Below are positions 1 to 64,000 of a DNA stretch of 64,000 nt, one piece after another. Each line of letters starts with the position of its first letter. Positions within the stretch are counted from its first letter, which is position 1. The stretch is taken from the NCBI RefSeq assembly GCF_014836755.1, contig NZ_JACSQF010000019.1:1-64000 (forward strand), read 5' to 3'. The notes under the pieces were generated by a model. That model did no database searches and was not told the origin of the DNA. It worked only from the letters and a program-made list of their open reading frames with translations. This stretch comes from Oerskovia merdavium. Its GTDB lineage: Bacteria; Actinomycetota; Actinomycetes; Actinomycetales; Cellulomonadaceae. The translations under genes and the position numbers were made by a program.

Positions 1-56
1 GGGGGCCGCGCCGGGGGGGGGGGGCGCCGCGGGGGCGCCGCCGGGGGCCGCGGCAC
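1..56 (-). CDS. Possible 5' end of comEC (partial)
   Basis: After the comEA stop the minus strand continues into the window edge. A GTG at 56-54 opens a frame of 18 codons rich in Pro, Ala and Arg. In many genomes comEC, the DNA-uptake channel gene, lies directly downstream of comEA, and its N-terminus is variable, so this could be its beginning. No strong ribosome binding site is visible and nothing of the conserved ComEC core is present. The call rests on synteny only and may be wrong. Confidence 0.25.
   Translation of the reverse strand, partial: MPRPPAAPPRRPPPPARP
13..24. repeat. Run of 12 G residues
   Basis: Twelve consecutive G residues occur in a stretch (1-56) that is almost only G and C. 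If the comEC frame is real, the run encodes Pro codons near its N-terminus. Such tracts slip during replication and also mark assembly breaks. The sequence cannot distinguish these. Confidence 0.6.
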
Positions 57-82
57 CCCTGTCCGAGGATCGGTCTCCCACC

Positions 83-1261
83 TCAGACCCGCACCTGGTC
101 GCGCAGCCTCGCGAGCAGCGCGTCGCCGATCCCGCTCACCTCCCCGAGCTCCTCGACGCTCGTGAACCTCCCGTTGGCCTCGCGCCACTCGACGATCCGG
201 GCAGCGAGCACGGGCCCGATCCCCGGCAGGGCGTCGAGCGTGGTCTGGTCCGCCGAGTTCAGGTCGACGGGTCCGGCCTCGCTGCCCGTCCCGGTCACGG
301 GACCGGGCGCGGCGGCGACGCCCTCCCCCGGGCGTGGCACGACGATCTGCTCGCCGTCGACGACCTCGCGCGCCAGGTTGACGCCCGCGAGGTCCGCCTC
401 GGCCGTGGCGTCCCCCGCTGCGGCGAGCGCGTCGGCCACGCGCGACCCCTCGGGCACGGTCACGAGCCCTGGCGCGGCCACCGCTCCCACCACGTGCACG
501 ACGACGTCGCTCTCCCTGGCAGGGCTCGTCGCCCCGCCGTCGCCCGCCTCGGTGGAAGCCGACGCGGTCGCGGGCGTGACGCCGCCGTTCTCCGTGAGCC
601 CGACCGACCCGGCGCCGCCCTCAGGGGCAGGCTCGGTGAGCGCAGCGACAGGCCGCAGGTCGTCCCCTCCCCGGAGGCTCCACGCGCCGACCCCGACCGC
701 GAGCAGCAGGAGCGCGACCGTGGCCACCACTGCTGCCCGTGCGCCGACGGACCAGCGGCGAGGACCGCCGTCGGGCACGTGCTCGAACCCCGCGTGCGAC
801 GTGGGATGACCGTTCGCTGCGGTGTACGCGGCGGCGACCGCGTCGAGCGCGCCACGTGTCCCGACGGGTTCGTCCGGCGCGGTCGCAGGCCCTGGTTCCG
901 CGTCCCTCAACTCTCGATGTGAGGTCGAACGTAAGGGGTCGACGCTCGTCCCGCCCAGCCCTCGACCGTCGGTCGAGGGTTCGGTCGCCACGCCCGCGGA
1001 CACGCTCCACCACGCCGGTTCCGGCCCCGGAACATGCCCTTCGTCGGGTCTCGGGTCCGGGTCGAGGGTCACGTGCGGGACGTCGTCCACGGGCGCCGTC
1101 CCCCGCGGACCGAATACCTGCCGGACCGCCGTGGGCCCGGTTCGCTCCCCCGGCACGCTGCGCAGCCTCCGCAGCCGGACCGCGCCGTCCTCGCCGGGCG
1201 GCTCGGCGAGCGGGTCAGCAGGTGTCGTGCCGGGCGGGCGGCGCACACGGGAGAAGGTCAC
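83..1261 (-). CDS. comEA: ComEA family helix-hairpin-helix DNA-binding protein
   Basis: This is a membrane-anchored DNA-binding protein of the competence/DNA-uptake type, 392 residues. It has a long disordered, charged N-terminal region (about 1-165), one membrane segment (about 172-195), a Ser/Gly/Ala-rich linker, an SLBB-like domain (begins VVVHVVGAV), and a C-terminal double helix-hairpin-helix (PGIGPVLAARI and VSGIGDALL). The N-terminal extension is longer than in Bacillus ComEA, which is common in actinobacteria. The GTG start at 1261 lies 6 nt after a TAGCGT -10 box, suggesting a leaderless mRNA. A comEC gene is expected to follow to the left. Whether uptake competence is functional is not shown. 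Confidence 0.9.
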   Translation of the reverse strand: MTFSRVRRPPGTTPADPLAEPPGEDGAVRLRRLRSVPGERTGPTAVRQVFGPRGTAPVDDVPHVTLDPDPRPDEGHVPGPEPAWWSVSAGVATEPSTDGRGLGGTSVDPLRSTSHRELRDAEPGPATAPDEPVGTRGALDAVAAAYTAANGHPTSHAGFEHVPDGGPRRWSVGARAAVVATVALLLLAVGVGAWSLRGGDDLRPVAALTEPAPEGGAGSVGLTENGGVTPATASASTEAGDGGATSPARESDVVVHVVGAVAAPGLVTVPEGSRVADALAAAGDATAEADLAGVNLAREVVDGEQIVVPRPGEGVAAAPGPVTGTGSEAGPVDLNSADQTTLDALPGIGPVLAARIVEWREANGRFTSVEELGEVSGIGDALLARLRDQVRV

Positions 1262-1267
1262 CCGGGC

Positions 1268-1273
1268 ACGCTA
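1268..1273 (-). promoter_or_regulatory. -10 box of comEA, leaderless type
   Basis: TAGCGT on the minus strand is followed by 6 nt and then the GTG start of comEA. This TANNNT-to-start spacing is typical of actinobacterial leaderless promoters; no ribosome binding site is present. Confidence 0.5.
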
Positions 1274-1368
1274 GGCGCGTCCGCTCCGGACCCGCGGAAC
1301 ATCGAGACTCCCCTGTGCGACACCAGCTCGCGCGCCTGGCTGTGCACGGCCAGGTACCGCTCGGAACC

Positions 1369-2223
1369 TCAGGTCGCGCGGTCCGCCACGACGATCGCCA
1401 GGACCCCCGGTCCGGCATGCGCACCGACGACCGCGCTCACGGGAGTCACGGCAGCACGCACGCCGGTCTCGTCGAGCAACCGCTCGGCCACCTCGGTCGC
1501 CGCGGTGTCGTCACCCAGGAAGTGCACCGCGAGCTCGGGCTCGGCACGCCGCTCGACCGACTCGACCGCGACGTGCACGAGCCGCTCGACCGCAGCGGAC
1601 CGGGTCCTGACCTTCTGGATCACCTCGATGCGACCGTCGCGCACCGCGAGGAGCGGGCGCACCCCCAGGACCGTGCCGAGCGCAGCCGCCGCAGCGCCGA
1701 GCCGACCGCCGCGGCGAAGGTGCTCGAGCGAGTCGACCATGAAGATCGCGCGGCTCGAGTCCGCCACCGCGATCGCTCGACGGGCCACCTCGTCGACCGT
1801 CCCGCCCGCCGCCGCGGAGTCCGCTGCGGCCAGCGCCGCGAATCCGAGTCCCATGGCCACGGTCCGGGAGTCCACGACACGCACAGGGACCGGCGACCGT
1901 GTCGCGGCGAGGGCCGCGGCGTGCACGGTGCCCGACAGGTCGCCCGAGAGGTGGATCGAGACGATCGATCGGGCCCCCGCGCGCGCTGCGGCCTCGTACG
2001 CCTGGACCAGTGCGTGCGGCGTGGGCTGCGAGGTCGTCACGCGCTGACCCGAGCCGATCCTGTCGGCGACGTCGTCGGGCGACATGTCGACGCCCTCGAG
2101 GAACGTCTCGTCACCGACCAGCACCTGCAGAGGCACCACCGACAGGGCCGGGTGGTCACCGGGGGGCAGGGAGGCGGTCGAGTCCGTGACGACGCGGACG
2201 GCCGGAGGCTTGGCAGGACTCAT
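1369..2223 (-). CDS. DegV family fatty-acid-binding protein
   Basis: A 284-residue DegV-family protein. These cytoplasmic proteins bind a long-chain fatty acid; in Gram-positive bacteria related FakB proteins present it to the kinase FakA. Visible family marks are the N-terminal VVTDSTASLPP, the segment TSQPTPHAL carrying the lipid-contacting Ser, and SIHLSGDLSGT. No FakA-like kinase gene is adjacent, so the partner is not known here. The ATG at 2223 is preceded by GGAG immediately upstream and by TAGGAT 9 nt upstream. It is divergent from the HerA-like gene; 106 bp separate the two starts. Family assignment is firm; the precise role is inferred. Confidence 0.9.
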   Translation of the reverse strand: MSPAKPPAVRVVTDSTASLPPGDHPALSVVPLQVLVGDETFLEGVDMSPDDVADRIGSGQRVTTSQPTPHALVQAYEAAARAGARSIVSIHLSGDLSGTVHAAALAATRSPVPVRVVDSRTVAMGLGFAALAAADSAAAGGTVDEVARRAIAVADSSRAIFMVDSLEHLRRGGRLGAAAAALGTVLGVRPLLAVRDGRIEVIQKVRTRSAAVERLVHVAVESVERRAEPELAVHFLGDDTAATEVAERLLDETGVRAAVTPVSAVVGAHAGPGVLAIVVADRAT

Positions 2224-2316
2224 CTCCGGGAGATCCTACGTGTCGCGCGCCCGCGGTCGCACGCGGTCGTGCCCCGGGCGGCGTGCGTGCCCCGCGCGCT
2301 CACCCCGGTGCAGCCC

Positions 2317-2322
2317 TAGGAT
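2317..2322 (+). promoter_or_regulatory. -10 box of the HerA-like gene, leaderless type
   Basis: TAGGAT followed by 7 nt and then the ATG at 2330. No ribosome binding site is visible, so translation probably starts on a leaderless transcript. Confidence 0.5.
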
Positions 2323-2329
2323 CCGAGAC

Positions 2330-4225
2330 ATGCCCGACGACGCAGCCCCCTCCCCCGCAGACCTCGCCGCACTGAAGGCTGCCGCCGCACGAGCGGCTGC
2401 CGAGGCGGCCGAGGCGAAGGCAGCCGCGGCCCAGGCCGCGCTCGAGGCAGCGGAGGCCGCCGCCGCGTCGTCGGCCGGTGGCGCACCGCCGGACACGGTC
2501 GCCCCGACCACTCCCGAGGCCGCTCCCGAGGCGAGCGCCGCAGCTGCGGACGCCTCGCCGTCGGGCACCTCCCCGAGGCCTCTCGAGGGCTACCCCGCCG
2601 AGGTCGCCGCCGGCTACGCCTCCAAGGGCGGGACGCTCGCGCTCGGCGCGCTGCTCGAGGCCCCCGACGCGCCGACCGGCGACCCCGTTCCCCGTGCCGA
2701 CGTCCAGGTCGGGTTCTCGCTCGCGATGCTCAACCGGCACGGGCTCGTCGCCGGGGCCACCGGGACGGGCAAGACCAAGACGCTGCAGGGCATGGCCGAA
2801 GGGCTGTCCGACGCCGGGGTGCCGACGTTCGTCGCGGACATCAAGGGCGACCTGTCGGGGCTCGCGGTGCCCGGCGTGAGCGGCGAGAAGATCCTGGACC
2901 GGACTGCGAGCATCGGGCAGGACTGGAAGCCGACCACCTACCCGGTCGAGTTCTACTCGCTCGGCGGGCTCGGCAAGGGCATCCCGATCCGGACGACCGT
3001 GAGCGACTTCGGGCCGCTCCTGCTCGCCAAGGTGCTGGGGCTCAACGACACGCAGGAGTCGAGCCTGGGCCTGATCTTCCACTGGGCCGACACCCAGGGC
3101 CTCGCGCTGCTCGACCTCAAGGACCTGCAGTCGACCATCGCCTACCTCACCTCGGACGACGGCAAGGCCGAGCTCAAGGGCATCGGTGGGCTGTCCGCGG
3201 CCACGGCCGGTGTCATCCTGCGCGAGATCGTGACGCTCCAGGCCCAGGGTGCGGACGTGTTCTTCGGCGAGCCCGCGTTCGACACGACCGAGCTGCTGCG
3301 CGTCGCGGCCGACGGGCGCGGGACCGTCTCGGCGCTCGAGCTGCCTGCCGTCCAGGACCGGCCCGCACTGTTCTCGACCTTCCTCATGTGGCTGCTCGCC
3401 GACCTGTACCAGGACCTGCCCGAGGTCGGCGACCTCGACAAGCCCAAGCTCGTGTTCTTCTTCGACGAGGCGCACCTGCTGTTCACGGGCGCTTCCAAGG
3501 AGTTCCTGCAGCAGGTCGTGCAGACCGTGCGGCTCATCCGGTCCAAGGGCGTCGGCGTGTTCTTCGTGACGCAGAGCCCCAAGGACGTGCCCGCCGACGT
3601 CCTGGCCCAGCTCGGCAACCGGGTCCAGCACGCGCTGCGCGCCTTCACGCCCGACGACGCCGCAGCCCTGCGAGCGGCCGTGCGGACCTTCCCCACGTCG
3701 CCCTACGACCTGGAACAGCTGCTGCAGTCGCTCGGCACGGGCGAGGCCGTGGTCACGGTCCTGACCGAGAAGGGGGCCCCCACGCCGGTCGCGTGGACAC
3801 GGGTGCGGGCACCCCAGTCCTCGATGGAGCCGGCACCTGAGACAGTGATCGACGGGATCGTGGCAGGCTCCCCGCTCGCCGCACGCTATGCCGTCGCGGT
3901 CGACAACGAGTCGGCGTACGAGCTGCTGACCGCACGCATCGCCGCGCAGCAGGCCGCGGCCGAGCAGGCCGAGCTGGCCGAGAAGCTCGCCAAGGAGCAG
4001 GAGGCCGCCCAGAAGGAGGCCGACAAGGCCGCGAAGAAGCAGGCCGACGAGCTCGAGAAGATGCGCGCCAAGCTCGAACGGGACGCGGCGCGCTCCGGGG
4101 GCGGGTCCCGGACAGCGCCCCGGAAGTCGACCGCGTCGTCGGGGCTCGACAAGTTCCTGGGGTCGATGGCGACGCAGCTCGGCCGGGAGATCACGCGGAC
4201 GGTGTTCGGGACGCGGCGGCGGTAG
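2330..4225 (+). CDS. HerA-like ATPase, DUF853 (helicase HerA-like C-terminal domain) protein
   Basis: A 631-residue FtsK/HerA-superfamily ATPase. The N-terminal 80 residues are an Ala/Glu-rich predicted coiled coil and Ala/Pro linker. The ATPase core has a Walker A GATGTGKTKT near residue 142 and a Walker B LVFFFDEAHLLF near 380. A long charged coiled coil (about 540-590) and a basic tail close the protein. Related proteins are assumed to be hexameric DNA-translocating motors, but most DUF853 members have no tested function. The start is the ATG after a TAGGAT box; an upstream in-frame start would run back into the DegV promoter and adds no family similarity. It converges on leuS across a large palindrome. 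Confidence 0.88.
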   Translation: MPDDAAPSPADLAALKAAAARAAAEAAEAKAAAAQAALEAAEAAAASSAGGAPPDTVAPTTPEAAPEASAAAADASPSGTSPRPLEGYPAEVAAGYASKGGTLALGALLEAPDAPTGDPVPRADVQVGFSLAMLNRHGLVAGATGTGKTKTLQGMAEGLSDAGVPTFVADIKGDLSGLAVPGVSGEKILDRTASIGQDWKPTTYPVEFYSLGGLGKGIPIRTTVSDFGPLLLAKVLGLNDTQESSLGLIFHWADTQGLALLDLKDLQSTIAYLTSDDGKAELKGIGGLSAATAGVILREIVTLQAQGADVFFGEPAFDTTELLRVAADGRGTVSALELPAVQDRPALFSTFLMWLLADLYQDLPEVGDLDKPKLVFFFDEAHLLFTGASKEFLQQVVQTVRLIRSKGVGVFFVTQSPKDVPADVLAQLGNRVQHALRAFTPDDAAALRAAVRTFPTSPYDLEQLLQSLGTGEAVVTVLTEKGAPTPVAWTRVRAPQSSMEPAPETVIDGIVAGSPLAARYAVAVDNESAYELLTARIAAQQAAAEQAELAEKLAKEQEAAQKEADKAAKKQADELEKMRAKLERDAARSGGGSRTAPRKSTASSGLDKFLGSMATQLGREITRTVFGTRRR

Positions 4226-4247
4226 GACGCCGACTCCCCGGCTGCCG

Positions 4248-4306
4248 TCGAGTGCATGACTCGGCTGCGACTCGCAGGGCGTGTCGCAGCCGAGTCGTGC
4301 ACTCGA
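4248..4306. repeat. Palindromic repeat copy 1 (24-nt arms), likely bidirectional terminator
   Basis: Two 24-nt arms (4248-4271 and 4283-4306) pair with a single mismatch around an 11-nt loop TCGCAGGGCGT. It lies exactly between the convergent stops of the HerA-like gene and leuS. The loop and inner stem (GCGACTCGCNGGGCGT) recur in the palindromes at 54.85 kb and 55.5 kb, so this is a dispersed family and not only a terminator. Confidence 0.85.
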
Positions 4307-4316
4307 GCGAGAAGCG

Positions 4317-7277
4317 TCAGGCCGGAACCACGTTCACCAGCTTCGGTGCCCGCACGATCACCGTGCGGATCCCGCGCCCGTCGAGCGTGCGCTGCACGTT
4401 CGCGTCGGCCAGCGCCAGCTCGCGCAGCTCGTCCTCACCGATCGAGGGCGAGACCTCGAGCCGGCTGCGGACCTTGCCCTGGACCTGCACGACGCACGTC
4501 ACGGTGTCCTCGACCAGGTACTCGTCGAGCGCGACCGGGAAGGGCTCGTGGGCCAGCGACTGCGGGTGCCCGAGGCGCGACCACAGCTCCTCCGCGATGT
4601 GCGGCGCGATGGGCGCCACCATGAGGATCAGCGGCTCGATCGCCTCGCGCGGCACGCGGTCCAGCCCCGTGAGGTGGTTGTTGAGAGCGATGAGCTTGGC
4701 GATCGCGGTGTTGGAGCGCATGTGCTCCATCTCGACGCGCACGTCCGCGATGGTGCGGTGGACCAGGCGCAGGGTCGCGACCTCCGCCGGCTCGTCGGAG
4801 ACCGTCGTCTCGCCCGTCTCCTCGGACACGACGTTGCGCCACAGGCGCTGCAGGAAGCGCTGGGACCCGACGACGGCTCGCGTGTCCCAGGGGCGCGACA
4901 GGTCGAGCGGTCCCATGGACATCTCGTACACGCGGAACGTGTCGGCGCCGTAGGCCTCGTACATGTCGTCGGGCGTCACGACGTTCTTGAGCGACTTGCC
5001 CATCTTCCCGTACTCACGGTTGACGGGCTCGCCCTTCCACAGGTACCGGACCTCGTCGCCGCTGCCTTCCTCGACGACCTCCTCGGCCGGCACGTACGCA
5101 CCGCGCGAGTCGGTGAACGCGTAGGCCTGCACGTAGCCCTGGTTGAAGAGCTTGTGGAACGGCTCGGTGCTCGTGACGTGCCCCAGATCCAGCAGCACCT
5201 TGTGCCAGAAGCGCGCGTAGAGCAGGTGCAGCACGGCGTGCTCGACGCCGCCCACGTACAGGTCGACGCCGCCCGCGGGCCCGGCCGTGGCGTTGTGCCC
5301 CGGTCCGGTCCAGTACTTCTCGAGCTCCGGGGACGCCATGTGCTCGGTGTCCGCCGGGTCGAGGTAGCGCAGGTAGTACCAGCAGGACCCGGCCCAGTTG
5401 GGCATGGTGTTGGTGTCGCGACGGTAGGTCTTGGGACCGTCGCCCAGGTCGAGCGTGACGTTGACCCAGTCCTCGTTGCGGCCCAGCGGCGGCTCGGGCG
5501 AGGAGTCGGCGTCGTCGGGCTCGTAGGTGCGCGGCGAGTAGTCCGGGACCTCGGGCAGGTTGACGGGCAGCAGCGAGTCCGGCAGCGCGATGGGCTGGTC
5601 GTTCTCGTCGTAGACGATGGGGAACGGCTCGCCCCAGTAGCGCTGGCGGCTGAAGAGCCAGTCGCGCAGGCGGTACGTCACGGTGCCCGTGCCGATGCCC
5701 TTGGACTCGAGCCAGTCGATCATGGCCCGCTTGGCGTCGGCCACGCCCAGGCCGTCGAGCGAGATCTCGTCGTTGGACGAGTTGACGATCTCGCCGTCGC
5801 CGGTCCACGCGCCCTCGTGGTCCTCGGGGGCCGCGACGGTGCGGACCACGGGCAGCTCGAAGGCCTCGGCGAACGCGTGGTCGCGCTCGTCGCCGCCGGG
5901 GACGGCCATGATGGCGCCCGTGCCGTAGCCCATGAGGACGTAGTCCGCGGTGAACACGGGGATGAGCGCACCGTTGACGGGGTTGACCGCGAGGTGGCCC
6001 GTGAAGACGCCGGTCTTCTTGCCCGCGTCGGCCTGACGCTCGACCGCGGTCTTCGCCGCGGCCTCCTTGCGGTACGCCGCGACGGCGTCGATCGGGGTCG
6101 CGTGACCACCGGTCCAGACCCCGTGCGTGCCGTCGGGCCACTCGGCCGGGACTTCGTCGAGCAGGGGGTGCTCGGGCGAGACCACCAGGAACGTCGCACC
6201 GAACAGGGTGTCGGGGCGCGTCGTGAAGACCTCGACGTCCCCGACGGGGCTGCTCCCGCCGATCGCACCGTCGATCGCGAAACGGACGTTGGCGCCCTCG
6301 CTGCGACCGATCCAGTTGCGCTGCATCGACTTGACCTTCTCCGGCCAGTCGATGAGGTCCAGGTCGTCGGCCAGGCGGTCCGCGTACGCGGTGATCCGCA
6401 TGTTCCACTGGCGCAGGCTGCGCTGGAAGACGGGGAAGTTCCCGCGCTCGGAGCGGCCGTCGGACGTGACCTCCTCGTTCGCGAGCACGGTGCCCAGGCC
6501 CGGGGCCCAGTTCACGGGCGACTCGGACACGTAGGCCAGGCGCTGCGGGTCGATCACGTCGCGCTGCGCGACGCGGTCGAGGTCTTCCCACCGGGTACCC
6601 TCGGGGTGGCCGGGGACGGGCCGCGTGCCTGCGGCGTACTCGGCCACGAGCTCGGTGATGGGGCGTGCTCGGCCCGTGCCGCCGTCGGGACGCACGGCGT
6701 CCTCGTCGTACCAGGCCTCGAAGATCTGCAGGAAGATCCACTGGGTCCAGCGGATGTACTCGGGGTCGATGGTCGCGAACGAGCGGCGCGAGTCGTGACC
6801 CAGCCCCAGGCGGCGCAGCTGGCGCTTCATGTTGGCCATGTTGGCCTCGGTCGTGACCCGCGGGTGCTGGCCGGTCTGCACGGCGAACTGCTCTGCGGGC
6901 AGGCCGAACGCGTCGTAGCCCAGCGCGTGCAGCACGTTGTCGCCGCACATGCGCCGGAAGCGCCCGACGACGTCGGTCGCGATGTACCCGAGCGGGTGCC
7001 CCACGTGCAGTCCCGCGCCCGAGGGGTACGGGAACATGTCCATGATGAAGTACGGCGAGCGGCCGTCGGCGTGCCTGCCCTCTCCGTCGGTGAGGTGACC
7101 CGAGGGGTTGGCCGCGAAGAACGTGCCGCGCTCCTCCCACGCGTCCTGCCACCGGAGCTCGATGTCCTGCGCGAGGGCGGGCGTGTAGCGGTGGGAGGTC
7201 GTCTCGAGCGAGGCCGCGGGGGCGGGGTGCACGGGCTCGGCGGGGTTCTCGGGGGCGGGGTTCTCAGGCGTGCTCAC
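4317..7277 (-). CDS. leuS: Leucyl-tRNA synthetase
   Basis: Charges tRNA-Leu with leucine in the cytoplasm; class Ia synthetase of the bacterial type, 986 residues including an N-terminal extension of about 30 residues rich in Pro, Asn and Glu. The HIGH-type motif is [17 protein letters not shown] (about residue 81-97) and the KMSKS-type motif appears as KMGKSLKN (about 757-764); Gly in place of the first Ser is a tolerated variant in this family. The editing domain contains [12 protein letters not shown]. The anticodon-binding domain ends in [11 protein letters not shown]. The start is GTG at 7277, 6 nt after TAAACT, which suggests a leaderless mRNA. No T-box-like leader is visible. Essential gene. 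Confidence 0.98.
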
Positions 7278-7283
7278 CCCGCG

Positions 7284-7289
7284 AGTTTA
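7284..7289 (-). promoter_or_regulatory. -10 box of leuS, leaderless type
   Basis: TAAACT on the minus strand, then 6 nt, then the GTG start of leuS. No ribosome binding site is visible. Confidence 0.5.
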
Positions 7290-7443
7290 CCGTTCGGCGC
7301 GACGTCGTCGGGCAGCGTCGTCGCTGCTGGACGCCGGGCCGGACGGGCACGCGCCGGCCCGACGGCGCAGCCCACCCCGAGCGGCCCGGTCACCACCCGT
7401 CCGGGACCCCCGAGCGTGCGGCGACGGCTCGTCAGGGGAGGGT

Positions 7444-7477
7444 CACCGGGCCGGTGGTGCCGGCCACCGGCCCGGTG
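7444..7477 (-). terminator. Hairpin terminator after the VKOR gene
   Basis: Perfect 14-bp arms (7444-7457 and 7464-7477) with a 6-nt loop, starting about 50 nt downstream of the VKOR stop. There is no T-run, as usual in high-GC actinobacteria. The rest of the 7278-7530 interval shows no gene. Confidence 0.7.
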
Positions 7478-7530
7478 GGATCAGGACCCGTCGGGAGCTG
7501 CTGGGAGCGGCTCGGCTCCCCGCCCGCCGA

Positions 7531-8220
7531 TCAGGTGCTCTGCAGGTAGGTGACGATCGTGGGTCCCATCTCGAGGAAGACCCAGGCGACGAGGAGGACG
7601 TACAGCACGGCGAGCAGGATCCCGCGGTTGTCGACGACCAGCCGCTTCACGCCCTCGCCGACCTTGAGGTACCCCTCCTGCACGGCGTGCACGACCTGGT
7701 ACCAGAACAGCGGGATCATCGCGGCCCACACGACCATGCAGAAGGGGCAGAGCACGACGAGCACGTAGAGGCTGGTCCACACGAGGAAGAGGATGAGCCC
7801 CATCGCGACCGTCGTGACGGCCAGCATCGTGAGCCAGAACCAGCGCGGCAGACGCGCACCGGTCAGCACGACGACGCCGATCGTCATGACCACGGGGAAG
7901 GCCGCGACCCCGAGGTAGGGGTTGGGGAACCCGAGCAGGGTGCCCTGCCACGAGGCCATCGCGGGCCCGCAGTCGAGGAACGGGTTGAGCGAGCACGACG
8001 CGACGTGGTTCGGGTCGATGAGCTTGAGGTACTTCTCGATCGCGAGCCAGGCGGCTCCGACCAGGCCGACCGCACCCGCCACGACGAGCACCCACCCGAA
8101 CGCTCGGGGCGAGAGGTTCTTGGCGTCGGCGTCGGGCAGTGCCGCACCGGCGGCGGGGCGCTGCGTGCCGGCCGCCGGGGTGCGCCCGGCACGGGAAGGA
8201 CGGGTGGGGCTCTCGCTCAC
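7531..8220 (-). CDS. Vitamin K epoxide reductase (VKOR) family membrane protein
   Basis: A 229-residue, multi-span membrane oxidoreductase that in actinobacteria reoxidises periplasm-side DsbA-like proteins and passes electrons to quinone. The active-site CxxC is seen as CPFC near residue 157, and the loop cysteine pair in SCSLNPFLDC (about 71-80). Five hydrophobic segments are visible. The chosen start is GTG at 8220 because AGGAG lies 8 nt upstream; an ATG 13 codons earlier has no such site. No thioredoxin-fold partner gene is adjacent. Family assignment is strong from the two cysteine pairs. Confidence 0.9.
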   Translation of the reverse strand: MSESPTRPSRAGRTPAAGTQRPAAGAALPDADAKNLSPRAFGWVLVVAGAVGLVGAAWLAIEKYLKLIDPNHVASCSLNPFLDCGPAMASWQGTLLGFPNPYLGVAAFPVVMTIGVVVLTGARLPRWFWLTMLAVTTVAMGLILFLVWTSLYVLVVLCPFCMVVWAAMIPLFWYQVVHAVQEGYLKVGEGVKRLVVDNRGILLAVLYVLLVAWVFLEMGPTIVTYLQST

Positions 8221-8428
8221 GAACCGCTCCTGAAGGGTCTGCGCGTGCTCTTCCGGCACACAGGTGGGCCCAAGGTACCGGCGAACTCTGAGGTTTGGCT
8301 GGACGTGTCACGGTTCGCCGGGTGTCGGCGTGAGCCGCGCTGCGCTCGTCGGCGGGCGGCACGTCGCGGGCGAGCGACGTCGTCGGGCGCCGTGCCCCCG
8401 AGTGGCCCACCCGCGGGCGGCCGCCGCC

Positions 8429-9748
8429 TCAGGACGCGGCGACGACCTCCTCGACGGGCGCGTCTGCCGGGACCTCGTCCTCGCGGACGTGCGTGACGCG
8501 CTGGCGACCGAACGCCACGATGATCGCGAGCCCCACGAGCGTCAGCGCGAGGCCCGTCCAGGCCGGCGCGAGGTAGCCCCAGCCCGCGGCGATCACGAGC
8601 CCGCCCAGGAACGCACCGTTGGCGTTGCCCACGTTGAGCGCCGAGTGGCACAGCGCGGCGCCGAGCGAGGGGGCGTCGGGTGAGAGGTCCATGAGGCGGG
8701 TCTGGAGCGCGAGCCCCAGGATCTGGGAGGTCACGCCGAGCAGGAACAGGGACGCGACCGCGGGCACGGGGCTCTGGCCCGTGAGCGCGAACGCGACGAG
8801 GGCGGCCGCCGTGGAGCCGAACCCGATCCAGACCGTGCGCATGACGTCCTTGTCGGCGAGCCGGCCGCCCACGACGGTACCGAGCGTCATGCCGAGCCCG
8901 AAGATCGCGAGGACCACGGGGACCACGCCGAGCGAGAGCCCCGTGACCTCGGTCATGGTCGGGGCGACGTAGGAGTACACGGCGAACATGCCGCCGAACC
9001 CGATCGCGCCACCCACGAAGCTGATCCACAGCGCGCCGTTCTTGAGCGCCGCGAGCTCCTGGCTCACGCTCGACCCGGTGTCGCCGGACCCGGCAGGGAC
9101 CCAGCGCCACAGCGCGAGGAGCGTGAGGCCGCCCAGGAGGCCGATGAGCACGAACGCCGCACGCCACCCGAGCACCTGCCCGGCGAAGGTCGAGAGCGGG
9201 ACGCCGACGACGTTCGCGACCGTGAGCCCGGTCATCATCATGGCCACGGCGTGCCCGCGACGGCCGGGCCCCGCCACGGCGGCCCCGACGGCCGCCCCGA
9301 CACCGAAGAACGCGCCGTGCGGCAGGCCCGCGAAGAAGCGGCCCGCGATGAGCCACTCGAGGCTGGGGGCTGCTGCGGACAGCACGTTGCCGAGCGTGTA
9401 GGCGAGCATGAGGCCCACGAGGAGCTTCTTGCGCGAGACGCGCGCGGCGAGCACGGTCAGGAGCGGCGCGCCGACCACGACGCCCACGGCGTAGGCCGTG
9501 ATCGCGTGCCCGGTCAGCGGGATGGAGGCGTCGAACGCGGCGGCGATGTCGGGCAGCAGGCCCATGGTCGCGAACTCGGTGGTGCCGATCGTGAAGCCGC
9601 CCACGGCGAGCGCGAGCAGCGCGAGCCCCGCGGTCCGGGTTCCACGGGGTGCGCTGGTGGCGCCCGCCCGACGGCGGTCCGCGCCCGGGACGGGCGCGTC
9701 GGAACGGGTGTCGGTCGTCCCGGGCAGGCCGGTGCTGTCGACGGTCAA
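8429..9748 (-). CDS. MFS transporter, DHA1 (drug:H+ antiporter / AraJ-like) type
   Basis: A 12-span major facilitator protein, about 439 residues from the TTG start used here. The motif-A-like loop (ARVSRKKLLVGL) and the family opening GGFTIGTTEFATMGLLPDIA are typical of the AraJ/chloramphenicol-efflux branch of DHA1. The TTG at 9748 follows GAAGGGGG at 9760-9753; an in-frame ATG at 9811 lacks a ribosome binding site and would add 21 residues of non-family sequence. It lies downstream of the DtxR-type gene on the same strand, after 92 bp that include an inverted CGTTGC/GCAACG pair. The substrate cannot be told from the sequence. Confidence 0.85.
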   Translation of the reverse strand: MTVDSTGLPGTTDTRSDAPVPGADRRRAGATSAPRGTRTAGLALLALAVGGFTIGTTEFATMGLLPDIAAAFDASIPLTGHAITAYAVGVVVGAPLLTVLAARVSRKKLLVGLMLAYTLGNVLSAAAPSLEWLIAGRFFAGLPHGAFFGVGAAVGAAVAGPGRRGHAVAMMMTGLTVANVVGVPLSTFAGQVLGWRAAFVLIGLLGGLTLLALWRWVPAGSGDTGSSVSQELAALKNGALWISFVGGAIGFGGMFAVYSYVAPTMTEVTGLSLGVVPVVLAIFGLGMTLGTVVGGRLADKDVMRTVWIGFGSTAAALVAFALTGQSPVPAVASLFLLGVTSQILGLALQTRLMDLSPDAPSLGAALCHSALNVGNANGAFLGGLVIAAGWGYLAPAWTGLALTLVGLAIIVAFGRQRVTHVREDEVPADAPVEEVVAAS

Positions 9749-9840
9749 GGCGCCCCCTTCAAGGGTGTCGTTGCAAGGATCGAATCGTTTCGAGCGCAAC
9801 GCCGACGCCATCGGCAGCGTGATGCGGGAAGAACGTCAGT

Positions 9841-10554
9841 CTAGACCGGGGCGGGATCCGTGGCGAGAGGCGCGGGCACGACCCACACGCGCGACGCCGC
9901 AGGCAGGCCCAGGTGGACCGGGCTCGCGTCGCTCCCCCACGTGATCGCCATGGTCCCCGCGTACTCGCGTCGCTCGTGCACGCGCACCTCGGCGTCGAGC
10001 CCCAGGCCCAGCTCGGCCAGGTAGCGCAGCACGTCCGGGTCCGAGTCCGAGATCCGCGCCACGACCGCGCACGCCCCCGGGTCCAGCTCGGACAGCCGGA
10101 CCGCCGCGGGACGCGGCACGAACCCGGACGCGGTGGGGATAGGGTCGCCGTGCGGGTCCCGCGTGGGGTGGCCGAGCAGGGCGTCGATACGGTCGAGCAT
10201 GAGGTCCGAGACCGCGTGCTCGAGCACCTCGGCCTCGTCGTGGACCTCGTCCCACGAGTAGCCCAGCTCGGAGACCAGGTACGTCTCGAGGATCCGGTGC
10301 CGACGGACCATCGCGACCGCGTGCGAACGCCCGAGGTCCGTGAGCTCGATCGCACCGTAGCGCGCGTGCACCAGCAGGCCCTGCGAGGACAGGCGGCGCA
10401 CGGTCTCCGAGACGGTCGAGGCCCCGACGCCGAGCCGGTCCGCGAGGAGCTTGGTGGTCACCGGCTCGTCGGACCACTCCTGCGCGGACCACACCACCTT
10501 GAGGTAGTCCTGGGCGACGGAGGTCAGGTCGAGGGGATGGTCCACGGCGACCAC
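9841..10554 (-). CDS. DtxR/MntR family metal-dependent transcriptional repressor
   Basis: A 237-residue metalloregulator. The N-terminal winged helix (about 10-70) includes ADRLGVGASTVSETVRRLS; the metal-binding and dimerisation segment follows with HRILETYLV and EVLEHAVSD; a C-terminal SH3/FeoA-like domain ends the protein. It is the last gene behind the SBP-ATPase-permease metal importer, 98 bp from the permease. Members bound to Mn2+ or Fe2+ repress uptake genes; the 9-bp inverted repeat over the start of the substrate-binding gene is the obvious target. Because the importer has a Glu metal ligand of the manganese type, an MntR-like role is favoured over iron sensing. Confidence 0.9.
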   Translation of the reverse strand: MVAVDHPLDLTSVAQDYLKVVWSAQEWSDEPVTTKLLADRLGVGASTVSETVRRLSSQGLLVHARYGAIELTDLGRSHAVAMVRRHRILETYLVSELGYSWDEVHDEAEVLEHAVSDLMLDRIDALLGHPTRDPHGDPIPTASGFVPRPAAVRLSELDPGACAVVARISDSDPDVLRYLAELGLGLDAEVRVHERREYAGTMAITWGSDASPVHLGLPAASRVWVVPAPLATDPAPV

Positions 10555-10569
10555 TCTATTTCACGGGCC

Positions 10570-10596
10570 TCCCCCGGCCCCGGAAGGACCGGGGGA
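10570..10596 (-). terminator. Hairpin between permease gene and DtxR gene
   Basis: Arms TCCCCCGG (10570-10577) and CCGGGGGA (10589-10596) lie between the end of the metal permease and the regulator start. It may end part of the importer transcript or attenuate the regulator gene. Confidence 0.45.
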
Positions 10597-10652
10597 CGGA
10601 CCGGTGCCTGCTCGCTGCGCGACGCCCGGCCCGCCCGCCTCGCCACCACGCG

Positions 10653-11555
10653 TCACCGGGCGACCAGCTCCACGGGCTCGCGCTCCGCCGTCGGGCCCGC
10701 CGGGGGCACCGCACGCGGACGGCGCGCCAGGTGCACGACGTACGCGACCGCGAACACGACCCCCTGGGCCACGACGATCGTCGCGGCGCTCGCGGTGTCG
10801 AGGTAGTAGCTCGCGTAGATGCCCACGACCGCGCACCCGACCGCGATCACGGGGGCGAGCACGAGCATCCGGGACATGCGGTCGACCAGGAGATAGGCCG
10901 TCGCGCCCGGCGTGATGACCAGGGCCACCACGAGCACGACCCCGACCGCCTGGAGCGCGACCACCACGGTCAGCGCGAGGGACCCCAGGAGCAGCGCGGA
11001 CAGCCGGCGCGGCGAGATCCCGACGGCGTGCGCGTGCACCGGGTCGAACGCGAACAGCGTGAGGTCGCGCCGCTTGAGCACGAGCACGACGGTCGTCAGC
11101 GCACCCAGCACCACGACCTGCCACAGGTCCGTGTCGGTGATGCCCAGCATGTTGCCGAACAGGATGTGCCCCAGGTCGATCTGGCTCGGCGTGACCGAGA
11201 TGAGCACGATCCCGATCGCGAACAGCGTCGTGAAGACCACGCCGATCGCGGCGTCCTCCTTGAGCCTGCTCGTGTCGCGCACCGTCCCGATCAGCGCGAC
11301 CGCCCCGACCCCGAACACGAGCGCCCCGATCGCGAACGGCACGCCGACCACGTACGACAGGACCACGCCCGGCAGCACCGCGTGCGAGACCGCGTCACCC
11401 AGCAGCGACCAGCCGATCATGATGAGCCAGCAGCTCAGGAGCGCGCACACGATGCTCGCGACGACCGCGACGAGGAGCGCGCGCTGGACGAACTCGTACC
11501 CGAGCGGCGCGGCGAGCCAGTCCCCCGCGCTCGCGAGGAGGTCGACGGGGTTCAA
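10653..11555 (-). CDS. Metal ABC transporter permease (ABC-3 / MntC-ZnuB type)
   Basis: Integral membrane subunit of the metal importer, 300 residues with about eight to nine hydrophobic helices and the family signature DAVSHAVLPGVVLSYVVG. The C-terminal tail (about 25 residues) is hydrophilic. The start is TTG at 11555, whose last base pairs share the ATPase stop (TTGA overlap), with GAAGGAG upstream inside the ATPase gene; a longer reading extends into the ATPase gene in another frame and is not real. Translation is therefore coupled to the ATPase. Same operon as the substrate-binding protein and probably the DtxR-type regulator. Confidence 0.93.
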   Translation of the reverse strand: MNPVDLLASAGDWLAAPLGYEFVQRALLVAVVASIVCALLSCWLIMIGWSLLGDAVSHAVLPGVVLSYVVGVPFAIGALVFGVGAVALIGTVRDTSRLKEDAAIGVVFTTLFAIGIVLISVTPSQIDLGHILFGNMLGITDTDLWQVVVLGALTTVVLVLKRRDLTLFAFDPVHAHAVGISPRRLSALLLGSLALTVVVALQAVGVVLVVALVITPGATAYLLVDRMSRMLVLAPVIAVGCAVVGIYASYYLDTASAATIVVAQGVVFAVAYVVHLARRPRAVPPAGPTAEREPVELVAR

Positions 11556-12451
11556 CGGGCTGCTCCTTCGGACGGGGCGTCGGCGGCCGGGGCCAGGTCC
11601 GCGGCACCGGCGCTGTGGGTGCCGCCGTCGGCGCCCTCGCGGCGCGCCGACGCGAGCGGGTCGATCCCGAACGTGCGGGCAAGGTTCTCGGGGCGCAGCA
11701 CCACGTCGGGCGGCCCGGTCATGATGATGCGGCGCTGGAGCAGGATCGCGTCGTCCACGAGGTCCGGCAGGGACGCGAGGTCGTGCGTCGAGACGAGCAC
11801 GGCGCACCCCGCGGCGGCGAGGCTCCGCAGCACCGAGGTGATCTGGGCCTCCGACACCTTGTCGACCCCGGCGAAGGGCTCGTCGAGCAGCAGGAGCCGC
11901 GCGCCCTGCGCGATCGCACGTGCCACGAAGACACGCTTGCGCTGCCCGCCGGACAACCGCCCGATCTGCCGGTGCGCGAGGTCGGCGAGCCCCACGCGGT
12001 CCAGGGCGTCGGCCACGGCGCGGCGGTCCTCGGCGCGCGCTCGGCGCGTGGGCCCCAGGCCCCCGTAGCGCCCCATGGTCACGACGTCTCGCACGTCGAC
12101 CGGGAACGCCCAGTCGACGTCCTCCGACTGCGGGACGTACCCCACGAGCCCTTCCTTGCGGGCCGCGTCGGCGTCCCGGCCGTAGATCCGGACGTCGCCC
12201 ACCTGGGTGACCCCGTTGCCGCGCGTCATACCCATGACGGACCGGAAGAGCGTCGACTTCCCCGAGCCGTTGGCCCCGATGAGCCCCGTCACGGCGCCCG
12301 GGGCGAGCGAGAGCGCGACGTCCTCGAGGGCCAGCGTCTCGCGGTAGCGGACCGTGAGCCCGCGGACCGCGAGGGCAGCGGGCTCGGCAGACCCGGCACT
12401 CCCCGCCGACGGACCCGCCGCGGTCACCCCTGCGGGCGATGCCCCGCTCAC
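11552..12451 (-). CDS. Metal ABC transporter ATP-binding protein
   Basis: Energises the metal importer from the cytoplasmic side, 299 residues. It has Walker A GANGSGKST (about 60-68), the ABC signature LSGGQRKRV, Walker B LLLLDEPFAGVD and the switch histidine in STHD. The first 27 residues and the last 30 are Ala/Gly-rich and outside the fold. The GTG start overlaps the stop of the substrate-binding gene by 4 nt (GTGA), and its own stop overlaps the permease start, so the three genes are translationally coupled. Confidence 0.95.
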   Translation of the reverse strand: MSGASPAGVTAAGPSAGSAGSAEPAALAVRGLTVRYRETLALEDVALSLAPGAVTGLIGANGSGKSTLFRSVMGMTRGNGVTQVGDVRIYGRDADAARKEGLVGYVPQSEDVDWAFPVDVRDVVTMGRYGGLGPTRRARAEDRRAVADALDRVGLADLAHRQIGRLSGGQRKRVFVARAIAQGARLLLLDEPFAGVDKVSEAQITSVLRSLAAAGCAVLVSTHDLASLPDLVDDAILLQRRIIMTGPPDVVLRPENLARTFGIDPLASARREGADGGTHSAGAADLAPAADAPSEGAAR

Positions 12452-13416
12452 GACCCACCCCGCAGGCCCTCGCTGATGATGCGCGCGTCGTAGGTGAGCA
12501 GGTCGAGGTAGGTGGGGACGTCGCCGTCGGGCTGCGAGAGGGAGTCGACGTAGAGCGTGCCCGCGTACGTCGCGCCCGTCTCCGCGGCGACCTGGCGCTG
12601 CGCGGAGTCCGAGACGGTCGTCTCGCAGAACACCGCGCGCACGCCGTTGTCACGTACGTGGTCGATCACGCCCGCGACCTGCTGGGGCGTGCCCTGCTGG
12701 TCGGCGTTGACGGGCCACAGGAACTTCTCGTCGAGCCCGACGTCCCGCGCCAGGTAGGAGAACGCCCCCTCGCACGTCACGAGCACGCGCGACCCGGCGG
12801 GCACCTGCTCGACCTCGGCGGCCAGCTCGCGCCCCACGGCCTCGATGCGGTCGGCGTAGTCGGCCGCGTTCGCGCGGTAGTCCGCAGCGTGCGCCGGGTC
12901 CGCAGCAGCGAAGGCCTCACCGATGTTGCGCGCGTAGACCGCGCCGTTGACGGGCGACATCCAGGCGTGGGGGTTGGGCCGCCCGTCGTACGCGCCCGAG
13001 GCGATCGAGAGGACCTCGACGCCGTCCGAGACCGTGACGTGCGGCGCGTCGAGGCGTGCGACGAAGGGCTCGAACCACTTCTCGAGCCCGAGCCCGTTGT
13101 CGAGGACCAGGTCCGCGCTCGCGGCGCGCCGCAGGTCCGCGGGGGTGGGCTCGTAACCGTGGATCTCGGCTCCGACCTTGGTGAGCGAGGAGACCTCGAC
13201 GTGCTCTCCCCCGACCTCGCGGGCCATGTCGGCCAGGACGGTGAAGGTCGTCAGCACCTCGAGGCGCCCGACGGCGTCGCTCGCCCCCGCACCCTCGGCC
13301 GAGGTTCCGGCGGGCTCGCCCTGCGCGGCGTCGACCGTGCACGCAGCGGCGAGGAGCAGGGCCGCCAGGCCCCCGAGGAGACCTTTCACCCCTGTGCGAA
13401 GTTCAAAGTTCGGCAT
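12448..13416 (-). CDS. Metal ABC transporter substrate-binding lipoprotein, manganese type
   Basis: Extracytoplasmic metal-binding protein of cluster A-I, 322 residues from the ATG at 13416. The N-terminus is a lipoprotein signal: basic start, hydrophobic core LLGGLAALLLAAAC with the lipidated Cys at residue 27. Expected metal ligands are His in EIHGYEPT, His in NPHAWMSP, Glu in TCEGAFSY and Asp in YVDSLS. A Glu in the third position is the PsaA/MntC (Mn) pattern, whereas zinc proteins have His there. The start was chosen because the signal peptide begins here; an ATG 16 codons upstream would add a hydrophilic leader. The start codon lies inside the operator 13405-13426. Confidence 0.93.
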   Translation of the reverse strand: MPNFELRTGVKGLLGGLAALLLAAACTVDAAQGEPAGTSAEGAGASDAVGRLEVLTTFTVLADMAREVGGEHVEVSSLTKVGAEIHGYEPTPADLRRAASADLVLDNGLGLEKWFEPFVARLDAPHVTVSDGVEVLSIASGAYDGRPNPHAWMSPVNGAVYARNIGEAFAAADPAHAADYRANAADYADRIEAVGRELAAEVEQVPAGSRVLVTCEGAFSYLARDVGLDEKFLWPVNADQQGTPQQVAGVIDHVRDNGVRAVFCETTVSDSAQRQVAAETGATYAGTLYVDSLSQPDGDVPTYLDLLTYDARIISEGLRGGS

Positions 13417-13426
13417 ACCGAACTTT
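13405..13426. promoter_or_regulatory. Perfect inverted repeat, candidate MntR/DtxR-type operator
   Basis: AAAGTTCGG and CCGAACTTT flank the 4-nt spacer CATA, giving a perfect palindrome with 9-bp arms. It covers the start codon of the substrate-binding gene and overlaps a TAAAGT -10 box (13427-13422, minus strand) 5 nt before the ATG. The regulator encoded at the end of the same operon is the likely binder. This is inferred from position and symmetry. Confidence 0.7.
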
Positions 13427-13477
13427 AACCACGAACGAGGCGTGACGTCGAGTCCCCGAGGCACGGGACGAGGAGGC

Positions 13478-14221
13478 TCAGGGGGAGACGGTTCCCGTCG
13501 AGGACGTGGGGTCCGGCGTCGGCGCAGCGCCGACCCGTTCGAGCTCGAGCAGCATCTCGACCGTCCCCGAGGGCTCGACCGTCACGAACGGCAGCTCGGG
13601 CAGGTTCACCCCGTAGTCGACGAACGTCACGGGGATCGCACCGCTGACCTGGACCCCGTCACCCGAGCGCCGCGCCTCGAGCGTCACGGTCACGGGCTCG
13701 GTCACGTTGCGGATCGTCAACGTCCCCCGTGCCTGGACCGTGAGGGGCTCGTCGCGCTCCTCGATACCCTCGAGGTCGACGGGCTCGGTGAGGATGAACA
13801 CCGCATCGGGGAACACGTCGGTCTCGAGCAGTCGCCGGAACGCGTCGTCGCGCACCACGCTGCTGCTCGCGATCGACGCCGTCCTGACCGTGATCTCGGC
13901 CCGGACGAGCTCGCCGCCCGTCACGACCAGCGTCCCGCCGACCTCCCCGGTCCGCCCCACGACCGTGCCCTTCTCCCCGCTGAGCACCTCCTCGACGCGA
14001 TATCCCGCCTGCGACCCCGCGCCCACGGCCCAGGTGCCGTCGGGGTCGAACGGACCGGGGTCCGGGGTGGCGGTCGGCGAGACCGTCTCGCCCGGGGTCT
14101 GGAGCCCGAGCGGCGGCGGGGCGGTGCCGACCGAGAGCCGAGCGACCACGTAGGGTCCCGCGAGCACGATCACCAGCGCCGCGACGATCGCGACGAGGAT
14201 CCATCGGGCACCTCTGCTCAT
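13478..14221 (-). CDS. YceI family protein with N-terminal membrane anchor
   Basis: YceI-like lipocalin-fold protein, 247 residues; the family binds isoprenoid or other lipids and often sits outside the membrane. An uncleaved or cleavable hydrophobic segment lies at about residues 7-27, followed by a Pro/Thr-rich linker and the YceI domain from about residue 65, including GTLVVTGGELV, RDDAFRRLLETDVFPDA and FVDYGVNLPELPFV near the end. The start used is the ATG at 14221 just before the membrane segment; CAGAAT lies 7 nt upstream. Upstream codons in frame give a low-complexity sequence and were not used. No cytochrome b561 partner is adjacent. Confidence 0.88.
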   Translation of the reverse strand: MSRGARWILVAIVAALVIVLAGPYVVARLSVGTAPPPLGLQTPGETVSPTATPDPGPFDPDGTWAVGAGSQAGYRVEEVLSGEKGTVVGRTGEVGGTLVVTGGELVRAEITVRTASIASSSVVRDDAFRRLLETDVFPDAVFILTEPVDLEGIEERDEPLTVQARGTLTIRNVTEPVTVTLEARRSGDGVQVSGAIPVTFVDYGVNLPELPFVTVEPSGTVEMLLELERVGAAPTPDPTSSTGTVSP

Positions 14222-14306
14222 ACCGCGTATTCTGCCGCGTCCGAGGTCGGGGACCGGACCAGCACCGGTCGATTCACCCGCTCCGTCGGAGTCGCGCACG
14301 AGCCCC

Positions 14307-16256
14307 TCACTCCTCCTTCGCGGAGTCGTCCGCGATGGTCGCCGCGGGCGCCCCGTCGCTCGCACCCGCGCCGTCCGGGACGTCGGCACCCCCGGTGTCG
14401 TCGGTGCCGTCGGTGCTCTCGCCAGCACCTGTGCCGTCCGGCTCCTCGGTGCCCTCGGCCCCTCCGTCGAGGACCTCCTCGGGCACCGGGACGGGGAACG
14501 CCTCGCGGGCGCTCACCTGCGCGGACCCGTCGGGGAAGACCTGCACGAGCTGCCAGTCGACGAACTCTCGCAGCACGGGGTCGAAGCGCAGGACGGTCAT
14601 CTCCGCGACCCCCTTGAGCGGCCCGACGGTCGGCTCGCCCGACTCGGCCCCCGCGGTGCTCGCGTTGACGTACCGGATCCCCAGGCCGAACTGCTCTGGC
14701 CCGCTCCGACGGTGCGTGTGGCCCGAGACCTGCAGCGGGACGCACCCCGTCTCGAGGGCCTCGTTCCCGGCCCGCGGCGAGTGGACGAGCAGGAGGTCGA
14801 CCCCGTCCTTCGCGTCGCACGCGGTCTGCGCGAGCCGCTCGGCCTGCTGGGCGGGCGTCTCGGGGCGGGCCGCCTTGGACCCGGAGCCGATCCGCGTCTC
14901 GAGCGCGTCGCGGTCGCCGAGGATGCGGACCCCGTCGATCTCGATCACGTCGCCGTCGAGGATCTTGACGCCTCGCTTGCGCTCCTGCGCCGAGGTCTCG
15001 ACGCTGTCGTGGTTCCCGTCCGCGACGACCATCGTGGCGCCGTCGGGGACCGCGGACGTGAACGAGTTCACGCAGAACTGCTCGACGCTCGTGCCGTTCA
15101 TGGTCGTGTCGCCCGCATTGAGCACGATGCTCGCCCCGGAGCGCTCGGCCGCGGTCCGGATCAGCGGGGTCATCCCGATGTTGCAGTGCAGATCGCTCAC
15201 CACGAGCATCGAGACGAGCTCGTCCTCGGGGGTCGGGGTGGGCGACTCGGTCGGCCCGCCCGTGGGGGTCGCACCCCGGCTCGCTCCGGCGACGTCCGTG
15301 CCCTCGGTCGCCTGGTCGCCCTCGCTGCCCGACGGCGCCGCACCGGCAGGGTCTGCGGCCTCGCCGTCGGCGCCCGCCGCCTCGCCCGTGACGTCGCCGT
15401 CGACCCCCGGCTCGCCCTCCGCGGGCGGCTCGGTGGCCGCGTCCCGGGCGGCCTGCTCCTCGGCCTCCCGCTGGGCGGTCGCCGCCTCCTCGAGCACGTC
15501 GCGCTCGTCCCACGCGACGCCCAGCGCCGTGTTCGCGCGCGCGTAGAAGGCCTCGTTGTCCTTGTAGGCGTTCATGAGCATGCCGCCGTAGGTGTCGACG
15601 ACCCCGGCGAGACGCCCCGTGATCCGGGCTCCCTCGAGCGGGGTGCCCGCGAAGACCGCCGAGGCCGGCCGCGAATCGGTGGCAGCGGGCTCCTCGGCCG
15701 ACGCGGACAGCGCACCGAAGACGAGCGTGACCACCACGACACCGGCGGTGATCTCCCAGGTCCTCGGCGCGAGGACGTCACCGAGCTCACGCCGTCGAGA
15801 GCCCCCCAGGAGGAAGTAGAGCCCCGTGCCGGCGGCCGCGACCACGAGGACCGCGAGGCCCGTCCGACGCGCGGCGTCGGCCACGAGGCTGCGCGTGACC
15901 TGCTCGATCGTGTCCTGCGGACCACCGAAGAACTGCAGGTATCCCTGGAGGTCCTGCGTGAGGGCCGCGATCGTCGTTGCCTGGTCGAAGGCCGTGAGGT
16001 CCGCGGGGATCTCCTCGACCGTGATCCGCGCGCCGAGCCCGGCGGGGAGCGGCGAGTCGATCTCGAGCGTCCCGAGCGGGCCCAGGTCGACCACCACGAG
16101 GCCGTCGGTCGACACCTCGTACCGAGCCTCGTGCGGCCCCAGGCTGAGGTTGGCGGTCGCGGTGGTCACGCCGAACACCACGCACGGGACGAGCAGAGCG
16201 AGGGCGGACAGCGTGTAGCGGACCCAGCGGGGCGGGGTGCGACGGGGACGATTCAT
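14307..16256 (-). CDS. Membrane-anchored metallophosphoesterase (calcineurin-like)
   Basis: A 649-residue protein with three hydrophobic segments (about 10-32, 115-137 and 155-178) and a large region expected outside the cell. The phosphoesterase domain (about 335-550) holds all metal motifs: SDLH, NAGDT, DGNHDS, VHSP and SGHTHR. An acidic, low-complexity linker of about 80 residues (Glu, Asp, Gly, Thr, Pro) precedes the domain and a similar acidic tail follows it. The ATG at 16256 has GAGAGG just upstream; a GTG one codon earlier is possible. The substrate is unknown; two-metal phosphoesterases of this type act on phosphodiesters or nucleotides. Confidence 0.88.
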   Translation of the reverse strand: MNRPRRTPPRWVRYTLSALALLVPCVVFGVTTATANLSLGPHEARYEVSTDGLVVVDLGPLGTLEIDSPLPAGLGARITVEEIPADLTAFDQATTIAALTQDLQGYLQFFGGPQDTIEQVTRSLVADAARRTGLAVLVVAAAGTGLYFLLGGSRRRELGDVLAPRTWEITAGVVVVTLVFGALSASAEEPAATDSRPASAVFAGTPLEGARITGRLAGVVDTYGGMLMNAYKDNEAFYARANTALGVAWDERDVLEEAATAQREAEEQAARDAATEPPAEGEPGVDGDVTGEAAGADGEAADPAGAAPSGSEGDQATEGTDVAGASRGATPTGGPTESPTPTPEDELVSMLVVSDLHCNIGMTPLIRTAAERSGASIVLNAGDTTMNGTSVEQFCVNSFTSAVPDGATMVVADGNHDSVETSAQERKRGVKILDGDVIEIDGVRILGDRDALETRIGSGSKAARPETPAQQAERLAQTACDAKDGVDLLLVHSPRAGNEALETGCVPLQVSGHTHRRSGPEQFGLGIRYVNASTAGAESGEPTVGPLKGVAEMTVLRFDPVLREFVDWQLVQVFPDGSAQVSAREAFPVPVPEEVLDGGAEGTEEPDGTGAGESTDGTDDTGGADVPDGAGASDGAPAATIADDSAKEE

Positions 16257-16282
16257 CACCTCTCACCCTTGCCGATCGGGCG

Positions 16283-16318
16283 CCCGGATGCCAGCGGGCA
16301 CGCTCGCCGGCATCCGGG
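16283..16318 (-). terminator. Hairpin terminator after the DHA2 MFS gene
   Basis: Arms CCCGGATGCC (16283-16292) and GGCATCCGGG (16309-16318) form a hairpin right after the MFS stop at 16325. It also insulates the metallophosphoesterase gene downstream. Confidence 0.7.
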
Positions 16319-16324
16319 TGAATC

Positions 16325-17905
16325 TCACGACCGCGCGGGCCGCAGGGCCACGAGCGCGATGACCGACGCCACGAGCATGAGCCCGAAGCCGATCCAGGAC
16401 GTGGTCCCGACGCCGCTGCCGAACGCCTCGTGGGCAGAGGCGAGCAGCGCCTGCGCCTGCTCGGCCGGCAGGGTCTGCGCCACCTGCGTGGCACCCCCGA
16501 GCGTCTCCGCGGCCGCCGTCGCGTCCGCGGCGGGCACGCCGTCGGGCACGACGACGTTGCGGTGGTAGGAGGCCGTGAGGATGCTGCCCAGCACCGCGGT
16601 GCCGAGCACCGCCCCGACCTCGTACGCGGTCTCGGAGATGGCCGAGGCCGCGCCCGCCTTGTCCGCAGGGACCGCCGAGACGATCAGGTCGTTCGACACG
16701 GTCTCCGCGGCGCCGATCCCGGTCGCGAGGATCACGAACGCGACCACGAGCCCGGTCAAGGTGCTCGTGCCCGCGGTCAGCGCGACCATCGCGTACCCCG
16801 CGGCGGCGAAGAGGATCGCGACGGCCACGACGTACGCCGGACGGACCTTGCGCACGACCCGGACCACCAGGAGGCCGGCGACGATCATCGCGGCCAGCCC
16901 GGGCAGCAGGGCATAGCCGGCCCTGACGGGGCTCAGCCCCAGCACGAGCTGCACGTCCTGGGACACGAAGAACAGGAAGCCCACGAGCGAGAACACCGAG
17001 AGCAGGTTGATGACGACGGCCCCCGAGAACTCACCCCGGCGGAACAGCCGGACGTCGATCATGGGGTCCGGGCGCCCGAGCTGACGGCGCACGAAGGCCC
17101 AGCCCGCCACGAGGCCGAGCACGAGCGCACCGAAGGCCAGAGCGCTGGGACCGGACTTCGCGAGCGTCTTGATGCCGAGCACGATCGGCGCCATGGTCGC
17201 CATCGAGAGTGCGATCGAGACCACGTCGACGCGGCCAGGGTTCGAGTCCTTGGACTCGGGCACGAAGACCGGCGCGAGCACGAGAAGCAGCACGAGGACC
17301 GGCACGGCCAGCAGGAAGACCGAGCCCCACCAGGCGTGCTCGAGCAGGAAGCCGCCCGCGATGGGTCCGATCGCGTTGCCCGCGGCGAAGCCGGCGGCCC
17401 AGATCGCGATCGCGAGCCGACGCTCCTCACGGTCGGTGAAGATGTTGCGCAGCAGCGAGAGCGTGGGCGGCATGATCATGGCGCCGAAGAACCCGAGCCC
17501 CGCGCGCGAGGCGATGAGCGCCTCGGCGCTCGGTGCGTAGGCCGCGACCACGGAGAGCAGCGCGAACCCGACCGCGCCGACGAGCAGGAGCCTGCGCCGA
17601 CCGATCCGGTCCGCGAACGAGCCCATCGAGACCAGCAGCCCCGCGAGCACGAGCGGGTAGACGTCGATCATCCACAGCAGCTGGGTGCCTGTGGGGCGCA
17701 GCGCCTCGGAGATCTGCGGCAGGGCGAACGTCAGCACCGTGTTGTCGATCGAGACGAGCAGCACGGGGAGCATGAGCACGGCGAGCGCGACCCACCGGCG
17801 GTTGCGGGTCAGGGGCGTGCCACCGGTAGGTGTCACGAGGTCCTGCGGTGCGCCGACGGGGCCGTTCGGGTCCCGGGGCGTCCGGTTGTCCTGGACGAGA
17901 GTCAC
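16325..17905 (-). CDS. MFS transporter, DHA2 (14-span, EmrB/QacA-type) multidrug efflux
   Basis: A 526-residue proton-driven exporter of the 14-span DHA2 group. Visible marks are SIDNTVLTFALPQISEAL in span 1, the motif A loop FADRIGRRRLLLVG and the motif C region ARAGLGFFGAMIMPPTLSL. It is transcribed divergently from a TetR regulator, with two operator palindromes in the 103-bp gap, so expression is very probably induced by a ligand of that regulator. Which drug or metabolite is exported cannot be read from sequence; this branch includes exporters of quaternary ammonium compounds and antibiotics. Confidence 0.92.
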   Translation of the reverse strand: MTLVQDNRTPRDPNGPVGAPQDLVTPTGGTPLTRNRRWVALAVLMLPVLLVSIDNTVLTFALPQISEALRPTGTQLLWMIDVYPLVLAGLLVSMGSFADRIGRRRLLLVGAVGFALLSVVAAYAPSAEALIASRAGLGFFGAMIMPPTLSLLRNIFTDREERRLAIAIWAAGFAAGNAIGPIAGGFLLEHAWWGSVFLLAVPVLVLLLVLAPVFVPESKDSNPGRVDVVSIALSMATMAPIVLGIKTLAKSGPSALAFGALVLGLVAGWAFVRRQLGRPDPMIDVRLFRRGEFSGAVVINLLSVFSLVGFLFFVSQDVQLVLGLSPVRAGYALLPGLAAMIVAGLLVVRVVRKVRPAYVVAVAILFAAAGYAMVALTAGTSTLTGLVVAFVILATGIGAAETVSNDLIVSAVPADKAGAASAISETAYEVGAVLGTAVLGSILTASYHRNVVVPDGVPAADATAAAETLGGATQVAQTLPAEQAQALLASAHEAFGSGVGTTSWIGFGLMLVASVIALVALRPARS

Positions 17906-17963
17906 GGGAGCGTCCTTTCACGTACGAGGACGGCTGGGGCGGCGCTGTGGCGCCGGACTGCCA

Positions 17964-17997
17964 ACCGTCCAGACGGTATAGTAACCGTCCGGTCGGT
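17964..17997. promoter_or_regulatory. Two tandem TetR operators between MFS and tetR genes
   Basis: ACCGTCCAGACGGT (17964-17977, perfect inverted repeat) and ACCGTCCGGTCGGT (17984-17997, near-perfect) are spaced 20 bp centre to centre, i.e. on the same face of the helix. A minus-strand TACTAT (17982-17977) lies between them and can serve the MFS gene; TACACT (17997-18002) serves tetR. The adjacent TetR protein is the expected binder and would repress both directions. Confidence 0.85.
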
Positions 17998-18002
17998 ACA
18001 CT
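17997..18002 (+). promoter_or_regulatory. -10 box of the 18009 tetR gene, leaderless type
   Basis: TACACT followed by 6 nt and the ATG at 18009; the box shares its first base with the second TetR operator. Confidence 0.5.
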
Positions 18003-18008
18003 TTCAAG

Positions 18009-18581
18009 ATGCCGCCGCCCCCCGCCGCTCGCGCCAAGGTCCTCGAAGCCTTCGCCACCTTGCTCGTGACCCAGGGAGAGCGCGCGACCACGCTCGACGC
18101 GGTGGCCGCCGAGGCCGGCGTGTCCAAGGGCGGACTGCTCTACCACTTCGGGTCCAAGGTCGCGCTGGCCGAAGGGCTCATGGAGCACCTGCGCGACCTC
18201 ACGGCCGCCGACGTCGAGGCCATGCGAGCGGCCCCCGAGGGGCCCGTGGACTACTTCATCCGCACGTCGGCCGACTCCGACAGCCACTTCGAGTTCGTGT
18301 ACGTCGCGGTCTCGCGGCTCGCGCAGGGCAGCTACCCGCAGGCGCGCGCCGCGCTCGACGACGCGCACGACGCCTGGGCCGGAGCCGTGCTCGACGTCGT
18401 CGGTGACCCCGTGCTGACCCGCGCGATCATGCTCATCGGCGACGGCCTCTACGCCCAGGCGAGCGAGCACTTCGCGAGCGGCGCCTCGCCCGCGAGCGCC
18501 GCGACCCCCGAGGGCGGGTCGATCGACGACCTCCTCGCCCTGATCGACCAGATGGTCGCCCTGCGCGCGCCGCGCGGCTGA
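18009..18581 (+). CDS. TetR/AcrR family transcriptional regulator of the divergent MFS gene
   Basis: A 190-residue TetR-family repressor. The N-terminal helix-turn-helix is at about 20-50 (TTLDAVAAEAGVSKGGLLYH), followed by an all-helical ligand and dimerisation domain. The ATG lies 6 nt after TACACT with no ribosome binding site, so a leaderless mRNA is likely. The -10 box touches the second operator, so autorepression is expected. The neighbour under joint control is a DHA2 exporter, making an efflux regulator the natural reading. Confidence 0.92.
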   Translation: MPPPPAARAKVLEAFATLLVTQGERATTLDAVAAEAGVSKGGLLYHFGSKVALAEGLMEHLRDLTAADVEAMRAAPEGPVDYFIRTSADSDSHFEFVYVAVSRLAQGSYPQARAALDDAHDAWAGAVLDVVGDPVLTRAIMLIGDGLYAQASEHFASGASPASAATPEGGSIDDLLALIDQMVALRAPRG

Positions 18582-18984
18582 GGCCGCGCGCCCAGCGCGG
18601 GCCGGGCCGGGTGGGCGCCGCCGTCGGGCGGGTGCTTCCTCCTGCTCCGGACATGCGAGAGGCGCCGTTCGCCCCCAGTGGCAACCGGCGCCTCTCCCTC
18701 CCGCACACCTCTATGCGGTACCCCCGCCCTGCGAGCAGCGCGGGGGATTCCCTCGTGCCTCGCCCGGGGCTCCCACGGTCCGTAGCGTGGTGCTTCCGGT
18801 GCGACGACGGTCAGGGGGCCTCCCGAGGGACGCCCACGAGCCAGTCTCCACTGTCTCGGCCCTGACCGCCAGGGCGACACGAGGCCGGAGGCCGGACGAA
18901 CCGGCCTCCGAGCCGTGGGGGGTCCCGGGGGACGCCGCCGGTCGGACCTCGGCCCGACCGGCGGCGTCCCCGTCACCCCCTGGG
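18582..18984. other. 403-bp intergenic region with several hairpins
   Basis: Between the convergent tetR and GH31 genes. No coding potential seen. It holds hairpins at 18657-18696 (11-bp arms GAGAGGCGCCG/CGGCGCCTCTC), 18886-18910 (10-bp arms CGGAGGCCGG/CCGGCCTCCG) and 18928-18971 (18-bp arms), plus a weaker GC stem near 18724-18752. The first probably ends tetR; the last ends the GH31 gene. Confidence 0.7.
18928..18971 (-). terminator. Strong terminator of the GH31 glycosidase gene
   Basis: Perfect 18-bp arms (18928-18945 and 18954-18971) with an 8-nt loop begin 14 nt after the GH31 stop. No T-run is present. Confidence 0.8.
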
Positions 18985-21900
18985 TCAGCCGACCCCGTCG
19001 TACGCGACGGTCCGGTCGACGCTCACCTTCTTTCCGTCCACCGTCCTGGTCACGGTGACCGTGGCCTCGCCCGCGGGGATCGTCGCTGCCCGAGCGTTGA
19101 AGCTCTGGCTCGCGCTCTTGCCCGGCAGCACCCCGACGAACGTCTTGGTGCCGTAGGGCGTCGTGACGACGACGTCGACCGGGACGTCCTCCTCGTTGAC
19201 CGTGCGCACCGAGAGCAGCACCGTCGCGCCGCTGCGCTTGGCCGAGGCCTCGGCCGAGAAGGCGATCTCCGGGGCGGGCTCGGCGCACGTGAACCTCGCG
19301 TCTCCCCACACGCCGTGCGCACCGTTGATGGCACCGGGGCTCGTCGGGTCGACGATCAGGTCGACGTACTGCGCGCCCGTGACGTCGACCGAGACCTGCT
19401 CGGTCGGGAATCCCGCCTGGAAGGTGGTGCCCTGGTACTTGTTGGCACCGTCGACGTCGACCTTGAAGATCACCGACCCCTTGAAGGGGTCCTCGAGCCC
19501 GGCGTCCGCGGTGAACGCCGTGCACTGCCCGCCGAGGTAGTACGTGACCTTCGACGCCGCGTGCACCCCCAGGCCCTTGGCATAGGTCTTCTTGAGCTCG
19601 GGCGTCGTGTTGATGACGAGCGGTTTGTCCGGGGACGAGGCCGAGTCCTTGTTGGCGACGTCCTTGCCGATCACGCCGTAGCCGTTGGTCGCCGACGTCC
19701 ACGTGAGGTCGGAGGCCCAGACCGTCCCCTGCGGGGCGTCCGGCAGACCGAGAGTGGCGACCTTCATCGCGAACAGCTTGGCGTTGGTCTGCACCGGGAA
19801 CGTGACGGACCGCAGCTCCTTGGCCGGGTTGAGGATCACGGTGTCGGAGTAGACCTGGTACTTGTACGTCGGGTACTCGTAGCCCGCCGGGTTGTTCTTG
19901 TTGTTGCGACCCTGGCTCGCGACCGCGACGCTCGACCCGTTCAGGCCGCCCTGGAGCAGCCAGTTCGGGAAGAAGAACGACTGCTTGGACGTGGTGCCGT
20001 CCGCATAGGTGATGGTCACCTCGGGAGTGACCCCGGCACCGGCGGACGCCGAGCCGAGGAACGCGAGATGCGTCCCCTTGCCCGAGAGCGCGACCGTCTG
20101 CCCGTCGAGGGCCATCGAGTTCGCGACCCCCGGTGCTGCCGCGGGCCACGTGTACTCGACGGTGTCCTCGCCGCTCGTCACGGTCAGGGGATCGCCCCAC
20201 GTGGCCCCGGCCGCCGCGAGCGCGTCCTCCGAGAACGACGCTCCCCCGCCGTCGAAGTTGCCGGCGTCCTTGGTCGCGAGCGACGTGACCGAGACGTGGT
20301 TGAACGCCGCCGCGAGGGTGCCGTAGGCGACGTAGAGCTGGTTGGCCCCCGACACCGTGCGCTCGTCGCCCGCCGCGTCGCGGTAGGTCGCACGAGCGCC
20401 CACGGTCTGCTGCCCGGCCGCGGAGCCCGCGGCCGGCGAGACCACCACGCGAGCCGTCACGCTCGCCCCCGGTGCGACCGAGGCAGCGGTCGTCCCGGTG
20501 CTGCTCGCGAGCGTCCAGCCCTGCGGGAGGACGGGTTCGATCACCAGGTCGGTCTTGGCCTTGGTGCCGGTGTTGGTGAAGGTGAGCTCCGCCGTCGTCT
20601 CCTGGCCCTGGAAGACCTGGGCCGCGAGGCCCACGGTCACCGAGGCGCGGCCCGCGTCGGAGTCCTTGCCGCCGACCGCGCTGGTCCCGGCCAGGACGAC
20701 CGTCGCCGAGGCGTCCGAGGCGATCGCGCCGAGCTTGACGCGCACCACCCCACCCGGTGCGGACTCGTCGTAGAACCAGCCCGTCGAGGCGGACTCGAGG
20801 GCTGCGGCGTCGGCGACCTGCGTGAGCACCGCTCCCCCGACCGTGACGCCCGAGGGCGCCGAGCCGGTGTGGACGTCGAGCAGGTACGGGCGCGCCGCAG
20901 CCTTGCCCGCGTAGTCCCCGACCCGCTCGCCGATCGTGACGGTCACGTCGCCGCCGTCCTGCTCGGGCGCAGAGACCGTGAGCTCCTGCGACGACGTCGC
21001 GTCGTCCTTGTAGGCGCGGGTGAGCTTGTCGTCCTCGTAGAGCGTGAAGCTCTCGTCGCCCTGGGGGTAGACGTCGAGCGTGATCGCCGAGTCCTCGGGC
21101 ACGAGCGACGCGTTGCGCGCCACCATGCCCTGCGGGACGACCGCTCCGGCCCGCACGAACACGGGCAGCGTGTCGAGCGGGGCGCTGTACCCGTTGAGCA
21201 CGCGACCGCCGTCGAGCACGTCGCCCGTCCAGTAGTCGACCCAGCGCCCCTCGGGCAGGTAGATCCCGTTGCGGATCTCCGAGTCGGAGAACACCGGCGC
21301 GACGAGGAAGTCCTCGCCGAGCAGGAACTCGTTGTTCGCCTCGGCCCCGTAGGACATGGGGTCCTGGGGGTACTCGAGCGCGAGCGAGCGCATCATCGGG
21401 GTACCCGTCTCGTGGGACCCGGCCGCGAGCGTGTAGATGTACGGCATGAGCTTCTGCCGCAGCTGGAGGTACTTGCGGTTGATCTCGGTGGCCTCGTCGC
21501 CGTAGAGCCACGGCCGCTTGTCGACCGAGGCCCAGCCGCTCATCGAGTACAGCGCGGGCGCGAAGGCCTTCCACTGCAGGTCGCGCACGTAGGACTTCGT
21601 GGACCCACCGAAGATCCCGTCGACGTCGCCCGTGCTGAACGCGAGGCCGGAGTTCCCGGCCCCCGTGAGCGCCGAGATCTGCCAGCGCACCGCGTCGAGG
21701 TTGCCCGAGTGGTCACCCGTCCACTGCATGCCGCAGCGCTGCGACCCGGCCCACCCCTCGACCATGAGGGACGTGCCTCGCGCGTCCGAGTAGTCCTCGA
21801 AGCCCTTGTAGGCGGACTCGCAGCCCGTCAGCGCCAGGCGGTAGCCGTTGCCGACCCACGCGACGTCGAGCTTGCGCATGCGCACGCCCGCGTCACCGAC

Positions 21901-23109
21901 CTCGTACTCCTGGTTCGTGAGCGACCGCTGGGTCCACAGGCCCGTGACCAGGTCCGAGTCCTCGGCGATCTGGGCGACCGTCTCCGGCAGGTCCTGGTAC
22001 TCGCAGCCGTAGCCGTCGTTGACGAGCATCCAGCCCGCCGGCATGTCGTTCTCCTTGAACCGCGCGGCCGTGACGGCGGCCTGCGGGGTCTTCTGCTTGA
22101 TCCCCTCGGGGTCGCCGAAGCCCGACGACGAGTACGTGGGGTTCGAGCGGTTGTAGCAGTCGGCGTCCCCGTACTCGAGCGCGTAGACGGGCGGCATGAG
22201 GGGGCGGCCCGTGAGCTGGGTGTACCCGTCGAGCGCACCCTTGTAGTCGCCCACGAAGTAGTAGGCGTCGAAGCGCCGCTCCTCGTGGGTGGTCGTGGCC
22301 TCGTCCGTGAAGGCGTAGGTCCCTCGGGCGAACGTGTTGCGCAGCGCTCCGTAGCCGTTCGACGTCATGTAGTACGGCACCGCGTTGGGGTAGCCGTCGT
22401 CGTCCCAGTCGAAGTTCCGCGCGATGTTGATGGTCGCGCCCGTGTGGATCGAGCGGCCGTTCTGCATTCCGCCGCCGAGGAACTGCTCTGCCGCAGCGGT
22501 GCGCAGGTGCTGGGTCGCCGAGGAGGCGCCGAACGTCAGGGGCGCCGACTCGTCCCAGACGACCGAGCCGTCGGCACGCACGAGCGTCATCCGGCCCGTC
22601 GCCTTGTCGATCTTCAGGGTGACCTTCGCGGTCGCGAGCGTGATGGTCGCGCCGTCGGTCACGGTCGGGGTGCTGCCGGCGAACTCGTCGAGCCCGACGA
22701 CGATGTTCGCCGTGCGCGTCGCGTCGCCCTGGGGCGTGTTCGCCGGGTCGGAGAACGTCCCCGAGGGGTCGGCCTCGACGCGCAGCGTCTCGTCGTCGAG
22801 GAACGTCACACGGTAGGCGCCGGTGCCTGCCGTGAGAGTGACCTCGTTGCCGACGGCCGTGACCTGGGTGATCGCGCCGAGCGGCTTGCCGGCCGCGTCG
22901 ACGGGGACCTCAGGGGTCACGGGCTTGGGTGCGGCTGCTGCTGCCGCGAGCGACGTCGATGCCGGCGCGGCGGGGGCCGCGCCGGCAGGGACGGAGACGA
23001 GGCCTGTGCCCACGAGCGCCAGTGCGGCGATCGAGGCGGCCAGGACCCGGGATGAAGGCAGTGCGCCGCGACGGGGGGTCGCGGGGCGGCGCTGGACGAC
23101 CGGTTTCAT
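18985..23109 (-). CDS. Secreted multidomain GH31-type glycoside hydrolase with NPCBM domain
   Basis: Secreted enzyme of 1374 residues. Signal peptide about 1-45 (basic start, hydrophobic stretch, AGA-A). Then an N-terminal beta domain, a GH31 (beta/alpha)8 core at about 270-640, all-beta domains, a NEW3-like domain (about 790-900), an NPCBM galactose-binding-like domain (about 1130-1275) and a final beta module (about 1280-1374) shared with the sialidase. The putative nucleophile is Asp415 (RKLDVAWVG) and the acid/base Asp466 (QWTGDHSG). The motif set looks closer to alpha-galactosidase/alpha-N-acetylgalactosaminidase branches than to starch glucosidases, but substrate is inferred. The start has GGGAG upstream; an ATG 18 codons earlier does not. 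Proximity to nan genes suggests action on host or glycoprotein glycans. Confidence 0.85.
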   Translation of the reverse strand: MKPVVQRRPATPRRGALPSSRVLAASIAALALVGTGLVSVPAGAAPAAPASTSLAAAAAAPKPVTPEVPVDAAGKPLGAITQVTAVGNEVTLTAGTGAYRVTFLDDETLRVEADPSGTFSDPANTPQGDATRTANIVVGLDEFAGSTPTVTDGATITLATAKVTLKIDKATGRMTLVRADGSVVWDESAPLTFGASSATQHLRTAAAEQFLGGGMQNGRSIHTGATINIARNFDWDDDGYPNAVPYYMTSNGYGALRNTFARGTYAFTDEATTTHEERRFDAYYFVGDYKGALDGYTQLTGRPLMPPVYALEYGDADCYNRSNPTYSSSGFGDPEGIKQKTPQAAVTAARFKENDMPAGWMLVNDGYGCEYQDLPETVAQIAEDSDLVTGLWTQRSLTNQEYEVGDAGVRMRKLDVAWVGNGYRLALTGCESAYKGFEDYSDARGTSLMVEGWAGSQRCGMQWTGDHSGNLDAVRWQISALTGAGNSGLAFSTGDVDGIFGGSTKSYVRDLQWKAFAPALYSMSGWASVDKRPWLYGDEATEINRKYLQLRQKLMPYIYTLAAGSHETGTPMMRSLALEYPQDPMSYGAEANNEFLLGEDFLVAPVFSDSEIRNGIYLPEGRWVDYWTGDVLDGGRVLNGYSAPLDTLPVFVRAGAVVPQGMVARNASLVPEDSAITLDVYPQGDESFTLYEDDKLTRAYKDDATSSQELTVSAPEQDGGDVTVTIGERVGDYAGKAAARPYLLDVHTGSAPSGVTVGGAVLTQVADAAALESASTGWFYDESAPGGVVRVKLGAIASDASATVVLAGTSAVGGKDSDAGRASVTVGLAAQVFQGQETTAELTFTNTGTKAKTDLVIEPVLPQGWTLASSTGTTAASVAPGASVTARVVVSPAAGSAAGQQTVGARATYRDAAGDERTVSGANQLYVAYGTLAAAFNHVSVTSLATKDAGNFDGGGASFSEDALAAAGATWGDPLTVTSGEDTVEYTWPAAAPGVANSMALDGQTVALSGKGTHLAFLGSASAGAGVTPEVTITYADGTTSKQSFFFPNWLLQGGLNGSSVAVASQGRNNKNNPAGYEYPTYKYQVYSDTVILNPAKELRSVTFPVQTNAKLFAMKVATLGLPDAPQGTVWASDLTWTSATNGYGVIGKDVANKDSASSPDKPLVINTTPELKKTYAKGLGVHAASKVTYYLGGQCTAFTADAGLEDPFKGSVIFKVDVDGANKYQGTTFQAGFPTEQVSVDVTGAQYVDLIVDPTSPGAINGAHGVWGDARFTCAEPAPEIAFSAEASAKRSGATVLLSVRTVNEEDVPVDVVVTTPYGTKTFVGVLPGKSASQSFNARAATIPAGEATVTVTRTVDGKKVSVDRTVAYDGVG

Positions 23110-23135
23110 TGAGCTCCCTTGCCTAATGACTGGTT

Positions 23136-23163
23136 GTGCGTGTTTTAGCCTTGAACCACGCAC
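23136..23163. promoter_or_regulatory. Inverted repeat in the GH31 promoter region
   Basis: GTGCGTG (23136-23142) and CACGCAC (23157-23163) flank a 14-nt spacer, 27-54 nt upstream of the GH31 start. It could be a regulator site or a leader hairpin. I did not find the same pair in the nanR/siaE gap. Confidence 0.4.
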
Positions 23164-23208
23164 TAAGAATCAGTCACCTCGGCGAAGGAGGCAAGAGATA
23201 CGGAAGTA

Positions 23209-23841
23209 CTAGCGCAGATGTACAACTTTCAACCAGGCCTCGGCGAGGAGGCCGTGGCCTGCGGGCGTGGGGTGGACACCGTCGTACGCCCATGCCTCGG
23301 GGCCCAGCCCGCTCGTCGCGACCGCCTGGGCGAAGGGCCCGTCGGTCGCCACGCGCGGCAGGCCGTAGGACCCGGCGAGCCGGCGCACGACCTGGATCTT
23401 CGGGTCGAGGTCCTCGCGCCAGCCCCACTGCTCCGTGCGCACGGGCACCAGGAACGGCTCGACCAGGACGATCGAGGCCCGCGGCGCCCCGGCGAGCGTG
23501 CGGTCGAGCAGGTCGCGGTACCCGGTCTCGAAGTCCTCGGCACTGGTCTCGTCGCCCGCGTCGTAGCGGCGCCACGTGTCGTTGATGCCGATCTTGATCG
23601 AGACGAGGTCGGGCTCCAGGGCGAGGACGTCCTGGTCCCAGCGGGCCTGGAGGTCGACCACCCGGTGGCCGCCGACACCCCGGTTGAGCACCGTGACGCC
23701 GCGCCGACCGCACACGCCCGCGACACGGGCCGCATACCCGTGCCCCAGGCCGAACTCCCCCTCGGCGAGCCGACCCGCGTCGGTGATCGAGTCACCGATC
23801 AGCACGACCCGCGAGCCACGGCCGAGCGACGGGCCGCTCAC
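23209..23841 (-). CDS. SGNH/GDSL family esterase, candidate sialate O-acetylesterase
   Basis: A cytoplasmic SGNH hydrolase of 210 residues with no signal peptide. The four blocks are visible: IGDSIT with the catalytic Ser near residue 17, NRGVGGH, IKIGINDTW and the Asp/His pair in YDGVHPTPAGH near the C-terminus. The GTG start overlaps the nanR stop (GTGA), so it is translationally coupled to the sialic acid regulator. This makes removal of O-acetyl groups from imported sialic acids an attractive role, in the manner of NanS, but SGNH sequence alone does not give the substrate. A rhamnogalacturonan or other carbohydrate esterase is possible. Confidence 0.85.
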   Translation of the reverse strand: MSGPSLGRGSRVVLIGDSITDAGRLAEGEFGLGHGYAARVAGVCGRRGVTVLNRGVGGHRVVDLQARWDQDVLALEPDLVSIKIGINDTWRRYDAGDETSAEDFETGYRDLLDRTLAGAPRASIVLVEPFLVPVRTEQWGWREDLDPKIQVVRRLAGSYGLPRVATDGPFAQAVATSGLGPEAWAYDGVHPTPAGHGLLAEAWLKVVHLR

Positions 23842-24647
23842 GCGACGCCCCCGCGCGCACCCTGGGGCTCGGGCGAACCGGCCGCGGTCGCCGCGGCCAC
23901 GCGGCTCTCCTCGACGGTCGAGGCCATCTGCGTGAGCGCGTCACGGAGGGGTGCGTAGTGCGCGACGACGGCGTCGCGGTAGGCCTCGGCGTCCCCCGCC
24001 TCGGCCGCGCGGAGCATGTCCCCGTGCGCCTTGGCCGTGAGGTCGATCTGGTCGGGGGCCGGCAGGCCGAGCTTGGGAGAGACGACCTGGTGCACGTCCC
24101 AGAACGCGGTGCCGAGCTGCGCCACCAGGAAGTTGTCGAGGTGGGCGAGCAGGTGCGAGTGGAACGCGCGGTCCTCCTCGAAGAAGTCCTCGCCGGCCCG
24201 CGCCTTGCGCTCCATCTCGGCGACGAGCCGCTCGAGCTCGGGGTTCCGGCTGCCGGCCATCTCCGTGACGATCTGCTCGGCCATCGAGATGTCGAGCGCC
24301 TGACGGACCTCGACGACCTCGCGCAGCGCCGAGAAGTCGTCACCGGGGATCAGGACCCCGCGGAAGACGAGGCCCTCGACGAGCGGCTTGAGCGAGAGCT
24401 GCCCCACATACGTGCCGTACCCGTGCCGCACCTCGACGATGTCGAGCGCCGCGAGCGTGCGGATCGCCTCGCGGACGTTCGACCGGCTGACACCGAGCAG
24501 CGAGCAGAGCTCGGCCTCGGTGGGCAGCAGGTCACCGGGCCGCAGGTGGGCCCGCAGGATGTACTCCTTGATCTGCTCCGTCGTCGTCGGGGGACGAACC
24601 CCCTGTCGAGCGAATCCCCCATGATCCACGGGATCGGTAGCTGTCAT
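23838..24647 (-). CDS. nanR: GntR family (FCD/FadR-type) regulator of the sialic acid locus
   Basis: A 269-residue transcriptional regulator. The winged helix-turn-helix (about 22-85) contains PTEAELCSLLGVSRSNVREA, and a helical FCD ligand domain (about 95-235) follows with Asp/His residues (EEDRAFHSHL, AHGDMLRAAE) that bind a metal in this family. The tail is Ala/Gly/Pro-rich. It starts with ATG after GAGGAGG and is divergent from the importer genes across 82 bp. The actinobacterial NanR of Corynebacterium glutamicum is also a GntR protein next to its sialic acid genes, from memory. The effector is probably a sialic acid or a ManNAc derivative; this is inferred. Confidence 0.85.
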   Translation of the reverse strand: MTATDPVDHGGFARQGVRPPTTTEQIKEYILRAHLRPGDLLPTEAELCSLLGVSRSNVREAIRTLAALDIVEVRHGYGTYVGQLSLKPLVEGLVFRGVLIPGDDFSALREVVEVRQALDISMAEQIVTEMAGSRNPELERLVAEMERKARAGEDFFEEDRAFHSHLLAHLDNFLVAQLGTAFWDVHQVVSPKLGLPAPDQIDLTAKAHGDMLRAAEAGDAEAYRDAVVAHYAPLRDALTQMASTVEESRVAAATAAGSPEPQGARGGVA

Positions 24648-24729
24648 GCGCCTTGACCTCCTCAGGAATTGCCTCTACCGTTCAACCCTACCAGCGTCAG
24701 ACATCAGACGTCCTATATCTGGAGAGTTC
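24648..24729. promoter_or_regulatory. Divergent control region nanR / sialic acid importer
   Basis: This 82-bp gap must hold both promoters. On the plus strand CTATAT (24712-24717) is a possible -10 box. CAGACAT and ATATCTG form an imperfect inverted repeat around it, at about 24697-24720. The regulator site is probably here but is not proven. Confidence 0.45.
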
Positions 24730-26367
24730 ATGGCTACCTCGATGGCGAATAGCACGAACGCGACCGACACCTCTCGCCGCAGCTTCCTCAAGCTCGCCGG
24801 CGTGATCGGCGCAGGAGCGGTCCTGGCGAGCGCGGTCGCCGCCTGTGGCGGACCGGCGTCCACCTCGGCCGACCCGCAGACCACCCCCGCCGGCAGCGGG
24901 ACCAAGCCCAACCTCGACGGCACGATCGAGGCAGGCATCTCGTACGCCCTGTCCACGGGCTTCGACCCCATGACGACGTCGGGCGCCGTGACCATGGCCG
25001 CCAACTGGCACGTCCTCGAGGGACTCGTCGAGCTCGACCCCGCAGCCCGCACGCCCTACGCCGCGCTCGGCAAGGAGCTGCCCAAGAAGATCGACGAGAC
25101 CACCTGGGAGGTCACGCTCCGCGACGGGGCCACCTTCCACGACGGCTCCCCCGTCACGACCGACGACGTGGTCTTCAGCTTCAACCGCGTCCTCGACCCG
25201 GCGAACGCCTCGCTCTACTCCCAGTTCCTGCCCTTCCTCGCCTCGGTCACGGCCAAGGACGACAAGACGGTCACGTTCACGCTCAACTACCCGTTCGGCC
25301 TGTTCGTCGACCGCGTCTCGGTCGTCAAGATCGTCCCGAAGGCCATCGTCGAGGCCGACCCCAAGGCGTACGACTCGCTGCCCGTCGGCACCGGCCCGTA
25401 CAAGCTCACGAGCGCCACGGTCGACGACAAGATCACGTTCGAGCGCTTCGACGCCTACAACGGTTCGCGCCCGGCCCTCGCCAAGGCCATGACCTGGAAC
25501 CTGCTCTCGGACGCCGCCGCCCGCGTGACCGCGGTCGAGTCGGGTCGCGTCCAGTCGATCGAGGACGTGCCCTACCTCGACGTCGAGCGCCTCTCCAACG
25601 CCGTGACGGTCGAGTCGGTCCAGTCGTTCGGCCTGCTGTTCATGATGTTCGACTGCACCAAGGCGCCGTTCACGGACAAGCGCGTGCGCCAGGCGTTCTT
25701 CCACGCGCTCGACATGGACAAGATCATCAGCACGGGCCTGCTGGGCAACGCGACCGCGGCCACGAGCTTCCTGCACAAGGAGCACCCGTCCTACGTCGAG
25801 GCCGGCACGGTCTACACGTACGACCCGGCCAAGGCCAAGAAGCTCCTGACCGACGCGGGCGTGAGCGACCTGTCGATCACGCTCCTGACGACCGACACGA
25901 GCTGGGTCAAGGACGTCGCCCCGCTCATCAAGGAGGACCTCGACGCGGTCGGGATCTCCACGACGCTCGACATCGGTCAGTCCGGCGGCCAGTACAAGAA
26001 GGTCGACGACGGCCAGCTCGAGGTCATGGTCGCCCCCGGCGACCCGTCGGTCTTCGGCAACGACCCCGACCTCCTCCTGCGCTGGTGGTACTCGGGCTCG
26101 GTGTGGCCGGTCAAGCGCTACCGCTGGGCCAGCACGCCCGAGTTCGCCGAGGTCACGCGTCTGCTCGACGCCGGCGCCGCCGAGCAGGACGCCGCCAAGC
26201 AGAAGAAGACCTGGGGCGAGATCTACGACATCCTCTCGGACGAGGTCCCGCTCTACCCGCTGCTGCACCGCAAGCTCCCCACGGCCTGGGAGGACTCCGC
26301 GCTCACCGGGTTCAAGCCCATCCCCGTCACGGGCCTGTCCTTCCTGGACGTCTCCCGCACCGCCTGA
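24730..26367 (+). CDS. Sialic acid-type ABC importer, family 5 substrate-binding lipoprotein
   Basis: Extracytoplasmic solute-binding protein of the DppA/OppA family (SBP_bac_5), 545 residues. The N-terminus is a twin-arginine lipoprotein signal: SRRSFLK at 15-21 and a lipobox VAAC with Cys39. The mature part has family motifs such as DGATFHDGSPVTTDDVVFSF and RVRQAFFHALDMDKI. The start is the ATG at 24730 with GGAGAG upstream; an upstream in-frame ATG inside the nanR promoter is unlikely. Being first in an operon with nanA, nanK and nanE, its ligand is predicted to be Neu5Ac rather than peptides. Corynebacterium glutamicum imports sialic acid by a Dpp-like ABC system (SiaEFGI), from memory, and this looks like the same type. 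Confidence 0.88.
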   Translation: MATSMANSTNATDTSRRSFLKLAGVIGAGAVLASAVAACGGPASTSADPQTTPAGSGTKPNLDGTIEAGISYALSTGFDPMTTSGAVTMAANWHVLEGLVELDPAARTPYAALGKELPKKIDETTWEVTLRDGATFHDGSPVTTDDVVFSFNRVLDPANASLYSQFLPFLASVTAKDDKTVTFTLNYPFGLFVDRVSVVKIVPKAIVEADPKAYDSLPVGTGPYKLTSATVDDKITFERFDAYNGSRPALAKAMTWNLLSDAAARVTAVESGRVQSIEDVPYLDVERLSNAVTVESVQSFGLLFMMFDCTKAPFTDKRVRQAFFHALDMDKIISTGLLGNATAATSFLHKEHPSYVEAGTVYTYDPAKAKKLLTDAGVSDLSITLLTTDTSWVKDVAPLIKEDLDAVGISTTLDIGQSGGQYKKVDDGQLEVMVAPGDPSVFGNDPDLLLRWWYSGSVWPVKRYRWASTPEFAEVTRLLDAGAAEQDAAKQKKTWGEIYDILSDEVPLYPLLHRKLPTAWEDSALTGFKPIPVTGLSFLDVSRTA

Positions 26368-26381
26368 CGTCCCCGTGTTCC

Positions 26382-26419
26382 GGGTGACGGCGGCGCCCCT
26401 CCCTGCGCCGCCGTCACCC
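26382..26419 (+). terminator. Hairpin between importer SBP and permease genes
   Basis: Perfect 15-bp arms (26382-26396 and 26405-26419) with an 8-nt loop, placed 15 nt after the SBP stop and 24 nt before the permease start. It may partly stop transcription or protect the SBP message, giving more binding protein than membrane subunits. Confidence 0.7.
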
Positions 26420-26442
26420 ACCCCGACCCCGAGGAGTACCGC

Positions 26443-27396
26443 GTGACCGCGCTCCTACGACTGACCGGACGACGCCTGCTCGCCCTGCCCGTCATGATCC
26501 TGGGCATCACCCTGCTCGTCTTCGTCGTCATGCAGTTCGCGCCCAGCGACCAGGCGACCAACGCCCTCGGCGAGTCCGCCACGGACGCCGCCAAGGAGGC
26601 CTACCGCGCCGCCAACGGGCTCAACGACCCGATGCTCGTGCAGTACGGCAACTTCCTGGCCGGCCTCGTGCGCGGCGACATGGGCATGACCGTGCCGCCC
26701 TCCCAGCCCGTGAGCGAGCTCATCTCGAACGCGTTCCCGCTCACGCTCCAGCTGACCTTCATGGGCCTGGCGATCGCCGTCGTGCTCGCCCTGGTGCTCG
26801 GTGTGAGCGCCGCGCTCTACCGCGACCGCTGGCCCGACCAGGTCATCCGCGTCCTGTCGATCGCGGGCGTCGCGACGCCGTCGTTCTGGCTCGCGATCCT
26901 CCTCATCCAGCAGTTCTCGCTGCGGCTCGACTGGTTCCCCTCGGGCGGCTACACGAACCCCGCGGACGACTTCGGGATGTTCCTCGCCTCGATGTTCCTG
27001 CCCGCGCTCTCGCTCGCCATCCCCGTCGCGGCGTCGCTGACACGCGTCGTCCGTACCGCGATGGTCGAGGAGCTCGACCGCGACTACGTGCGCACCGCGA
27101 TCGGCTCGGGCCTGCCGCGCGGCGTCGTGGTGGGACGCAACGTCCTGCGCAACGCGCTCATCACGCCCATCACGGTCCTCGGCCTGCGCGTCGGCTACCT
27201 CATGGGCGGCGCGGTCATCATCGAGGTCATCTTCGACCTGCCCGGGATGGGCAAGCTCATCCTCAACGGGGTCACCGCGAGCGACACCGCCCTGGTGCAG
27301 GGAGTGACGCTGACCGTCGCCCTGACCTTCGTGGTCGTCAACATCCTGGTCGACCTCCTCTATCTCGTCGTCAACCCTCGAATCCGGACGGTGTGA
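26443..27396 (+). CDS. Sialic acid-type ABC importer, DppB-like permease
   Basis: Membrane subunit of 317 residues, with six main hydrophobic segments and the usual DppB opening (RLTGRRLLALPVMILGITLL). The EAA-like coupling loop is seen in DYVRTAIGSGLPRGVVVGRNVLRNAL. The start is GTG at 26443 with GAGGAG upstream. The next gene begins 2 nt after its stop, so the two are cotranscribed and probably translationally coupled. Assignment to sialic acid rather than peptide is from operon context. Confidence 0.9.
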   Translation: MTALLRLTGRRLLALPVMILGITLLVFVVMQFAPSDQATNALGESATDAAKEAYRAANGLNDPMLVQYGNFLAGLVRGDMGMTVPPSQPVSELISNAFPLTLQLTFMGLAIAVVLALVLGVSAALYRDRWPDQVIRVLSIAGVATPSFWLAILLIQQFSLRLDWFPSGGYTNPADDFGMFLASMFLPALSLAIPVAASLTRVVRTAMVEELDRDYVRTAIGSGLPRGVVVGRNVLRNALITPITVLGLRVGYLMGGAVIIEVIFDLPGMGKLILNGVTASDTALVQGVTLTVALTFVVVNILVDLLYLVVNPRIRTV

Positions 27397-27397
27397 C

Positions 27398-29506
27398 ATG
27401 CGTCGGAAGCTGACAGAACGTCTGTCCCGCCCGGGTCTGCGCCTCGCCGCTCTCCCCCTGGGCTCCAAGATCGCCCTGGCGTTCGTGCTCCTGGTCGCGC
27501 TGCTCGCGATCTTCGCGCCGCTCGTGGCGGCCTACGACCCGCTGCAGTCGGGCACCCCGGCCCAGCCGCCCTCGGGCGAGCACTGGTTCGGCACGGACCG
27601 CACGGGCCGCGACATCTTCTCGCGCATCGTCTACGGCGCTCGCTACTCGCTCGTGATCGGCCTGGGGGCCACTGCGGTGGCCCTCGTGGCCGGCGCGATC
27701 CTCGGCTCGATCGCCGCGACGGCCCACAAGGCCGTGAGCGAGACCCTGATGCGCATCCTCGACATCATCATGGCCTTCCCCGGCATCGCCCTGGCCGTGG
27801 TCTTCGTGGCCGTGTGGGGCAAGTCCCTGCCGGTCCTCATCTTCACGATCGCGTTCCTCTACACCCCGCAGATCGCCCGCATCGTCCGGGCCAACGTCCT
27901 GAGCCAGTTCGGCGAGGACTACGTGTCGGCCGAGAAGGTCATCGGCGCACGCACCTCGCTGATCCTGATGAAGCACGTGGCCCGCAACTGCATCGCCCCG
28001 ATCATGGTCTTCGCGACCGTGCTGGTCGCCGACGCCATCGTGTTCGAGGCGAGCCTGTCGTTCATCGGCGCGGGCGTGCAGGACCCCGAGCCGTCGTGGG
28101 GCAACGTGATCGCCTACGGCCGCAACCTGCTGCTCAACGGCGGCTGGTGGGCGACGTTCTTCCCGGGCATGGCGATCCTCCTGACGGTCCTCTCGCTCAA
28201 CGTCCTGTCCGAGGGCCTGACGGACGCGATGGTCCGCCCCGCGGCCCGCAAGCCGGCCGAGGCCCGCGCGGCCGCCGCGTCGGCGGAGGACGCCGCGCAC
28301 GCCACGGACCCGCTCACGGAGCCCGACGCCGACGCTCCCCTCGAGTACTCGGGTGCGGCCGACCTGCGCGAGCCTCGCGTGCTCGACGAGCTCGTCGCGG
28401 ACACCTCGGTCGTCCCCGACCCGGAGATCGCGGTCGCCGCGGCCGCCGCGCAGCGCGAGGCCCTCGCGGTCCAGCTCGAGCGCCTGCGCGTCGCCGAGCA
28501 GGACCGCACCGACCGCCTGGTCTACACGGGCGACGCCGCTCCCCTGCTCGAGGTCAAGAACCTCTCGATCCGCTTCCCGGAGCGGCACGGCGACGTGGCG
28601 GTCGTGGACGACATCAGCTTCTCGGTGCGCCCCGGCGAGACCATGGCGCTCGTGGGCGAGTCCGGCTGCGGCAAGTCGCTCACGAGCCTCGCGGTCATGG
28701 GCCTGCTGCCCTCGTCCGCGCAGGTCACGGGAGAGATCCTGCTCGACGGCGTGGACCTGCTCACGGCGACCCCGGCCCGCCGCAACGCGCTGCGCGGCCA
28801 CGAGATGGCGATGGTCTACCAGGACGCGCTCAGCTCGCTCAACCCGTCGATGCTCATCCGCACGCAGATGGCCCAGCTCGTCAAGCGCGGCGGGACGCGC
28901 ACCGCGGTCGAGCTCCTCGAGCTCGTGGGCCTCGACGCCCAGCGCACGCTCAAGAGCTACCCGCACGAGCTCTCGGGCGGCCAGCGTCAGCGCGTGCTCA
29001 TCGCGATGGCCCTGACCCGCGACCCGCGCCTGGTCGTGGCCGACGAGCCGACCACGGCCCTCGACGTCACGGTCCAGAAGCAGGTCGTGGACCTGCTCAA
29101 CGAGCTGCGTGACGAGCTCGGGTTCGCGATGGTCTTCGTGAGCCACGACCTGGCGCTCGTCGCCTCGCTCGCGCACCGCGTGACGGTCATGTACGCGGGC
29201 CAGGTGGTCGAGTCGGCCCCCGTGCCGAGCCTGCTCATGCACCCGCGGCACGAGTACACGCGAGGTCTGCTCGGGGCGGTCCTGTCGATCGAGTCGGGCG
29301 CGGAGCGCCTGCACCAGATCCCCGGCACGGTCCCCTCCCCGCGCGACTTTGCGACGGGCGACCGCTTCGCGCCCCGGTCCTCGCGACCGCAGGACGCGTT
29401 CGTGCCCCGCCCCCCGCTGCGCACGCTGCCGGGGACCGACCACCGCTATGCGAGCCACACGGAGTCGACCGACAGCGGTCTCCTCGTCCAGGAAGGTGCC
29501 CGATGA
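27398..29506 (+). CDS. Fused DppC-like permease and DppD-like ATPase of the sialic acid-type importer
   Basis: One 702-residue polypeptide carries a permease (about 15-280; EHWFGTDRTGRDIFSR, and a coupling loop near ARTSLILMKHVARN), an Ala/Glu-rich linker (about 285-380), and an ABC ATPase (about 385-640) with Walker A GESGCGKS near 418, signature LSGGQRQR and Walker B LVVADEPTTALD. The frame is open without any irregular junction, so this is a true fusion. The Cys-rich C-terminal segment of ordinary DppD (FAPRC-type) is present as FAPRSSRPQDAF without cysteines. Its stop overlaps the next ATPase start (ATGA). Confidence 0.9.
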   Translation: MRRKLTERLSRPGLRLAALPLGSKIALAFVLLVALLAIFAPLVAAYDPLQSGTPAQPPSGEHWFGTDRTGRDIFSRIVYGARYSLVIGLGATAVALVAGAILGSIAATAHKAVSETLMRILDIIMAFPGIALAVVFVAVWGKSLPVLIFTIAFLYTPQIARIVRANVLSQFGEDYVSAEKVIGARTSLILMKHVARNCIAPIMVFATVLVADAIVFEASLSFIGAGVQDPEPSWGNVIAYGRNLLLNGGWWATFFPGMAILLTVLSLNVLSEGLTDAMVRPAARKPAEARAAAASAEDAAHATDPLTEPDADAPLEYSGAADLREPRVLDELVADTSVVPDPEIAVAAAAAQREALAVQLERLRVAEQDRTDRLVYTGDAAPLLEVKNLSIRFPERHGDVAVVDDISFSVRPGETMALVGESGCGKSLTSLAVMGLLPSSAQVTGEILLDGVDLLTATPARRNALRGHEMAMVYQDALSSLNPSMLIRTQMAQLVKRGGTRTAVELLELVGLDAQRTLKSYPHELSGGQRQRVLIAMALTRDPRLVVADEPTTALDVTVQKQVVDLLNELRDELGFAMVFVSHDLALVASLAHRVTVMYAGQVVESAPVPSLLMHPRHEYTRGLLGAVLSIESGAERLHQIPGTVPSPRDFATGDRFAPRSSRPQDAFVPRPPLRTLPGTDHRYASHTESTDSGLLVQEGAR

Positions 29507-30297
29507 GCGACGACACGCCCGTGCTCGAGCTGAAGGACGTGCACGTGGTGCACAAGGCCCGCACCGGCAAGCTCTTCCGTCCGGACCGCGTCCACGCGGT
29601 CGCGGGGGTGGACATGGCCGTGCGGCGCGGCGAGACCATCGGGATCGTGGGTGAGTCGGGCTGCGGCAAGTCGACGCTCGCGAAGGTCATGGTGGGCCTC
29701 CAGGCGCCCACGAGCGGCGACGTGGTCTTCAACGGCCGGAGCGTCCTCAAGCGCAACGCCAGGACCCGCAAGGAGTTCGGGCGCGCGATCTCGATCGTGT
29801 TCCAGGACCCGTCGACGGCCCTCAACGGCCGCATGCTGGTCCGCGACATCCTGCGCGACCCGCTCGACGTGCACGGGATCGGGTCGCCGCGCGACCGCGA
29901 GAAGCGTGTGTCGGAGCTGCTCGACCTCGTGGGTCTGCCCCAGTCCGCGCTCGACGTGCTGCCGAGCCAGGTCTCGGGCGGCCAGCGCCAGCGCGTGGCG
30001 ATCGCCCGCGCCCTGGCGCTCGAGCCCGACGTGATCGTCGCGGACGAGCCCACCTCGGCGCTCGACGTCTCGGTGCGCGCACAGGTGCTCAACCTGCTGA
30101 CCGACCTCAAGGCGCGCCTGAACCTCGGGCTCGTGTTCATCTCGCACGACATCCAGACCGTCAGGTACGTCTCGGACCGCATCGCGGTCATGTACTTCGG
30201 CAAGGTCGTCGAGGAGGGCACGGCCGAGGAGGTCTTCGACCGCCCGACGAACGACTACACCCGGACCCTGCTCGGCGCCGCGCCGACCCTGCTCTGA
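29503..30297 (+). CDS. Sialic acid-type ABC importer, DppF-like ATPase
   Basis: Second ATPase of the heterodimeric importer, 264 residues. It has Walker A GESGCGKST near 47-55, a Q-loop in SIVFQDPSTALNG, signature VSGGQRQRV, Walker B DVIVADEPTSALD and the switch His in ISHDIQT. It ends shortly after DYTRTLLGAAP and lacks the long Cys-containing tail of typical DppF/OppF proteins. The ATG overlaps the previous stop by 4 nt. A 73-bp gap separates it from nanA, with no clear terminator. Confidence 0.92.
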   Translation: MSDDTPVLELKDVHVVHKARTGKLFRPDRVHAVAGVDMAVRRGETIGIVGESGCGKSTLAKVMVGLQAPTSGDVVFNGRSVLKRNARTRKEFGRAISIVFQDPSTALNGRMLVRDILRDPLDVHGIGSPRDREKRVSELLDLVGLPQSALDVLPSQVSGGQRQRVAIARALALEPDVIVADEPTSALDVSVRAQVLNLLTDLKARLNLGLVFISHDIQTVRYVSDRIAVMYFGKVVEEGTAEEVFDRPTNDYTRTLLGAAPTLL

Positions 30298-30370
30298 CGG
30301 TCCCCCCACATCCACCCGGTGCCGGGCGGGCGTCCCGCCCGGCCCCACCGCACCATCCTTGGAGTCTGCT

Positions 30371-31300
30371 GTGCCCACCTCGACCACGCCCACCTTCGCC
30401 GGCGTCATCCCTCCGGTCGTCACGCCCCTCACGGCGGACGGCGAGCTCGACCGCGCGTCGTTCGAGCGCGTCATCACCAGCCAGCTCGACGCGGGCGTGC
30501 ACGGCCTGTTCGTGCTCGGCTCGTCGGGTGAGGTCGCCTACCTCGACGACGCGCGCCGCACCCAGGTCATGGAGGCCGCCGTCGAGATCACGGCCGGCCG
30601 CGTCCCCGTCATGGCGGGCGTGATCGACCTGACGACGCACCGCGTCGCGGACCAGGTCCGTCGCGCGGTCGACGCGGGCGTCGACGCGGTCGTCGCGACC
30701 GCCCCCCTGTACATCCGCACGAACGACGAGGAGATCGAGCGTCACTTCCGCGGCGTGGCCGCGGCGAGCGACCTGCCGTTGTTCGCGTACGACGTCCCGG
30801 TGTGCGTGCACTCGAAGCTCGACCTGGGCATGCTGGTGCGCCTGGGCACCGAGGGCGTCATCGCAGGCGTCAAGGACTCGAGCGGCGACGACGTCGGCTT
30901 CCGTCGCCTGGTGGCGGCCAACCGCGCGGCGGGCAGCCCCCTGCGCCTGTTCACGGGCCACGAGGTCGTGGTCGACGGCATGCTCCTGCTCGGCGCCGAC
31001 GGCGTGGTCCCCGGCCTCGGCAACGTCGACCCGGCCGGCTACGTGCGCCTGTGGGACGCGGCGCAGGCCGGCGACTGGGCCGCGGCGCGCGACGAGCAGG
31101 ACCGCCTCGCGGCGCTCTTCGAGATCGTCTTCCAGCCCCGCGGGTACAGCGGCGGCGCGAGCGGCCTGGGCGCGTTCAAGACCTCGCTCCAGCTCCTCGG
31201 CCTGATCGAGTCCAACGTCATGACGACCCCCGCCCCCGCCCTGGAGGGCGAGGTCGTGGACCAGATCAAGGTGATCCTCGCGGAGGCCGGGCTGCTGTGA
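30371..31300 (+). CDS. nanA: N-acetylneuraminate lyase (DHDPS/NAL family aldolase)
   Basis: Cleaves Neu5Ac to ManNAc and pyruvate by a Schiff-base mechanism; cytoplasmic, 309 residues, usual size. The Schiff-base lysine is Lys168 in GVKDSSGD and the catalytic Tyr is Tyr140 in LFAYDVPV; the carboxylate-binding motif is GSSGE. These residues are shared with dihydrodipicolinate synthase and related aldolases, so the NanA assignment depends on the flanking nanK and nanE genes. The start is the GTG at 30371 with TTGGAG upstream; a TTG four codons earlier overlaps that site. The stop overlaps the nanK start (GTGA). Confidence 0.85.
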   Translation: MPTSTTPTFAGVIPPVVTPLTADGELDRASFERVITSQLDAGVHGLFVLGSSGEVAYLDDARRTQVMEAAVEITAGRVPVMAGVIDLTTHRVADQVRRAVDAGVDAVVATAPLYIRTNDEEIERHFRGVAAASDLPLFAYDVPVCVHSKLDLGMLVRLGTEGVIAGVKDSSGDDVGFRRLVAANRAAGSPLRLFTGHEVVVDGMLLLGADGVVPGLGNVDPAGYVRLWDAAQAGDWAAARDEQDRLAALFEIVFQPRGYSGGASGLGAFKTSLQLLGLIESNVMTTPAPALEGEVVDQIKVILAEAGLL

Positions 31301-32385
31301 CGCGCTCCCCGATCAGCCACCGCACCGCCGTCGGGATCGACCTGGGCGGTACCAAGATCGCCGCCGGGCTCGTGCGCGACGACGGCACGGTCCTCGCCCA
31401 GGCCGGGGTCCCCACCCCGGCCCGGGAGGGGGCGGCCGCGATCCTCGACGCGGTCGCGCGCCTGGTCGGGCTCGTCCTGCCCGACGGCGTCGACGCACCC
31501 GGGTCGCCCGGGTCACCCGACGTCCTGGTCGGGGTCGGCATCGGCTCGGCCGGGGTGATCGACTCGGGCCGCGGGACCGTGGTCTCCGCGACCGACGCCC
31601 TCACGGGCTGGGCCGGGACCGACCTCACGGGCGGGATCTCGGCTCGGCTCGCGGCCACGGGCAGTCCCGCCGCGCACCTGCCCGTGCTCGCGGACAACGA
31701 CGTGCACGCCCACGCGCTGGGCGAGCACTGGCTCGGCGCGTGCGCGGGGACGCGCACCGCGCTGGTGGTCGCCGCCGGTACCGGGGTCGGCGCGACGCTC
31801 CTGCTCGACGGCTCGCCCCAGCACGGCGCCCGGCACGTCGCGGGCCACCTCGGGCACCTTCCCGTGGCCGAGGCCGCGGGGCTCCCGTGCACGTGCTCGC
31901 GCACGGGCCACCTCGAGGCCGTCGGGTCGGGCCCGGCGCTGCACGCGCTCTACCTGCGCCTGGGCGGCGACCCGGCGCACACGACCGCCCGCGCGGTGTG
32001 CGAGGTCGCCGGCGACGACACGGTCGCGCGGCACGCGGTCGTCGTCGCGGCGACAGCCCTGGGCCGCACGGTCGGTGGCGTCGCGAACATGCTCGACCCG
32101 GAGGTCGTCGTGGTCAGCGGCGGGCTCGCCGGGGCCGGGGCGCTCTGGTGGGACACCATGAACGCCGCGCTCGCCACCGAGCTCATGCCGCCGCTCGCGG
32201 GCCTGCCCGTGGTCCCGGCCGTGCTCGGCGGGGACGCCGCGGTCCTCGGTGCCGCCCGGCTCGCGCTCGCCGCGCACAGCGACACCCGTGGTGCCGCCAC
32301 GTCCCTCCCGCAGGACCTCGAGGTCGGCCTCGACCTCGTCACCGCTCTCCCGTCCGCCCCCTCGGCTCCCCGGAGGAACCCGTGA
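31297..32385 (+). CDS. nanK: ROK family sugar kinase, N-acetylmannosamine kinase
   Basis: Phosphorylates ManNAc to ManNAc-6-P with ATP; 362 residues, ROK fold. N-terminal phosphate loop GIDLGGTKI (about 13-21), catalytic base Asp135 in ADNDVHAHALGE, and a zinc-binding segment whose usual C-x-C-x4-C is here C198-x-C200-x4-H205. His replaces the third cysteine, so the zinc site would be His/Cys/Cys/His. The last 30 residues are Ser/Pro/Ala-rich. GTG start overlapping nanA; longer readings run back into nanA in another frame. ROK proteins also phosphorylate glucose or act as regulators, but there is no DNA-binding domain and the context fits NanK. Confidence 0.87.
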   Translation: MTRSPISHRTAVGIDLGGTKIAAGLVRDDGTVLAQAGVPTPAREGAAAILDAVARLVGLVLPDGVDAPGSPGSPDVLVGVGIGSAGVIDSGRGTVVSATDALTGWAGTDLTGGISARLAATGSPAAHLPVLADNDVHAHALGEHWLGACAGTRTALVVAAGTGVGATLLLDGSPQHGARHVAGHLGHLPVAEAAGLPCTCSRTGHLEAVGSGPALHALYLRLGGDPAHTTARAVCEVAGDDTVARHAVVVAATALGRTVGGVANMLDPEVVVVSGGLAGAGALWWDTMNAALATELMPPLAGLPVVPAVLGGDAAVLGAARLALAAHSDTRGAATSLPQDLEVGLDLVTALPSAPSAPRRNP

Positions 32386-33107
32386 CCGACAGCCCGTCGA
32401 CGCCGCCCAGCGCCCCCGCGCAGGACCCCCTGATCGCTCTGCGTGGTGGTCTGGTCGTCTCGTGCCAGGCCTACCCCGGCGAGGCCATGCGCGACCCGCG
32501 CACCATGACCCAGGTCGCGCTCGCCGCGGTCGAGGGCGGTGCGGCGGGCATCCGCGTCCAGGGCGTCGCGGACATCGAGCACGTCACGCGGGCGTTCGCG
32601 GAGCGCAAGATGACCGTGCCCGTCACGGGGCTGTGGAAGGACGGGTCCGACGGCGTCTTCATCACCCCGACGCTGCGCCACGCGGTCGCGGTCGCCGAGG
32701 CCGGTGCGACGATCGTCGCGATCGACGGGACCCGCCGCCCGCGGCCCGACCGCCTGAGCCTCGCGGGCACGGTCGCCGGGCTGCGCGAGCACACGTCCGC
32801 GCTCGTCATGGCCGACTGCGGCAGCCTCGACGACGCGCTCGCCGCCTTCGACGCCGGGGTCGACGTGGTCGGCACCACGCTGTCGGGGTACACGGGCGAA
32901 CGTCCCCGCACCGACGGTCCGGACCTCGAGCTGCTCGCCGAGCTCGTCGAGCGCCTCGACCTGCCCGTCATCGCCGAAGGACGCGTCCACTCGCCCACCC
33001 AGGCGCGGGCCGCGCTCGACGCGGGGGCCTGGGCCGTCGTGGTCGGGACCGCGATCACGCACCCCACGAGCATCACGGGGTGGTTCGTCGACGCGCTGAC
33101 GCACTGA
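32382..33107 (+). CDS. nanE: N-acetylmannosamine-6-phosphate 2-epimerase
   Basis: Converts ManNAc-6-P to GlcNAc-6-P; cytoplasmic TIM-barrel enzyme, 241 residues. Family segments are LRGGLVVSCQA near residue 20, AVEGGAAGIRVQG, TGLWKD with the catalytic-type Lys, and VIAEGRVHSPTQARAALDAGAWAVVVGTAIT at the phosphate-binding end. The GTG start overlaps the nanK stop and has CGGAGGA upstream. With nanA and nanK it completes Neu5Ac conversion; nagA and nagB for the next steps are not in this window. Confidence 0.94.
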   Translation: MTDSPSTPPSAPAQDPLIALRGGLVVSCQAYPGEAMRDPRTMTQVALAAVEGGAAGIRVQGVADIEHVTRAFAERKMTVPVTGLWKDGSDGVFITPTLRHAVAVAEAGATIVAIDGTRRPRPDRLSLAGTVAGLREHTSALVMADCGSLDDALAAFDAGVDVVGTTLSGYTGERPRTDGPDLELLAELVERLDLPVIAEGRVHSPTQARAALDAGAWAVVVGTAITHPTSITGWFVDALTH

Positions 33108-33410
33108 CGGCCCACCCCACCCACCCGAGCCCCACCCGTCCGGGGCGTCCGCACCGACGCCGACACCCCGGACACCGTGACCAGCACCACGGGTCGCGAC
33201 GACCACGGCGGTCCCGCACCCCTCCGCCCGACGCACGCTCCGCCGTCGGGCACCTCGCACCAGGAGCACCCACAGACCGGACCCCCGCACCCGACTCGGT
33301 GCCGAGGCGGAGGTCCGCGCCGTGCACACCCCGCGCCCCGGGGCGGCACAGCACCCGCAGGACCGCACCGTGCACCAAGAGCTCTGACCCGACGAAGCCA
33401 GGAGTATCTG
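33108..33410. other. 303-bp intergenic region before the sialidase gene
   Basis: No gene seen. An imperfect hairpin at about 33138-33171 (TCCGGGGCGTC paired with GACG...CCCCGGA) could end the nan operon. The region is long enough for a separate promoter of the sialidase gene but I cannot point to a convincing -10/-35 pair. Confidence 0.5.
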
Positions 33411-35957
33411 ATGCCACTGCACCCATCCACCCCAGCGACCCCACCCGACCCGCGGTCACCGGCGTGCGCACGCCGCCGCGGGTCGCGCGCGGCCCTCGCG
33501 GCCGGGCTGTCCCTGCTCCTCGTGGCCCCCGCCGCGAGCGCCCAGGCGTTCGACCCCTTCCCGCCCGCCGCGACCGACGGGCCCGGGACGTTCTCCGAGC
33601 AGACCCTCGCGGTCGGCGGCACGGGCGGCTACGCGAACTACCGCATCCCCGCGCTGACCACGACGAACGACGGCACGATCCTCGCCTCGTACGACGGGCG
33701 CCCGTTCAACGCGGGCGACGCCCCGCAGCCCAACTCGATCCTGCAGCGCGTGAGCCGTGACGGCGGCGCCACCTGGGAGGCCACGACCGTCGTGGCCGCG
33801 GGGTACGGGACGAACTCGTCCCCCGACAAGTACGGGTTCTCGGACCCCAGCTACGTCGTGGACCGCGAGACCGGCACGATCTTCAACTTCCACGTGAAGT
33901 CGTTCGACCAGGGGTTCGGCGGGTCGGCCACGGGCATCGACCCGACCAACCGCCAGATCCTGCACGCCGCGGTCAGCGTCTCCGAGGACGGGGGCGAGAC
34001 GTGGGAGGGCCGCGTCATCACCGAGGGCGCCAAGGACCCGTCGTGGGCCGGCATCTTCGCGGCCTCGGGCGAGGGCATCCAGCTGCGCTACGGCGAGCAC
34101 GCCGGACGCCTGGTCCAGCAGTTCACGGCCCGCACGGGCGGGACCTACAAGGCCTACAGCGTCTACTCCGACGACCACGGCGCCACGTGGGCGCACGGCG
34201 AGGCCTTCGGCACGGGCATGGACGAGAACAAGTCGGTCGAGCTCTCCGACGGTCGCGTCATGATGAACTCGCGCGACTCCGCGGGCAGCAAGTACCGCAA
34301 GATCGCGTTCTCGAACGACGGCGGGCACACCTACGGCCCCGTGACCCTGGACCGCCAGCTCCCCGACCCGACCAACAACGGGTCGATCTCGCGCCTGTAC
34401 CCCGACGCCCCCGAGGGCTCGGCCGAGGCGAAGATGCTGCTGTTCAGCAACTCCAACAGCACCACGGGCCGCGAGAACGTGACCGTGCGCCTCTCGTGCG
34501 ACGACGGCGCGACCTGGCCCGGCTTCCGGGTCGTCAACCCCGGCTCGGGCGCCTACTCGACGCTCTCGCCCCTCGGCGACGGGCGGTTCGGTCTCCTGTA
34601 CGAGACGCAGGGCATGAACGCCATCTCGTTCGCGAGCTTCGACCAGGAGTGGCTCAACGCCACGTGCGCCTCGACCGTCGTGCCGGACACGACCGTCGCG
34701 ACGGGCGCCACGGTGCAGGTCCCCGTCAAGGTCACCAACCAGAACCAGGCGCCGCTGGCCGCCTCGCGCCTGACGATCGACGCCCCCGTGGGCTGGAGCG
34801 CGACCACGGTCGACGTCCCGGCGCTCGCGGTCGGCGAGACGGTCACGGTCCAGGTCGCGCTCACGGCGTCCGCGACCGCCGCGGCGACCACGGCCGCCAA
34901 CCCCGTCCGCGTCCAGAGCGTCCTGACCGCGGCCGACGGCACGCAGGCCCGCGCGTACGGCTACGTGAGCGTGACCGGCGGTCCCTCGGGGGGAGCCGTG
35001 ACCTCGCTCGCGGTGTTCGGGAAGTACACGACGGACCGTGACGTGGCTGCCCAGCCGTACACGATCGGCGAGCGCGTCCCCTACTCGTTCCGCGTCTACA
35101 ACACCGGGACCACGGCCTACCGCTCGACCGCGACGGGCAACCTGACGAACTTGTCCCCGGGCTGCAACTGGAGCAGCCTGCCCGCAGGCGGAACCTACCT
35201 GTGCGCGCTCGCGTACCGCGTCGTGACGGCCGGCGACCTCGCGGACGGCTTCTTCGTCCCCGAGACCCGCTGGTACATGAACGCCGACCAGGCGTCCTCG
35301 GTCGCGCTCACGGGCGAGCCCGTCGACCTGGTCGACCGTCGCCCCTCGCTCGCCGTCACGGCAGGCGAGCCCACGGTGGAGGACACCGACGGGAACGGCT
35401 CGGTGAACGCGGGCGACGTCGTGGTCAACCAGGTCACGGTGCGCAACACCGGCAACGTGCGGCTGACGGGGGTCGGGTCGGCGGGCCTGTGCACCCTGCC
35501 CGAGCTCGCGGCGGGCGCCGAGGCGTCGTGCGGCACGGTGCGCCGCACGCTCACCGCGGCCGACGTCGCGGCGGGCTCGCTCGCGGGCCGGACCGTCACG
35601 ATGGACGCAGCGAACGGCGGCCTCGCCGTGACCGGTCGGGTCGACGTGGCCCCCTACGAGGTGCCCACGACCCCCGTCTCGCCGGTGGCGATCGACGTCA
35701 CCGCGAGCGCCCAGTGCGTGGCGGGCAAGGTCCAGCTCACGGGCCGTGCCGTCAACGCCGGGGACGAGGCGGTCGACGTCACGATCCGCACGAGCGCCGG
35801 CTCCAAGTCGTTCGCGGGGGTGGAGGCCGGGCGCAGCGCGTCGCAGCGGTTCGCGACACGCTCTGCCTCGGTGGCCACCGGACAGGTCTCGTTCGACGTC
35901 ACGGCCGGGGGCGCGACGTCCACGCTCGTCGCCTCGTACGACGCGACGACGTGCTGA
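33411..35957 (+). CDS. nanH: Secreted exo-alpha-sialidase (GH33 type)
   Basis: Releases terminal sialic acid outside the cell; 848 residues. Signal peptide about 1-45 (ARRR, hydrophobic core, ASA-QA). The six-bladed propeller (about 50-425) has the FRIP-type motif YRIPAL with Arg78 and at least five Asp-box repeats (SRDGGATW, SEDGGETW, SDDHGATW, SNDGGHTY, SCDDGATW); the late Tyr is in GLLYETQG. Beta-sandwich modules follow: NEW3-like (about 425-520), two further Ig-like modules, one with a calcium-type loop DTDGNGSVNAGD, and a last module (about 760-848) like the GH31 tail. No LPxTG anchor. ATG after CCAGGAG. Independent start downstream of nanE. Confidence 0.95.
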   Translation: MPLHPSTPATPPDPRSPACARRRGSRAALAAGLSLLLVAPAASAQAFDPFPPAATDGPGTFSEQTLAVGGTGGYANYRIPALTTTNDGTILASYDGRPFNAGDAPQPNSILQRVSRDGGATWEATTVVAAGYGTNSSPDKYGFSDPSYVVDRETGTIFNFHVKSFDQGFGGSATGIDPTNRQILHAAVSVSEDGGETWEGRVITEGAKDPSWAGIFAASGEGIQLRYGEHAGRLVQQFTARTGGTYKAYSVYSDDHGATWAHGEAFGTGMDENKSVELSDGRVMMNSRDSAGSKYRKIAFSNDGGHTYGPVTLDRQLPDPTNNGSISRLYPDAPEGSAEAKMLLFSNSNSTTGRENVTVRLSCDDGATWPGFRVVNPGSGAYSTLSPLGDGRFGLLYETQGMNAISFASFDQEWLNATCASTVVPDTTVATGATVQVPVKVTNQNQAPLAASRLTIDAPVGWSATTVDVPALAVGETVTVQVALTASATAAATTAANPVRVQSVLTAADGTQARAYGYVSVTGGPSGGAVTSLAVFGKYTTDRDVAAQPYTIGERVPYSFRVYNTGTTAYRSTATGNLTNLSPGCNWSSLPAGGTYLCALAYRVVTAGDLADGFFVPETRWYMNADQASSVALTGEPVDLVDRRPSLAVTAGEPTVEDTDGNGSVNAGDVVVNQVTVRNTGNVRLTGVGSAGLCTLPELAAGAEASCGTVRRTLTAADVAAGSLAGRTVTMDAANGGLAVTGRVDVAPYEVPTTPVSPVAIDVTASAQCVAGKVQLTGRAVNAGDEAVDVTIRTSAGSKSFAGVEAGRSASQRFATRSASVATGQVSFDVTAGGATSTLVASYDATTC

Positions 35958-35988
35958 TCGGCGGCTGACCCGCGACCGATCCACCTCA

Positions 35989-36018
35989 GGGTGCGGCGCC
36001 CTGCCTGGCGCCGCACCC
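35989..36018 (+). terminator. First terminator hairpin after nanH
   Basis: Perfect 12-bp arms GGGTGCGGCGCC and GGCGCCGCACCC with a 6-nt loop, 31 nt after the nanH stop. Confidence 0.75.
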
Positions 36019-36029
36019 GCACCACAGAC

Positions 36030-36069
36030 CTCGGCCCTCGTCCCCGTGCCGGTGGGGACGAGGGCCGAG
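36030..36069. terminator. Second, bidirectional terminator hairpin
   Basis: Perfect 16-bp arms (36030-36045 and 36054-36069) with an 8-nt loop between the convergent nanH and 36090 genes; it can serve both directions. Confidence 0.75.
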
Positions 36070-36089
36070 CCTCGCTCGCGGCAGGGCCG

Positions 36090-36518
36090 CTAGGAGAGGA
36101 CCACGACGACGGACGTCGCCCACAGCAGGTCGTCGAGGTAGACCCGGACGCGTGGCGAGTCGTCCTCCTCCGCCGCGACGACGACCCGCAGCGAATCGTC
36201 CGTGGCCTCGAGGACGATCCTTCCGCGTCCGCCCTCGAACCGGCCGTCGAACACCAGGCTCAGGTCGGCGACCAGCTGCCGCGGCGCCTTCGCATCGAAG
36301 ACGACGACCGTCACGGGGCCGTCGACGGCGCTCTGGACGACGACGTAGAGCGAGTCGCCGTCGTGGTGAACGGGCCCAGCAGTGGGGTCGAACGTCTCGT
36401 GGACGGCCCTGCTCCCGTCCTCGGCGACCACCAGGAGTCCCTGCTCGAAGAACGCGTCGAACGACGCAAGGAACCTCTTCTTCCCGAGGAACGTCCTCGG
36501 GAGGTCGGTCGATCGCAC
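36090..36518 (-). CDS. Hypothetical protein, 142 residues
   Basis: I do not recognise this protein. It begins with a helical segment (LGKKRFLASFDAFFEQGLLVV) and continues as alternating hydrophobic/acidic stretches that look like beta strands, with no membrane segment or signal. The codon use is normal for the window. GTG start with GGAG 8 nt upstream. It lies 39 nt downstream of the PhnB-like gene on the same strand and may share its transcript. Confidence 0.65.
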   Translation of the reverse strand: MRSTDLPRTFLGKKRFLASFDAFFEQGLLVVAEDGSRAVHETFDPTAGPVHHDGDSLYVVVQSAVDGPVTVVVFDAKAPRQLVADLSLVFDGRFEGGRGRIVLEATDDSLRVVVAAEEDDSPRVRVYLDDLLWATSVVVVLS

Positions 36519-36557
36519 AGCAGCACTCCGCTCCTCCGGGCCTCGCGCAGGGCTGCC

Positions 36558-37037
36558 TCAGGCTCCCGGAACATCCTCCCCCGCGAACGCAGCCCGCAGC
36601 GCGGGCATCTCGAGCTTGATCATCTGCATCATGACGCCCATCATCCGCGCCACGGCCTCCTGGTCGTCGGACTGCGCGAGCTCCTCGAACTCGACGGGCA
36701 CGACCTGCCACGACAACCCGTAGCGGTCCTTGAGCCAGCCGCACTGCGACTCGGTGCCGCCGCCCGAGAGCAGGGCGTCCCAGTAGTGGTCGACCTCCGC
36801 CTCGTCCTCGCAGCGCACGATGAACGACACGGCCTCGCTGAACGGGAACAGGTGGTCGGGGCCTCCGTTGATGAGGTTGAAGGGCTGGCCCTGCAACGTG
36901 AAGTCGATGGTGACCAGGGTGCCGTCGGGCATCTTCAGGGAGTCGCCGACGGTGCTGTCGGGGAACACCGAGGTGTAGAAGGCCACGGCCTCCTCGAGTC
37001 CTCCGTTGAACCACAGGCTCGGGACGATCGGTCTCAT
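36558..37037 (-). CDS. VOC family protein, PhnB/3-demethylubiquinone methyltransferase-like fold
   Basis: A 159-residue vicinal-oxygen-chelate protein of the PhnB-like group, two beta-alpha-beta-beta-beta modules. Typical segments are PSLWFNGGLEEAVAFYTSVF, LQGQPFNLINGGP and DRYGLSWQVVP. The members are often annotated as methyltransferases or glyoxalases by fold only; few have proven activity. A Met-rich helix closes the protein. ATG with GGAGGAGGAG upstream. Confidence 0.9.
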   Translation of the reverse strand: MRPIVPSLWFNGGLEEAVAFYTSVFPDSTVGDSLKMPDGTLVTIDFTLQGQPFNLINGGPDHLFPFSEAVSFIVRCEDEAEVDHYWDALLSGGGTESQCGWLKDRYGLSWQVVPVEFEELAQSDDQEAVARMMGVMMQMIKLEMPALRAAFAGEDVPGA

Positions 37038-37153
37038 CGCTCTCCTCCTCCCGCGCGGCGCGCGGTGCGTCGCACTCTTCAGGTCCGACCGGCCGGGACC
37101 GGCGAACTCATCGGTCGGCGCACCCGGTCAGGCGCGGCGGCGCGGCGGGCGCG

Positions 37154-37651
37154 TCAGGCGGCGGTCCGCAGGAACGTCCCCAGCGCCTCGACCACGAGCA
37201 GGTGGTCGTCGCGCTGGGCCAGGCCGGACACGGTCACGACGCCGATCACCCCGACCCCCTCGACCCGCAGCGGGAACGCCCCGCCGTGGGCCGCGTACTC
37301 CTGGAGCGGCAGCTCGTGCTGCGCCGTGAACGTCGTGCCCCTGGCCTTGGCGCGCAGGCCCATGAGGTACGACGACGCACCGAACCGCTCGACCACGCGC
37401 ACCTTGCGCTGGACCCAGGTGTCGTTGTCGGGCGTGGTGCCCTCGGTCGCGGCGTGGAAGACCTGCTGCGGTCCGCGGCGCACGTCGATCGTGATCGGCA
37501 GCGTCCGCTCCGCGGCGAGCTCGACGAGCAGGCAGCCGAGCCGCCACGCGTCGTCGTGCGTGAAGCGCGCGAGGACGAGGTCGCGCTCGTGCTGCTCGGC
37601 CTCGGCGACGAGGCGGGACAGGTCGGGGTTCTCGGGCTGGTCGTGGGTCAT
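37154..37651 (-). CDS. UPF0303 / HbpS-GlcG-like heme-degrading domain protein
   Basis: A 165-residue protein of the UPF0303 group, which belongs to the GlcG/HbpS fold. HbpS-like proteins bind heme, but UPF0303 members are mostly untested. Conserved parts include WRLGCLLVELA, FHAATEGTTPDNDTWVQRK and HGGAFPLRVEGVGVIGVVTVSGL. CAGGCT lies 6 nt before the ATG, suggesting a leaderless start. It sits 27 nt downstream of ku on the same strand. Confidence 0.82.
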   Translation of the reverse strand: MTHDQPENPDLSRLVAEAEQHERDLVLARFTHDDAWRLGCLLVELAAERTLPITIDVRRGPQQVFHAATEGTTPDNDTWVQRKVRVVERFGASSYLMGLRAKARGTTFTAQHELPLQEYAAHGGAFPLRVEGVGVIGVVTVSGLAQRDDHLLVVEALGTFLRTAA

Positions 37652-37678
37652 GGCGTCAGCCTGGCACGCCGCGGCACG

Positions 37679-38656
37679 TCACGCCGAGGCCTTCTTGCGC
37701 GTCGTCTTCTTCTTCGCGGGTTCCTTCGTCGAGGCGGGAGCCGTGCTCGAGGCGGCCTGGTCGTCCGAGGCGCGTGACGCCGTCGGGCGCTCGCTCTTCT
37801 TCCTCGTGGTGCCCGACGGCGCAGCCTCCTTCGCGGGCTTCTCGCCCTTCGCGTCGCCCGACCTCTTGCCGCGCGAGCTCTCGACGCTGCGGCGCAGCGC
37901 CTCCATGAGGTCGATGACCTCGGCGCCCTCGCCGCCCTTCTCCTCCTGCTCGCCGAAGGTCTCCTCGGTGCTGAACGTGTCGCCTGCCTCGATCTTGGCC
38001 TCGATGAGCTGACGGAGCTGGGCCTGGTAGTCGTCCTGGTACTCCTCGGGCGTGAAGTCGGCCGCGAAGGACTCGACGAGCTGCGACGACATCGCGAGCT
38101 CCTTCGCGCTGACCTTCGCCGGCTCGTCGAGCGTCGGGAATGCGGCCTCGCGCACCTCGTCGGCCCACAGCAGCGTCTGCAGCACCAGCACGTCGTCGCG
38201 CACGCGCAGCGCCGCGAGCCGCGTGCGCTGGCGCAGCGCGAACTTCACGATCGCGGTGCGGTCGGTCTCCTCGAGCGTGCGGCGCAGCAGCACGTAGGCC
38301 TTGTTCGAGGAGGAGTCGGGCTCGAGGTAGTAGCTGCGGTCCAGGAGCATGGGGTCGATCTGGTCGGTGGGCACGAACTCCACGACCTCGACCTCGCGGC
38401 TGCGCTCGGCGGGCAGCGACCCCAGGTCCTCGGCCGTGAGCACGACCGTGCGCTCGCCGTCGTCGTACGCCTTGTCGATGTGCTCGTACGCCACGACCTC
38501 GCCGCAGACCTCGCACCGGCGCTGGTAACGGATCCGGCCGCCGTCCTTGTCGTGCACCTGGTGCAGCGGCACGTCGTGGTCCTCGGTGGCCGAGTAGACC
38601 TTGATCGGCACGTTGACGAGACCGAACGTGATGGCACCCTTCCAGATGGCCCTCAT
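37679..38656 (-). CDS. ku: Ku protein, non-homologous end joining
   Basis: Bacterial Ku, 325 residues; homodimeric ring that binds DNA double-strand ends and recruits LigD. It starts with the conserved MRAIWKGAITFGLVNVPI and contains the cysteines of a CEVCGEVV segment. The core ends near residue 260, and the C-terminal 65 residues are Lys/Ser/Ala/Thr-rich and basic (KKKTTRKK), a form known from actinobacterial Ku to help DNA binding. The ATG follows CACCAT at 6 nt, so a leaderless start is likely. A matching ligD is at 48.7 kb. Confidence 0.96.
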   Translation of the reverse strand: MRAIWKGAITFGLVNVPIKVYSATEDHDVPLHQVHDKDGGRIRYQRRCEVCGEVVAYEHIDKAYDDGERTVVLTAEDLGSLPAERSREVEVVEFVPTDQIDPMLLDRSYYLEPDSSSNKAYVLLRRTLEETDRTAIVKFALRQRTRLAALRVRDDVLVLQTLLWADEVREAAFPTLDEPAKVSAKELAMSSQLVESFAADFTPEEYQDDYQAQLRQLIEAKIEAGDTFSTEETFGEQEEKGGEGAEVIDLMEALRRSVESSRGKRSGDAKGEKPAKEAAPSGTTRKKSERPTASRASDDQAASSTAPASTKEPAKKKTTRKKASA

Positions 38657-38695
38657 GCCTCCATGGTGCTCCCGGGGCCGGGGCCTGGCGAGTCG

Positions 38696-39247
38696 TCAGA
38701 CCATCTGGAGCCGGTGGTGCGGTCCGGCGGGGAGCTCGACCTCGATACGGTCGCCGACGCCGACCGTGCCGCCCCGCTCGACCGCGGTCATGATCCCCGC
38801 CTTGCGGATCACGTCGCCCTGGCCGTCCGGCAGGACGAGCCGCTTGAGCAGGCCCGGACGGAAGTCGTTGATCTGCTGGCACGGGTTGCGCAGCCCCGTG
38901 ACCTCGAGGACGACCGTCTCGCCGAGGTGCAGGTGGGCGCCGCGCGGCAGGCCCAGCAGGTCGACCCCGCGCGTCGTCACGTTCTCGCCCAGGTCCGCGG
39001 GGCCGACGTCGAATCCCGCCTCGGCCAGCTCGTCGAACAGCTCGGCGTGCATGAGGTGGACCTGGCGCAGGTTGGGCTGGGTCGGGTCGGCCCGCACGCG
39101 GCTGCGGTGCTTCACGGTGTCCCCGGCGTGCGCGTCGCCGACGACGCCCAGCCCTTCGACGACCTGGACGCTGGAGCGCAGGTCCTTGCTGAAGTCGTGG
39201 GCAGGGCTCGAGGCCACGGCCACGACGTGGGGCACTGGATCGGTCAC
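38696..39247 (-). CDS. MOSC domain protein
   Basis: A 183-residue MOSC-domain protein, the C-terminal fold of molybdenum cofactor sulfurases and YiiM-like reductases. Visible is VVGDAHAGDTVKHRS near residue 33, a region of LGENVTTRGVDLLGLPRGAHL, and the conserved Cys in NPCQQIN near residue 123. Stand-alone MOSC proteins are thought to handle sulfur or reduce N-hydroxylated compounds. The GTG start lies 6 nt after CATGAT. Confidence 0.88.
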   Translation of the reverse strand: MTDPVPHVVAVASSPAHDFSKDLRSSVQVVEGLGVVGDAHAGDTVKHRSRVRADPTQPNLRQVHLMHAELFDELAEAGFDVGPADLGENVTTRGVDLLGLPRGAHLHLGETVVLEVTGLRNPCQQINDFRPGLLKRLVLPDGQGDVIRKAGIMTAVERGGTVGVGDRIEVELPAGPHHRLQMV

Positions 39248-39393
39248 GGGGCCATCATGGCGCGCTCGCGTGCGCGGTGGCGAGGCGGTCCGGCGCTCGG
39301 GCGGGCCGGCAGGGCGTCGGGTGCGGTCGCCGCGTGCGGGGCGCCGCCCAGCGCGGAGCGCCGCCTGTGGGCGGCGCCCGGCATCATGGGCGC

Positions 39394-39696
39394 ATGGCCG
39401 GCACCAGGTACGAGTTCGAGGCGGAGCTGTGGCGATGGACCGCGCGCAGCGACACGTGGGTCTTCGCGGCCCTGCCCACCGACGTCAGCGACGAGATCGC
39501 CGACTCCCCGCTGCCCCCGGCCGGGTTCGGGTCGGTCAAGGTCGAGGTCACGCTCGGCGGCTCGCGCTGGTCCACGTCGGTCTTCCCCGACGCCGAGCGC
39601 AGGACGTTCGTGCTGCCCGTCAAGGCCGCGGTGCGTCGGCGCGAGGCGGTCGACGTCGGCGACACCGTGCGGATCGCGGTCGAGACGATGATCTAG
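39394..39696 (+). CDS. DUF1905 domain protein
   Basis: A 100-residue single-domain DUF1905 protein, small beta-barrel fold, of unknown function; such domains often accompany YdeI/OmpD-like proteins. Recognisable are FEAELWRW, WVFAALP, GFGSVKVEVTLGGSRW and the end of the fold. CATCAT 6 nt before the ATG suggests a leaderless start. It converges on the nucleotidyltransferase gene with only 6 nt between the stops. Confidence 0.85.
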   Translation: MAGTRYEFEAELWRWTARSDTWVFAALPTDVSDEIADSPLPPAGFGSVKVEVTLGGSRWSTSVFPDAERRTFVLPVKAAVRRREAVDVGDTVRIAVETMI

Positions 39697-39702
39697 CAGG
39701 GC

Positions 39703-40542
39703 TCACCTCAGCGCATCCAGAAGTTCCCGAGCGAGGGCCGCGACGGACTGGGCCACAAGTTCAGGTTCACCGATGCCCCGTTCAGCCCGTCCGGCCATCT
39801 GCGATCCGACCGCGCCGCTTCCGACGCCAAAGAGCTCGTCGAGCAGACGCAGCGCGTTCACCGTGGCATCTTGAGACAGCGGATCAGTGAGCAGACGCCC
39901 GAACGCCGCTGCAAGGTCTTCCGTCGGCACGCCGACCAGAAGTCTGTAGACGTCGTGCGCGTCCTTGTCCTCAAGTCGAGATGAACGGCCACGCTCGACC
40001 TCGACGATGCGCTCACCGATCTTGTGCGCCTTGGCGACCAACAGCGCTGCCGGACCCGCGACACGCGCACTGACCGTACGCGTGTCGGCCGGATCGAGTG
40101 AGGCGATGCTCACGAAAGCTGAGTCGACCACGGCTGCCTCAAGACCAGCGGTGCGACGTGTCGCACGGTCATCATGCGGCGGCACCTTGCCTGAGCGCCG
40201 GGAACCTGGACCAGCCTGCGCCTCAGGGACCATGAGGTCCACCGGGACCCCGGTGGGACTGATCCATGCCCCGGGCTGCGAGCCACCTTCCTGGCGGAAC
40301 CCGGCCTTGGTCAGCGCACTCTCGAGTCGAGGATCTTCTCTCAACACACGCCGATCGACGACAAGGTCGCTGTCCTTGGTCATCTCAGCCAGGGCTACGT
40401 CCGCCCCGCCGGTGTGAAGGTAGACGGCCTGTGCTCCGACAACGACGATCGCGTCCCGATGAGCGGCGAGGGCAACGAGCGCGTCAAGGAGAGCACAACG
40501 CACCAGGACCATCATCGAATCATCTGCGCCATTGCGGTTCAT
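39703..40542 (-). CDS. Nucleotidyltransferase-like protein, candidate toxin of a two-gene module
   Basis: A 279-residue protein resembling the AbiEii/DUF1814-type nucleotidyltransferase fold. The N-terminal half has VVGAQAVYLHTG followed, about 12 residues on, by TKDSDLVVD, which fits the NTase pattern of a small-residue turn followed by paired acidic residues. A second part (LLVAKAHKIGER) and a helical C-terminus follow. The ATG has GGAG 4 nt upstream inside the upstream gene, which it overlaps by 23 nt. Together with the winged-helix partner this suggests a toxin-antitoxin or abortive infection pair. The family is inferred, not certain; a DNA repair or regulatory NTase is possible. Confidence 0.65.
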   Translation of the reverse strand: MNRNGADDSMMVLVRCALLDALVALAAHRDAIVVVGAQAVYLHTGGADVALAEMTKDSDLVVDRRVLREDPRLESALTKAGFRQEGGSQPGAWISPTGVPVDLMVPEAQAGPGSRRSGKVPPHDDRATRRTAGLEAAVVDSAFVSIASLDPADTRTVSARVAGPAALLVAKAHKIGERIVEVERGRSSRLEDKDAHDVYRLLVGVPTEDLAAAFGRLLTDPLSQDATVNALRLLDELFGVGSGAVGSQMAGRAERGIGEPELVAQSVAALARELLDALR

Positions 40543-41578
40543 TCTTCTCCATCCACGCCATCAGGGCCTCACCCTCGGACGGGGCGCGCCCCGGTCCCGT
40601 CAATTGGTCCACCACGACCTGCGCCGGCGCCGCGACCACCGCTCCGTCAGCCCGTTGGATGGCGCGTTCCATCACGACGTCGTACCCGGGTTCGACCAAG
40701 AGAACATTCGCACTGCCCTCCGCCGGGAGCAGGCCCCACTCCTTCGCCAAGCCTGACGCATCTCGGGTGAACACCGTCGCCGCACGGACCGGGGCGTAGG
40801 GCTCGATCCATGTCTCCGAGGCAATGGATCCGGTGAGGACATAGGACGCAGAGAGCGTCTGCTGGGCTTTCGAGAGGATTGCGTTCATCCCTCGCGGTTC
40901 GACCCACCGTGTCACACGGTTCGTGGAGACGACGTCGTAGTCTCTGCTCCAGAGCCGGAGCAGCTCGGGCCAGCGGGTCACGACGAACGACGTTCCATCC
41001 CTCTCGATCAGGCCCTCGCCGTCGAGGTAGTCGACCACGCGATAGATGGTTCCGACAGATCCTCCGGAGATCTCACGGATCCGTCGCGCGGTCAGTGGCC
41101 CTGCATAGTCGACGAGAGCCCGAACCACTCGGGCTGCCGGTGCACCGCGCAGCGTTCCCCTCGGACGGCCGGGGCTGCGCCAGGGGTCCTTCGTCGCACC
41201 CACGTCACGAAGGAACAGGCCGGGTCGAGAGTTCTCCACCCTGACGTTCCCTGTGGCGTCCGCGTAGGAGATTCCCGCTGCGGCAAGAGCCTCCTGCACG
41301 GGGACGGACAGGTAGCGAGCGAAGACGACTCCTTGTCTCGCGCTCTCCCGCGTGCGCTCGCTCAGCCTCGCGACGTCGCGGCGCTCGACAACCGAGCGCA
41401 CTTCTACATCGAGGTCTGCGCGCTGGCCGTCCGGCGAGGCAAGGATGGCCAGGTAGTTCCCGCCCTCCGATCTTGTGGGTCCTTCGATCTGAGCGCCCCA
41501 CCCCTCGGGCAGCCGTTCCTCGATGACACGGGCGACTGCCGCAAGGACCTGCCCCGTCGAGCGTGGCTCGCTATCCAT
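40520..41578 (-). CDS. Winged-helix protein, candidate antitoxin/regulator of the two-gene module
   Basis: A 352-residue protein. The N-terminal 110 residues resemble a restriction-endonuclease-like or sensor fold (ADLDVEVRSVV), a winged helix lies in the middle (about 145-200: LTARRIREISGGSVGTIYRVVDYL, split here by eye), and a C-terminal domain follows. It is probably the DNA-binding antitoxin that represses its own promoter. The start is the ATG at 41578 with AAGGGAG upstream; an upstream GTG six codons earlier overlaps that site. The gene overlaps the NTase-like gene. Codons are less GC-biased than the neighbours, which suggests acquisition. Confidence 0.65.
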   Translation of the reverse strand: MDSEPRSTGQVLAAVARVIEERLPEGWGAQIEGPTRSEGGNYLAILASPDGQRADLDVEVRSVVERRDVARLSERTRESARQGVVFARYLSVPVQEALAAAGISYADATGNVRVENSRPGLFLRDVGATKDPWRSPGRPRGTLRGAPAARVVRALVDYAGPLTARRIREISGGSVGTIYRVVDYLDGEGLIERDGTSFVVTRWPELLRLWSRDYDVVSTNRVTRWVEPRGMNAILSKAQQTLSASYVLTGSIASETWIEPYAPVRAATVFTRDASGLAKEWGLLPAEGSANVLLVEPGYDVVMERAIQRADGAVVAAPAQVVVDQLTGPGRAPSEGEALMAWMEKNEPQWRR

Positions 41579-41615
41579 GTCGACTCCCTTGTACACGCCA
41601 TGCGCGCGTTCAGAA

Positions 41616-41645
41616 AATATAGCCGTTCACCCGACGAGTGAACAA
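41616..41645 (-). promoter_or_regulatory. Promoter with embedded operator of the two-gene module
   Basis: On the minus strand TTGTTC (41645-41640) and TATATT (41621-41616) are 18 nt apart, 37 nt before the start codon. The inverted repeat GTTCAC/GTGAAC (41625-41630 and 41638-41643) fills the space between them, as expected for a site whose occupation blocks RNA polymerase. This is the most AT-rich spot in the region. Confidence 0.65.
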
Positions 41646-41754
41646 GAGCATTTCCCGAACAACAGGGTTGTCGGCTGGCGGGTTCCACGGGTGCCGCCCT
41701 GCCCCGAGCATGCGCGACGAACAGGCGCAGAACTCGGACGAGACTCCGTTCCGA

Positions 41755-42504
41755 TCAGGACGAGGCATCCCCCGGCTTGCCCCGCAGGTACGAGTCGAGC
41801 AGCTCCCACGAGGGAGCGAACGGGCTCGCGCTCTGTCCCTCGGCGTGCTCGGTCGCGGTGTCGCGCGAGTGCTGGAGCACCTCGTCGTGCAGGCGCTCCA
41901 TCTTCTCGTCGAGCTCCGAGGCCGCGAGCGAGGCCTCCTTGAGCTCGTCGAGGAGGCGCTGCGGGACGGCCTTGTCGTACTTGTAGTAGATCTTGTGCTC
42001 GAGGCTGGCCCAGAAGTCCATGGCGATGGTCCGGATCTGGATCTCGACGACCACGGGCTGCACCCGGTCGGACAGGAACACGGGCACCTCGACGATCAGG
42101 TGCAGGCTCTTGTACCCGTTGCCCTTGGGGTGGGAGATGTAGTCGCGCTCCTCGAGCACCACGAGGTCCTGCTGCGCCGCGATCATGTCGCGCACCTTGT
42201 AGATGTCGGACACGAAGCTGCACGTGACGCGCACGCCCGCGATGTCGAAGATCTCCGCACGCAGCGCGTCGATCGTCAGGTCGACGCCCTTGCGCCGCGC
42301 CTTGGCGAGCAGCGACTCGGGCGACTTGAGGCGCGAGGACACGTGCTCGATCGGGTTGTACTCGTGGGCGTACGCGAACTCGTCGCGCAGGATGGTGATC
42401 TTGGTCATCACCTCGTCCATGCCGAACCGGTACGTCATCATCAGCCGCGTGAAGTGCTCCCGCAGGGCCCGTAGCTCTGCCCCGACCTGGGGTTCACCGC
42501 TCAT
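41755..42504 (-). CDS. Small alarmone synthetase, RelA/SpoT domain (GTP pyrophosphokinase)
   Basis: A 249-residue single-domain (p)ppGpp synthetase of the RelP/RelQ/YjbM kind without hydrolase or TGS domain. Typical pieces are HVSSRLKSPESLLAKARRKG, DIAGVRVTCSFVSDIYKV, HPKGNGYKSLHLIVE and VEIQIRTIAMDFWASLEHKIYYK, which hold the pyrophosphate-transfer and GTP-binding residues. A helical tail supports tetramer formation in relatives. The ATG at 42504 has GAGGAAC just upstream; an earlier start 11 codons before lacks one. It makes (p)ppGpp under stress. It stands alone next to the two-gene accessory module. Confidence 0.93.
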   Translation of the reverse strand: MSGEPQVGAELRALREHFTRLMMTYRFGMDEVMTKITILRDEFAYAHEYNPIEHVSSRLKSPESLLAKARRKGVDLTIDALRAEIFDIAGVRVTCSFVSDIYKVRDMIAAQQDLVVLEERDYISHPKGNGYKSLHLIVEVPVFLSDRVQPVVVEIQIRTIAMDFWASLEHKIYYKYDKAVPQRLLDELKEASLAASELDEKMERLHDEVLQHSRDTATEHAEGQSASPFAPSWELLDSYLRGKPGDASS

Positions 42505-42694
42505 GAGTTCCTCGCTGCTCGTGCTGACACCGACCATCTACCGTCGCACACCGCGCACCCCCGGAGGGACCGCGTCCGCCCTCGCCCCCGGGGCGTCTCA
42601 CGTCCTGGCGGGGCGCACGACCCGTGGCGCCGCGCGTCCGCAGGCCCAACGGCCCGGTTCTCCGGGACCTACGTCCTGACCTGCCGGAACACTG

Positions 42695-42709
42695 TTGACG
42701 CTGTGTCAA
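42695..42709. promoter_or_regulatory. Inverted repeat at the promoter of the TetR/DUF5692 pair
   Basis: TTGAC-GCTGT-GTCAA. The first arm can act as a -35 box (TTGACG) with TAGCGT (42719-42724) as -10 at 18 nt. The palindrome is the likely site of the TetR protein encoded 46 nt downstream. The rest of 42505-42754 shows no gene. Confidence 0.6.
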
Positions 42710-42754
42710 TAGCGGTCCTAGCGTCGGTCTCATCAGCTCGAGAAGGAGCCCCAG

Positions 42755-43366
42755 ATGACCGACGCCACGAAGCCCAGACGACGCCGTTCGGCGCCCGAGG
42801 TGCGGGCCGAGGAGATCGTCCTCGCGGCCCGCGAGCTGTTCGCCGAGCAGGGCATCGCCCACACCTCGACCAAGGACGTCGCCGAGCGGGCGGGCGTGGC
42901 CCGGGGGCTCGTCTACTACTACTTCCCCGACAAGGACGCGCTCGTCGACGCGGTCCTCGAGGGGTACGTCGCCGAGTTCGTCGAGGCCGTGCACGCCTGG
43001 GACGCAGCCCGCGAGCCGGGCAACATCGACAAGGCGCTCGTCGACTGCGTCGCGATGTTCCGCACCCACCTGCGCTCGGTCGACCCGCTGCGCGACGACC
43101 TGCAGCGCGCCGAGCACACAGGGCTGTACAACCGGTTCCTCGACCGCGCAGTGCGCGCGGTCGTCGAATGCGTCGAGGCCACCACGGTCGAGGCCTACGC
43201 GGCCCGGCACCAGGTCCGCATCGAGCACGTGCCCGAGACGTTCTACGTCCTGGTCTACGGCCTCGTGGGCCTGGCCCGGAACTGCCCCGAGGTCGACGAC
43301 GCGGTGCTCGTGACGATCGTGCGGCAGGCGCTGCACCTCGAGGGGGCGCGGGCCGATTCCGAGTGA
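42755..43366 (+). CDS. TetR/AcrR family transcriptional regulator
   Basis: A 203-residue TetR-type regulator with the DNA-binding helices at about 30-60 (TSTKDVAERAGVARGLVYYYF) and a helical ligand domain. ATG after GAAGGAG. It precedes the DUF5692 membrane protein on the same strand with 114 nt between; an inverted repeat at its promoter suggests autorepression. The ligand is unknown. Confidence 0.92.
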   Translation: MTDATKPRRRRSAPEVRAEEIVLAARELFAEQGIAHTSTKDVAERAGVARGLVYYYFPDKDALVDAVLEGYVAEFVEAVHAWDAAREPGNIDKALVDCVAMFRTHLRSVDPLRDDLQRAEHTGLYNRFLDRAVRAVVECVEATTVEAYAARHQVRIEHVPETFYVLVYGLVGLARNCPEVDDAVLVTIVRQALHLEGARADSE

Positions 43367-43480
43367 CGCGACAGCACGGACCACACCGGTGCGCCGGGGT
43401 CCGCGCCCGTCCACCTGGCGCACCTCCCCCACCCGCCGGGACGACACCTGCCGTCCCGCCGTCCTGAGAAAGGGAGCGAC

Positions 43481-44440
43481 GTGTTCCTGTTCGACTCCAT
43501 CCCCTGGCAAGCCGCCGTCATGTGGTTCGTGGTGCTCGCGGCCCTCGTCGGCCTCAACGAGCTGGTCCGCTGGTCCAAGACCGCCGCGATCGGGATCTTC
43601 ATCGTCCTGCCGGTCCTGCTGACGATCTTCGTGTGGCCGCACACCGCGGGCGCCGGTTCCTCGACCGGCACCTGGTTCCACTGGGTCAAGGTGTACTCGG
43701 CCCTGGCCGGGTGCATCGGCTTCATGCTCATCCGCTACAACCCGCGCATCGCGGCCATGAAGTACGCGTTGCTGTTCCCGCCCGCGATCCTGGGCCTCAA
43801 CATCCTCGAGGCCGTGATCCGCGACTTCCAGGTCTACGGCATGCACGGCATGGTCGACGGCGTCTTCATGGTCGGCGGCTCGTGGAACATCATGAACGGC
43901 GTCGCGGGGATCCTGAACCTGCTGACGATCTGCGGCTGGGCCGGCATCTACATCACGCGCGACCGTTTCAAGGACATGGTCTGGCCCGACATGATGTGGT
44001 TCTGGATCATCGCGTACGACCTGTGGAACTTCGCGTACGTCTACAACTGCGTGGGTGACCACGCGTTCTACGCGGGCGCCGCGCTGCTCATCAGCTGCAC
44101 CATCCCGGCGTTCTTCCTGCGCAAGGGTGCCTGGCTCCAGCACCGCGCTCACACGCTCGCGTTCTGGATGATGTTCACGATGGCAGTGCCGACGTTCGTC
44201 TCCGACTCGGCGTTCGCGGTCGACTCGTCGCACAACCCGACGGCGCTGTTCGTCGTGAGCCTCGTCTCGCTCCTCGCGAACGTCGCGGTCGCGGTCTACC
44301 AGGCCAAGGTCATCGTGACCAGGCGGCGCAACCCGCTGCGCGACGAGCTGTTCACCGACCACAAGTCCTACCAGGAGCTCGCCAAGGACCGTCCCGCCCC
44401 GAGCCCCGTGGCGGCAGCCGCGGGCAGCGTGACCACCTGA
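43481..44440 (+). CDS. DUF5692 family membrane protein
   Basis: A 319-residue protein with about eight hydrophobic helices and many Trp residues near the ends of helices, of the DUF5692 family, function unknown. Recognisable segments are LNELVRWSKTAAIGIF, MFNI-free loops around YGMHGMVDGVFMVGGSW and WPDMMWFWIIAYDLWNFAY. GTG start after GAAAGGGAG. Its position behind a TetR gene suggests ligand-controlled expression. Nothing in the sequence identifies a substrate. Confidence 0.8.
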   Translation: MFLFDSIPWQAAVMWFVVLAALVGLNELVRWSKTAAIGIFIVLPVLLTIFVWPHTAGAGSSTGTWFHWVKVYSALAGCIGFMLIRYNPRIAAMKYALLFPPAILGLNILEAVIRDFQVYGMHGMVDGVFMVGGSWNIMNGVAGILNLLTICGWAGIYITRDRFKDMVWPDMMWFWIIAYDLWNFAYVYNCVGDHAFYAGAALLISCTIPAFFLRKGAWLQHRAHTLAFWMMFTMAVPTFVSDSAFAVDSSHNPTALFVVSLVSLLANVAVAVYQAKVIVTRRRNPLRDELFTDHKSYQELAKDRPAPSPVAAAAGSVTT

Positions 44441-44459
44441 GGTCCTCAGACCACGAAGT

Positions 44460-44493
44460 GCAGGGACCTCCGGCCGCGGCCGGAGGTCCCTGC
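44460..44493. terminator. 34-nt perfect palindrome, bidirectional terminator
   Basis: Two perfect 17-nt halves with no unpaired centre lie between the convergent DUF5692 and MFS genes. A long GC stem of this kind ends transcription from both sides. Confidence 0.8.
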
Positions 44494-44507
44494 GCTTGCG
44501 GTGGGGT

Positions 44508-46214
44508 CTACCGCTGGCGGGGCTGCGGTCCGCTGGTCGCGTCCTCGAAGGGCCCGACGGCGTCGCTCGCCTCGTCCTCGTCGGTCACCAGGAGCTGGCC
44601 CTCGGCCAGGGACTCCGCGGCGATCTCGTGCTCGACCGAGGTCGCGAGCGGCTTCTCGTGGATGAAGCACAGGGCGATCGCGGCGATGAGCGCGAGCGGC
44701 ACCATGTAGAGGAAGAGCGGCACGAGCGCCTCGTTGTAGGACTCGATCACGAGGGCGCGCACACCGTCGGGCAGGGACTGGACCAGGTCCGGGGTGAGCG
44801 AGCCCGTCCCTCCCGCCGAGCCCGTGCCCTGCGGGAACTTCTCCGCGATGAGCGTGGTCAGGCGCGAGATGAAGACGCTGCCGACCACGGCCGAGCCCAG
44901 CGTGGCACCGACCTGACGGAAGTAGTTGTTGGCCGCGGTCGCGGTGCCGACCTCGCGCAGGGGGAACGAGTTCTGCACGATCAGCGTGAGGATCTGCATG
45001 CTGCTGCCCAGCCCGATCCCGATCACCCCGAGGAACACGCAGATCATCGGGGTCGGGGTGTCGGCCTTGACGGTCGAGAGCAGGGCCAGGCCCACGCCCA
45101 GGATCAGCGAACCGACGATCGGGAGGACCTTGTACCTCCCGGTCCGCGAGACCATCTGGCCCGTGATGACCGAGGTGACGAGCAGCGATCCCATCATGGG
45201 GATCATGAGCAGGCCTGCGACGGTCGCGCTCGCGCCGGTCGCCATCTGGAGGTACGTCGGCATGTAGCCGATCGCGCCGAACATCGCGATACCGGTCGCG
45301 AGCGCCGCGATGGTCGTGACCGTGAAATTGCGGTCAGCGAACAGGTGCAGCGGGATGATCGGCTCGTCGGCACGCTTCTCGACGAGCACGAACGCCACGG
45401 CGGCCACGACCGCCAGCGCGATGAGCCCGAGGATCGTCGCCGAGCCCCACGCGTACTGCGAGCCGCCCCAGGTCCCGACCAGCACGATCGCCGTGGTGGC
45501 CACGGCCATGAGGGCCATGCCGAGGTAGTCGTGGCGCACGCGCTCTGCGCCTCGCTGCTTGGCGGGCAGGTGCAGCAGGAAGATCGCTGCGAGCGCGGCG
45601 AGGATGCCCAGGGGGATGTTGATCCAGAAGACCCAGCGCCAGCCGGGCCCCTCGGTGAACCAGCCGCCCAGCAACGGTCCCGCGACCGAGGAGACCGCGA
45701 AGACCGCGCCCATGATGCCCATGTACTTGCCGCGCTCCCGCGCGGGGATGACGTCGGCGATCGCGGCCTGCGACAGGATCATGAGCCCACCGCCGCCCAG
45801 GCCCTGGACCGTGCGGCCCACGATGAGCAGGTTCATGTCGCCTGCGACGGCGCCGATCACGGAGCCCGCCATGAACAGCAGGATCGCGGTGAGCAGCAGG
45901 GGCTTGCGGCCCAGGACGTCCGAGATCTTGCCGTAGATCGGCATGGTGATGGTCGAGGCGAGGATGAAGGCCGTGATGACCCAGCTCATGTGCTCGACGC
46001 CGTTGAGCTCGCCCACGATGGTGGGCAGAGCACTGGACAGGACGGTCTGGTTGAGCGACGCGAGCAGCATGGTGACCATGAGGCCCATGAACAGCAGGAC
46101 GATCTTGCGGTCCTTCGGTGCTGGGGCCGCCGCGGACGTGGCCTGTCCGGGCGCGGTGGGGGCCGCGCGCCGGGTGGGTGCCGGCGTGCCGCCGGCCGGG
46201 GTGGGGTGGGTCAT
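44508..46214 (-). CDS. MFS transporter, DHA2 (EmrB/QacA) multidrug exporter
   Basis: A 568-residue, 14-span proton-coupled exporter. It begins with a Pro/Ala/Thr-rich cytoplasmic lead of about 30 residues. Motifs are SLNQTVLSSALPTIVGEL in span 1, the A loop GKISDVLGRKPLLLTA and motif C near GPLLGGWFTEGPGWRWVFWIN. The ATG overlaps the stop of a TetR gene (ATGA), so both are one operon under the iteron array at 46848-46893. The substrate is unknown. Confidence 0.93.
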   Translation of the reverse strand: MTHPTPAGGTPAPTRRAAPTAPGQATSAAAPAPKDRKIVLLFMGLMVTMLLASLNQTVLSSALPTIVGELNGVEHMSWVITAFILASTITMPIYGKISDVLGRKPLLLTAILLFMAGSVIGAVAGDMNLLIVGRTVQGLGGGGLMILSQAAIADVIPARERGKYMGIMGAVFAVSSVAGPLLGGWFTEGPGWRWVFWINIPLGILAALAAIFLLHLPAKQRGAERVRHDYLGMALMAVATTAIVLVGTWGGSQYAWGSATILGLIALAVVAAVAFVLVEKRADEPIIPLHLFADRNFTVTTIAALATGIAMFGAIGYMPTYLQMATGASATVAGLLMIPMMGSLLVTSVITGQMVSRTGRYKVLPIVGSLILGVGLALLSTVKADTPTPMICVFLGVIGIGLGSSMQILTLIVQNSFPLREVGTATAANNYFRQVGATLGSAVVGSVFISRLTTLIAEKFPQGTGSAGGTGSLTPDLVQSLPDGVRALVIESYNEALVPLFLYMVPLALIAAIALCFIHEKPLATSVEHEIAAESLAEGQLLVTDEDEASDAVGPFEDATSGPQPRQR

Positions 46215-46852
46215 AGCGTGGCCTCGAAGACCTCTCGGAAGATGGTGATCGCTTCGCTGATCTCGGCTTCGGCGTCGGCGTCGCTCAGGGCGGCTCCGGG
46301 GTCGCGCGAGTACGCGAAGCGCATGATGGTGCCGGCGAGCATGAGGAGCGCTCGGGCGGTGTCGGGGCTGTCGGGCAGGCCCAGCGACGCGAGCTCGCTG
46401 AACCCCGTCCCGTCCTCGGCCCGGTCGGACAGCAGGTCGTTGACGAGCGACTCGACCTGGGAGACGTAGCCCATGGCGTGCCGACGCAGCTCGGGGTGCT
46501 CCCGCACGAGCGCCTTGCGCTCGGCGAACGGCACGCCGGGGTGCAGCGTGGACCGCAGGATCGAGAGCAGGAACCGCACGACCCGCTCGAACGCGGGACC
46601 CTCGGTCTCCGCGCGGAAGGCGGCGAGCGCCTCGTCGGAGACGCGCGGGGGCACGAGCCCCAGGATCGCCTCCTCCTTGGTCGCGAAGTAGTTGAAGAAC
46701 GTCCGCTGCGAGACGCCTGCCGTGGCGGCGATCTCCTCGACGGTCGCGTGCTGGAGCCCCTTCTCACGGACCAGCGCGGCGGCCGCCTGATGGATCGTGA
46801 GCCAGGTCTCGGCGCGCTTGCGTTCGCGGAGGGACGTCGGAGGGTTGTGCAT
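46211..46852 (-). CDS. TetR family regulator, first gene of the TetR-MFS operon
   Basis: A 213-residue TetR protein, helix-turn-helix at about 30-60 (ATVEEIAATAGVSQRTFFNYF). The chosen start is the ATG at 46852, 6 nt after TATAGT, with no ribosome binding site (leaderless). An ATG 14 codons upstream would place the repeated TGCA sites inside the gene and adds a Cys-rich leader unlike the family. The protein presumably binds those iterons and represses itself and the exporter gene it overlaps. Confidence 0.9.
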   Translation of the reverse strand: MHNPPTSLRERKRAETWLTIHQAAAALVREKGLQHATVEEIAATAGVSQRTFFNYFATKEEAILGLVPPRVSDEALAAFRAETEGPAFERVVRFLLSILRSTLHPGVPFAERKALVREHPELRRHAMGYVSQVESLVNDLLSDRAEDGTGFSELASLGLPDSPDTARALLMLAGTIMRFAYSRDPGAALSDADAEAEISEAITIFREVFEATL

Positions 46853-46893
46853 TACTGCACTATATGCACGACTGCAAAGATTGCACAACTGCA
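46848..46893. promoter_or_regulatory. Three 17-bp TGCA iterons over the TetR-MFS promoter
   Basis: TGCA occurs at 46848, 46856, 46865, 46873, 46882 and 46890, i.e. with alternating 8- and 9-bp steps. This gives three direct units of 17 bp with the pattern TGCANNACTGCA. The -10 box (46859-46864) and the start codon lie inside the array, so bound repressor would cover the promoter. The TetR protein is the likely binder. Confidence 0.8.
46859..46864 (-). promoter_or_regulatory. -10 box of the 46852 tetR gene, leaderless type
   Basis: TATAGT on the minus strand followed by 6 nt and the ATG at 46852; it lies within the TGCA iteron array. Confidence 0.55.
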
Positions 46894-46994
46894 CGTTCGA
46901 GGTCTAGGTGGCGGGAGCGGAGCGGCCGTCGTCGGCCGGGCCGATCGACGACGGCCGCTCGGCACTCACGAAGGGTCGTCGACCCCCGCGCCCC

Positions 46995-47798
46995 TCACAT
47001 CCCCATCCCGCCGTCGACCGGGAGCCCCGCACCGTTGACGAACCGCGCCGCGTCCGATGCGAGGAACACGACGGCGTCGGCCATGTCCTCGACCGTCCCC
47101 AGGCGCCCGGAGGGAGTCAGGTCGACCACGGCACCGACCGCCTCCTGGGCCGAGCCGTACAGCCCCAGGGTTGCCATGTCGTTCGCGAGCCCCGCACCCA
47201 TCGCGGTCGGCACGAGGCCCGGGTAGACGCAGTTGACCCGGACGCCGTAGCCGAGCTTTCCGCTCTCCATGGCGGCGACGCGCGTCAGGCGGTCGACCGC
47301 GGACTTGGTGGCCGAGTAGACGGAGATGCCGGGGAAGGCGATCGTGGCCGCGACCGAGGAGACGTTCACGATCGCACCCCCGGAACCAGCGGGCCCACCG
47401 GGGCGCATCGCCCGCAGGCCGTGCTTGATCCCGAGCGTGGTCCCGAGGACGTTCACCTCCAGCATCCGCCGGACGTCGTCGGGATCGACCTCGGTGAGCA
47501 GCCCCGAGATCTCGATGCCCGCGTTGTTGACCAGGACGTCGAGCCCACCCACGGCGTCGATCGTCGCGGCGATCGCCCGCTCCCAGTCCGGCTCCACGGT
47601 GACGTCGAGCCGGGTGAACGCGTGCTCCTGCCCGTGCTCGGACGGCAGTCCGGCCGCGACCTGCGCTCCGCTGTCCTGCAGGTCCGCGACCACGACGGTC
47701 GCGCCCGCCGCCGCGAGAGCGCGGGCCATCCCTTCGCCGAGGCCCTGGGCCCCGCCCGTGACGAGGGCCCGGCGCCCGGTGAGGTCGAACACTGTCAT
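46995..47798 (-). CDS. SDR family NAD(P)-dependent oxidoreductase
   Basis: Classical short-chain dehydrogenase/reductase of 267 residues. Cofactor loop TGGAQGLGEGM near the N-terminus, Asp of VVVADL (prefers NAD by the usual rule), NNAG, catalytic Ser in NVSSVA and the pair YSATK. It ends with the family tail GAGLPVDGGMGM. The ATG at 47798 follows AGGAG at 8 nt; an earlier start 23 codons upstream adds a hydrophilic leader without a site. Substrate unknown; the closest named groups are 3-oxoacyl-ACP or hydroxysteroid-like dehydrogenases. Confidence 0.92.
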   Translation of the reverse strand: MTVFDLTGRRALVTGGAQGLGEGMARALAAAGATVVVADLQDSGAQVAAGLPSEHGQEHAFTRLDVTVEPDWERAIAATIDAVGGLDVLVNNAGIEISGLLTEVDPDDVRRMLEVNVLGTTLGIKHGLRAMRPGGPAGSGGAIVNVSSVAATIAFPGISVYSATKSAVDRLTRVAAMESGKLGYGVRVNCVYPGLVPTAMGAGLANDMATLGLYGSAQEAVGAVVDLTPSGRLGTVEDMADAVVFLASDAARFVNGAGLPVDGGMGM

Positions 47799-48021
47799 GG
47801 CATCTCCTGAGGTGTCGGCAGGGCGGTCGAGACAGGGAGGACCGGCCGCGCGGCGGCCGGTCGCCACCGCTGAGGCGGCCGAGAAGTGGTGCGCGTCACA
47901 TGCTCGCCGAGTCCCCCGTGCCCGTCAATCGCGCGCTCGCCCGGGCGGCTGCCGGTGGGTACGACGACGAGCAGGGGCCGGCCTACCCCGCTCCGGCCCC
48001 GTGCCACTGAGACGCCGTGCG

Positions 48022-48483
48022 TCACGAGCCCGTGAGATAGAGATGCTCGCTCGCCGCGCCGGAGCAACGGTCCCGTCTGCCCGCGGCCCGCAGCTGGCGA
48101 CCGAGCTCTCGGCGAAAGGCGCTCGACGCCTCGTCCACGGCCAGCTGGACCCGCCCGGCCGGGGACCGGACGACCAGCTGAGGCGGGCCGTAGGGGATCC
48201 AGAAGACGTCCACCTCGGTCACGCCCACCAGGTCGAGATCCGTTCGACGGGTCATGAATCGACGCAGGAGGTGCCCGTCGCGGAGGTCGAGCCGGATGCT
48301 GGGGCCCAGAGCCGCGTAGCCGATCCCGCCCACCACCGCCCCACAGATCAGGAGCACCCTCCACGGTCCGTCGGTGGCGAACGCCGCCAAGGGGACGACG
48401 ATCACGAGCGTGATGACGGCCAGCCCGGTCCGGTTCACGCGGTCGTACTCCACCAGGGTCGCCGCGACCGGTCCCTCGTCCAT
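48022..48483 (-). CDS. Small membrane protein, unknown function (PH-like appearance)
   Basis: A 153-residue protein with two adjacent hydrophobic helices (about 18-35 and 44-62) followed by a soluble beta-rich region (about 65-135: IRLDLRDGHLLRRF, PPQLVVRSPAGRVQLAV). This layout resembles bacterial PH-like membrane proteins, but I do not recognise the family. The first in-frame start is the ATG at 48483. It is divergent from ligD. Confidence 0.6.
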   Translation of the reverse strand: MDEGPVAATLVEYDRVNRTGLAVITLVIVVPLAAFATDGPWRVLLICGAVVGGIGYAALGPSIRLDLRDGHLLRRFMTRRTDLDLVGVTEVDVFWIPYGPPQLVVRSPAGRVQLAVDEASSAFRRELGRQLRAAGRRDRCSGAASEHLYLTGS

Positions 48484-48574
48484 GAGCCACTCGGTTCCCG
48501 GGCCGTCGGGGAGCTCGATGTCGACGGAGGTCCGGCCGCCGCACCGAGGGCCACCAGTTCCGGGACCGGCGCAA

Positions 48575-48584
48575 CGGTATACCG
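48575..48584. promoter_or_regulatory. 10-bp palindrome CGGTATACCG in the ligD upstream region
   Basis: A perfect palindrome in the 174-bp gap between the small membrane protein and ligD. Its core GGTATACC is the same as in the GntR operator at 51967-51974. Confidence 0.35.
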
Positions 48585-48657
48585 ATGGTGGGGTCCGGCA
48601 TCCGCCTGGCACACCACCCACCGAGCGCAACCACCCGCCCCGGGCAACCATGGACCC

Positions 48658-51252
48658 ATGGCCTCCTCGACGACGGCGCAGACCGTGAGCGTCGGCGGTC
48701 ACCGCCTCAAGCTCACCAACCTGGACAAGGTCCTGTACCCGGCCACGGGCACGACCAAGGGCGAGGTCCTGGCCTACCTCGCTGCGGTCGCCGGCGTCCT
48801 GCTCCCCCACGCCTCGAACCGGCCGGCGACCCGCAAGCGCTGGCCCAACGGCGTCGAGGGGCCCGTGTTCTTCCAGAAGAACCTCGACGCGGGCACCCCC
48901 ACGTGGGTGCGGCGCCGCACGATCCAGCACAAGCACAGCACCAACGCGTACCCGCTCGTCAACGACCTCGCGACGCTCACGTGGCTCGGGCAGATCGCCG
49001 CCCTGGAGATCCACGTGCCGCAGTGGCAGTTCGGCCGGACCGGGGTCCAGAAGAACCCGGACCGCCTGGTCCTCGACCTCGACCCCGGTGAGGGCGCGGG
49101 GCTGCCCGAGTGCGCTGAGGTCGCCCGCCTGGCCCGCGAGGTGCTGCGTGGCATGGGCCTGAACCCCCTGCCCGTGACGAGCGGCTCCAAGGGCATCCAC
49201 CTGTACGCAGCCCTCGACGGGCACCAGACCACCGACGAGGTCAGCGCGGTCGCGCACGAGCTCGCCCGCTACCTCGAGGCCGAGCACCCCGACCTCGTCG
49301 TGAGCGACATGAAGAAGTCGCTGCGCGGCGGGAAGGTGCTCGTCGACTGGAGCCAGAACAACGGCAACAAGACCACCATCGCGCCCTACTCGCTGCGCGG
49401 CCGCACCCACCCCACGGTCGCCGCTCCGCGTACGTGGGAAGAGCTCGACGACCCCGACCTCGCGCACCTCGACAAGGACGAGGTCGTGGAGCGCGTGCGG
49501 ACGGTCGGCGACCCGCTCGCGGCGCTCACCGCGGGCCACCTGGCCTCGCTCGAACCCACGCCCGAGCGCATGGCGACGTTCGCGCGCAAGGGCGCGACGT
49601 CGTCGGGCGGGCAGGACACAGGGCCCGACGGCGAGCAGGGCGACGAGGCCGACGCCGCTCCCCGGCGCGACCGCCTCGAGACCTACCGCGCCAAGCGCGA
49701 CGCCTCGAAGACCCCCGAGCCCGTCCCCGACGAGGCCCCTGCGCCGAGTCGAGGGAACTCGTTCGTCATCCAGGAGCACCACGCGCGACGCCTGCACTGG
49801 GACTTCCGCCTCGAGCACGACGGCGTGCTCGTGAGCTGGGCCCTGCCCCGCGGCGAACCGACCGACACCCGGCAGAACCATCTCGCGGTCCAGACCGAGG
49901 ACCACCCGCTCGCCTACGGCTCGTTCGAGGGGACCATCCCCGCGGGCGAGTACGGCGGGGGCGAGGTGAGCATCTGGGACGCCGGCACGTACGAGCTCGA
50001 GAAGTGGCGCGACGACGAGGAGGTCATCGTCACGCTGCACGGCGAACAGCACGGGACGCGGAGGCTCGCGCTCATCCACACGGGAGGTCATCAGGAGCGC
50101 AGCTCGTCGGGCAGTGCGGGCAGAGCCGAGGAGAACAACTGGCTCATCCACCTCATGGCCCCGCGCGACGAGGCCCGTCCCACGGGCCACGCGAGGCCTC
50201 GCAGCAGGGCGTCCGGGCAGCGCCCGTCCGAGACCGACGACGAGCCCGTCGGGGTCGCGCTGCCGCGCCCCATGCTCGCGACCGCCGGGACGGTCGAGAC
50301 GCTGACCGCCGAGGGCGACCCCGACGACTGGGCCTACGAGATGAAGTGGGACGGGTTCCGCGTGATCGCGCAGGTCACGGGCACGGCCGACGACGCCTCG
50401 GTCCGCCTCGTGAGCCGCAGCGGCAAGGACATGACCCTGACCTACCCCGAGCTCCAGGACCTCGCGGCCCGCGTCCCTGCCGCGGACCTGCCCGTGGTCC
50501 TGGACGGCGAGATCGTGGCGCTCGACGCGCGCGGGCGGCCGAGCTTCCGCCGCCTGCAGCAGCGCGCGAACCTCACCAAGGCGGGTGACGTCGCGGCGGC
50601 CCGCGCCAAGGTCGGGGTCGAGCTCATGCTGTTCGACGTCCTGTCCGTCGATGGGCGCTCGCTCGTCCGGCGCACGTACGACGAGCGGCGCGAGATCCTC
50701 GAGGACCTGGTCGACGGGTCGGGGACCGTGCACGTGCCGCCCGCGTTCGACGGCGACCTCGCGGGGGCCGTCGCGACGAGCAGGCAGCTCGGGCTCGAGG
50801 GTGTGGTCGCCAAGCGGCGCACGAGCACCTACACGGCAGGGCGGCGCTCGCGGAGCTGGATCAAGGTCAAGCACTCGCACACCCAGGAGGTCGTGGTGAT
50901 CGGCTGGCGTCCGGGGCACGGGGACCGGTCGCACCTCGTGGGCTCGCTGCTGCTCGCGGTGCCCGACGACCAGGGCCTGCGCTACGTGGGCCGCGTCGGG
51001 TCGGGCTTCACCGAGAAGGACCGGCGCGACCTCGTGACGCGGCTCGGTCGGATCGAGCGGGTCACGAACCCGGCCCTCGACGTCCCGGCCGCGGACGCCT
51101 CGGACGCCCGCTGGGTCACGCCGCACCTGGTCGGCGAGGTCGACTACGCGGACTGGACGAGCGCGCCCGAGGGCGACGGCAAGCTGCGGCACGCGGTCTG
51201 GCGCGGCTGGCGCCCGGACAAGTCGCCCGAGGACGTGCGCCGGGAGGGCTGA
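48658..51252 (+). CDS. ligD: ATP-dependent DNA ligase LigD (Pol-PE-Lig)
   Basis: End-joining enzyme of 864 residues with the mycobacterial domain order: primase-polymerase (about 10-310, catalytic acids in LVLDLDPGE), 3'-phosphoesterase (about 369-515, FVIQEHHARRLHWDFRLEHD and EYGGGEV), and ATP ligase (about 545-860) with the adenylated Lys563 in YEMKWDGFR. It fills or trims ends and seals Ku-bound breaks. The linkers between domains are Asp/Glu/Pro-rich. The start is the ATG at 48658, 6 nt after AACCAT and without a ribosome binding site; a long open frame upstream lies over the SDR gene in another frame and is spurious. Ku is at 37.7 kb on the opposite strand. Confidence 0.96.
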   Translation: MASSTTAQTVSVGGHRLKLTNLDKVLYPATGTTKGEVLAYLAAVAGVLLPHASNRPATRKRWPNGVEGPVFFQKNLDAGTPTWVRRRTIQHKHSTNAYPLVNDLATLTWLGQIAALEIHVPQWQFGRTGVQKNPDRLVLDLDPGEGAGLPECAEVARLAREVLRGMGLNPLPVTSGSKGIHLYAALDGHQTTDEVSAVAHELARYLEAEHPDLVVSDMKKSLRGGKVLVDWSQNNGNKTTIAPYSLRGRTHPTVAAPRTWEELDDPDLAHLDKDEVVERVRTVGDPLAALTAGHLASLEPTPERMATFARKGATSSGGQDTGPDGEQGDEADAAPRRDRLETYRAKRDASKTPEPVPDEAPAPSRGNSFVIQEHHARRLHWDFRLEHDGVLVSWALPRGEPTDTRQNHLAVQTEDHPLAYGSFEGTIPAGEYGGGEVSIWDAGTYELEKWRDDEEVIVTLHGEQHGTRRLALIHTGGHQERSSSGSAGRAEENNWLIHLMAPRDEARPTGHARPRSRASGQRPSETDDEPVGVALPRPMLATAGTVETLTAEGDPDDWAYEMKWDGFRVIAQVTGTADDASVRLVSRSGKDMTLTYPELQDLAARVPAADLPVVLDGEIVALDARGRPSFRRLQQRANLTKAGDVAAARAKVGVELMLFDVLSVDGRSLVRRTYDERREILEDLVDGSGTVHVPPAFDGDLAGAVATSRQLGLEGVVAKRRTSTYTAGRRSRSWIKVKHSHTQEVVVIGWRPGHGDRSHLVGSLLLAVPDDQGLRYVGRVGSGFTEKDRRDLVTRLGRIERVTNPALDVPAADASDARWVTPHLVGEVDYADWTSAPEGDGKLRHAVWRGWRPDKSPEDVRREG

Positions 51253-51256
51253 GTCC

Positions 51257-51919
51257 TCAGTCCCGCGCGGTCTCGCCCTGCTGGGCGAGGCGGGCGCGCG
51301 CCGCGTCGCGGCTGGTCCGCAGGTGCCCGACGGCGAGCCTCGCCGCCTCCTGCCCGTCGCCCGCGCGGATCGCGGCCAGGAGGCCCCGGTGCTCGTCGAC
51401 CATCTCCTGGAGGTCGACGTGCTGCCCGAGCAACCAGCGCAGCCGGCTCGCGGTGATCGCGCCGATCTCGTCGAGCAGGGGGCTCGCGGCGGTCGCGGCG
51501 ACGAGCTCGTGGAAGTCGGCTCCGGCCCGGTGCGCGGCCGTCGCGTCGTGGTCGCGCGCCGCCTGCTCCTCGCGGTCGAGCGTGGCCTCGAGCTCGACGA
51601 GCCGATCGGGGGTCCTGCGCTCGGCCGCGAGGCGGAACGTCAGGGTCTCGATCGCGGAGCGGACCTCGATGAGGTCCTCGACGTCGGCCTCCGTGAAGGT
51701 GCGTACGACCGCCCAGGTGCGGGGACGCGGGGTCACGAGCCCTTCGGCGATGAGCGTCTTGAGCGCGTCGCGCACGGGGACGCGGCTCACGCCGAGCTCG
51801 GTCGCGAGGTCGCGCTCGACGAGCTTGTCCCCCGGGGCCCGCTCGCCGTCGATGATCTGCTCGCGCACGATCCGGGCGACACGGTCGGCCTCGGGCTCGA
51901 ACCGCTGCTCAACGCTCAT
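51257..51919 (-). CDS. GntR family (FCD type) regulator
   Basis: A 220-residue GntR-family repressor, winged helix at about 10-75 (VERDLATELGVSRVPVRDALKTL) and a helical FCD domain with DHDATAAHRAGADFHELV. ATG after GGAGG. It is divergent from an amidohydrolase gene, with a GGTATACC-centred palindrome between the two, which is typical for FCD-type operators. It converges on ligD with a 4-nt gap. It likely senses a substrate or product of the amidohydrolase. Confidence 0.92.
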   Translation of the reverse strand: MSVEQRFEPEADRVARIVREQIIDGERAPGDKLVERDLATELGVSRVPVRDALKTLIAEGLVTPRPRTWAVVRTFTEADVEDLIEVRSAIETLTFRLAAERRTPDRLVELEATLDREEQAARDHDATAAHRAGADFHELVAATAASPLLDEIGAITASRLRWLLGQHVDLQEMVDEHRGLLAAIRAGDGQEAARLAVGHLRTSRDAARARLAQQGETARD

Positions 51920-51964
51920 GGGTCCATCCTCCCGCGAAATGACGCCACTCACGGCGACCCGGAA

Positions 51965-51976
51965 ATGGTATACCGT
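51965..51976. promoter_or_regulatory. GntR operator ATGGTATACCGT
   Basis: The core GGTATACC (51967-51974) is a perfect palindrome in the gap between the GntR gene and the amidohydrolase gene. FCD-type GntR proteins commonly recognise GTATAC-centred sites. It would control both directions. Confidence 0.7.
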
Positions 51977-52048
51977 TTGAGCGCAGGCCGTTCCAGGGGG
52001 TTGAGACGGCCCGCGGACCGCCGAGCACCACCCGAGGAAGGACCTCTC

Positions 52049-53287
52049 ATGCCCCCGTTCTCCACCACGCCCCCGTCCACGGTGTCGGTGCTGCGCAACG
52101 TCCGGCCCTGGGGCGGCGAGGCCGTCGACCTCCACGTCGCGGACGGACGCATCACCCAGGTGACGCCCCACGTCCCGGCCGGCGCGGCGGCGTCGGGCAG
52201 CGGGACTCCCGCCCCGGGCGAGGTCGACGGGCGCGGCCTCCTCGCCCTGCCCGGGTTCGTCAACGCGCACGCGCACGTCGACAAGAGCTGGTGGGGCAAG
52301 CCCTGGGTCAGCTACGGCGGCGAGGCCACCACGCAGGGGCGCATCGCGCACGAGCGCGAGCACCGCGACGAGCTCGGCATCCCCGGAGTCGACGTCACGG
52401 TCGCGGTCCTGCGCGAGTTCCTGCGCCACGGCACGACCGCGATCCGCACCCACGTCGACGTCGACCTGGGCCTCGGGCTGCGCGGCATCGACGTGGTCCG
52501 CGAGTCGCTGTTCGTGCTGGGCGGCGCGGTCGACGCAGAGATCGTCGCGTTCCCCCAGGACGGCGTCCTGCGCCGGCCCGGCGTGCTCGAGCTGCTCGAC
52601 GCCGCGGCCGCCGCGGGGGCCGAGCACATCGGCGGGCTCGACCCCGCCTCGATCGACCGTGACCCCGTGACCCAGCTCGACGGGCTTTTCGAGATCGCCG
52701 AGCGGCGCGGCGTCGGGGTCGACGTCCACCTGCACGACGGCGGCGAGCTGGGCGCGTTCCAGATCGAGCTCATGATCGAGCGCACGGTCCGCGCCGGACT
52801 CCAGGGCAAGGTCAACGTGGCGCACGGCTTCGCGGTCGGGCAGCTGCCCGCGACCCGCATGGCCGACCTGGTCGAGGCCATGGGCGACGCGGGCATCAGC
52901 ATGACGACGGTCGCACCGATCGGCGCGACCCCGCTCCCCCTCGACCTGCTGCGCGAGCACGGCGTGCGCGTGGGCCTGGGCACCGACGGCATCCGTGACC
53001 TGTGGGCGCCCTACGGGACGGGCGACCTGCTCGCGCTCACGACGCGCCTGGCCCAGCTCGCACGCTTCCGCTACGACGAGGACCTGGTCCGCGCGGCCCG
53101 GCTCGCGACGAGCGACGCAGGCTTCTTCGTGGGCCACGACGTCCACGACCTGGTCGTCGGGTCGCGGGCCGACGTGGTGCTGGTCGACGCCGAGAACACC
53201 CAGGACGCCGTGGTCCGCGCCCCGGCCCGTGCGCTCGTCGTGGCCGCCGGCCAGGTCGTCGCCCGGGACGGTGAGGTGCTGGTCTGA
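52049..53287 (+). CDS. Amidohydrolase family protein, cytosine deaminase-like
   Basis: A 412-residue metal-dependent amidohydrolase (TIM barrel). Metal and catalytic motifs are NAHAHVDKSW (His-x-His), HLHDGGE, NVAHGFAV and the late Asp in GLGTDGIRD; HAHVDK is the cytosine deaminase/CodA-like form. The composite beta domain is formed by the ends (VLRNVRPWGGEAVDLHV and VLVDAENTQD). It probably deaminates or hydrolyses a cyclic nitrogen compound. ATG after GAGGAAGGA. Divergent from a GntR regulator that likely controls it; no transporter gene is adjacent. Confidence 0.88.
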   Translation: MPPFSTTPPSTVSVLRNVRPWGGEAVDLHVADGRITQVTPHVPAGAAASGSGTPAPGEVDGRGLLALPGFVNAHAHVDKSWWGKPWVSYGGEATTQGRIAHEREHRDELGIPGVDVTVAVLREFLRHGTTAIRTHVDVDLGLGLRGIDVVRESLFVLGGAVDAEIVAFPQDGVLRRPGVLELLDAAAAAGAEHIGGLDPASIDRDPVTQLDGLFEIAERRGVGVDVHLHDGGELGAFQIELMIERTVRAGLQGKVNVAHGFAVGQLPATRMADLVEAMGDAGISMTTVAPIGATPLPLDLLREHGVRVGLGTDGIRDLWAPYGTGDLLALTTRLAQLARFRYDEDLVRAARLATSDAGFFVGHDVHDLVVGSRADVVLVDAENTQDAVVRAPARALVVAAGQVVARDGEVLV

Positions 53288-53297
53288 CGGGCGCGCC

Positions 53298-53338
53298 GGG
53301 CCGGACGGGCCGGACGGGCCGGACGGGCCGGACGGGCC
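53298..53338. repeat. 9-bp tandem repeat (GGACGGGCC)
   Basis: Four exact copies of GGACGGGCC (53303-53338) preceded by a partial copy, just downstream of the amidohydrolase stop. It lies between genes and is not translated. It may vary in copy number between strains. Confidence 0.75.
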
Positions 53339-53432
53339 GATGAGTTCTCCGGGGATGCCCGGTCTACACCGACGACACCCTGTCCTCGCCGACCGGAGCT
53401 GCACCCCGGCGGCACGTCCGAAGGAGAACGAC

Positions 53433-53840
53433 ATGGCCGGAACCCAGATCTTCGTCAACCTGCCCGTGTCAGACCTCGAGAAGTCCAAGGCGTTCTACAC
53501 GCAGCTCGGGTTCTCGATCAACGAGCAGTTCACCGACGAGAACGCGTCGTGCGTGGTCATCAGCGACACGATCTACGTGATGCTCCTGACCCACGAGTTC
53601 TTCCGCCGCTTCACGCCCAAGTCGATCGTCGACGCGCAGGGCGCGACCGAGGCGATCAACGCGATCAGCGCCGAGTCCCGCACGGGCGTGGACGACCTGG
53701 CGGACCGTGCGCTCGCCGCGGGCGGCGCGCAGACCAACCCGCCGCAGGACGAGGGATTCATGTACTCGCGCAGCTTCTCCGACCTCGACGGTCACCTGTG
53801 GGAGGTCATGTACATGGACCCGAGCACGATCGAGGGCTGA
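53433..53840 (+). CDS. VOC family protein (glyoxalase/bleomycin resistance-like fold)
   Basis: A 135-residue protein of the VOC superfamily, with FVNLPVSDLEKSKAFYTQLGF at the N-terminus and FSDLDGHLWEVMYMDP at the end, the latter with the usual Glu metal ligand. Substrate not evident; often called lactoylglutathione lyase-like. ATG after AAGGAG. A longer reading passes through the 9-bp repeat and is not supported. Confidence 0.9.
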   Translation: MAGTQIFVNLPVSDLEKSKAFYTQLGFSINEQFTDENASCVVISDTIYVMLLTHEFFRRFTPKSIVDAQGATEAINAISAESRTGVDDLADRALAAGGAQTNPPQDEGFMYSRSFSDLDGHLWEVMYMDPSTIEG

Positions 53841-53907
53841 CCGACCGGGACGCGACGGGCGGTGGTGGCCGGGGAATGCCTCGGCGCCGCCGCCCGTTGC
53901 CGCCTGC

Positions 53908-54831
53908 ATGCGAGCCATCACCTACTCCCGCTACGGCGGAGCCGACGTCCTCGAGCTCAGCGAGCTCCCCACGCCCAAGGTCGGACCGGACACCGTCCTG
54001 GTCCGGGTCAGGGCCACGAGCGTGAACCCCGTGGACTGGAAGGTCCGCGAGGGCTACCTCGACGCGATCATGGACGCCACGTTCCCCGTGGTGCCGGGCT
54101 GGGACGTCGCGGGCGTGGTCGAGCGCGTCGGGCTGGACACGCCCGAGCTCTCGGTCGGTGACGAGGTCTTCGGCTACGTCCGCAAGGACGTGGTCTCCGG
54201 AGGCACCACGGCCGAGCTCGTCGCGGCCCCGGTCCGCACGCTGGCCCGCAAGCCCTCGTCCTGGACGTGGGAGCAGGCGGCCGGCGCGCCGCTCGCCGGG
54301 CTCACGGCCCTGCAGACGATCGACCGCGCCGGGGTGACGAGCGGTCAGACCGTTCTCGTGCACGCGGCCGCGGGCGGCGTCGGGTCGATGGCCGTCCAGA
54401 TCGCGGTGGCGCGCGGGGCGCGCGTTATCGGCACCGCGTCCGAGCGCAACCACGAGTACCTGCGCTCCCTGGGCGCCGAGCCCGTGACGTACGGCGAGGG
54501 CCTGGCCGAGCGTGTGCGCGCCCTCGCGCCCGACGGCGTGGACGTCGTCCTCGACTACATCGGCGGCGAGGCGCTGGCCACCACGCCCGACGTCCTGCGC
54601 GAGGGCGGCACGGTCGCCTCGGTCGTCGACGCCGCAGCCCGCGACGAGCTCGGCGGGCACTACGTCTGGGTCCGCCCCGACGTCGAGGGGCTGACCGAGC
54701 TGGCCCGCCTCGCGGACGCCGGACAGCTCACAGTCGACGTCGCCGAGGTCTACGACCTGGCCGACGCCGCGAAGGCCCACGAGGCGAGCCGGACCGGGCA
54801 CGTGCGCGGCAAGGTCGTCATCACGGTCTGA
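53908..54831 (+). CDS. NADP-dependent oxidoreductase, quinone reductase (MDR) type
   Basis: Medium-chain dehydrogenase/reductase of 307 residues without zinc ligands, i.e. the quinone oxidoreductase group. Catalytic domain with SVNPVDWKVREGY, then a Rossmann fold with the NADPH loop AAAGGVGSMAVQIA, and a family end SRTGHVRGKVVI. It reduces quinones or enones with NADPH. The ATG at 53908 opens directly with the conserved MRAITYSRYGGADVLEL. No clear ribosome binding site. Confidence 0.92.
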   Translation: MRAITYSRYGGADVLELSELPTPKVGPDTVLVRVRATSVNPVDWKVREGYLDAIMDATFPVVPGWDVAGVVERVGLDTPELSVGDEVFGYVRKDVVSGGTTAELVAAPVRTLARKPSSWTWEQAAGAPLAGLTALQTIDRAGVTSGQTVLVHAAAGGVGSMAVQIAVARGARVIGTASERNHEYLRSLGAEPVTYGEGLAERVRALAPDGVDVVLDYIGGEALATTPDVLREGGTVASVVDAAARDELGGHYVWVRPDVEGLTELARLADAGQLTVDVAEVYDLADAAKAHEASRTGHVRGKVVITV

Positions 54832-54850
54832 CCTGCCTGGCCCGCGGGAG

Positions 54851-54895
54851 CGGAGTGCCTGCGAGGCACGCTGGGCGTGTCGCACAGGAACTCCG
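54851..54895. repeat. Palindromic repeat copy 2 (degenerate)
   Basis: Arms CGGAGTGCCTG (54851-54861) and CAGGAACTCCG (54885-54895) pair with one mismatch. The middle (CTGGGCGTGTCGC) matches the loop and inner stem of copies 1 and 3. It lies between the quinone reductase stop and the next gene and can act as terminator. Confidence 0.65.
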
Positions 54896-54918
54896 CACTC
54901 GACCGAGAAGGTGTCCGG

Positions 54919-55491
54919 GTGAAGCACTACCAGAGCAGCGTGCCCGACGACGACCCTGCGGTCGGACCCGACGAGGCCGATCCCCCCAGAGCGCCCCTCG
55001 ACGCGAGGTCCGCGCACCGGATCGCGCTCCGCTATCGAGAATGGTCCCTCCTCGACCGAGGCGGGCGCGCTGGGCGGCTCGAGGCAGACCGCCGCCTCGA
55101 CGACTACGAGGAGGTCGCCCAGCGGCTCCTGCACGACCTCGACCCCCTGCCGCTGCTCGACGCCCTGATCTCGCTGGGCGTCGAGAGCGACGACGAGGGC
55201 GCTTTCCTCGACCGGGTCAGCACGGGCGCCGTCGAGGACGTCCTGAACCACCGCGCCGACCTGCACCAGCAGATCGCCGACCGGTGCCGTGCCGAACCGT
55301 CGTGGTCCGAGGCCGTTCGCGGGGCCAGGATCGACGACGAGCTCGCGTCCCGGCTGCCGTCACCGCTGCCCGATCTCTTCCCTGTCCCTCCCCCGGAAGC
55401 CGCCGGTACGGGCGGCCCGGGGCGTCGGAACGGCCGCAGGCCGTCCAAGCGACAGGACCGTACTGGTCGACATAGGAGCCCCACGGTCTGA
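54919..55491 (+). CDS. Hypothetical protein, 190 residues, flanked by palindromic repeats
   Basis: I do not recognise this protein. It is hydrophilic and acidic, with no signal or membrane segment. The middle (about 30-140) is helical and rich in Arg, Asp and Leu (RLDDYEEVAQRLLHDLDPLP, RVSTGAVEDVLNHRADLHQQIADR); the last 40 residues are Pro/Gly then strongly basic. GTG at 54919 with GAGAAGG upstream; an earlier GTG at 54877 would place part of the palindrome inside the gene. It sits between repeat copies 2 and 3, about 0.6 kb apart. Confidence 0.6.
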   Translation: MKHYQSSVPDDDPAVGPDEADPPRAPLDARSAHRIALRYREWSLLDRGGRAGRLEADRRLDDYEEVAQRLLHDLDPLPLLDALISLGVESDDEGAFLDRVSTGAVEDVLNHRADLHQQIADRCRAEPSWSEAVRGARIDDELASRLPSPLPDLFPVPPPEAAGTGGPGRRNGRRPSKRQDRTGRHRSPTV

Positions 55492-55508
55492 ACTGTCTGC
55501 CCCTACCG

Positions 55509-55567
55509 CTGAGTGCGGAGCTCTTGTGCGACTCGCCGGGCGTTTCGCGCAAGAGCTCCGCACTCAG
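55509..55567. repeat. Palindromic repeat copy 3 (23-nt arms)
   Basis: Arms 55509-55531 and 55545-55567 pair with one mismatch (a possible G-T pair) around the 13-nt loop CTCGCCGGGCGTT. The loop and inner stem equal those of copy 1. The outer stem (GAGTGCGGAG) is shared with copy 2. It ends 30 nt before the next gene. Confidence 0.85.
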
Positions 55568-55584
55568 TGTGGCGCCCGGGCCGG

Positions 55585-55590
55585 TACCGT
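55585..55590 (+). promoter_or_regulatory. -10 box of the 55598 gene, leaderless type
   Basis: TACCGT followed by 7 nt and the ATG at 55598; no ribosome binding site visible. Confidence 0.45.
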
Positions 55591-55597
55591 GAAGCCC

Positions 55598-56431
55598 ATG
55601 CCCGCCACCGTCCCCGCCCTCGTCGCAGCCGACACCGCACGCCTGCGGACCCGCGCAGCGCGGCACGCTCGCTCGCTCCCGCTGGCCTTCTCCGGGCTGG
55701 CCGTGCTGGTCATCGCGGGGATGAGCTCGCTCGACGCGAACCAGTTCTGGCTCGTCGTGCTCGTGCCTGCTGCAGGGTTCCTCGCGACGTACGTCACGGC
55801 GTTCGCTCTGCGGTTGCCCACGGGCGTGGGCGTCGGGAGCGACGGGTACGGCATCGCGCTCGTCCTGAGCGCCCTGGTCGCCTTCCTGGTGCCCTGGATC
55901 CCTTTCACGACGGGTGCTCCCCTCCTCCTGGGTCTCGGACTCGTCGTCCTGGGCCTGCGCGCCTCGGACCGCCTCCTCTGGGTGGCAGGGCTCGCGACGA
56001 TGGCCGCCTCGTACGGGCTCGCGATGATCTCCTCGCCGATCGACCTCCCGCTGTCGATACCCGGCCTCGTGGCGACGATCGCGCTCGGCCTGGGCCTCCT
56101 CGTGGTCGCGGGCCTCGCGCTCCGCGGGGAGCGGCAGACCCTCGCGTCGGGCGACGGCGCGCTGAGCATCGGCGACCCCGCGACCGACAACCTGCGCGTG
56201 CTCGCGGTGCTCGGGGACGCCGACGAGGCCGACCAGCCCGCGCTCGCACGCCTCACGGGCGTCGAGGAACGCAACCTCGCGGGACGCCTGCACGACCTCA
56301 CCGAGGCCGGCCTGGTTCGCGCCCGGATCACCAAGAACCGGAACTGGGCACAGATCACTCGCGAGGGCCGCGAGGAGCTGCGGACCCGGCGCGAGGCGCT
56401 GCGCGGCGTCGCGGAGCACCGCAAGGCCTGA
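55598..56431 (+). CDS. Membrane protein with C-terminal winged-helix (MarR/ArsR-like) domain
   Basis: A 277-residue protein: about six hydrophobic helices in the first 190 residues, then a soluble domain of about 80 residues with the look of a winged helix (DEADQPALARLTGVEERNLA, LHDLTEAGLVRARI, WAQITREGREEL). A membrane-bound DNA-binding regulator is possible, or the domain may serve only as a fold. ATG 7 nt after TACCGT. No clear partner gene; the M24 peptidase follows after 153 bp with no gene in between. Confidence 0.75.
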   Translation: MPATVPALVAADTARLRTRAARHARSLPLAFSGLAVLVIAGMSSLDANQFWLVVLVPAAGFLATYVTAFALRLPTGVGVGSDGYGIALVLSALVAFLVPWIPFTTGAPLLLGLGLVVLGLRASDRLLWVAGLATMAASYGLAMISSPIDLPLSIPGLVATIALGLGLLVVAGLALRGERQTLASGDGALSIGDPATDNLRVLAVLGDADEADQPALARLTGVEERNLAGRLHDLTEAGLVRARITKNRNWAQITREGREELRTRREALRGVAEHRKA

Positions 56432-56584
56432 GACCGCACCACCCCTGCGGACCCGCAAGCGGCCGCACAGCCCGACGACAGGACGTGAGCCGAGCGCCCG
56501 GGCTGCGCTCCGCCGTCGGGCACCCCGCTCCTCCGGACTCCCGCTCGTCCGGCGCACCCGCGCCGCCGGTGGCAGGCTGGCCCC

Positions 56585-57712
56585 ATGAGGGAGTTCACCG
56601 CACAGGACTTCGCCGCGCGCATCGACCGCGCGGCTGCCCAGGCCCGCCACGCCGGGCTCGCCGGGGTGCTCGTCACCCCCGGCCCGGACATGACGTACTT
56701 CACGGGCTACACCCCCACGGCCATGACCGAGCGCATCACGCTGCTCGTGGTCCCTGCCGAGGGCGAGGCGTCGATCGTGGTGCCCGTCCTGGAACAGCCG
56801 GACCTCGACCGGGCCCCCGGCGCGGCCGCCCTGCACGTCACCCCGTGGACCGACGGCGTCGACGAGTACGCGGTCACGGCCGACCTGCTCGACGCGACCG
56901 GGCGCTACGCGATCTCCGACTCGGCGTGGGCCATGCACCTGCTGGGGCTCCAGCGCACCCTGCCGGGCTCCTCGTACTCCGCCATGACGCAGGCGCTGCC
57001 CATGCTGCGCGCGGTCAAGGGACCGGACGAGATCGAACGGCTCGCATCCGCGGGAGCGGCGAACGACGCGACGTTCGCGGACATCGTCGAGATCCGCTTC
57101 AGCGGTCGCCGCGAGCTGGACGTCGCCGCGGACCTCGCGGGCTTCCTGCGCGACCACGGGCACTCGCAGGTCGACTTCACGGTCGTCGGCTCGGGACCCA
57201 ACGGTGCCAACCCGCACCACGAGGCGGGCGACCGGGTCATCCAGGAGGGTGACATGGTCGTGCTCGACTTCGGCGGCCTCAAGGACGGCTACGGCTCGGA
57301 CATGACGCGCATGGTGCACGTCGGCGGCGACGTCACGGACCAGCAGCGCGAGGTCTTCGAGATCGTGCGCGCCGCGCAGCAGGCCGGCGTCGACGCGGTA
57401 CGTCCCGGGGCGACCTGCCAGGACGTCGACCGTGCCGCCCGCGCCGTGATCACCGAGGCCGGGTACGGCGAGCAGTTCATCCACCGCACGGGCCACGGGA
57501 TCGGGCTCACGACGCACGAGCCCCCGTACATGATCGAGGGCGAGGAGCAGCCCATCGTCTCCGGGATGTGCTTCTCGGTCGAGCCCGGGATCTATCTCCC
57601 GGGGAAGTTCGGGGTGCGCATCGAGGACATCGTGGTCGCGTTCGGCGACGACGTGCCCGACGGCGCCCGTCGCCTCAACAACGCGCCGCACGACCTGCAC
57701 GTGGTCGAGTAG
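56585..57712 (+). CDS. M24 family aminopeptidase, Xaa-Pro peptidase type
   Basis: Cytoplasmic two-metal peptidase of 375 residues. The N-terminal creatinase-like domain (about 1-135) leads to the pita-bread domain with the metal ligands Asp in VVLDFGG, Asp in YGSDMTRMV, His in GHGIGLTTHEPP, Glu in FSVEPGIYL and Glu in RIEDIVV, so all five are present. It removes residues ahead of proline, or acts on a related dipeptide. CAGGCT lies 6 nt before the ATG, which suggests a leaderless start. Confidence 0.93.
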   Translation: MREFTAQDFAARIDRAAAQARHAGLAGVLVTPGPDMTYFTGYTPTAMTERITLLVVPAEGEASIVVPVLEQPDLDRAPGAAALHVTPWTDGVDEYAVTADLLDATGRYAISDSAWAMHLLGLQRTLPGSSYSAMTQALPMLRAVKGPDEIERLASAGAANDATFADIVEIRFSGRRELDVAADLAGFLRDHGHSQVDFTVVGSGPNGANPHHEAGDRVIQEGDMVVLDFGGLKDGYGSDMTRMVHVGGDVTDQQREVFEIVRAAQQAGVDAVRPGATCQDVDRAARAVITEAGYGEQFIHRTGHGIGLTTHEPPYMIEGEEQPIVSGMCFSVEPGIYLPGKFGVRIEDIVVAFGDDVPDGARRLNNAPHDLHVVE

Positions 57713-57723
57713 GCGAGCACGCC

Positions 57724-59112
57724 TCAGGCGGTCGGGGCGTCGGCGACGCCCGCGGCCACGACCTGCTCGTTGCGGATGCCCGCCCAGCTCACGAGGCCGC
57801 CCGCGACGAGCAGCGCGGCCGTGACGATCAGTGCCCGGTGGAACCCGGCGACGTCGAGCACGGGACCGATGACGATGCCCGCGCACGCGATGACCACGAG
57901 GCCTGCGATGCGCGACACCGCGTTGTTGACGGCGGACCCGATGCCCGCGTCCGACGCGGGGATCGAGCCGAGGATCGCGGCCGTCAGGGGCGCCACCGTG
58001 ATCGCGAGGCCCAGGCCGAACAGCAGGATCCCGGGGAGGAGCTGCGTGAAGTACCTCGCCTCGGCGGTCGTCGTGAGCATGAGCAGGTACCCGCAGCCCG
58101 CGATCAGCGGGCCCACGGTCATGAACAGGCGCGGCCCGTACCGGCCCGCGAGCGCCCCGAAGCGCGAGGACAGGAACAGCATGAGGAGCGTCACGGGCAG
58201 CAGGGCCAGGCCCGCGAGGGTCGCGCTGTACCCGGCGACCTGCTGGACGAACAGGGTCACGGCGAACCCGCCGAACGCGAGCGCCCCGTAGATCGCGGCC
58301 GTCGCGACGTTTCCTGCGGCGAAGTTGCGCACCGAGAACAGGGACAGCGGCAGCATGGGGTCGGGAGCGCGCCGCTCCCAGCCCAGGAACGCCACGAGCG
58401 CCGCGACGCCGACGACGAGCGGCACCCACACGACCGGGCTCCCCCACCCGAACCGACCGTGCTCGATGAGCGCGAAGACGGGCCCGGCGAGCCCGACGGC
58501 CGCGAGCACCGCACCGCGCACGTCGATCCGGCGTCCCGTCGCGGTGTCCCCCTCCTCCATGCCGTGCAGTATCCACAGGGTCACCGCGACGGGCAGCAGG
58601 TTGATGCCGAACACCCAGCGCCACGAGAGTGTGTCGACGAGCACGCCACCGAGCAGCGGGCCCGCGATCATCGCCGTGCCCGTCCAGGCCGTCCAGGTGC
58701 CGATCGCCTTGGCCTGCGCGGCCCCGCTGAACGCCGAGATGATCATCGCGAGCGAGCTCGGCACGAGCAGAGCGCCCGCGACGCCCTGGAGCCCGCGCGC
58801 GGCCACGAGGAAGACACCGGTGGGTGCCAGCGCGCACAGCACCGACGTGACGGCGAACCCGAGCAGTCCCCACCACATGACGCGGCGCCGCCCGTGGACG
58901 TCGGACAGCGAACCCGCCACGAGGATGAGCGAGCCGAGCGTGATGAGGTACGCGTCGACGACCCACTGCTGGAGGGCGAGCCCCCCGAGCGCTCCCCCGG
59001 CGAGCTCGTCCGCGATCGCGGGCAGCGCGACGTTGACCACCGTCCCGTCGAGGAAGGACACGAACGAGGCGAGGATCGCGACGAGCAGCACGCGGCGTTG
59101 AGCAGGCGTCAC
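57724..59112 (-). CDS. MFS transporter, DHA2 type
   Basis: A 462-residue exporter with 13-14 hydrophobic segments. Motifs are SFLDGTVVNVALPAIADEL in span 1, motif A SLSDVHGRRRVMWWG and motif C near ISAFSGAAQAKAIGTWTAWTG/TAMIAGPLLGG (quoted in parts). The ATG overlaps the stop of the PPOX-like gene by 4 nt, so both form an operon. The substrate is unknown. Confidence 0.92.
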   Translation of the reverse strand: MTPAQRRVLLVAILASFVSFLDGTVVNVALPAIADELAGGALGGLALQQWVVDAYLITLGSLILVAGSLSDVHGRRRVMWWGLLGFAVTSVLCALAPTGVFLVAARGLQGVAGALLVPSSLAMIISAFSGAAQAKAIGTWTAWTGTAMIAGPLLGGVLVDTLSWRWVFGINLLPVAVTLWILHGMEEGDTATGRRIDVRGAVLAAVGLAGPVFALIEHGRFGWGSPVVWVPLVVGVAALVAFLGWERRAPDPMLPLSLFSVRNFAAGNVATAAIYGALAFGGFAVTLFVQQVAGYSATLAGLALLPVTLLMLFLSSRFGALAGRYGPRLFMTVGPLIAGCGYLLMLTTTAEARYFTQLLPGILLFGLGLAITVAPLTAAILGSIPASDAGIGSAVNNAVSRIAGLVVIACAGIVIGPVLDVAGFHRALIVTAALLVAGGLVSWAGIRNEQVVAAGVADAPTA

Positions 59113-59714
59113 GCCTCCACGCTAGCCCCGCCGTCGAACCTCCACCGGGTCGCGGTGTAGTCCTCGCCGCGACCGTAGGCGTGGACCGTGACGGGGCGGA
59201 CCTGGAAGACGTGGGCCTCCCCGGCGGCAGGCGGGTCGGAAGGCGTGCTCTCCGAGGGCGCCTCGCTGTCCCAGAACGCCCCGTCACGCACCTCGAAGCG
59301 CCAGTCGTACTTGCACGCCCAGCGGTCGGCCAGGCGTTGGAGTACGTGGTCCTCCGTGAGTCGTTCGGCGGCTCCGGCCAGCACGACGTCGAGCCCCTCG
59401 CTCATGAGGTTGGTGCCGGTGGTCAGCACGCACCAGGGGTTCTCCTCGAGGTTGCGCGCCTTGCGCTCGGTGCGGCCCGTGCAGAAGTGGAGCGCACCGT
59501 CGGCCCAGACGGTGATGAGCGGCGTGACGTGGGGGCGCCCGTCCGGGCGGACCGTGGACAACCAGAAGATCTCGGCGGTCTGGAGCACCTTCAGGGCGTC
59601 CGCCCAGGAGGTGGGGGCTGCGCCGGGCGACGAGAAGTCCGTCATGAGCTCGCCCGCGGTGCCGCCGTCGGGGGTGGGCGCCGGGTCGGGCTGCGCGGTC
59701 GATGCCGTGGTCAT
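59109..59714 (-). CDS. Pyridoxamine 5'-phosphate oxidase family (flavin/F420-binding split barrel) protein
   Basis: A 201-residue split-barrel protein. The fold is seen in FWLSTVRPDGRPHVTPLITVW, FCTGRTERKARNLEENPWC and the strand VLAGAAERL. Actinobacterial members bind FMN, F420 or heme-derived ligands; which one is not clear from the sequence. The first 30 residues are a Pro/Thr-rich lead. It is coupled to the downstream MFS gene by a 4-nt overlap. Confidence 0.85.
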   Translation of the reverse strand: MTTASTAQPDPAPTPDGGTAGELMTDFSSPGAAPTSWADALKVLQTAEIFWLSTVRPDGRPHVTPLITVWADGALHFCTGRTERKARNLEENPWCVLTTGTNLMSEGLDVVLAGAAERLTEDHVLQRLADRWACKYDWRFEVRDGAFWDSEAPSESTPSDPPAAGEAHVFQVRPVTVHAYGRGEDYTATRWRFDGGASVEA

Positions 59715-59784
59715 GGAGGCCCTCCGTCTCTCGGTCGGCGCCGTCGCCGCACCGTCCTCCTTCGACCGGCGCGGGCCCTCGAAC

Positions 59785-60207
59785 TCATCGGTGGGTTCCG
59801 CAGGACATCACCGCCGACATCACGACGAGGACGGCAAGCGGAAAGGCCACCGACCAGGGCGGCACGACATGCCAGACCTGCGCCAGGGCGGCAACGGTCC
59901 CCGCGGCCCCGAGCCCGGTCCCGAGGGCGACGGCCGCACGGTGCACCCCCGTCCGTGCGGTCCGGAAGACACGGTTCGCGACCGCTCCGAGCAGGCTAGC
60001 GACGAGCGCTGCGGCCGCCCCCGCGAGCGCCCCGAGGAACATCGACCACGTGGCCCAGGCGGGGTCGGTCAGCCCGAAGGCCAAGCCGGCCGCCGCCCCG
60101 ACCAGAGGACCCGCCGCGAGTGACGCGACCGGTCGGCACCAGACCTCGGGCGCCCCTCGGCCGACATGGTCGACCAAGGTCGGTGTCTTCGGGTCGTCGA
60201 CGTTCAT
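59785..60207 (-). CDS. Small membrane protein, hypothetical
   Basis: A protein of about 140 residues with four hydrophobic helices of small residues (ASLAAGPLVGAAAGLAFGL, GALAGAAAALVASLLGAVA and two more), no recognised family. The ATG at 60207 is 7 nt after CAGGAT; another ATG three codons upstream (60216) is equally possible. It lies between the PPOX and bioB genes on the same strand. Confidence 0.6.
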   Translation of the reverse strand: MNVDDPKTPTLVDHVGRGAPEVWCRPVASLAAGPLVGAAAGLAFGLTDPAWATWSMFLGALAGAAAALVASLLGAVANRVFRTARTGVHRAAVALGTGLGAAGTVAALAQVWHVVPPWSVAFPLAVLVVMSAVMSCGTHR

Positions 60208-60283
60208 GGCGGCCATCCTGCACCGAGGACACCGTGGACACGAGTCGCGACCGCGTGGCGGTCGGCCCCCGAGCGAGGGGACC

Positions 60284-61465
60284 TCACGCGTTGGGGGCGA
60301 CGGACGTCCCGGGGCCGCGGCGCCGCACGGTCACGGCGTTCTCGCCCGACGCGGCACCGGTGCCCCGTGCCACGGTCGTCGCGTCGTGCTCGCCCGGGGC
60401 GGCCGTGGCCCGTCCATCACCGTCGGCCCCCTCCACCACGAACCCTCCGTCGGCGAGCAGGTCGAGGTCCGTCTGCGCGGCCTGACCCTCGCTCGTGAGG
60501 TAGTCGCCCAGGAAGATCGAGCTCACGATCTCCAGGGCCAGCGGCTGGAGCGAGCGCAGGTGCACCTCGCGTCCCGCCGCGAGCCGGAGCTCGGCGGTGG
60601 GGCACACGAAGCGCACCATCGCGAGGATGCGCAGGCACCGCTGGGGCGTGAGGTCCCAGGTGCCCGCGAGCGGTGTGCCCTCGAACGGCACGAGGAAGTT
60701 GACCGGGACGGAGTCGGCGCCGAGGGCGCGCAGCGCGAAGGCCACCTCGACCAGGTCCTCGTCGCTCTCGCCCATGCCCGCGACGAGTCCCGAGCAGGAC
60801 GAGAGCCCCGCTCCCCGCGCCCGCTCGACCGTCTCCACGCGGTCGGCGTACTCGTGCGTGGTGCAGATGTCGGCGTACGCCGCTTCGGACGTGTTGAGGT
60901 TGTGGTTGTAGGCGTCGGCGCCCGCCGCGGCCAACCGTTCGGCCTGGCCCTCGCGCAGCAGGCCGAGGCACGCGCAGACCTCGACGTCGGGATGCTCGGT
61001 CTTGATGCCGCCGACCATCGCGGTCACGCGCGTCAGGTCGCGGTCGCTCGGCCCGCGTCCGCTCGCGACCAGGCATACGCGACGCGCTCCGCCCGCGATC
61101 CCGGCCCGAGCCGCCGCGACCGCGTCCTCGGCGCTCAGCCACGAGTACTTCAGGACCTGGGCCGTCGAGCCGAGGCGCTGCGAGCAGTACGTGCAGTCCT
61201 CGGGGCACAGACCCGACTTCAGGTTGACCAGGTAGTTGAGCCGCACGCGTCGGCCGAACCGGTGACGGCGGACCCGACCGGCGGCGGCCACGAGGTCGAG
61301 CAGGTCCTCGTCGGCCGTCCGCAGGACCGCGAGCGCCTGGGCGCGGGTCGCAGGCTCGCCGCGCACGCCCTGTGCGACGAGCACGTCGAACAGTGCGCGT
61401 GCGTCGTGAGCACGGTCGAGGGCCGGCGCGAGAACGTCAGGTCGGGGCGTGGGCGTCTGGTTCAC
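60284..61465 (-). CDS. bioB: Biotin synthase
   Basis: Radical SAM enzyme that inserts sulfur into dethiobiotin; 393 residues. The cluster motif is CPEDCTYC (about 73-80), followed by conserved ALK/YSW regions and NHNLNTS, which are typical of BioB. The C-terminal 55 residues are a variable tail. GTG at 61465 is chosen: GAAGGA lies 9 nt upstream; earlier starts run into the TetR operator region and give non-family sequence. Other bio genes are not in the window. A TetR gene lies 175 bp upstream on the other strand, but a link is not shown. Confidence 0.95.
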
Positions 61466-61612
61466 GACCCACGATCCTTCTCGCCTGGTCACGCCCGCTC
61501 CCCGGCCGACCTCCACAAGGTGACCTGCTGCTCGTTGGGCGGGACCGCAGCACGTCGTCTGCTTCCTCCAAGGACCTGGCCCACGGGTTGGCGTCGGCCT
61601 ATCCCTCGACAT

Positions 61613-61628
61613 CCTACCTAGAGGTAGG
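61613..61628. promoter_or_regulatory. Inverted repeat CCTACCT-AG-AGGTAGG before the TetR gene
   Basis: Perfect 7-bp arms with a 2-nt centre. The -10 box TATGGT of the TetR gene (61629-61634) abuts it, so a protein bound here blocks that promoter. On the minus strand TAGGAT overlaps the other side, so bioB might also be affected. Confidence 0.75.
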
Positions 61629-61634
61629 TATGGT
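61629..61634 (+). promoter_or_regulatory. -10 box of the LmrA-like TetR gene, leaderless type
   Basis: TATGGT followed by 6 nt and the ATG at 61641; directly beside the inverted repeat 61613-61628. Confidence 0.5.
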
Positions 61635-61640
61635 GTCGCC

Positions 61641-62225
61641 ATGGACGATCCCGACCTTCCTCGCCGCGAACGCCTGCTCCGCGCGGCTCGCGACCTCTAC
61701 TGGGCCCAGGGGGTCGAGGGCACGAGCCCCCGCCAGGTCCTCGAGGTGAGCGGCGTGGGGCAGGGCAGCCTGTACCACCACTTCCCCACCAAGCACGACC
61801 TCTCGCTCGCCGCGATCAGCGCGACGACGCAGGAAGCGCTGGACTCCGTCTCGGGCGAGCTCACGGACACTGACCGTCCGCCCGTGGAGCGGCTCGTGGC
61901 CTACCTCGAGCGGCCGCGCCCCGCGCTCGCCGGGTGCAAGATCGGGCGCCTGACGAGCGACCGGTCGGTCATGGCGGACGACGAGCTGCGCTCGCCCGTC
62001 CACGACTACTTCGCGGGCCTGGTCGCGCTGGTGCAGGAGGTCTTCGAGGAGACCGGCCTGCCCGACGACGTCGCGCACGACCGCGCGTACGCGGCGGTCG
62101 CGATCGTCCAGGGCGGGTACGTGCTCGCGCGCGCCCTCGACGACCCGGCGGCGCTGAGGGCCGCGGTCGACGGGTTCGTGTCGATGCTCGAGCCGGCTCT
62201 CCAGGCCGAGGTGGCGACTCGATGA
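61641..62225 (+). CDS. TetR family regulator, LmrA/YxaF-like
   Basis: A 194-residue TetR protein with helix-turn-helix at about 28-58 ([21 protein letters not shown]). The ligand domain segment [20 protein letters not shown] places it near the LmrA/YxaF group. ATG 6 nt after TATGGT, no ribosome binding site: leaderless. It overlaps the PNPOx-like gene (ATGA), so the operon is likely self-repressed through the inverted repeat. Confidence 0.9.
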
Positions 62226-62956
62226 GCAGCGGACCGGGCAACGACGAGGGGTCCGGGCCTGGCGACGCACGGGCGGTCGGACGGACCGAGGACACGGCGG
62301 ACGGACCGAGCCTCCGCGAGCGGTTGCGCGCCCTGCCGACGTTCGGACCCGGCCTGCCGACGCTCGACCCGAGCGAGGCTCCGCCGGAACCCGTGACGTT
62401 GTTCCTCGAGTGGATCGGTCAGGCGATCGACGCCGGGGTACCTCTCCCCCATGCCATGACGCTGTCCACCGGAGGGGCCTCAGGTCGGGTGACGGCGCGC
62501 ACCGTGATCCTCAAGGACGTCGACGCGTCGGGCTGGTGGTTCGCGACCAGCTCGTCGAGCCCCAAGGGCCACGACCTCGCGGAGAACCCGAACGCCGCCC
62601 TCACGTTCCTCTGGCCTGCGCTCGGGCGTCAGGTCAGGATCGTCGGGCCCACGCTCCCCTCCGACACCTCGACGAGCGCAGCCGACTTCCTCGCCCGCTC
62701 GGAGGGCTCGCGCGCCGCAGCGCTCGTGGGTCACCAGAGCGAGACCCTCACGTCGCGGCAGGAGTACTGGGACGCCTTCGCCGTCACGCTCGCCTCGGTG
62801 CGGGAGAATCCCGCGCTCGTCGCACCCGAGTGGACCGCGTACGCGCTCGCGCCCACGTCGGTCGAGTTCTGGCAGGCGTCGGACGACCGCGGACAGACCC
62901 GGCTGCGCTACCGCGCGGCAGGACACCACTGGGAGAAGGGGCTGCTCTGGCCATGA
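62222..62956 (+). CDS. PNPOx-like (PdxH/PhzG-type) FMN-binding oxidase family protein
   Basis: A 244-residue split-barrel flavoprotein candidate. The core resembles pyridoxine 5'-phosphate oxidase: HAMTLSTGGASGRVTARTVILKD, PNAALTFLWPALGRQVRI, SRQEYWDAF and the end TRLRYRAAGHHWEKGLLWP. The residues before 50 are disordered. In a TetR-controlled operon it could be a specialised oxidase and not the housekeeping PdxH. It overlaps both neighbours by 4 nt. Confidence 0.85.
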   Translation: MSSGPGNDEGSGPGDARAVGRTEDTADGPSLRERLRALPTFGPGLPTLDPSEAPPEPVTLFLEWIGQAIDAGVPLPHAMTLSTGGASGRVTARTVILKDVDASGWWFATSSSSPKGHDLAENPNAALTFLWPALGRQVRIVGPTLPSDTSTSAADFLARSEGSRAAALVGHQSETLTSRQEYWDAFAVTLASVRENPALVAPEWTAYALAPTSVEFWQASDDRGQTRLRYRAAGHHWEKGLLWP

Positions 62957-63816
62957 CAGGGACCACGCAGGACACGACTGCACCGCGCTCGATCGACCCG
63001 GCACCCACGAGCCCGCTCGATTCCCCACAGGCAGCGCCCCGCGACGACCTTCCGGCGATCCGACGTGACGCGGCAGCCGCGCTGCGCGCGCTGACCGAGG
63101 CCGTCCTGAGTCTCGACGACGAGGCACTCGGGTCCCCGAGCTCGCTCGACGGGTGGAGCGTCGGGCACGTGCTGTCGCACGTGGCGATGGTCGGCGACGC
63201 CCTCGCCCGCCAGGCCGAGCTCGCCGCCCAGGGCGAGACCGCCGAGGTCTACGAGGGCGGGGCCGAGGGGCGCGCGGCGGGCATCGAGGCCGGCGCGCAC
63301 CGGACCGGGGACGAGCACGTCGACGCGCTCACCGCTGCGGGCGCGAGGCTCGAGGCCGCGTGGTCCCTCACGGACAGCACGGGGTGGGGTGCACGCGTGA
63401 CGTACCGCGACGGGACCGTCGCCGACGTCCTCGACTGCTGGTGGCGCGAGGTCCGCATCCACGCGACCGACCTCGGTGAGGTCGGCACGGTCCGAGGCCT
63501 CACGCCGTCGGGAACGTGGGGCCTCGCCTTCACGGACCACCTGCTCGACTTCCTGAGCCCGCGCCTGCCCGGCCCCGTGCTCGTGGTGCGGCTCGAGGAC
63601 GGGGCACGATCCGTCGTCGGGCCCGAGGGCGTGCGGCCCGCCGCCGAGGACGCGGGCGACGACGACCTCACCACCGTGACCGGCAGCGCGGCGGACGTCG
63701 CCGCGTGGCTCGCGGGACGCGCGACGGCCACCGACCCGACGGCTCACAGGGACGGCGAGACCGTCGACCTTCCGGCGCTCGGCCCGTGGCCGTCGGGCGT
63801 CCCCGTCCGACGCTAG
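62953..63816 (+). CDS. Maleylpyruvate isomerase N-terminal (DinB-like) domain protein, mycothiol-dependent type
   Basis: A 287-residue protein. Its DinB-like helical bundle (about 35-190) carries a metal His in SVGHVLSHVAM and a further pair near WWREVRIHATDL; the C-terminal region (about 190-287) is a second beta-alpha domain. Relatives use mycothiol to isomerise or modify electrophiles. Third gene of the TetR operon; its overlap with the PNPOx gene suggests a joint detoxification pathway, which is inferred. Confidence 0.82.
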   Translation: MTGTTQDTTAPRSIDPAPTSPLDSPQAAPRDDLPAIRRDAAAALRALTEAVLSLDDEALGSPSSLDGWSVGHVLSHVAMVGDALARQAELAAQGETAEVYEGGAEGRAAGIEAGAHRTGDEHVDALTAAGARLEAAWSLTDSTGWGARVTYRDGTVADVLDCWWREVRIHATDLGEVGTVRGLTPSGTWGLAFTDHLLDFLSPRLPGPVLVVRLEDGARSVVGPEGVRPAAEDAGDDDLTTVTGSAADVAAWLAGRATATDPTAHRDGETVDLPALGPWPSGVPVRR

Positions 63817-63823
63817 GCGCGGC

Positions 63824-64000
63824 TCACGCCCGGACCAGGACCGTCCCGTCCTCGACCGCCACATCGAACGTCCGCAGCGCCTCGGGCTCCTTGCCGCTCG
63901 GGTCGAGGCACTCGCCCGTCGTCAGGTCCCACACCTGCTTGTACATGGGGGACGTGATCGTCGGGGTCTCGCCCACCGAACCGACGATCCCGCGAGAGAG
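63824..64000 (-). CDS. nirD: Nitrite reductase small subunit, 3' end (partial)
   Basis: The last 58 codons of a minus-strand gene cut by the window edge. The peptide contains SRGIVG, TSPMYKQVWDLTTGECLD and ends DGTVLVRA, which matches the C-terminus of the Rieske-fold NirD subunit of NAD(P)H nitrite reductase. The large subunit gene nirB would be expected just beyond the edge. Only the tail is seen, so the identity rests on this motif. Confidence 0.85.
   Translation of the reverse strand, partial: LSRGIVGSVGETPTITSPMYKQVWDLTTGECLDPSGKEPEALRTFDVAVEDGTVLVRA

Follow-up and report, generated by a model that had tools for sequence, protein, structure and literature searches.

The 22-bp palindrome at positions 13405-13426 of the Oerskovia merdavium DNA analyzed here (the window, i.e. 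all 64,000 nucleotides of the stretch from contig NZ_JACSQF010000019.1) is very probably the operator of a Mn(II)-dependent repressor of the MntR type, encoded by the fourth gene of the operon that it precedes, and built into a leaderless promoter. Judged from the sequence, the same few base pairs appear to combine a promoter, an off-switch, the start of the transcript, and the first codons. We observed the anatomy of the site, its recurrence, and its association with regulator and manganese-importer families, and from these we infer binding, the metal sensed, the 5′ end of the transcript, and the blocking mechanism.

The four genes of the operon lie on the minus strand in the order metal-binding lipoprotein, ATPase, ABC-3 permease, and, after ~98 bp, DtxR-family regulator. 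The first (12448-13416) encodes a MntA/SitA-like lipoprotein of a Mn/Fe-type ABC importer, which matched Pfam ZnuA (PF01297) at 1.8e-79 and had EfaA of the Mn/Fe type as its best NCBIfam match (5.6e-58, under the curated cut-off); it is 95% identical to its counterpart in Oerskovia enterophila and 87% identical to that in O. rustica. The best NCBIfam match of the importer ATPase (11552-12451) is PRK15056, manganese/iron type (1.9e-74, under the cut-off), and the permease gene (10653-11555), whose TTG start overlaps the ATPase stop, encodes an ABC-3 family protein (Pfam ABC-3, 5e-74). The fourth gene (9841-10554, with GTG starts at 10554 or 10545) encodes a MntR-like member of the DtxR/MntR family with winged-helix, metal/dimerization, and FeoA domains (Pfam PF01325, 8e-18; PF02742, 2.2e-31; FeoA, 6.1e-14). 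Against NCBIfam models, the lipoprotein reached at best 196.5 bits with the manganese binding-protein models (curated cut-off 485), its match being to the broad family PF01297, and the regulator reached 162.9 bits with the MntR equivalog NF047407 (cut-off 350) and is thus not filed as that equivalog. As these cut-offs were not reached, the metal assignment rests on homology, ligand residues, and NRAMP neighbors in relatives. A search of the O. merdavium genome for an NRAMP gene gave no match. Further, we note a GC-rich inverted stretch at 10545-10600 on the minus strand and a TAGAGT (10558-10553) 7 nt before the GTG at 10545; judged by these elements, the regulator gene may have a leaderless promoter of its own, without an operator.

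The palindrome is a perfect inverted repeat, AAAGTTCGG-CATA-CCGAACTTT, with two 9-nt arms that are 100% complementary and 4 nt between them (9-4-9), and its core is TTCGG-N4-CCGAA. On the coding (minus) strand the central 4 bp read TATG, which places the ATG of the lipoprotein gene (13416-13414) at the exact center of the repeat. A preliminary description of this DNA had proposed a manganese-importer operon that includes a DtxR-type gene, with a 9-bp inverted repeat around the ATG of the importer and a -10 box overlapping one arm. The binding-protein, ATPase, permease, and DtxR-type genes are all as claimed, and the repeat around the ATG was borne out, with perfect arms and the ATG exactly central; of the coordinates then given (13405-13427), the start was correct and the end was not, as the repeat stops one base earlier, at 13426. 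The -10-like sequence, TTAAAG (13428-13423) or TAAAGT (13427-13422) on the minus strand, indeed overlaps the upstream arm. A putative -35-like TCGACG (13446-13451, minus strand) is weak; a T is found at -35 in 58% of the 77 loci in relatives that have a centered start codon (see below). A strict σ70 consensus scan of the window returned no promoter at the palindrome, so that the promoter rests on position and on comparative data. When up to three mismatches were allowed, the 22-bp palindrome occurred once in the window, compared with no occurrence in 100 shuffles, and in one place only in the 4.49-Mb genome. The relaxed core TTCGGN4CCGAA was found in two places in this genome, as was the reversed control pattern, and the second relaxed core (C46:59625) falls within the reading frame of an ABC ATPase of the oligopeptide type. 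The single palindrome site thus leaves one visible target for the regulator in this genome.

We propose that the upstream arm bears the -10 element, that the center would be the transcription start, at the A of the ATG, and that the downstream arm encodes the start of the protein; the first codons of the lipoprotein gene, M-P-N-F, are the downstream arm of the predicted operator. When Mn(II) is ample, a metal-loaded MntR dimer on the two TTCGG half-sites would block RNA polymerase over the region from -10 to +1, and the importer would be off; under Mn(II) shortage the dimer would leave, and the transcript would begin at the AUG. Such a transcript would carry one arm only and hence could form no hairpin. 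Room for a start codon inside the operator would come from the way in which a DtxR-family dimer binds, with contacts to the five-base half-sites and tolerance of base changes in the intervening 4 bp.

We defined relatives as genomes with the importer binding protein at E ≤ 1e-45, in overlapping draws by genus (7/7 positive), family (63/121), order (77/297), and class (20/216), which gave 145 positive genomes in all. Start regions were read in 142 of these (G015, G668, and G665 were left out, as was a second copy in G096), a sample that leans to the own family (62/142). An in-frame ATG or GTG was exactly centered in the core TTnGGNNNNCCnAA, matched in at least seven of its eight letters, at 77 of the 142 loci, this one included, compared with a mean of 0.14 and a maximum of 2 in 200 shuffles. 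With the strict core (all eight letters) the count was 59/142, compared with 0 in the shuffles; the other 18 of the 77 matched only seven letters. The centered codon was ATG in 52 cases and GTG in 25, and all seven members of the own genus have a centered ATG. The 77 loci span 28 of the 53 genera and 10 family codes, of which f46 is probably chance: the only two f46 rows, L157 and L192, are identical upstream, have AGAAGG before the start, and look like chance matches. By family, the start was centered at 43/62 loci of the own family and at all loci of f21 (9/9), f48 (9/9), and f5 (4/4), compared with none in f52 (0/9), f24 (0/5), and f8 (0/2). An RTG at the core center shared an open frame with the gene in 79 cases and did not in 6, which is predicted by a real start codon and not by a mere base preference of the repressor.

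In a separate set of 80 loci, which was found partly with the N-terminal peptide of the query itself and so is not unbiased, the arrangement was seen at 43, a full core elsewhere at 11, and a seven-letter core or none at 26, six of these being cyanobacteria. The 43 include loci from Agromyces, Microbacterium, Demequina, Cellulosimicrobium, Arthrobacter, Rhodococcus, Nocardiopsis, Cryobacterium, and Georgenia. Further, a search of 200 genomes of the family with the whole 22-bp palindrome (up to three mismatches) gave matches in 124, compared with 13 for the reversed control. Of eight loci taken from this pattern search, L083 and L088 have no importer beside the site, L088 adjoining a membrane-protein frame, and both were left out as probable chance matches. 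Plasmid homologues, as a source of annotated starts, were left out, their best matches being distant (56-61% identity). Overall, the centered-start arrangement is common to many related soil bacteria. At two loci, L092 and L144, there are two cores, 24 and 27 bp apart, each centered on an in-frame start codon, and, going by these sequences, two leaderless starts seem possible there.

The window shows what is expected of a leaderless gene, a -10-like element ~6-7 nt upstream of the start codon and no Shine-Dalgarno sequence. Among the 77 center-start loci, TANNNT ending 5-7 nt before the start was present at 47 (shifted control mean 0.47, maximum 3), the strict hexamer being missing from the right place at the other 30, and Shine-Dalgarno 4-mers were found at 12, compared with a mean of 15.6 at shifted places further upstream, and hence are not enriched. 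For leaderless transcripts, figures of 20% of genes in Corynebacterium diphtheriae and ~33% of transcripts in C. glutamicum are given in PMC5784534. At the center-start loci, another in-frame ATG or GTG lies at most 57 nt downstream in 42/77 and an in-frame start lies upstream in 44/77, so that the start is often unsure from the sequence alone. This bears on the window, where a GTG at 13389-13387, in frame and 27 nt downstream of the ATG, would also give a signal peptide. The operator could thus be real and translation could begin at this GTG, behind a 27-nt leader, with the centered ATG being incidental in the genus, a reading that we consider improbable. The GTG precedes a lipoprotein-like signal peptide and is found in five of the seven genus members, this one included; however, the other two have GTC at this place, whereas the ATG is present in all seven. 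Further, 35 of the 77 center-start loci have no other in-frame ATG or GTG within 57 nt downstream, and the AGGGG in the window abuts the GTG directly, too close to act as a Shine-Dalgarno sequence.

The identity of the repressor was approached through its distribution and its residues. In the class sample, where the importer and regulator searches (216 genomes each) were taken as the same draw, a regulator homologue (E ≤ 1e-40) was found in 19 of the 20 genomes that have the importer, compared with 28 of the 196 that do not. The one importer-positive genome without it, G246, has no core and offers no more than a weaker DtxR-family match (37% identity, 1.9e-22). The best PDB match of the window regulator is 5zr4/5zr6 (E 1e-83), titled metal-dependent transcriptional regulator, which we take to be M. 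tuberculosis MntR. An alignment of the window regulator with the IdeR-like protein of its own genome (C11:506201-506605) shows Met10 replaced by Asp and Cys102 by Glu, i.e. acidic ligands of the manganese type. In 41 orthologues from the fetched loci, the Met10 place is occupied by Asp in 25, Asn in 15, and a gap in 1, and the Cys102 place by Glu in 40 and Asp in 1; the roles of these metal ligand residues in DtxR-family regulators are described in PMC6860424 and PMC9936198. IdeR Pro39 is replaced by Ser in the window regulator and in 41/41 orthologues. A core of at least seven letters accompanies Glu at IdeR position 43 in 26/26 loci and other residues in 6/15, counts that come from related rows and so do not amount to a probability. 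The own genome also has a weak third DtxR-like match (G000:C22:127253-127666, E 4.7e-4) with one stop.

For the Saccharopolyspora IdeR, TTAGGNNNNCCTAA was proposed as a one-dimer site, IdeR residues 37 and 39 touch the third base of the half-site (contacts that the authors hold not to be decisive), and changing all CCTAA to CCGAA abolished specific binding in vitro (PMC8464063). Neither the iron box TTAGGTTAGSCTAACCTAA nor the half-box TTAGGNNNNCCTAA, according to the consensus in that source, is present at the window core, TTCGG-N4-CCGAA. The window operator has this one-dimer spacing with CCGAA in both half-sites; together with the distribution of the regulator and its residues, Ser for Pro39 among them, this points to MntR rather than IdeR. 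That the operator is nevertheless bound by the iron regulator IdeR is, in our estimate, slightly less probable again than a start at the GTG: the one-dimer spacing is the same as that of TTAGGNNNNCCTAA (PMC8464063), an IdeR-like protein is encoded in the own genome, and TTAGG half-sites occur in some relatives, but both half-sites of the window carry the very change that abolished Saccharopolyspora IdeR binding in vitro, the MntR-like gene sits in the operon and co-occurs with the core, and G246 has a DtxR-family match of IdeR-like distance yet no core. The recurrence of the core at the manganese importers of relatives is in keeping with an operator of MntR.

The same core is found at a second type of manganese transporter gene. 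Four loci (L238-L241; genomes G190, G120, G020, and G114) were taken from genus g21, another genus of the same family in which the palindrome is common, and in 4/4 an NRAMP (mntH-type) gene lies directly downstream of the core. The best ABC importer matches in these genomes are distant or missing (E 3.5e-24, 3.6e-21, none, and none), and each genome encodes a homologue of the window regulator, 60-70% identical, and a second, weaker DtxR-family match. At three of the four loci the central 4 bp are free of in-frame start codons; the fourth, L238, has an in-frame ATG in them, shifted one base from the center and followed by a GGAGG and a GTG. We note that G190 has two core copies 33 bp apart, with the in-frame ATG one base off the center of one copy. 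Comparison of the importer and NRAMP loci indicates that the constant is an operator at the promoter and that the start codon is centered mainly where the transcript looks leaderless.

These data also bear on the least probable of the alternatives, that the palindrome acts as RNA, translation being regulated by a 9-bp hairpin that holds the AUG in its loop on a transcript begun upstream: an RNA from 13432 does fold at -16.7 kcal/mol (z -3.47; 0/200 shuffles as stable) with the AUG locked in the hairpin loop, but we rejected hairpin control as the main mechanism on folding and on pair counts across relatives, as the -10 position sets the start at the AUG, an RNA from the AUG is without unusual structure (z +0.42), all nine pairs are kept in only 18/77 center-start loci, at most three contiguous pairs outward from the loop remain in 24/77 with the half-sites persisting (TTAGG opposite TTCGG breaks the stem), and mntH-type genes are preceded by this core too. 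Since stems are broken while half-sites persist, the palindrome is more likely kept as DNA half-sites. The metal-repressor operator predicted in the preliminary description thus finds support in the operon's own MntR-like gene, in regulator co-occurrence, in the presence of the core upstream of NRAMP genes, and in the one-dimer spacing of the DtxR family (PMC8464063); the leaderless transcript predicted alongside it is supported by the -10 position, the lack of Shine-Dalgarno enrichment, and the reading frame. As for the further suggestion that the palindrome would serve as a seed for finding the regulon, it led to no other site in the own genome, although in relatives the motif leads to mntH-type genes.

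The arrangement was absent from 65 of the 142 loci, of which 18 have no core of at least seven letters near a start and 47 have one, counts that admit seven-letter cores, some of which will be chance. In 24 of the 65, a leaderless-type -10 precedes the start and the core lies elsewhere, in 16 of them with its center between -35 and -10, 20-27 bp ahead of the start; in 23, a core is near the start without a leaderless-type -10. The full eight-letter core was present somewhere in the scanned stretch at 35/65. Where a locus has two cores, they are 22-24 bp apart in 13/18 pairs. Two loci among the genes with GGAGG, L193 and L213, have the core over a -10-like element and the start codon further on. 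On a FastTree tree of 135 binding proteins from both locus sets, the center-start state changes at least seven times on starred branches, and parsimony on the same tree gives 23 changes, compared with a shuffled mean of 42. Other palindromes (AATGTTTGACCCCTCAAACATT-like; AAAGTTAA-N6-TTAACTTT-like) were seen at importer genes of Arthrobacter/Glutamicibacter (L027, L049, L061, L065, and L080) and Brevibacterium (L023, L030, L042, and L059). At IdeR position 43, the regulators of the Arthrobacter/Glutamicibacter loci carry Gly, which, at the level of sequence, suggests co-divergence of operator and regulator in this group.

Taken jointly, these observations incline us, with some reserve, to the view that actinobacteria repeatedly build one 22-bp element in which the -10 box, the MntR operator, the transcription start, the start codon, and the M-P-(N/K) coding sequence would coincide, an overlap that a DtxR-family dimer would permit by not reading the central 4 bp. 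A slot ~22 bp away could also be used by the operator, and the slot would have been switched many times; at centered sites the repressor would then set the first residues of the lipoprotein, and transcription of half the palindrome would keep the leaderless AUG free. With this element, the operator of MntR-type regulators can be predicted in many actinobacteria, and the presence of a start codon within a repressor site has a structural explanation; a one-base code is also predicted, at the third base of the half-site, that would keep manganese and iron regulators apart. For gene-start calling, a palindrome in frame at such an importer gene implies that the likely start codon is its center. Given how common leaderless genes are in the phylum, the extent to which operators double as first codons becomes a testable question.

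λ cI and tetR of Tn1721 are leaderless genes whose promoters likewise have repressor operators; to our knowledge, the start codon is not the center of the operator in either. The ingredients of the arrangement described here, MntR-run importers and leaderless Zur units, are already known, and its exact superposition on a start codon was not found in the literature searched: among the open-licence papers listed, we found no report of an operator centered on a start codon, nor of this motif for MntR, which the primary MntR papers (Pandey 2015, Peng 2021) may describe. PMC13001254 lists mntA-D of C. diphtheriae as regulated by MntR, with dip0615 (mntA) serving as a negative control that DtxR did not bind; the MntR regulon of M. 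tuberculosis includes mntH and an ABC importer, according to a review (PMC5855569). These actinobacterial systems (C. diphtheriae mntABCD; M. tuberculosis MntR, Rv2788) likewise place a manganese-type importer under a manganese sensor of the DtxR family, a likeness of importer and regulator type, whereas here there is one permease gene and the operator is centered on the start codon. The one-dimer site of IdeR/DtxR, TTAGGNNNNCCTAA (PMC8464063), has the same 5-4-5 geometry and belongs to the same regulator family; however, the half-sites of the window are changed at the third base (CCGAA), and the site is not the 19-bp two-dimer box. The Zur-controlled leaderless units cg0042 and cg2911 of C. 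glutamicum, for which the 5′ end was reported at the A of the ATG, are likewise metal-repressed through a repressor site over the core promoter, but there the repressor is Zur, of the Fur family, the metal is zinc, and the sites are reported over the -35 or the whole -10/-35 region, whereas in the window the palindrome is centered on the start codon (PMC2823685 for the C. glutamicum genes).
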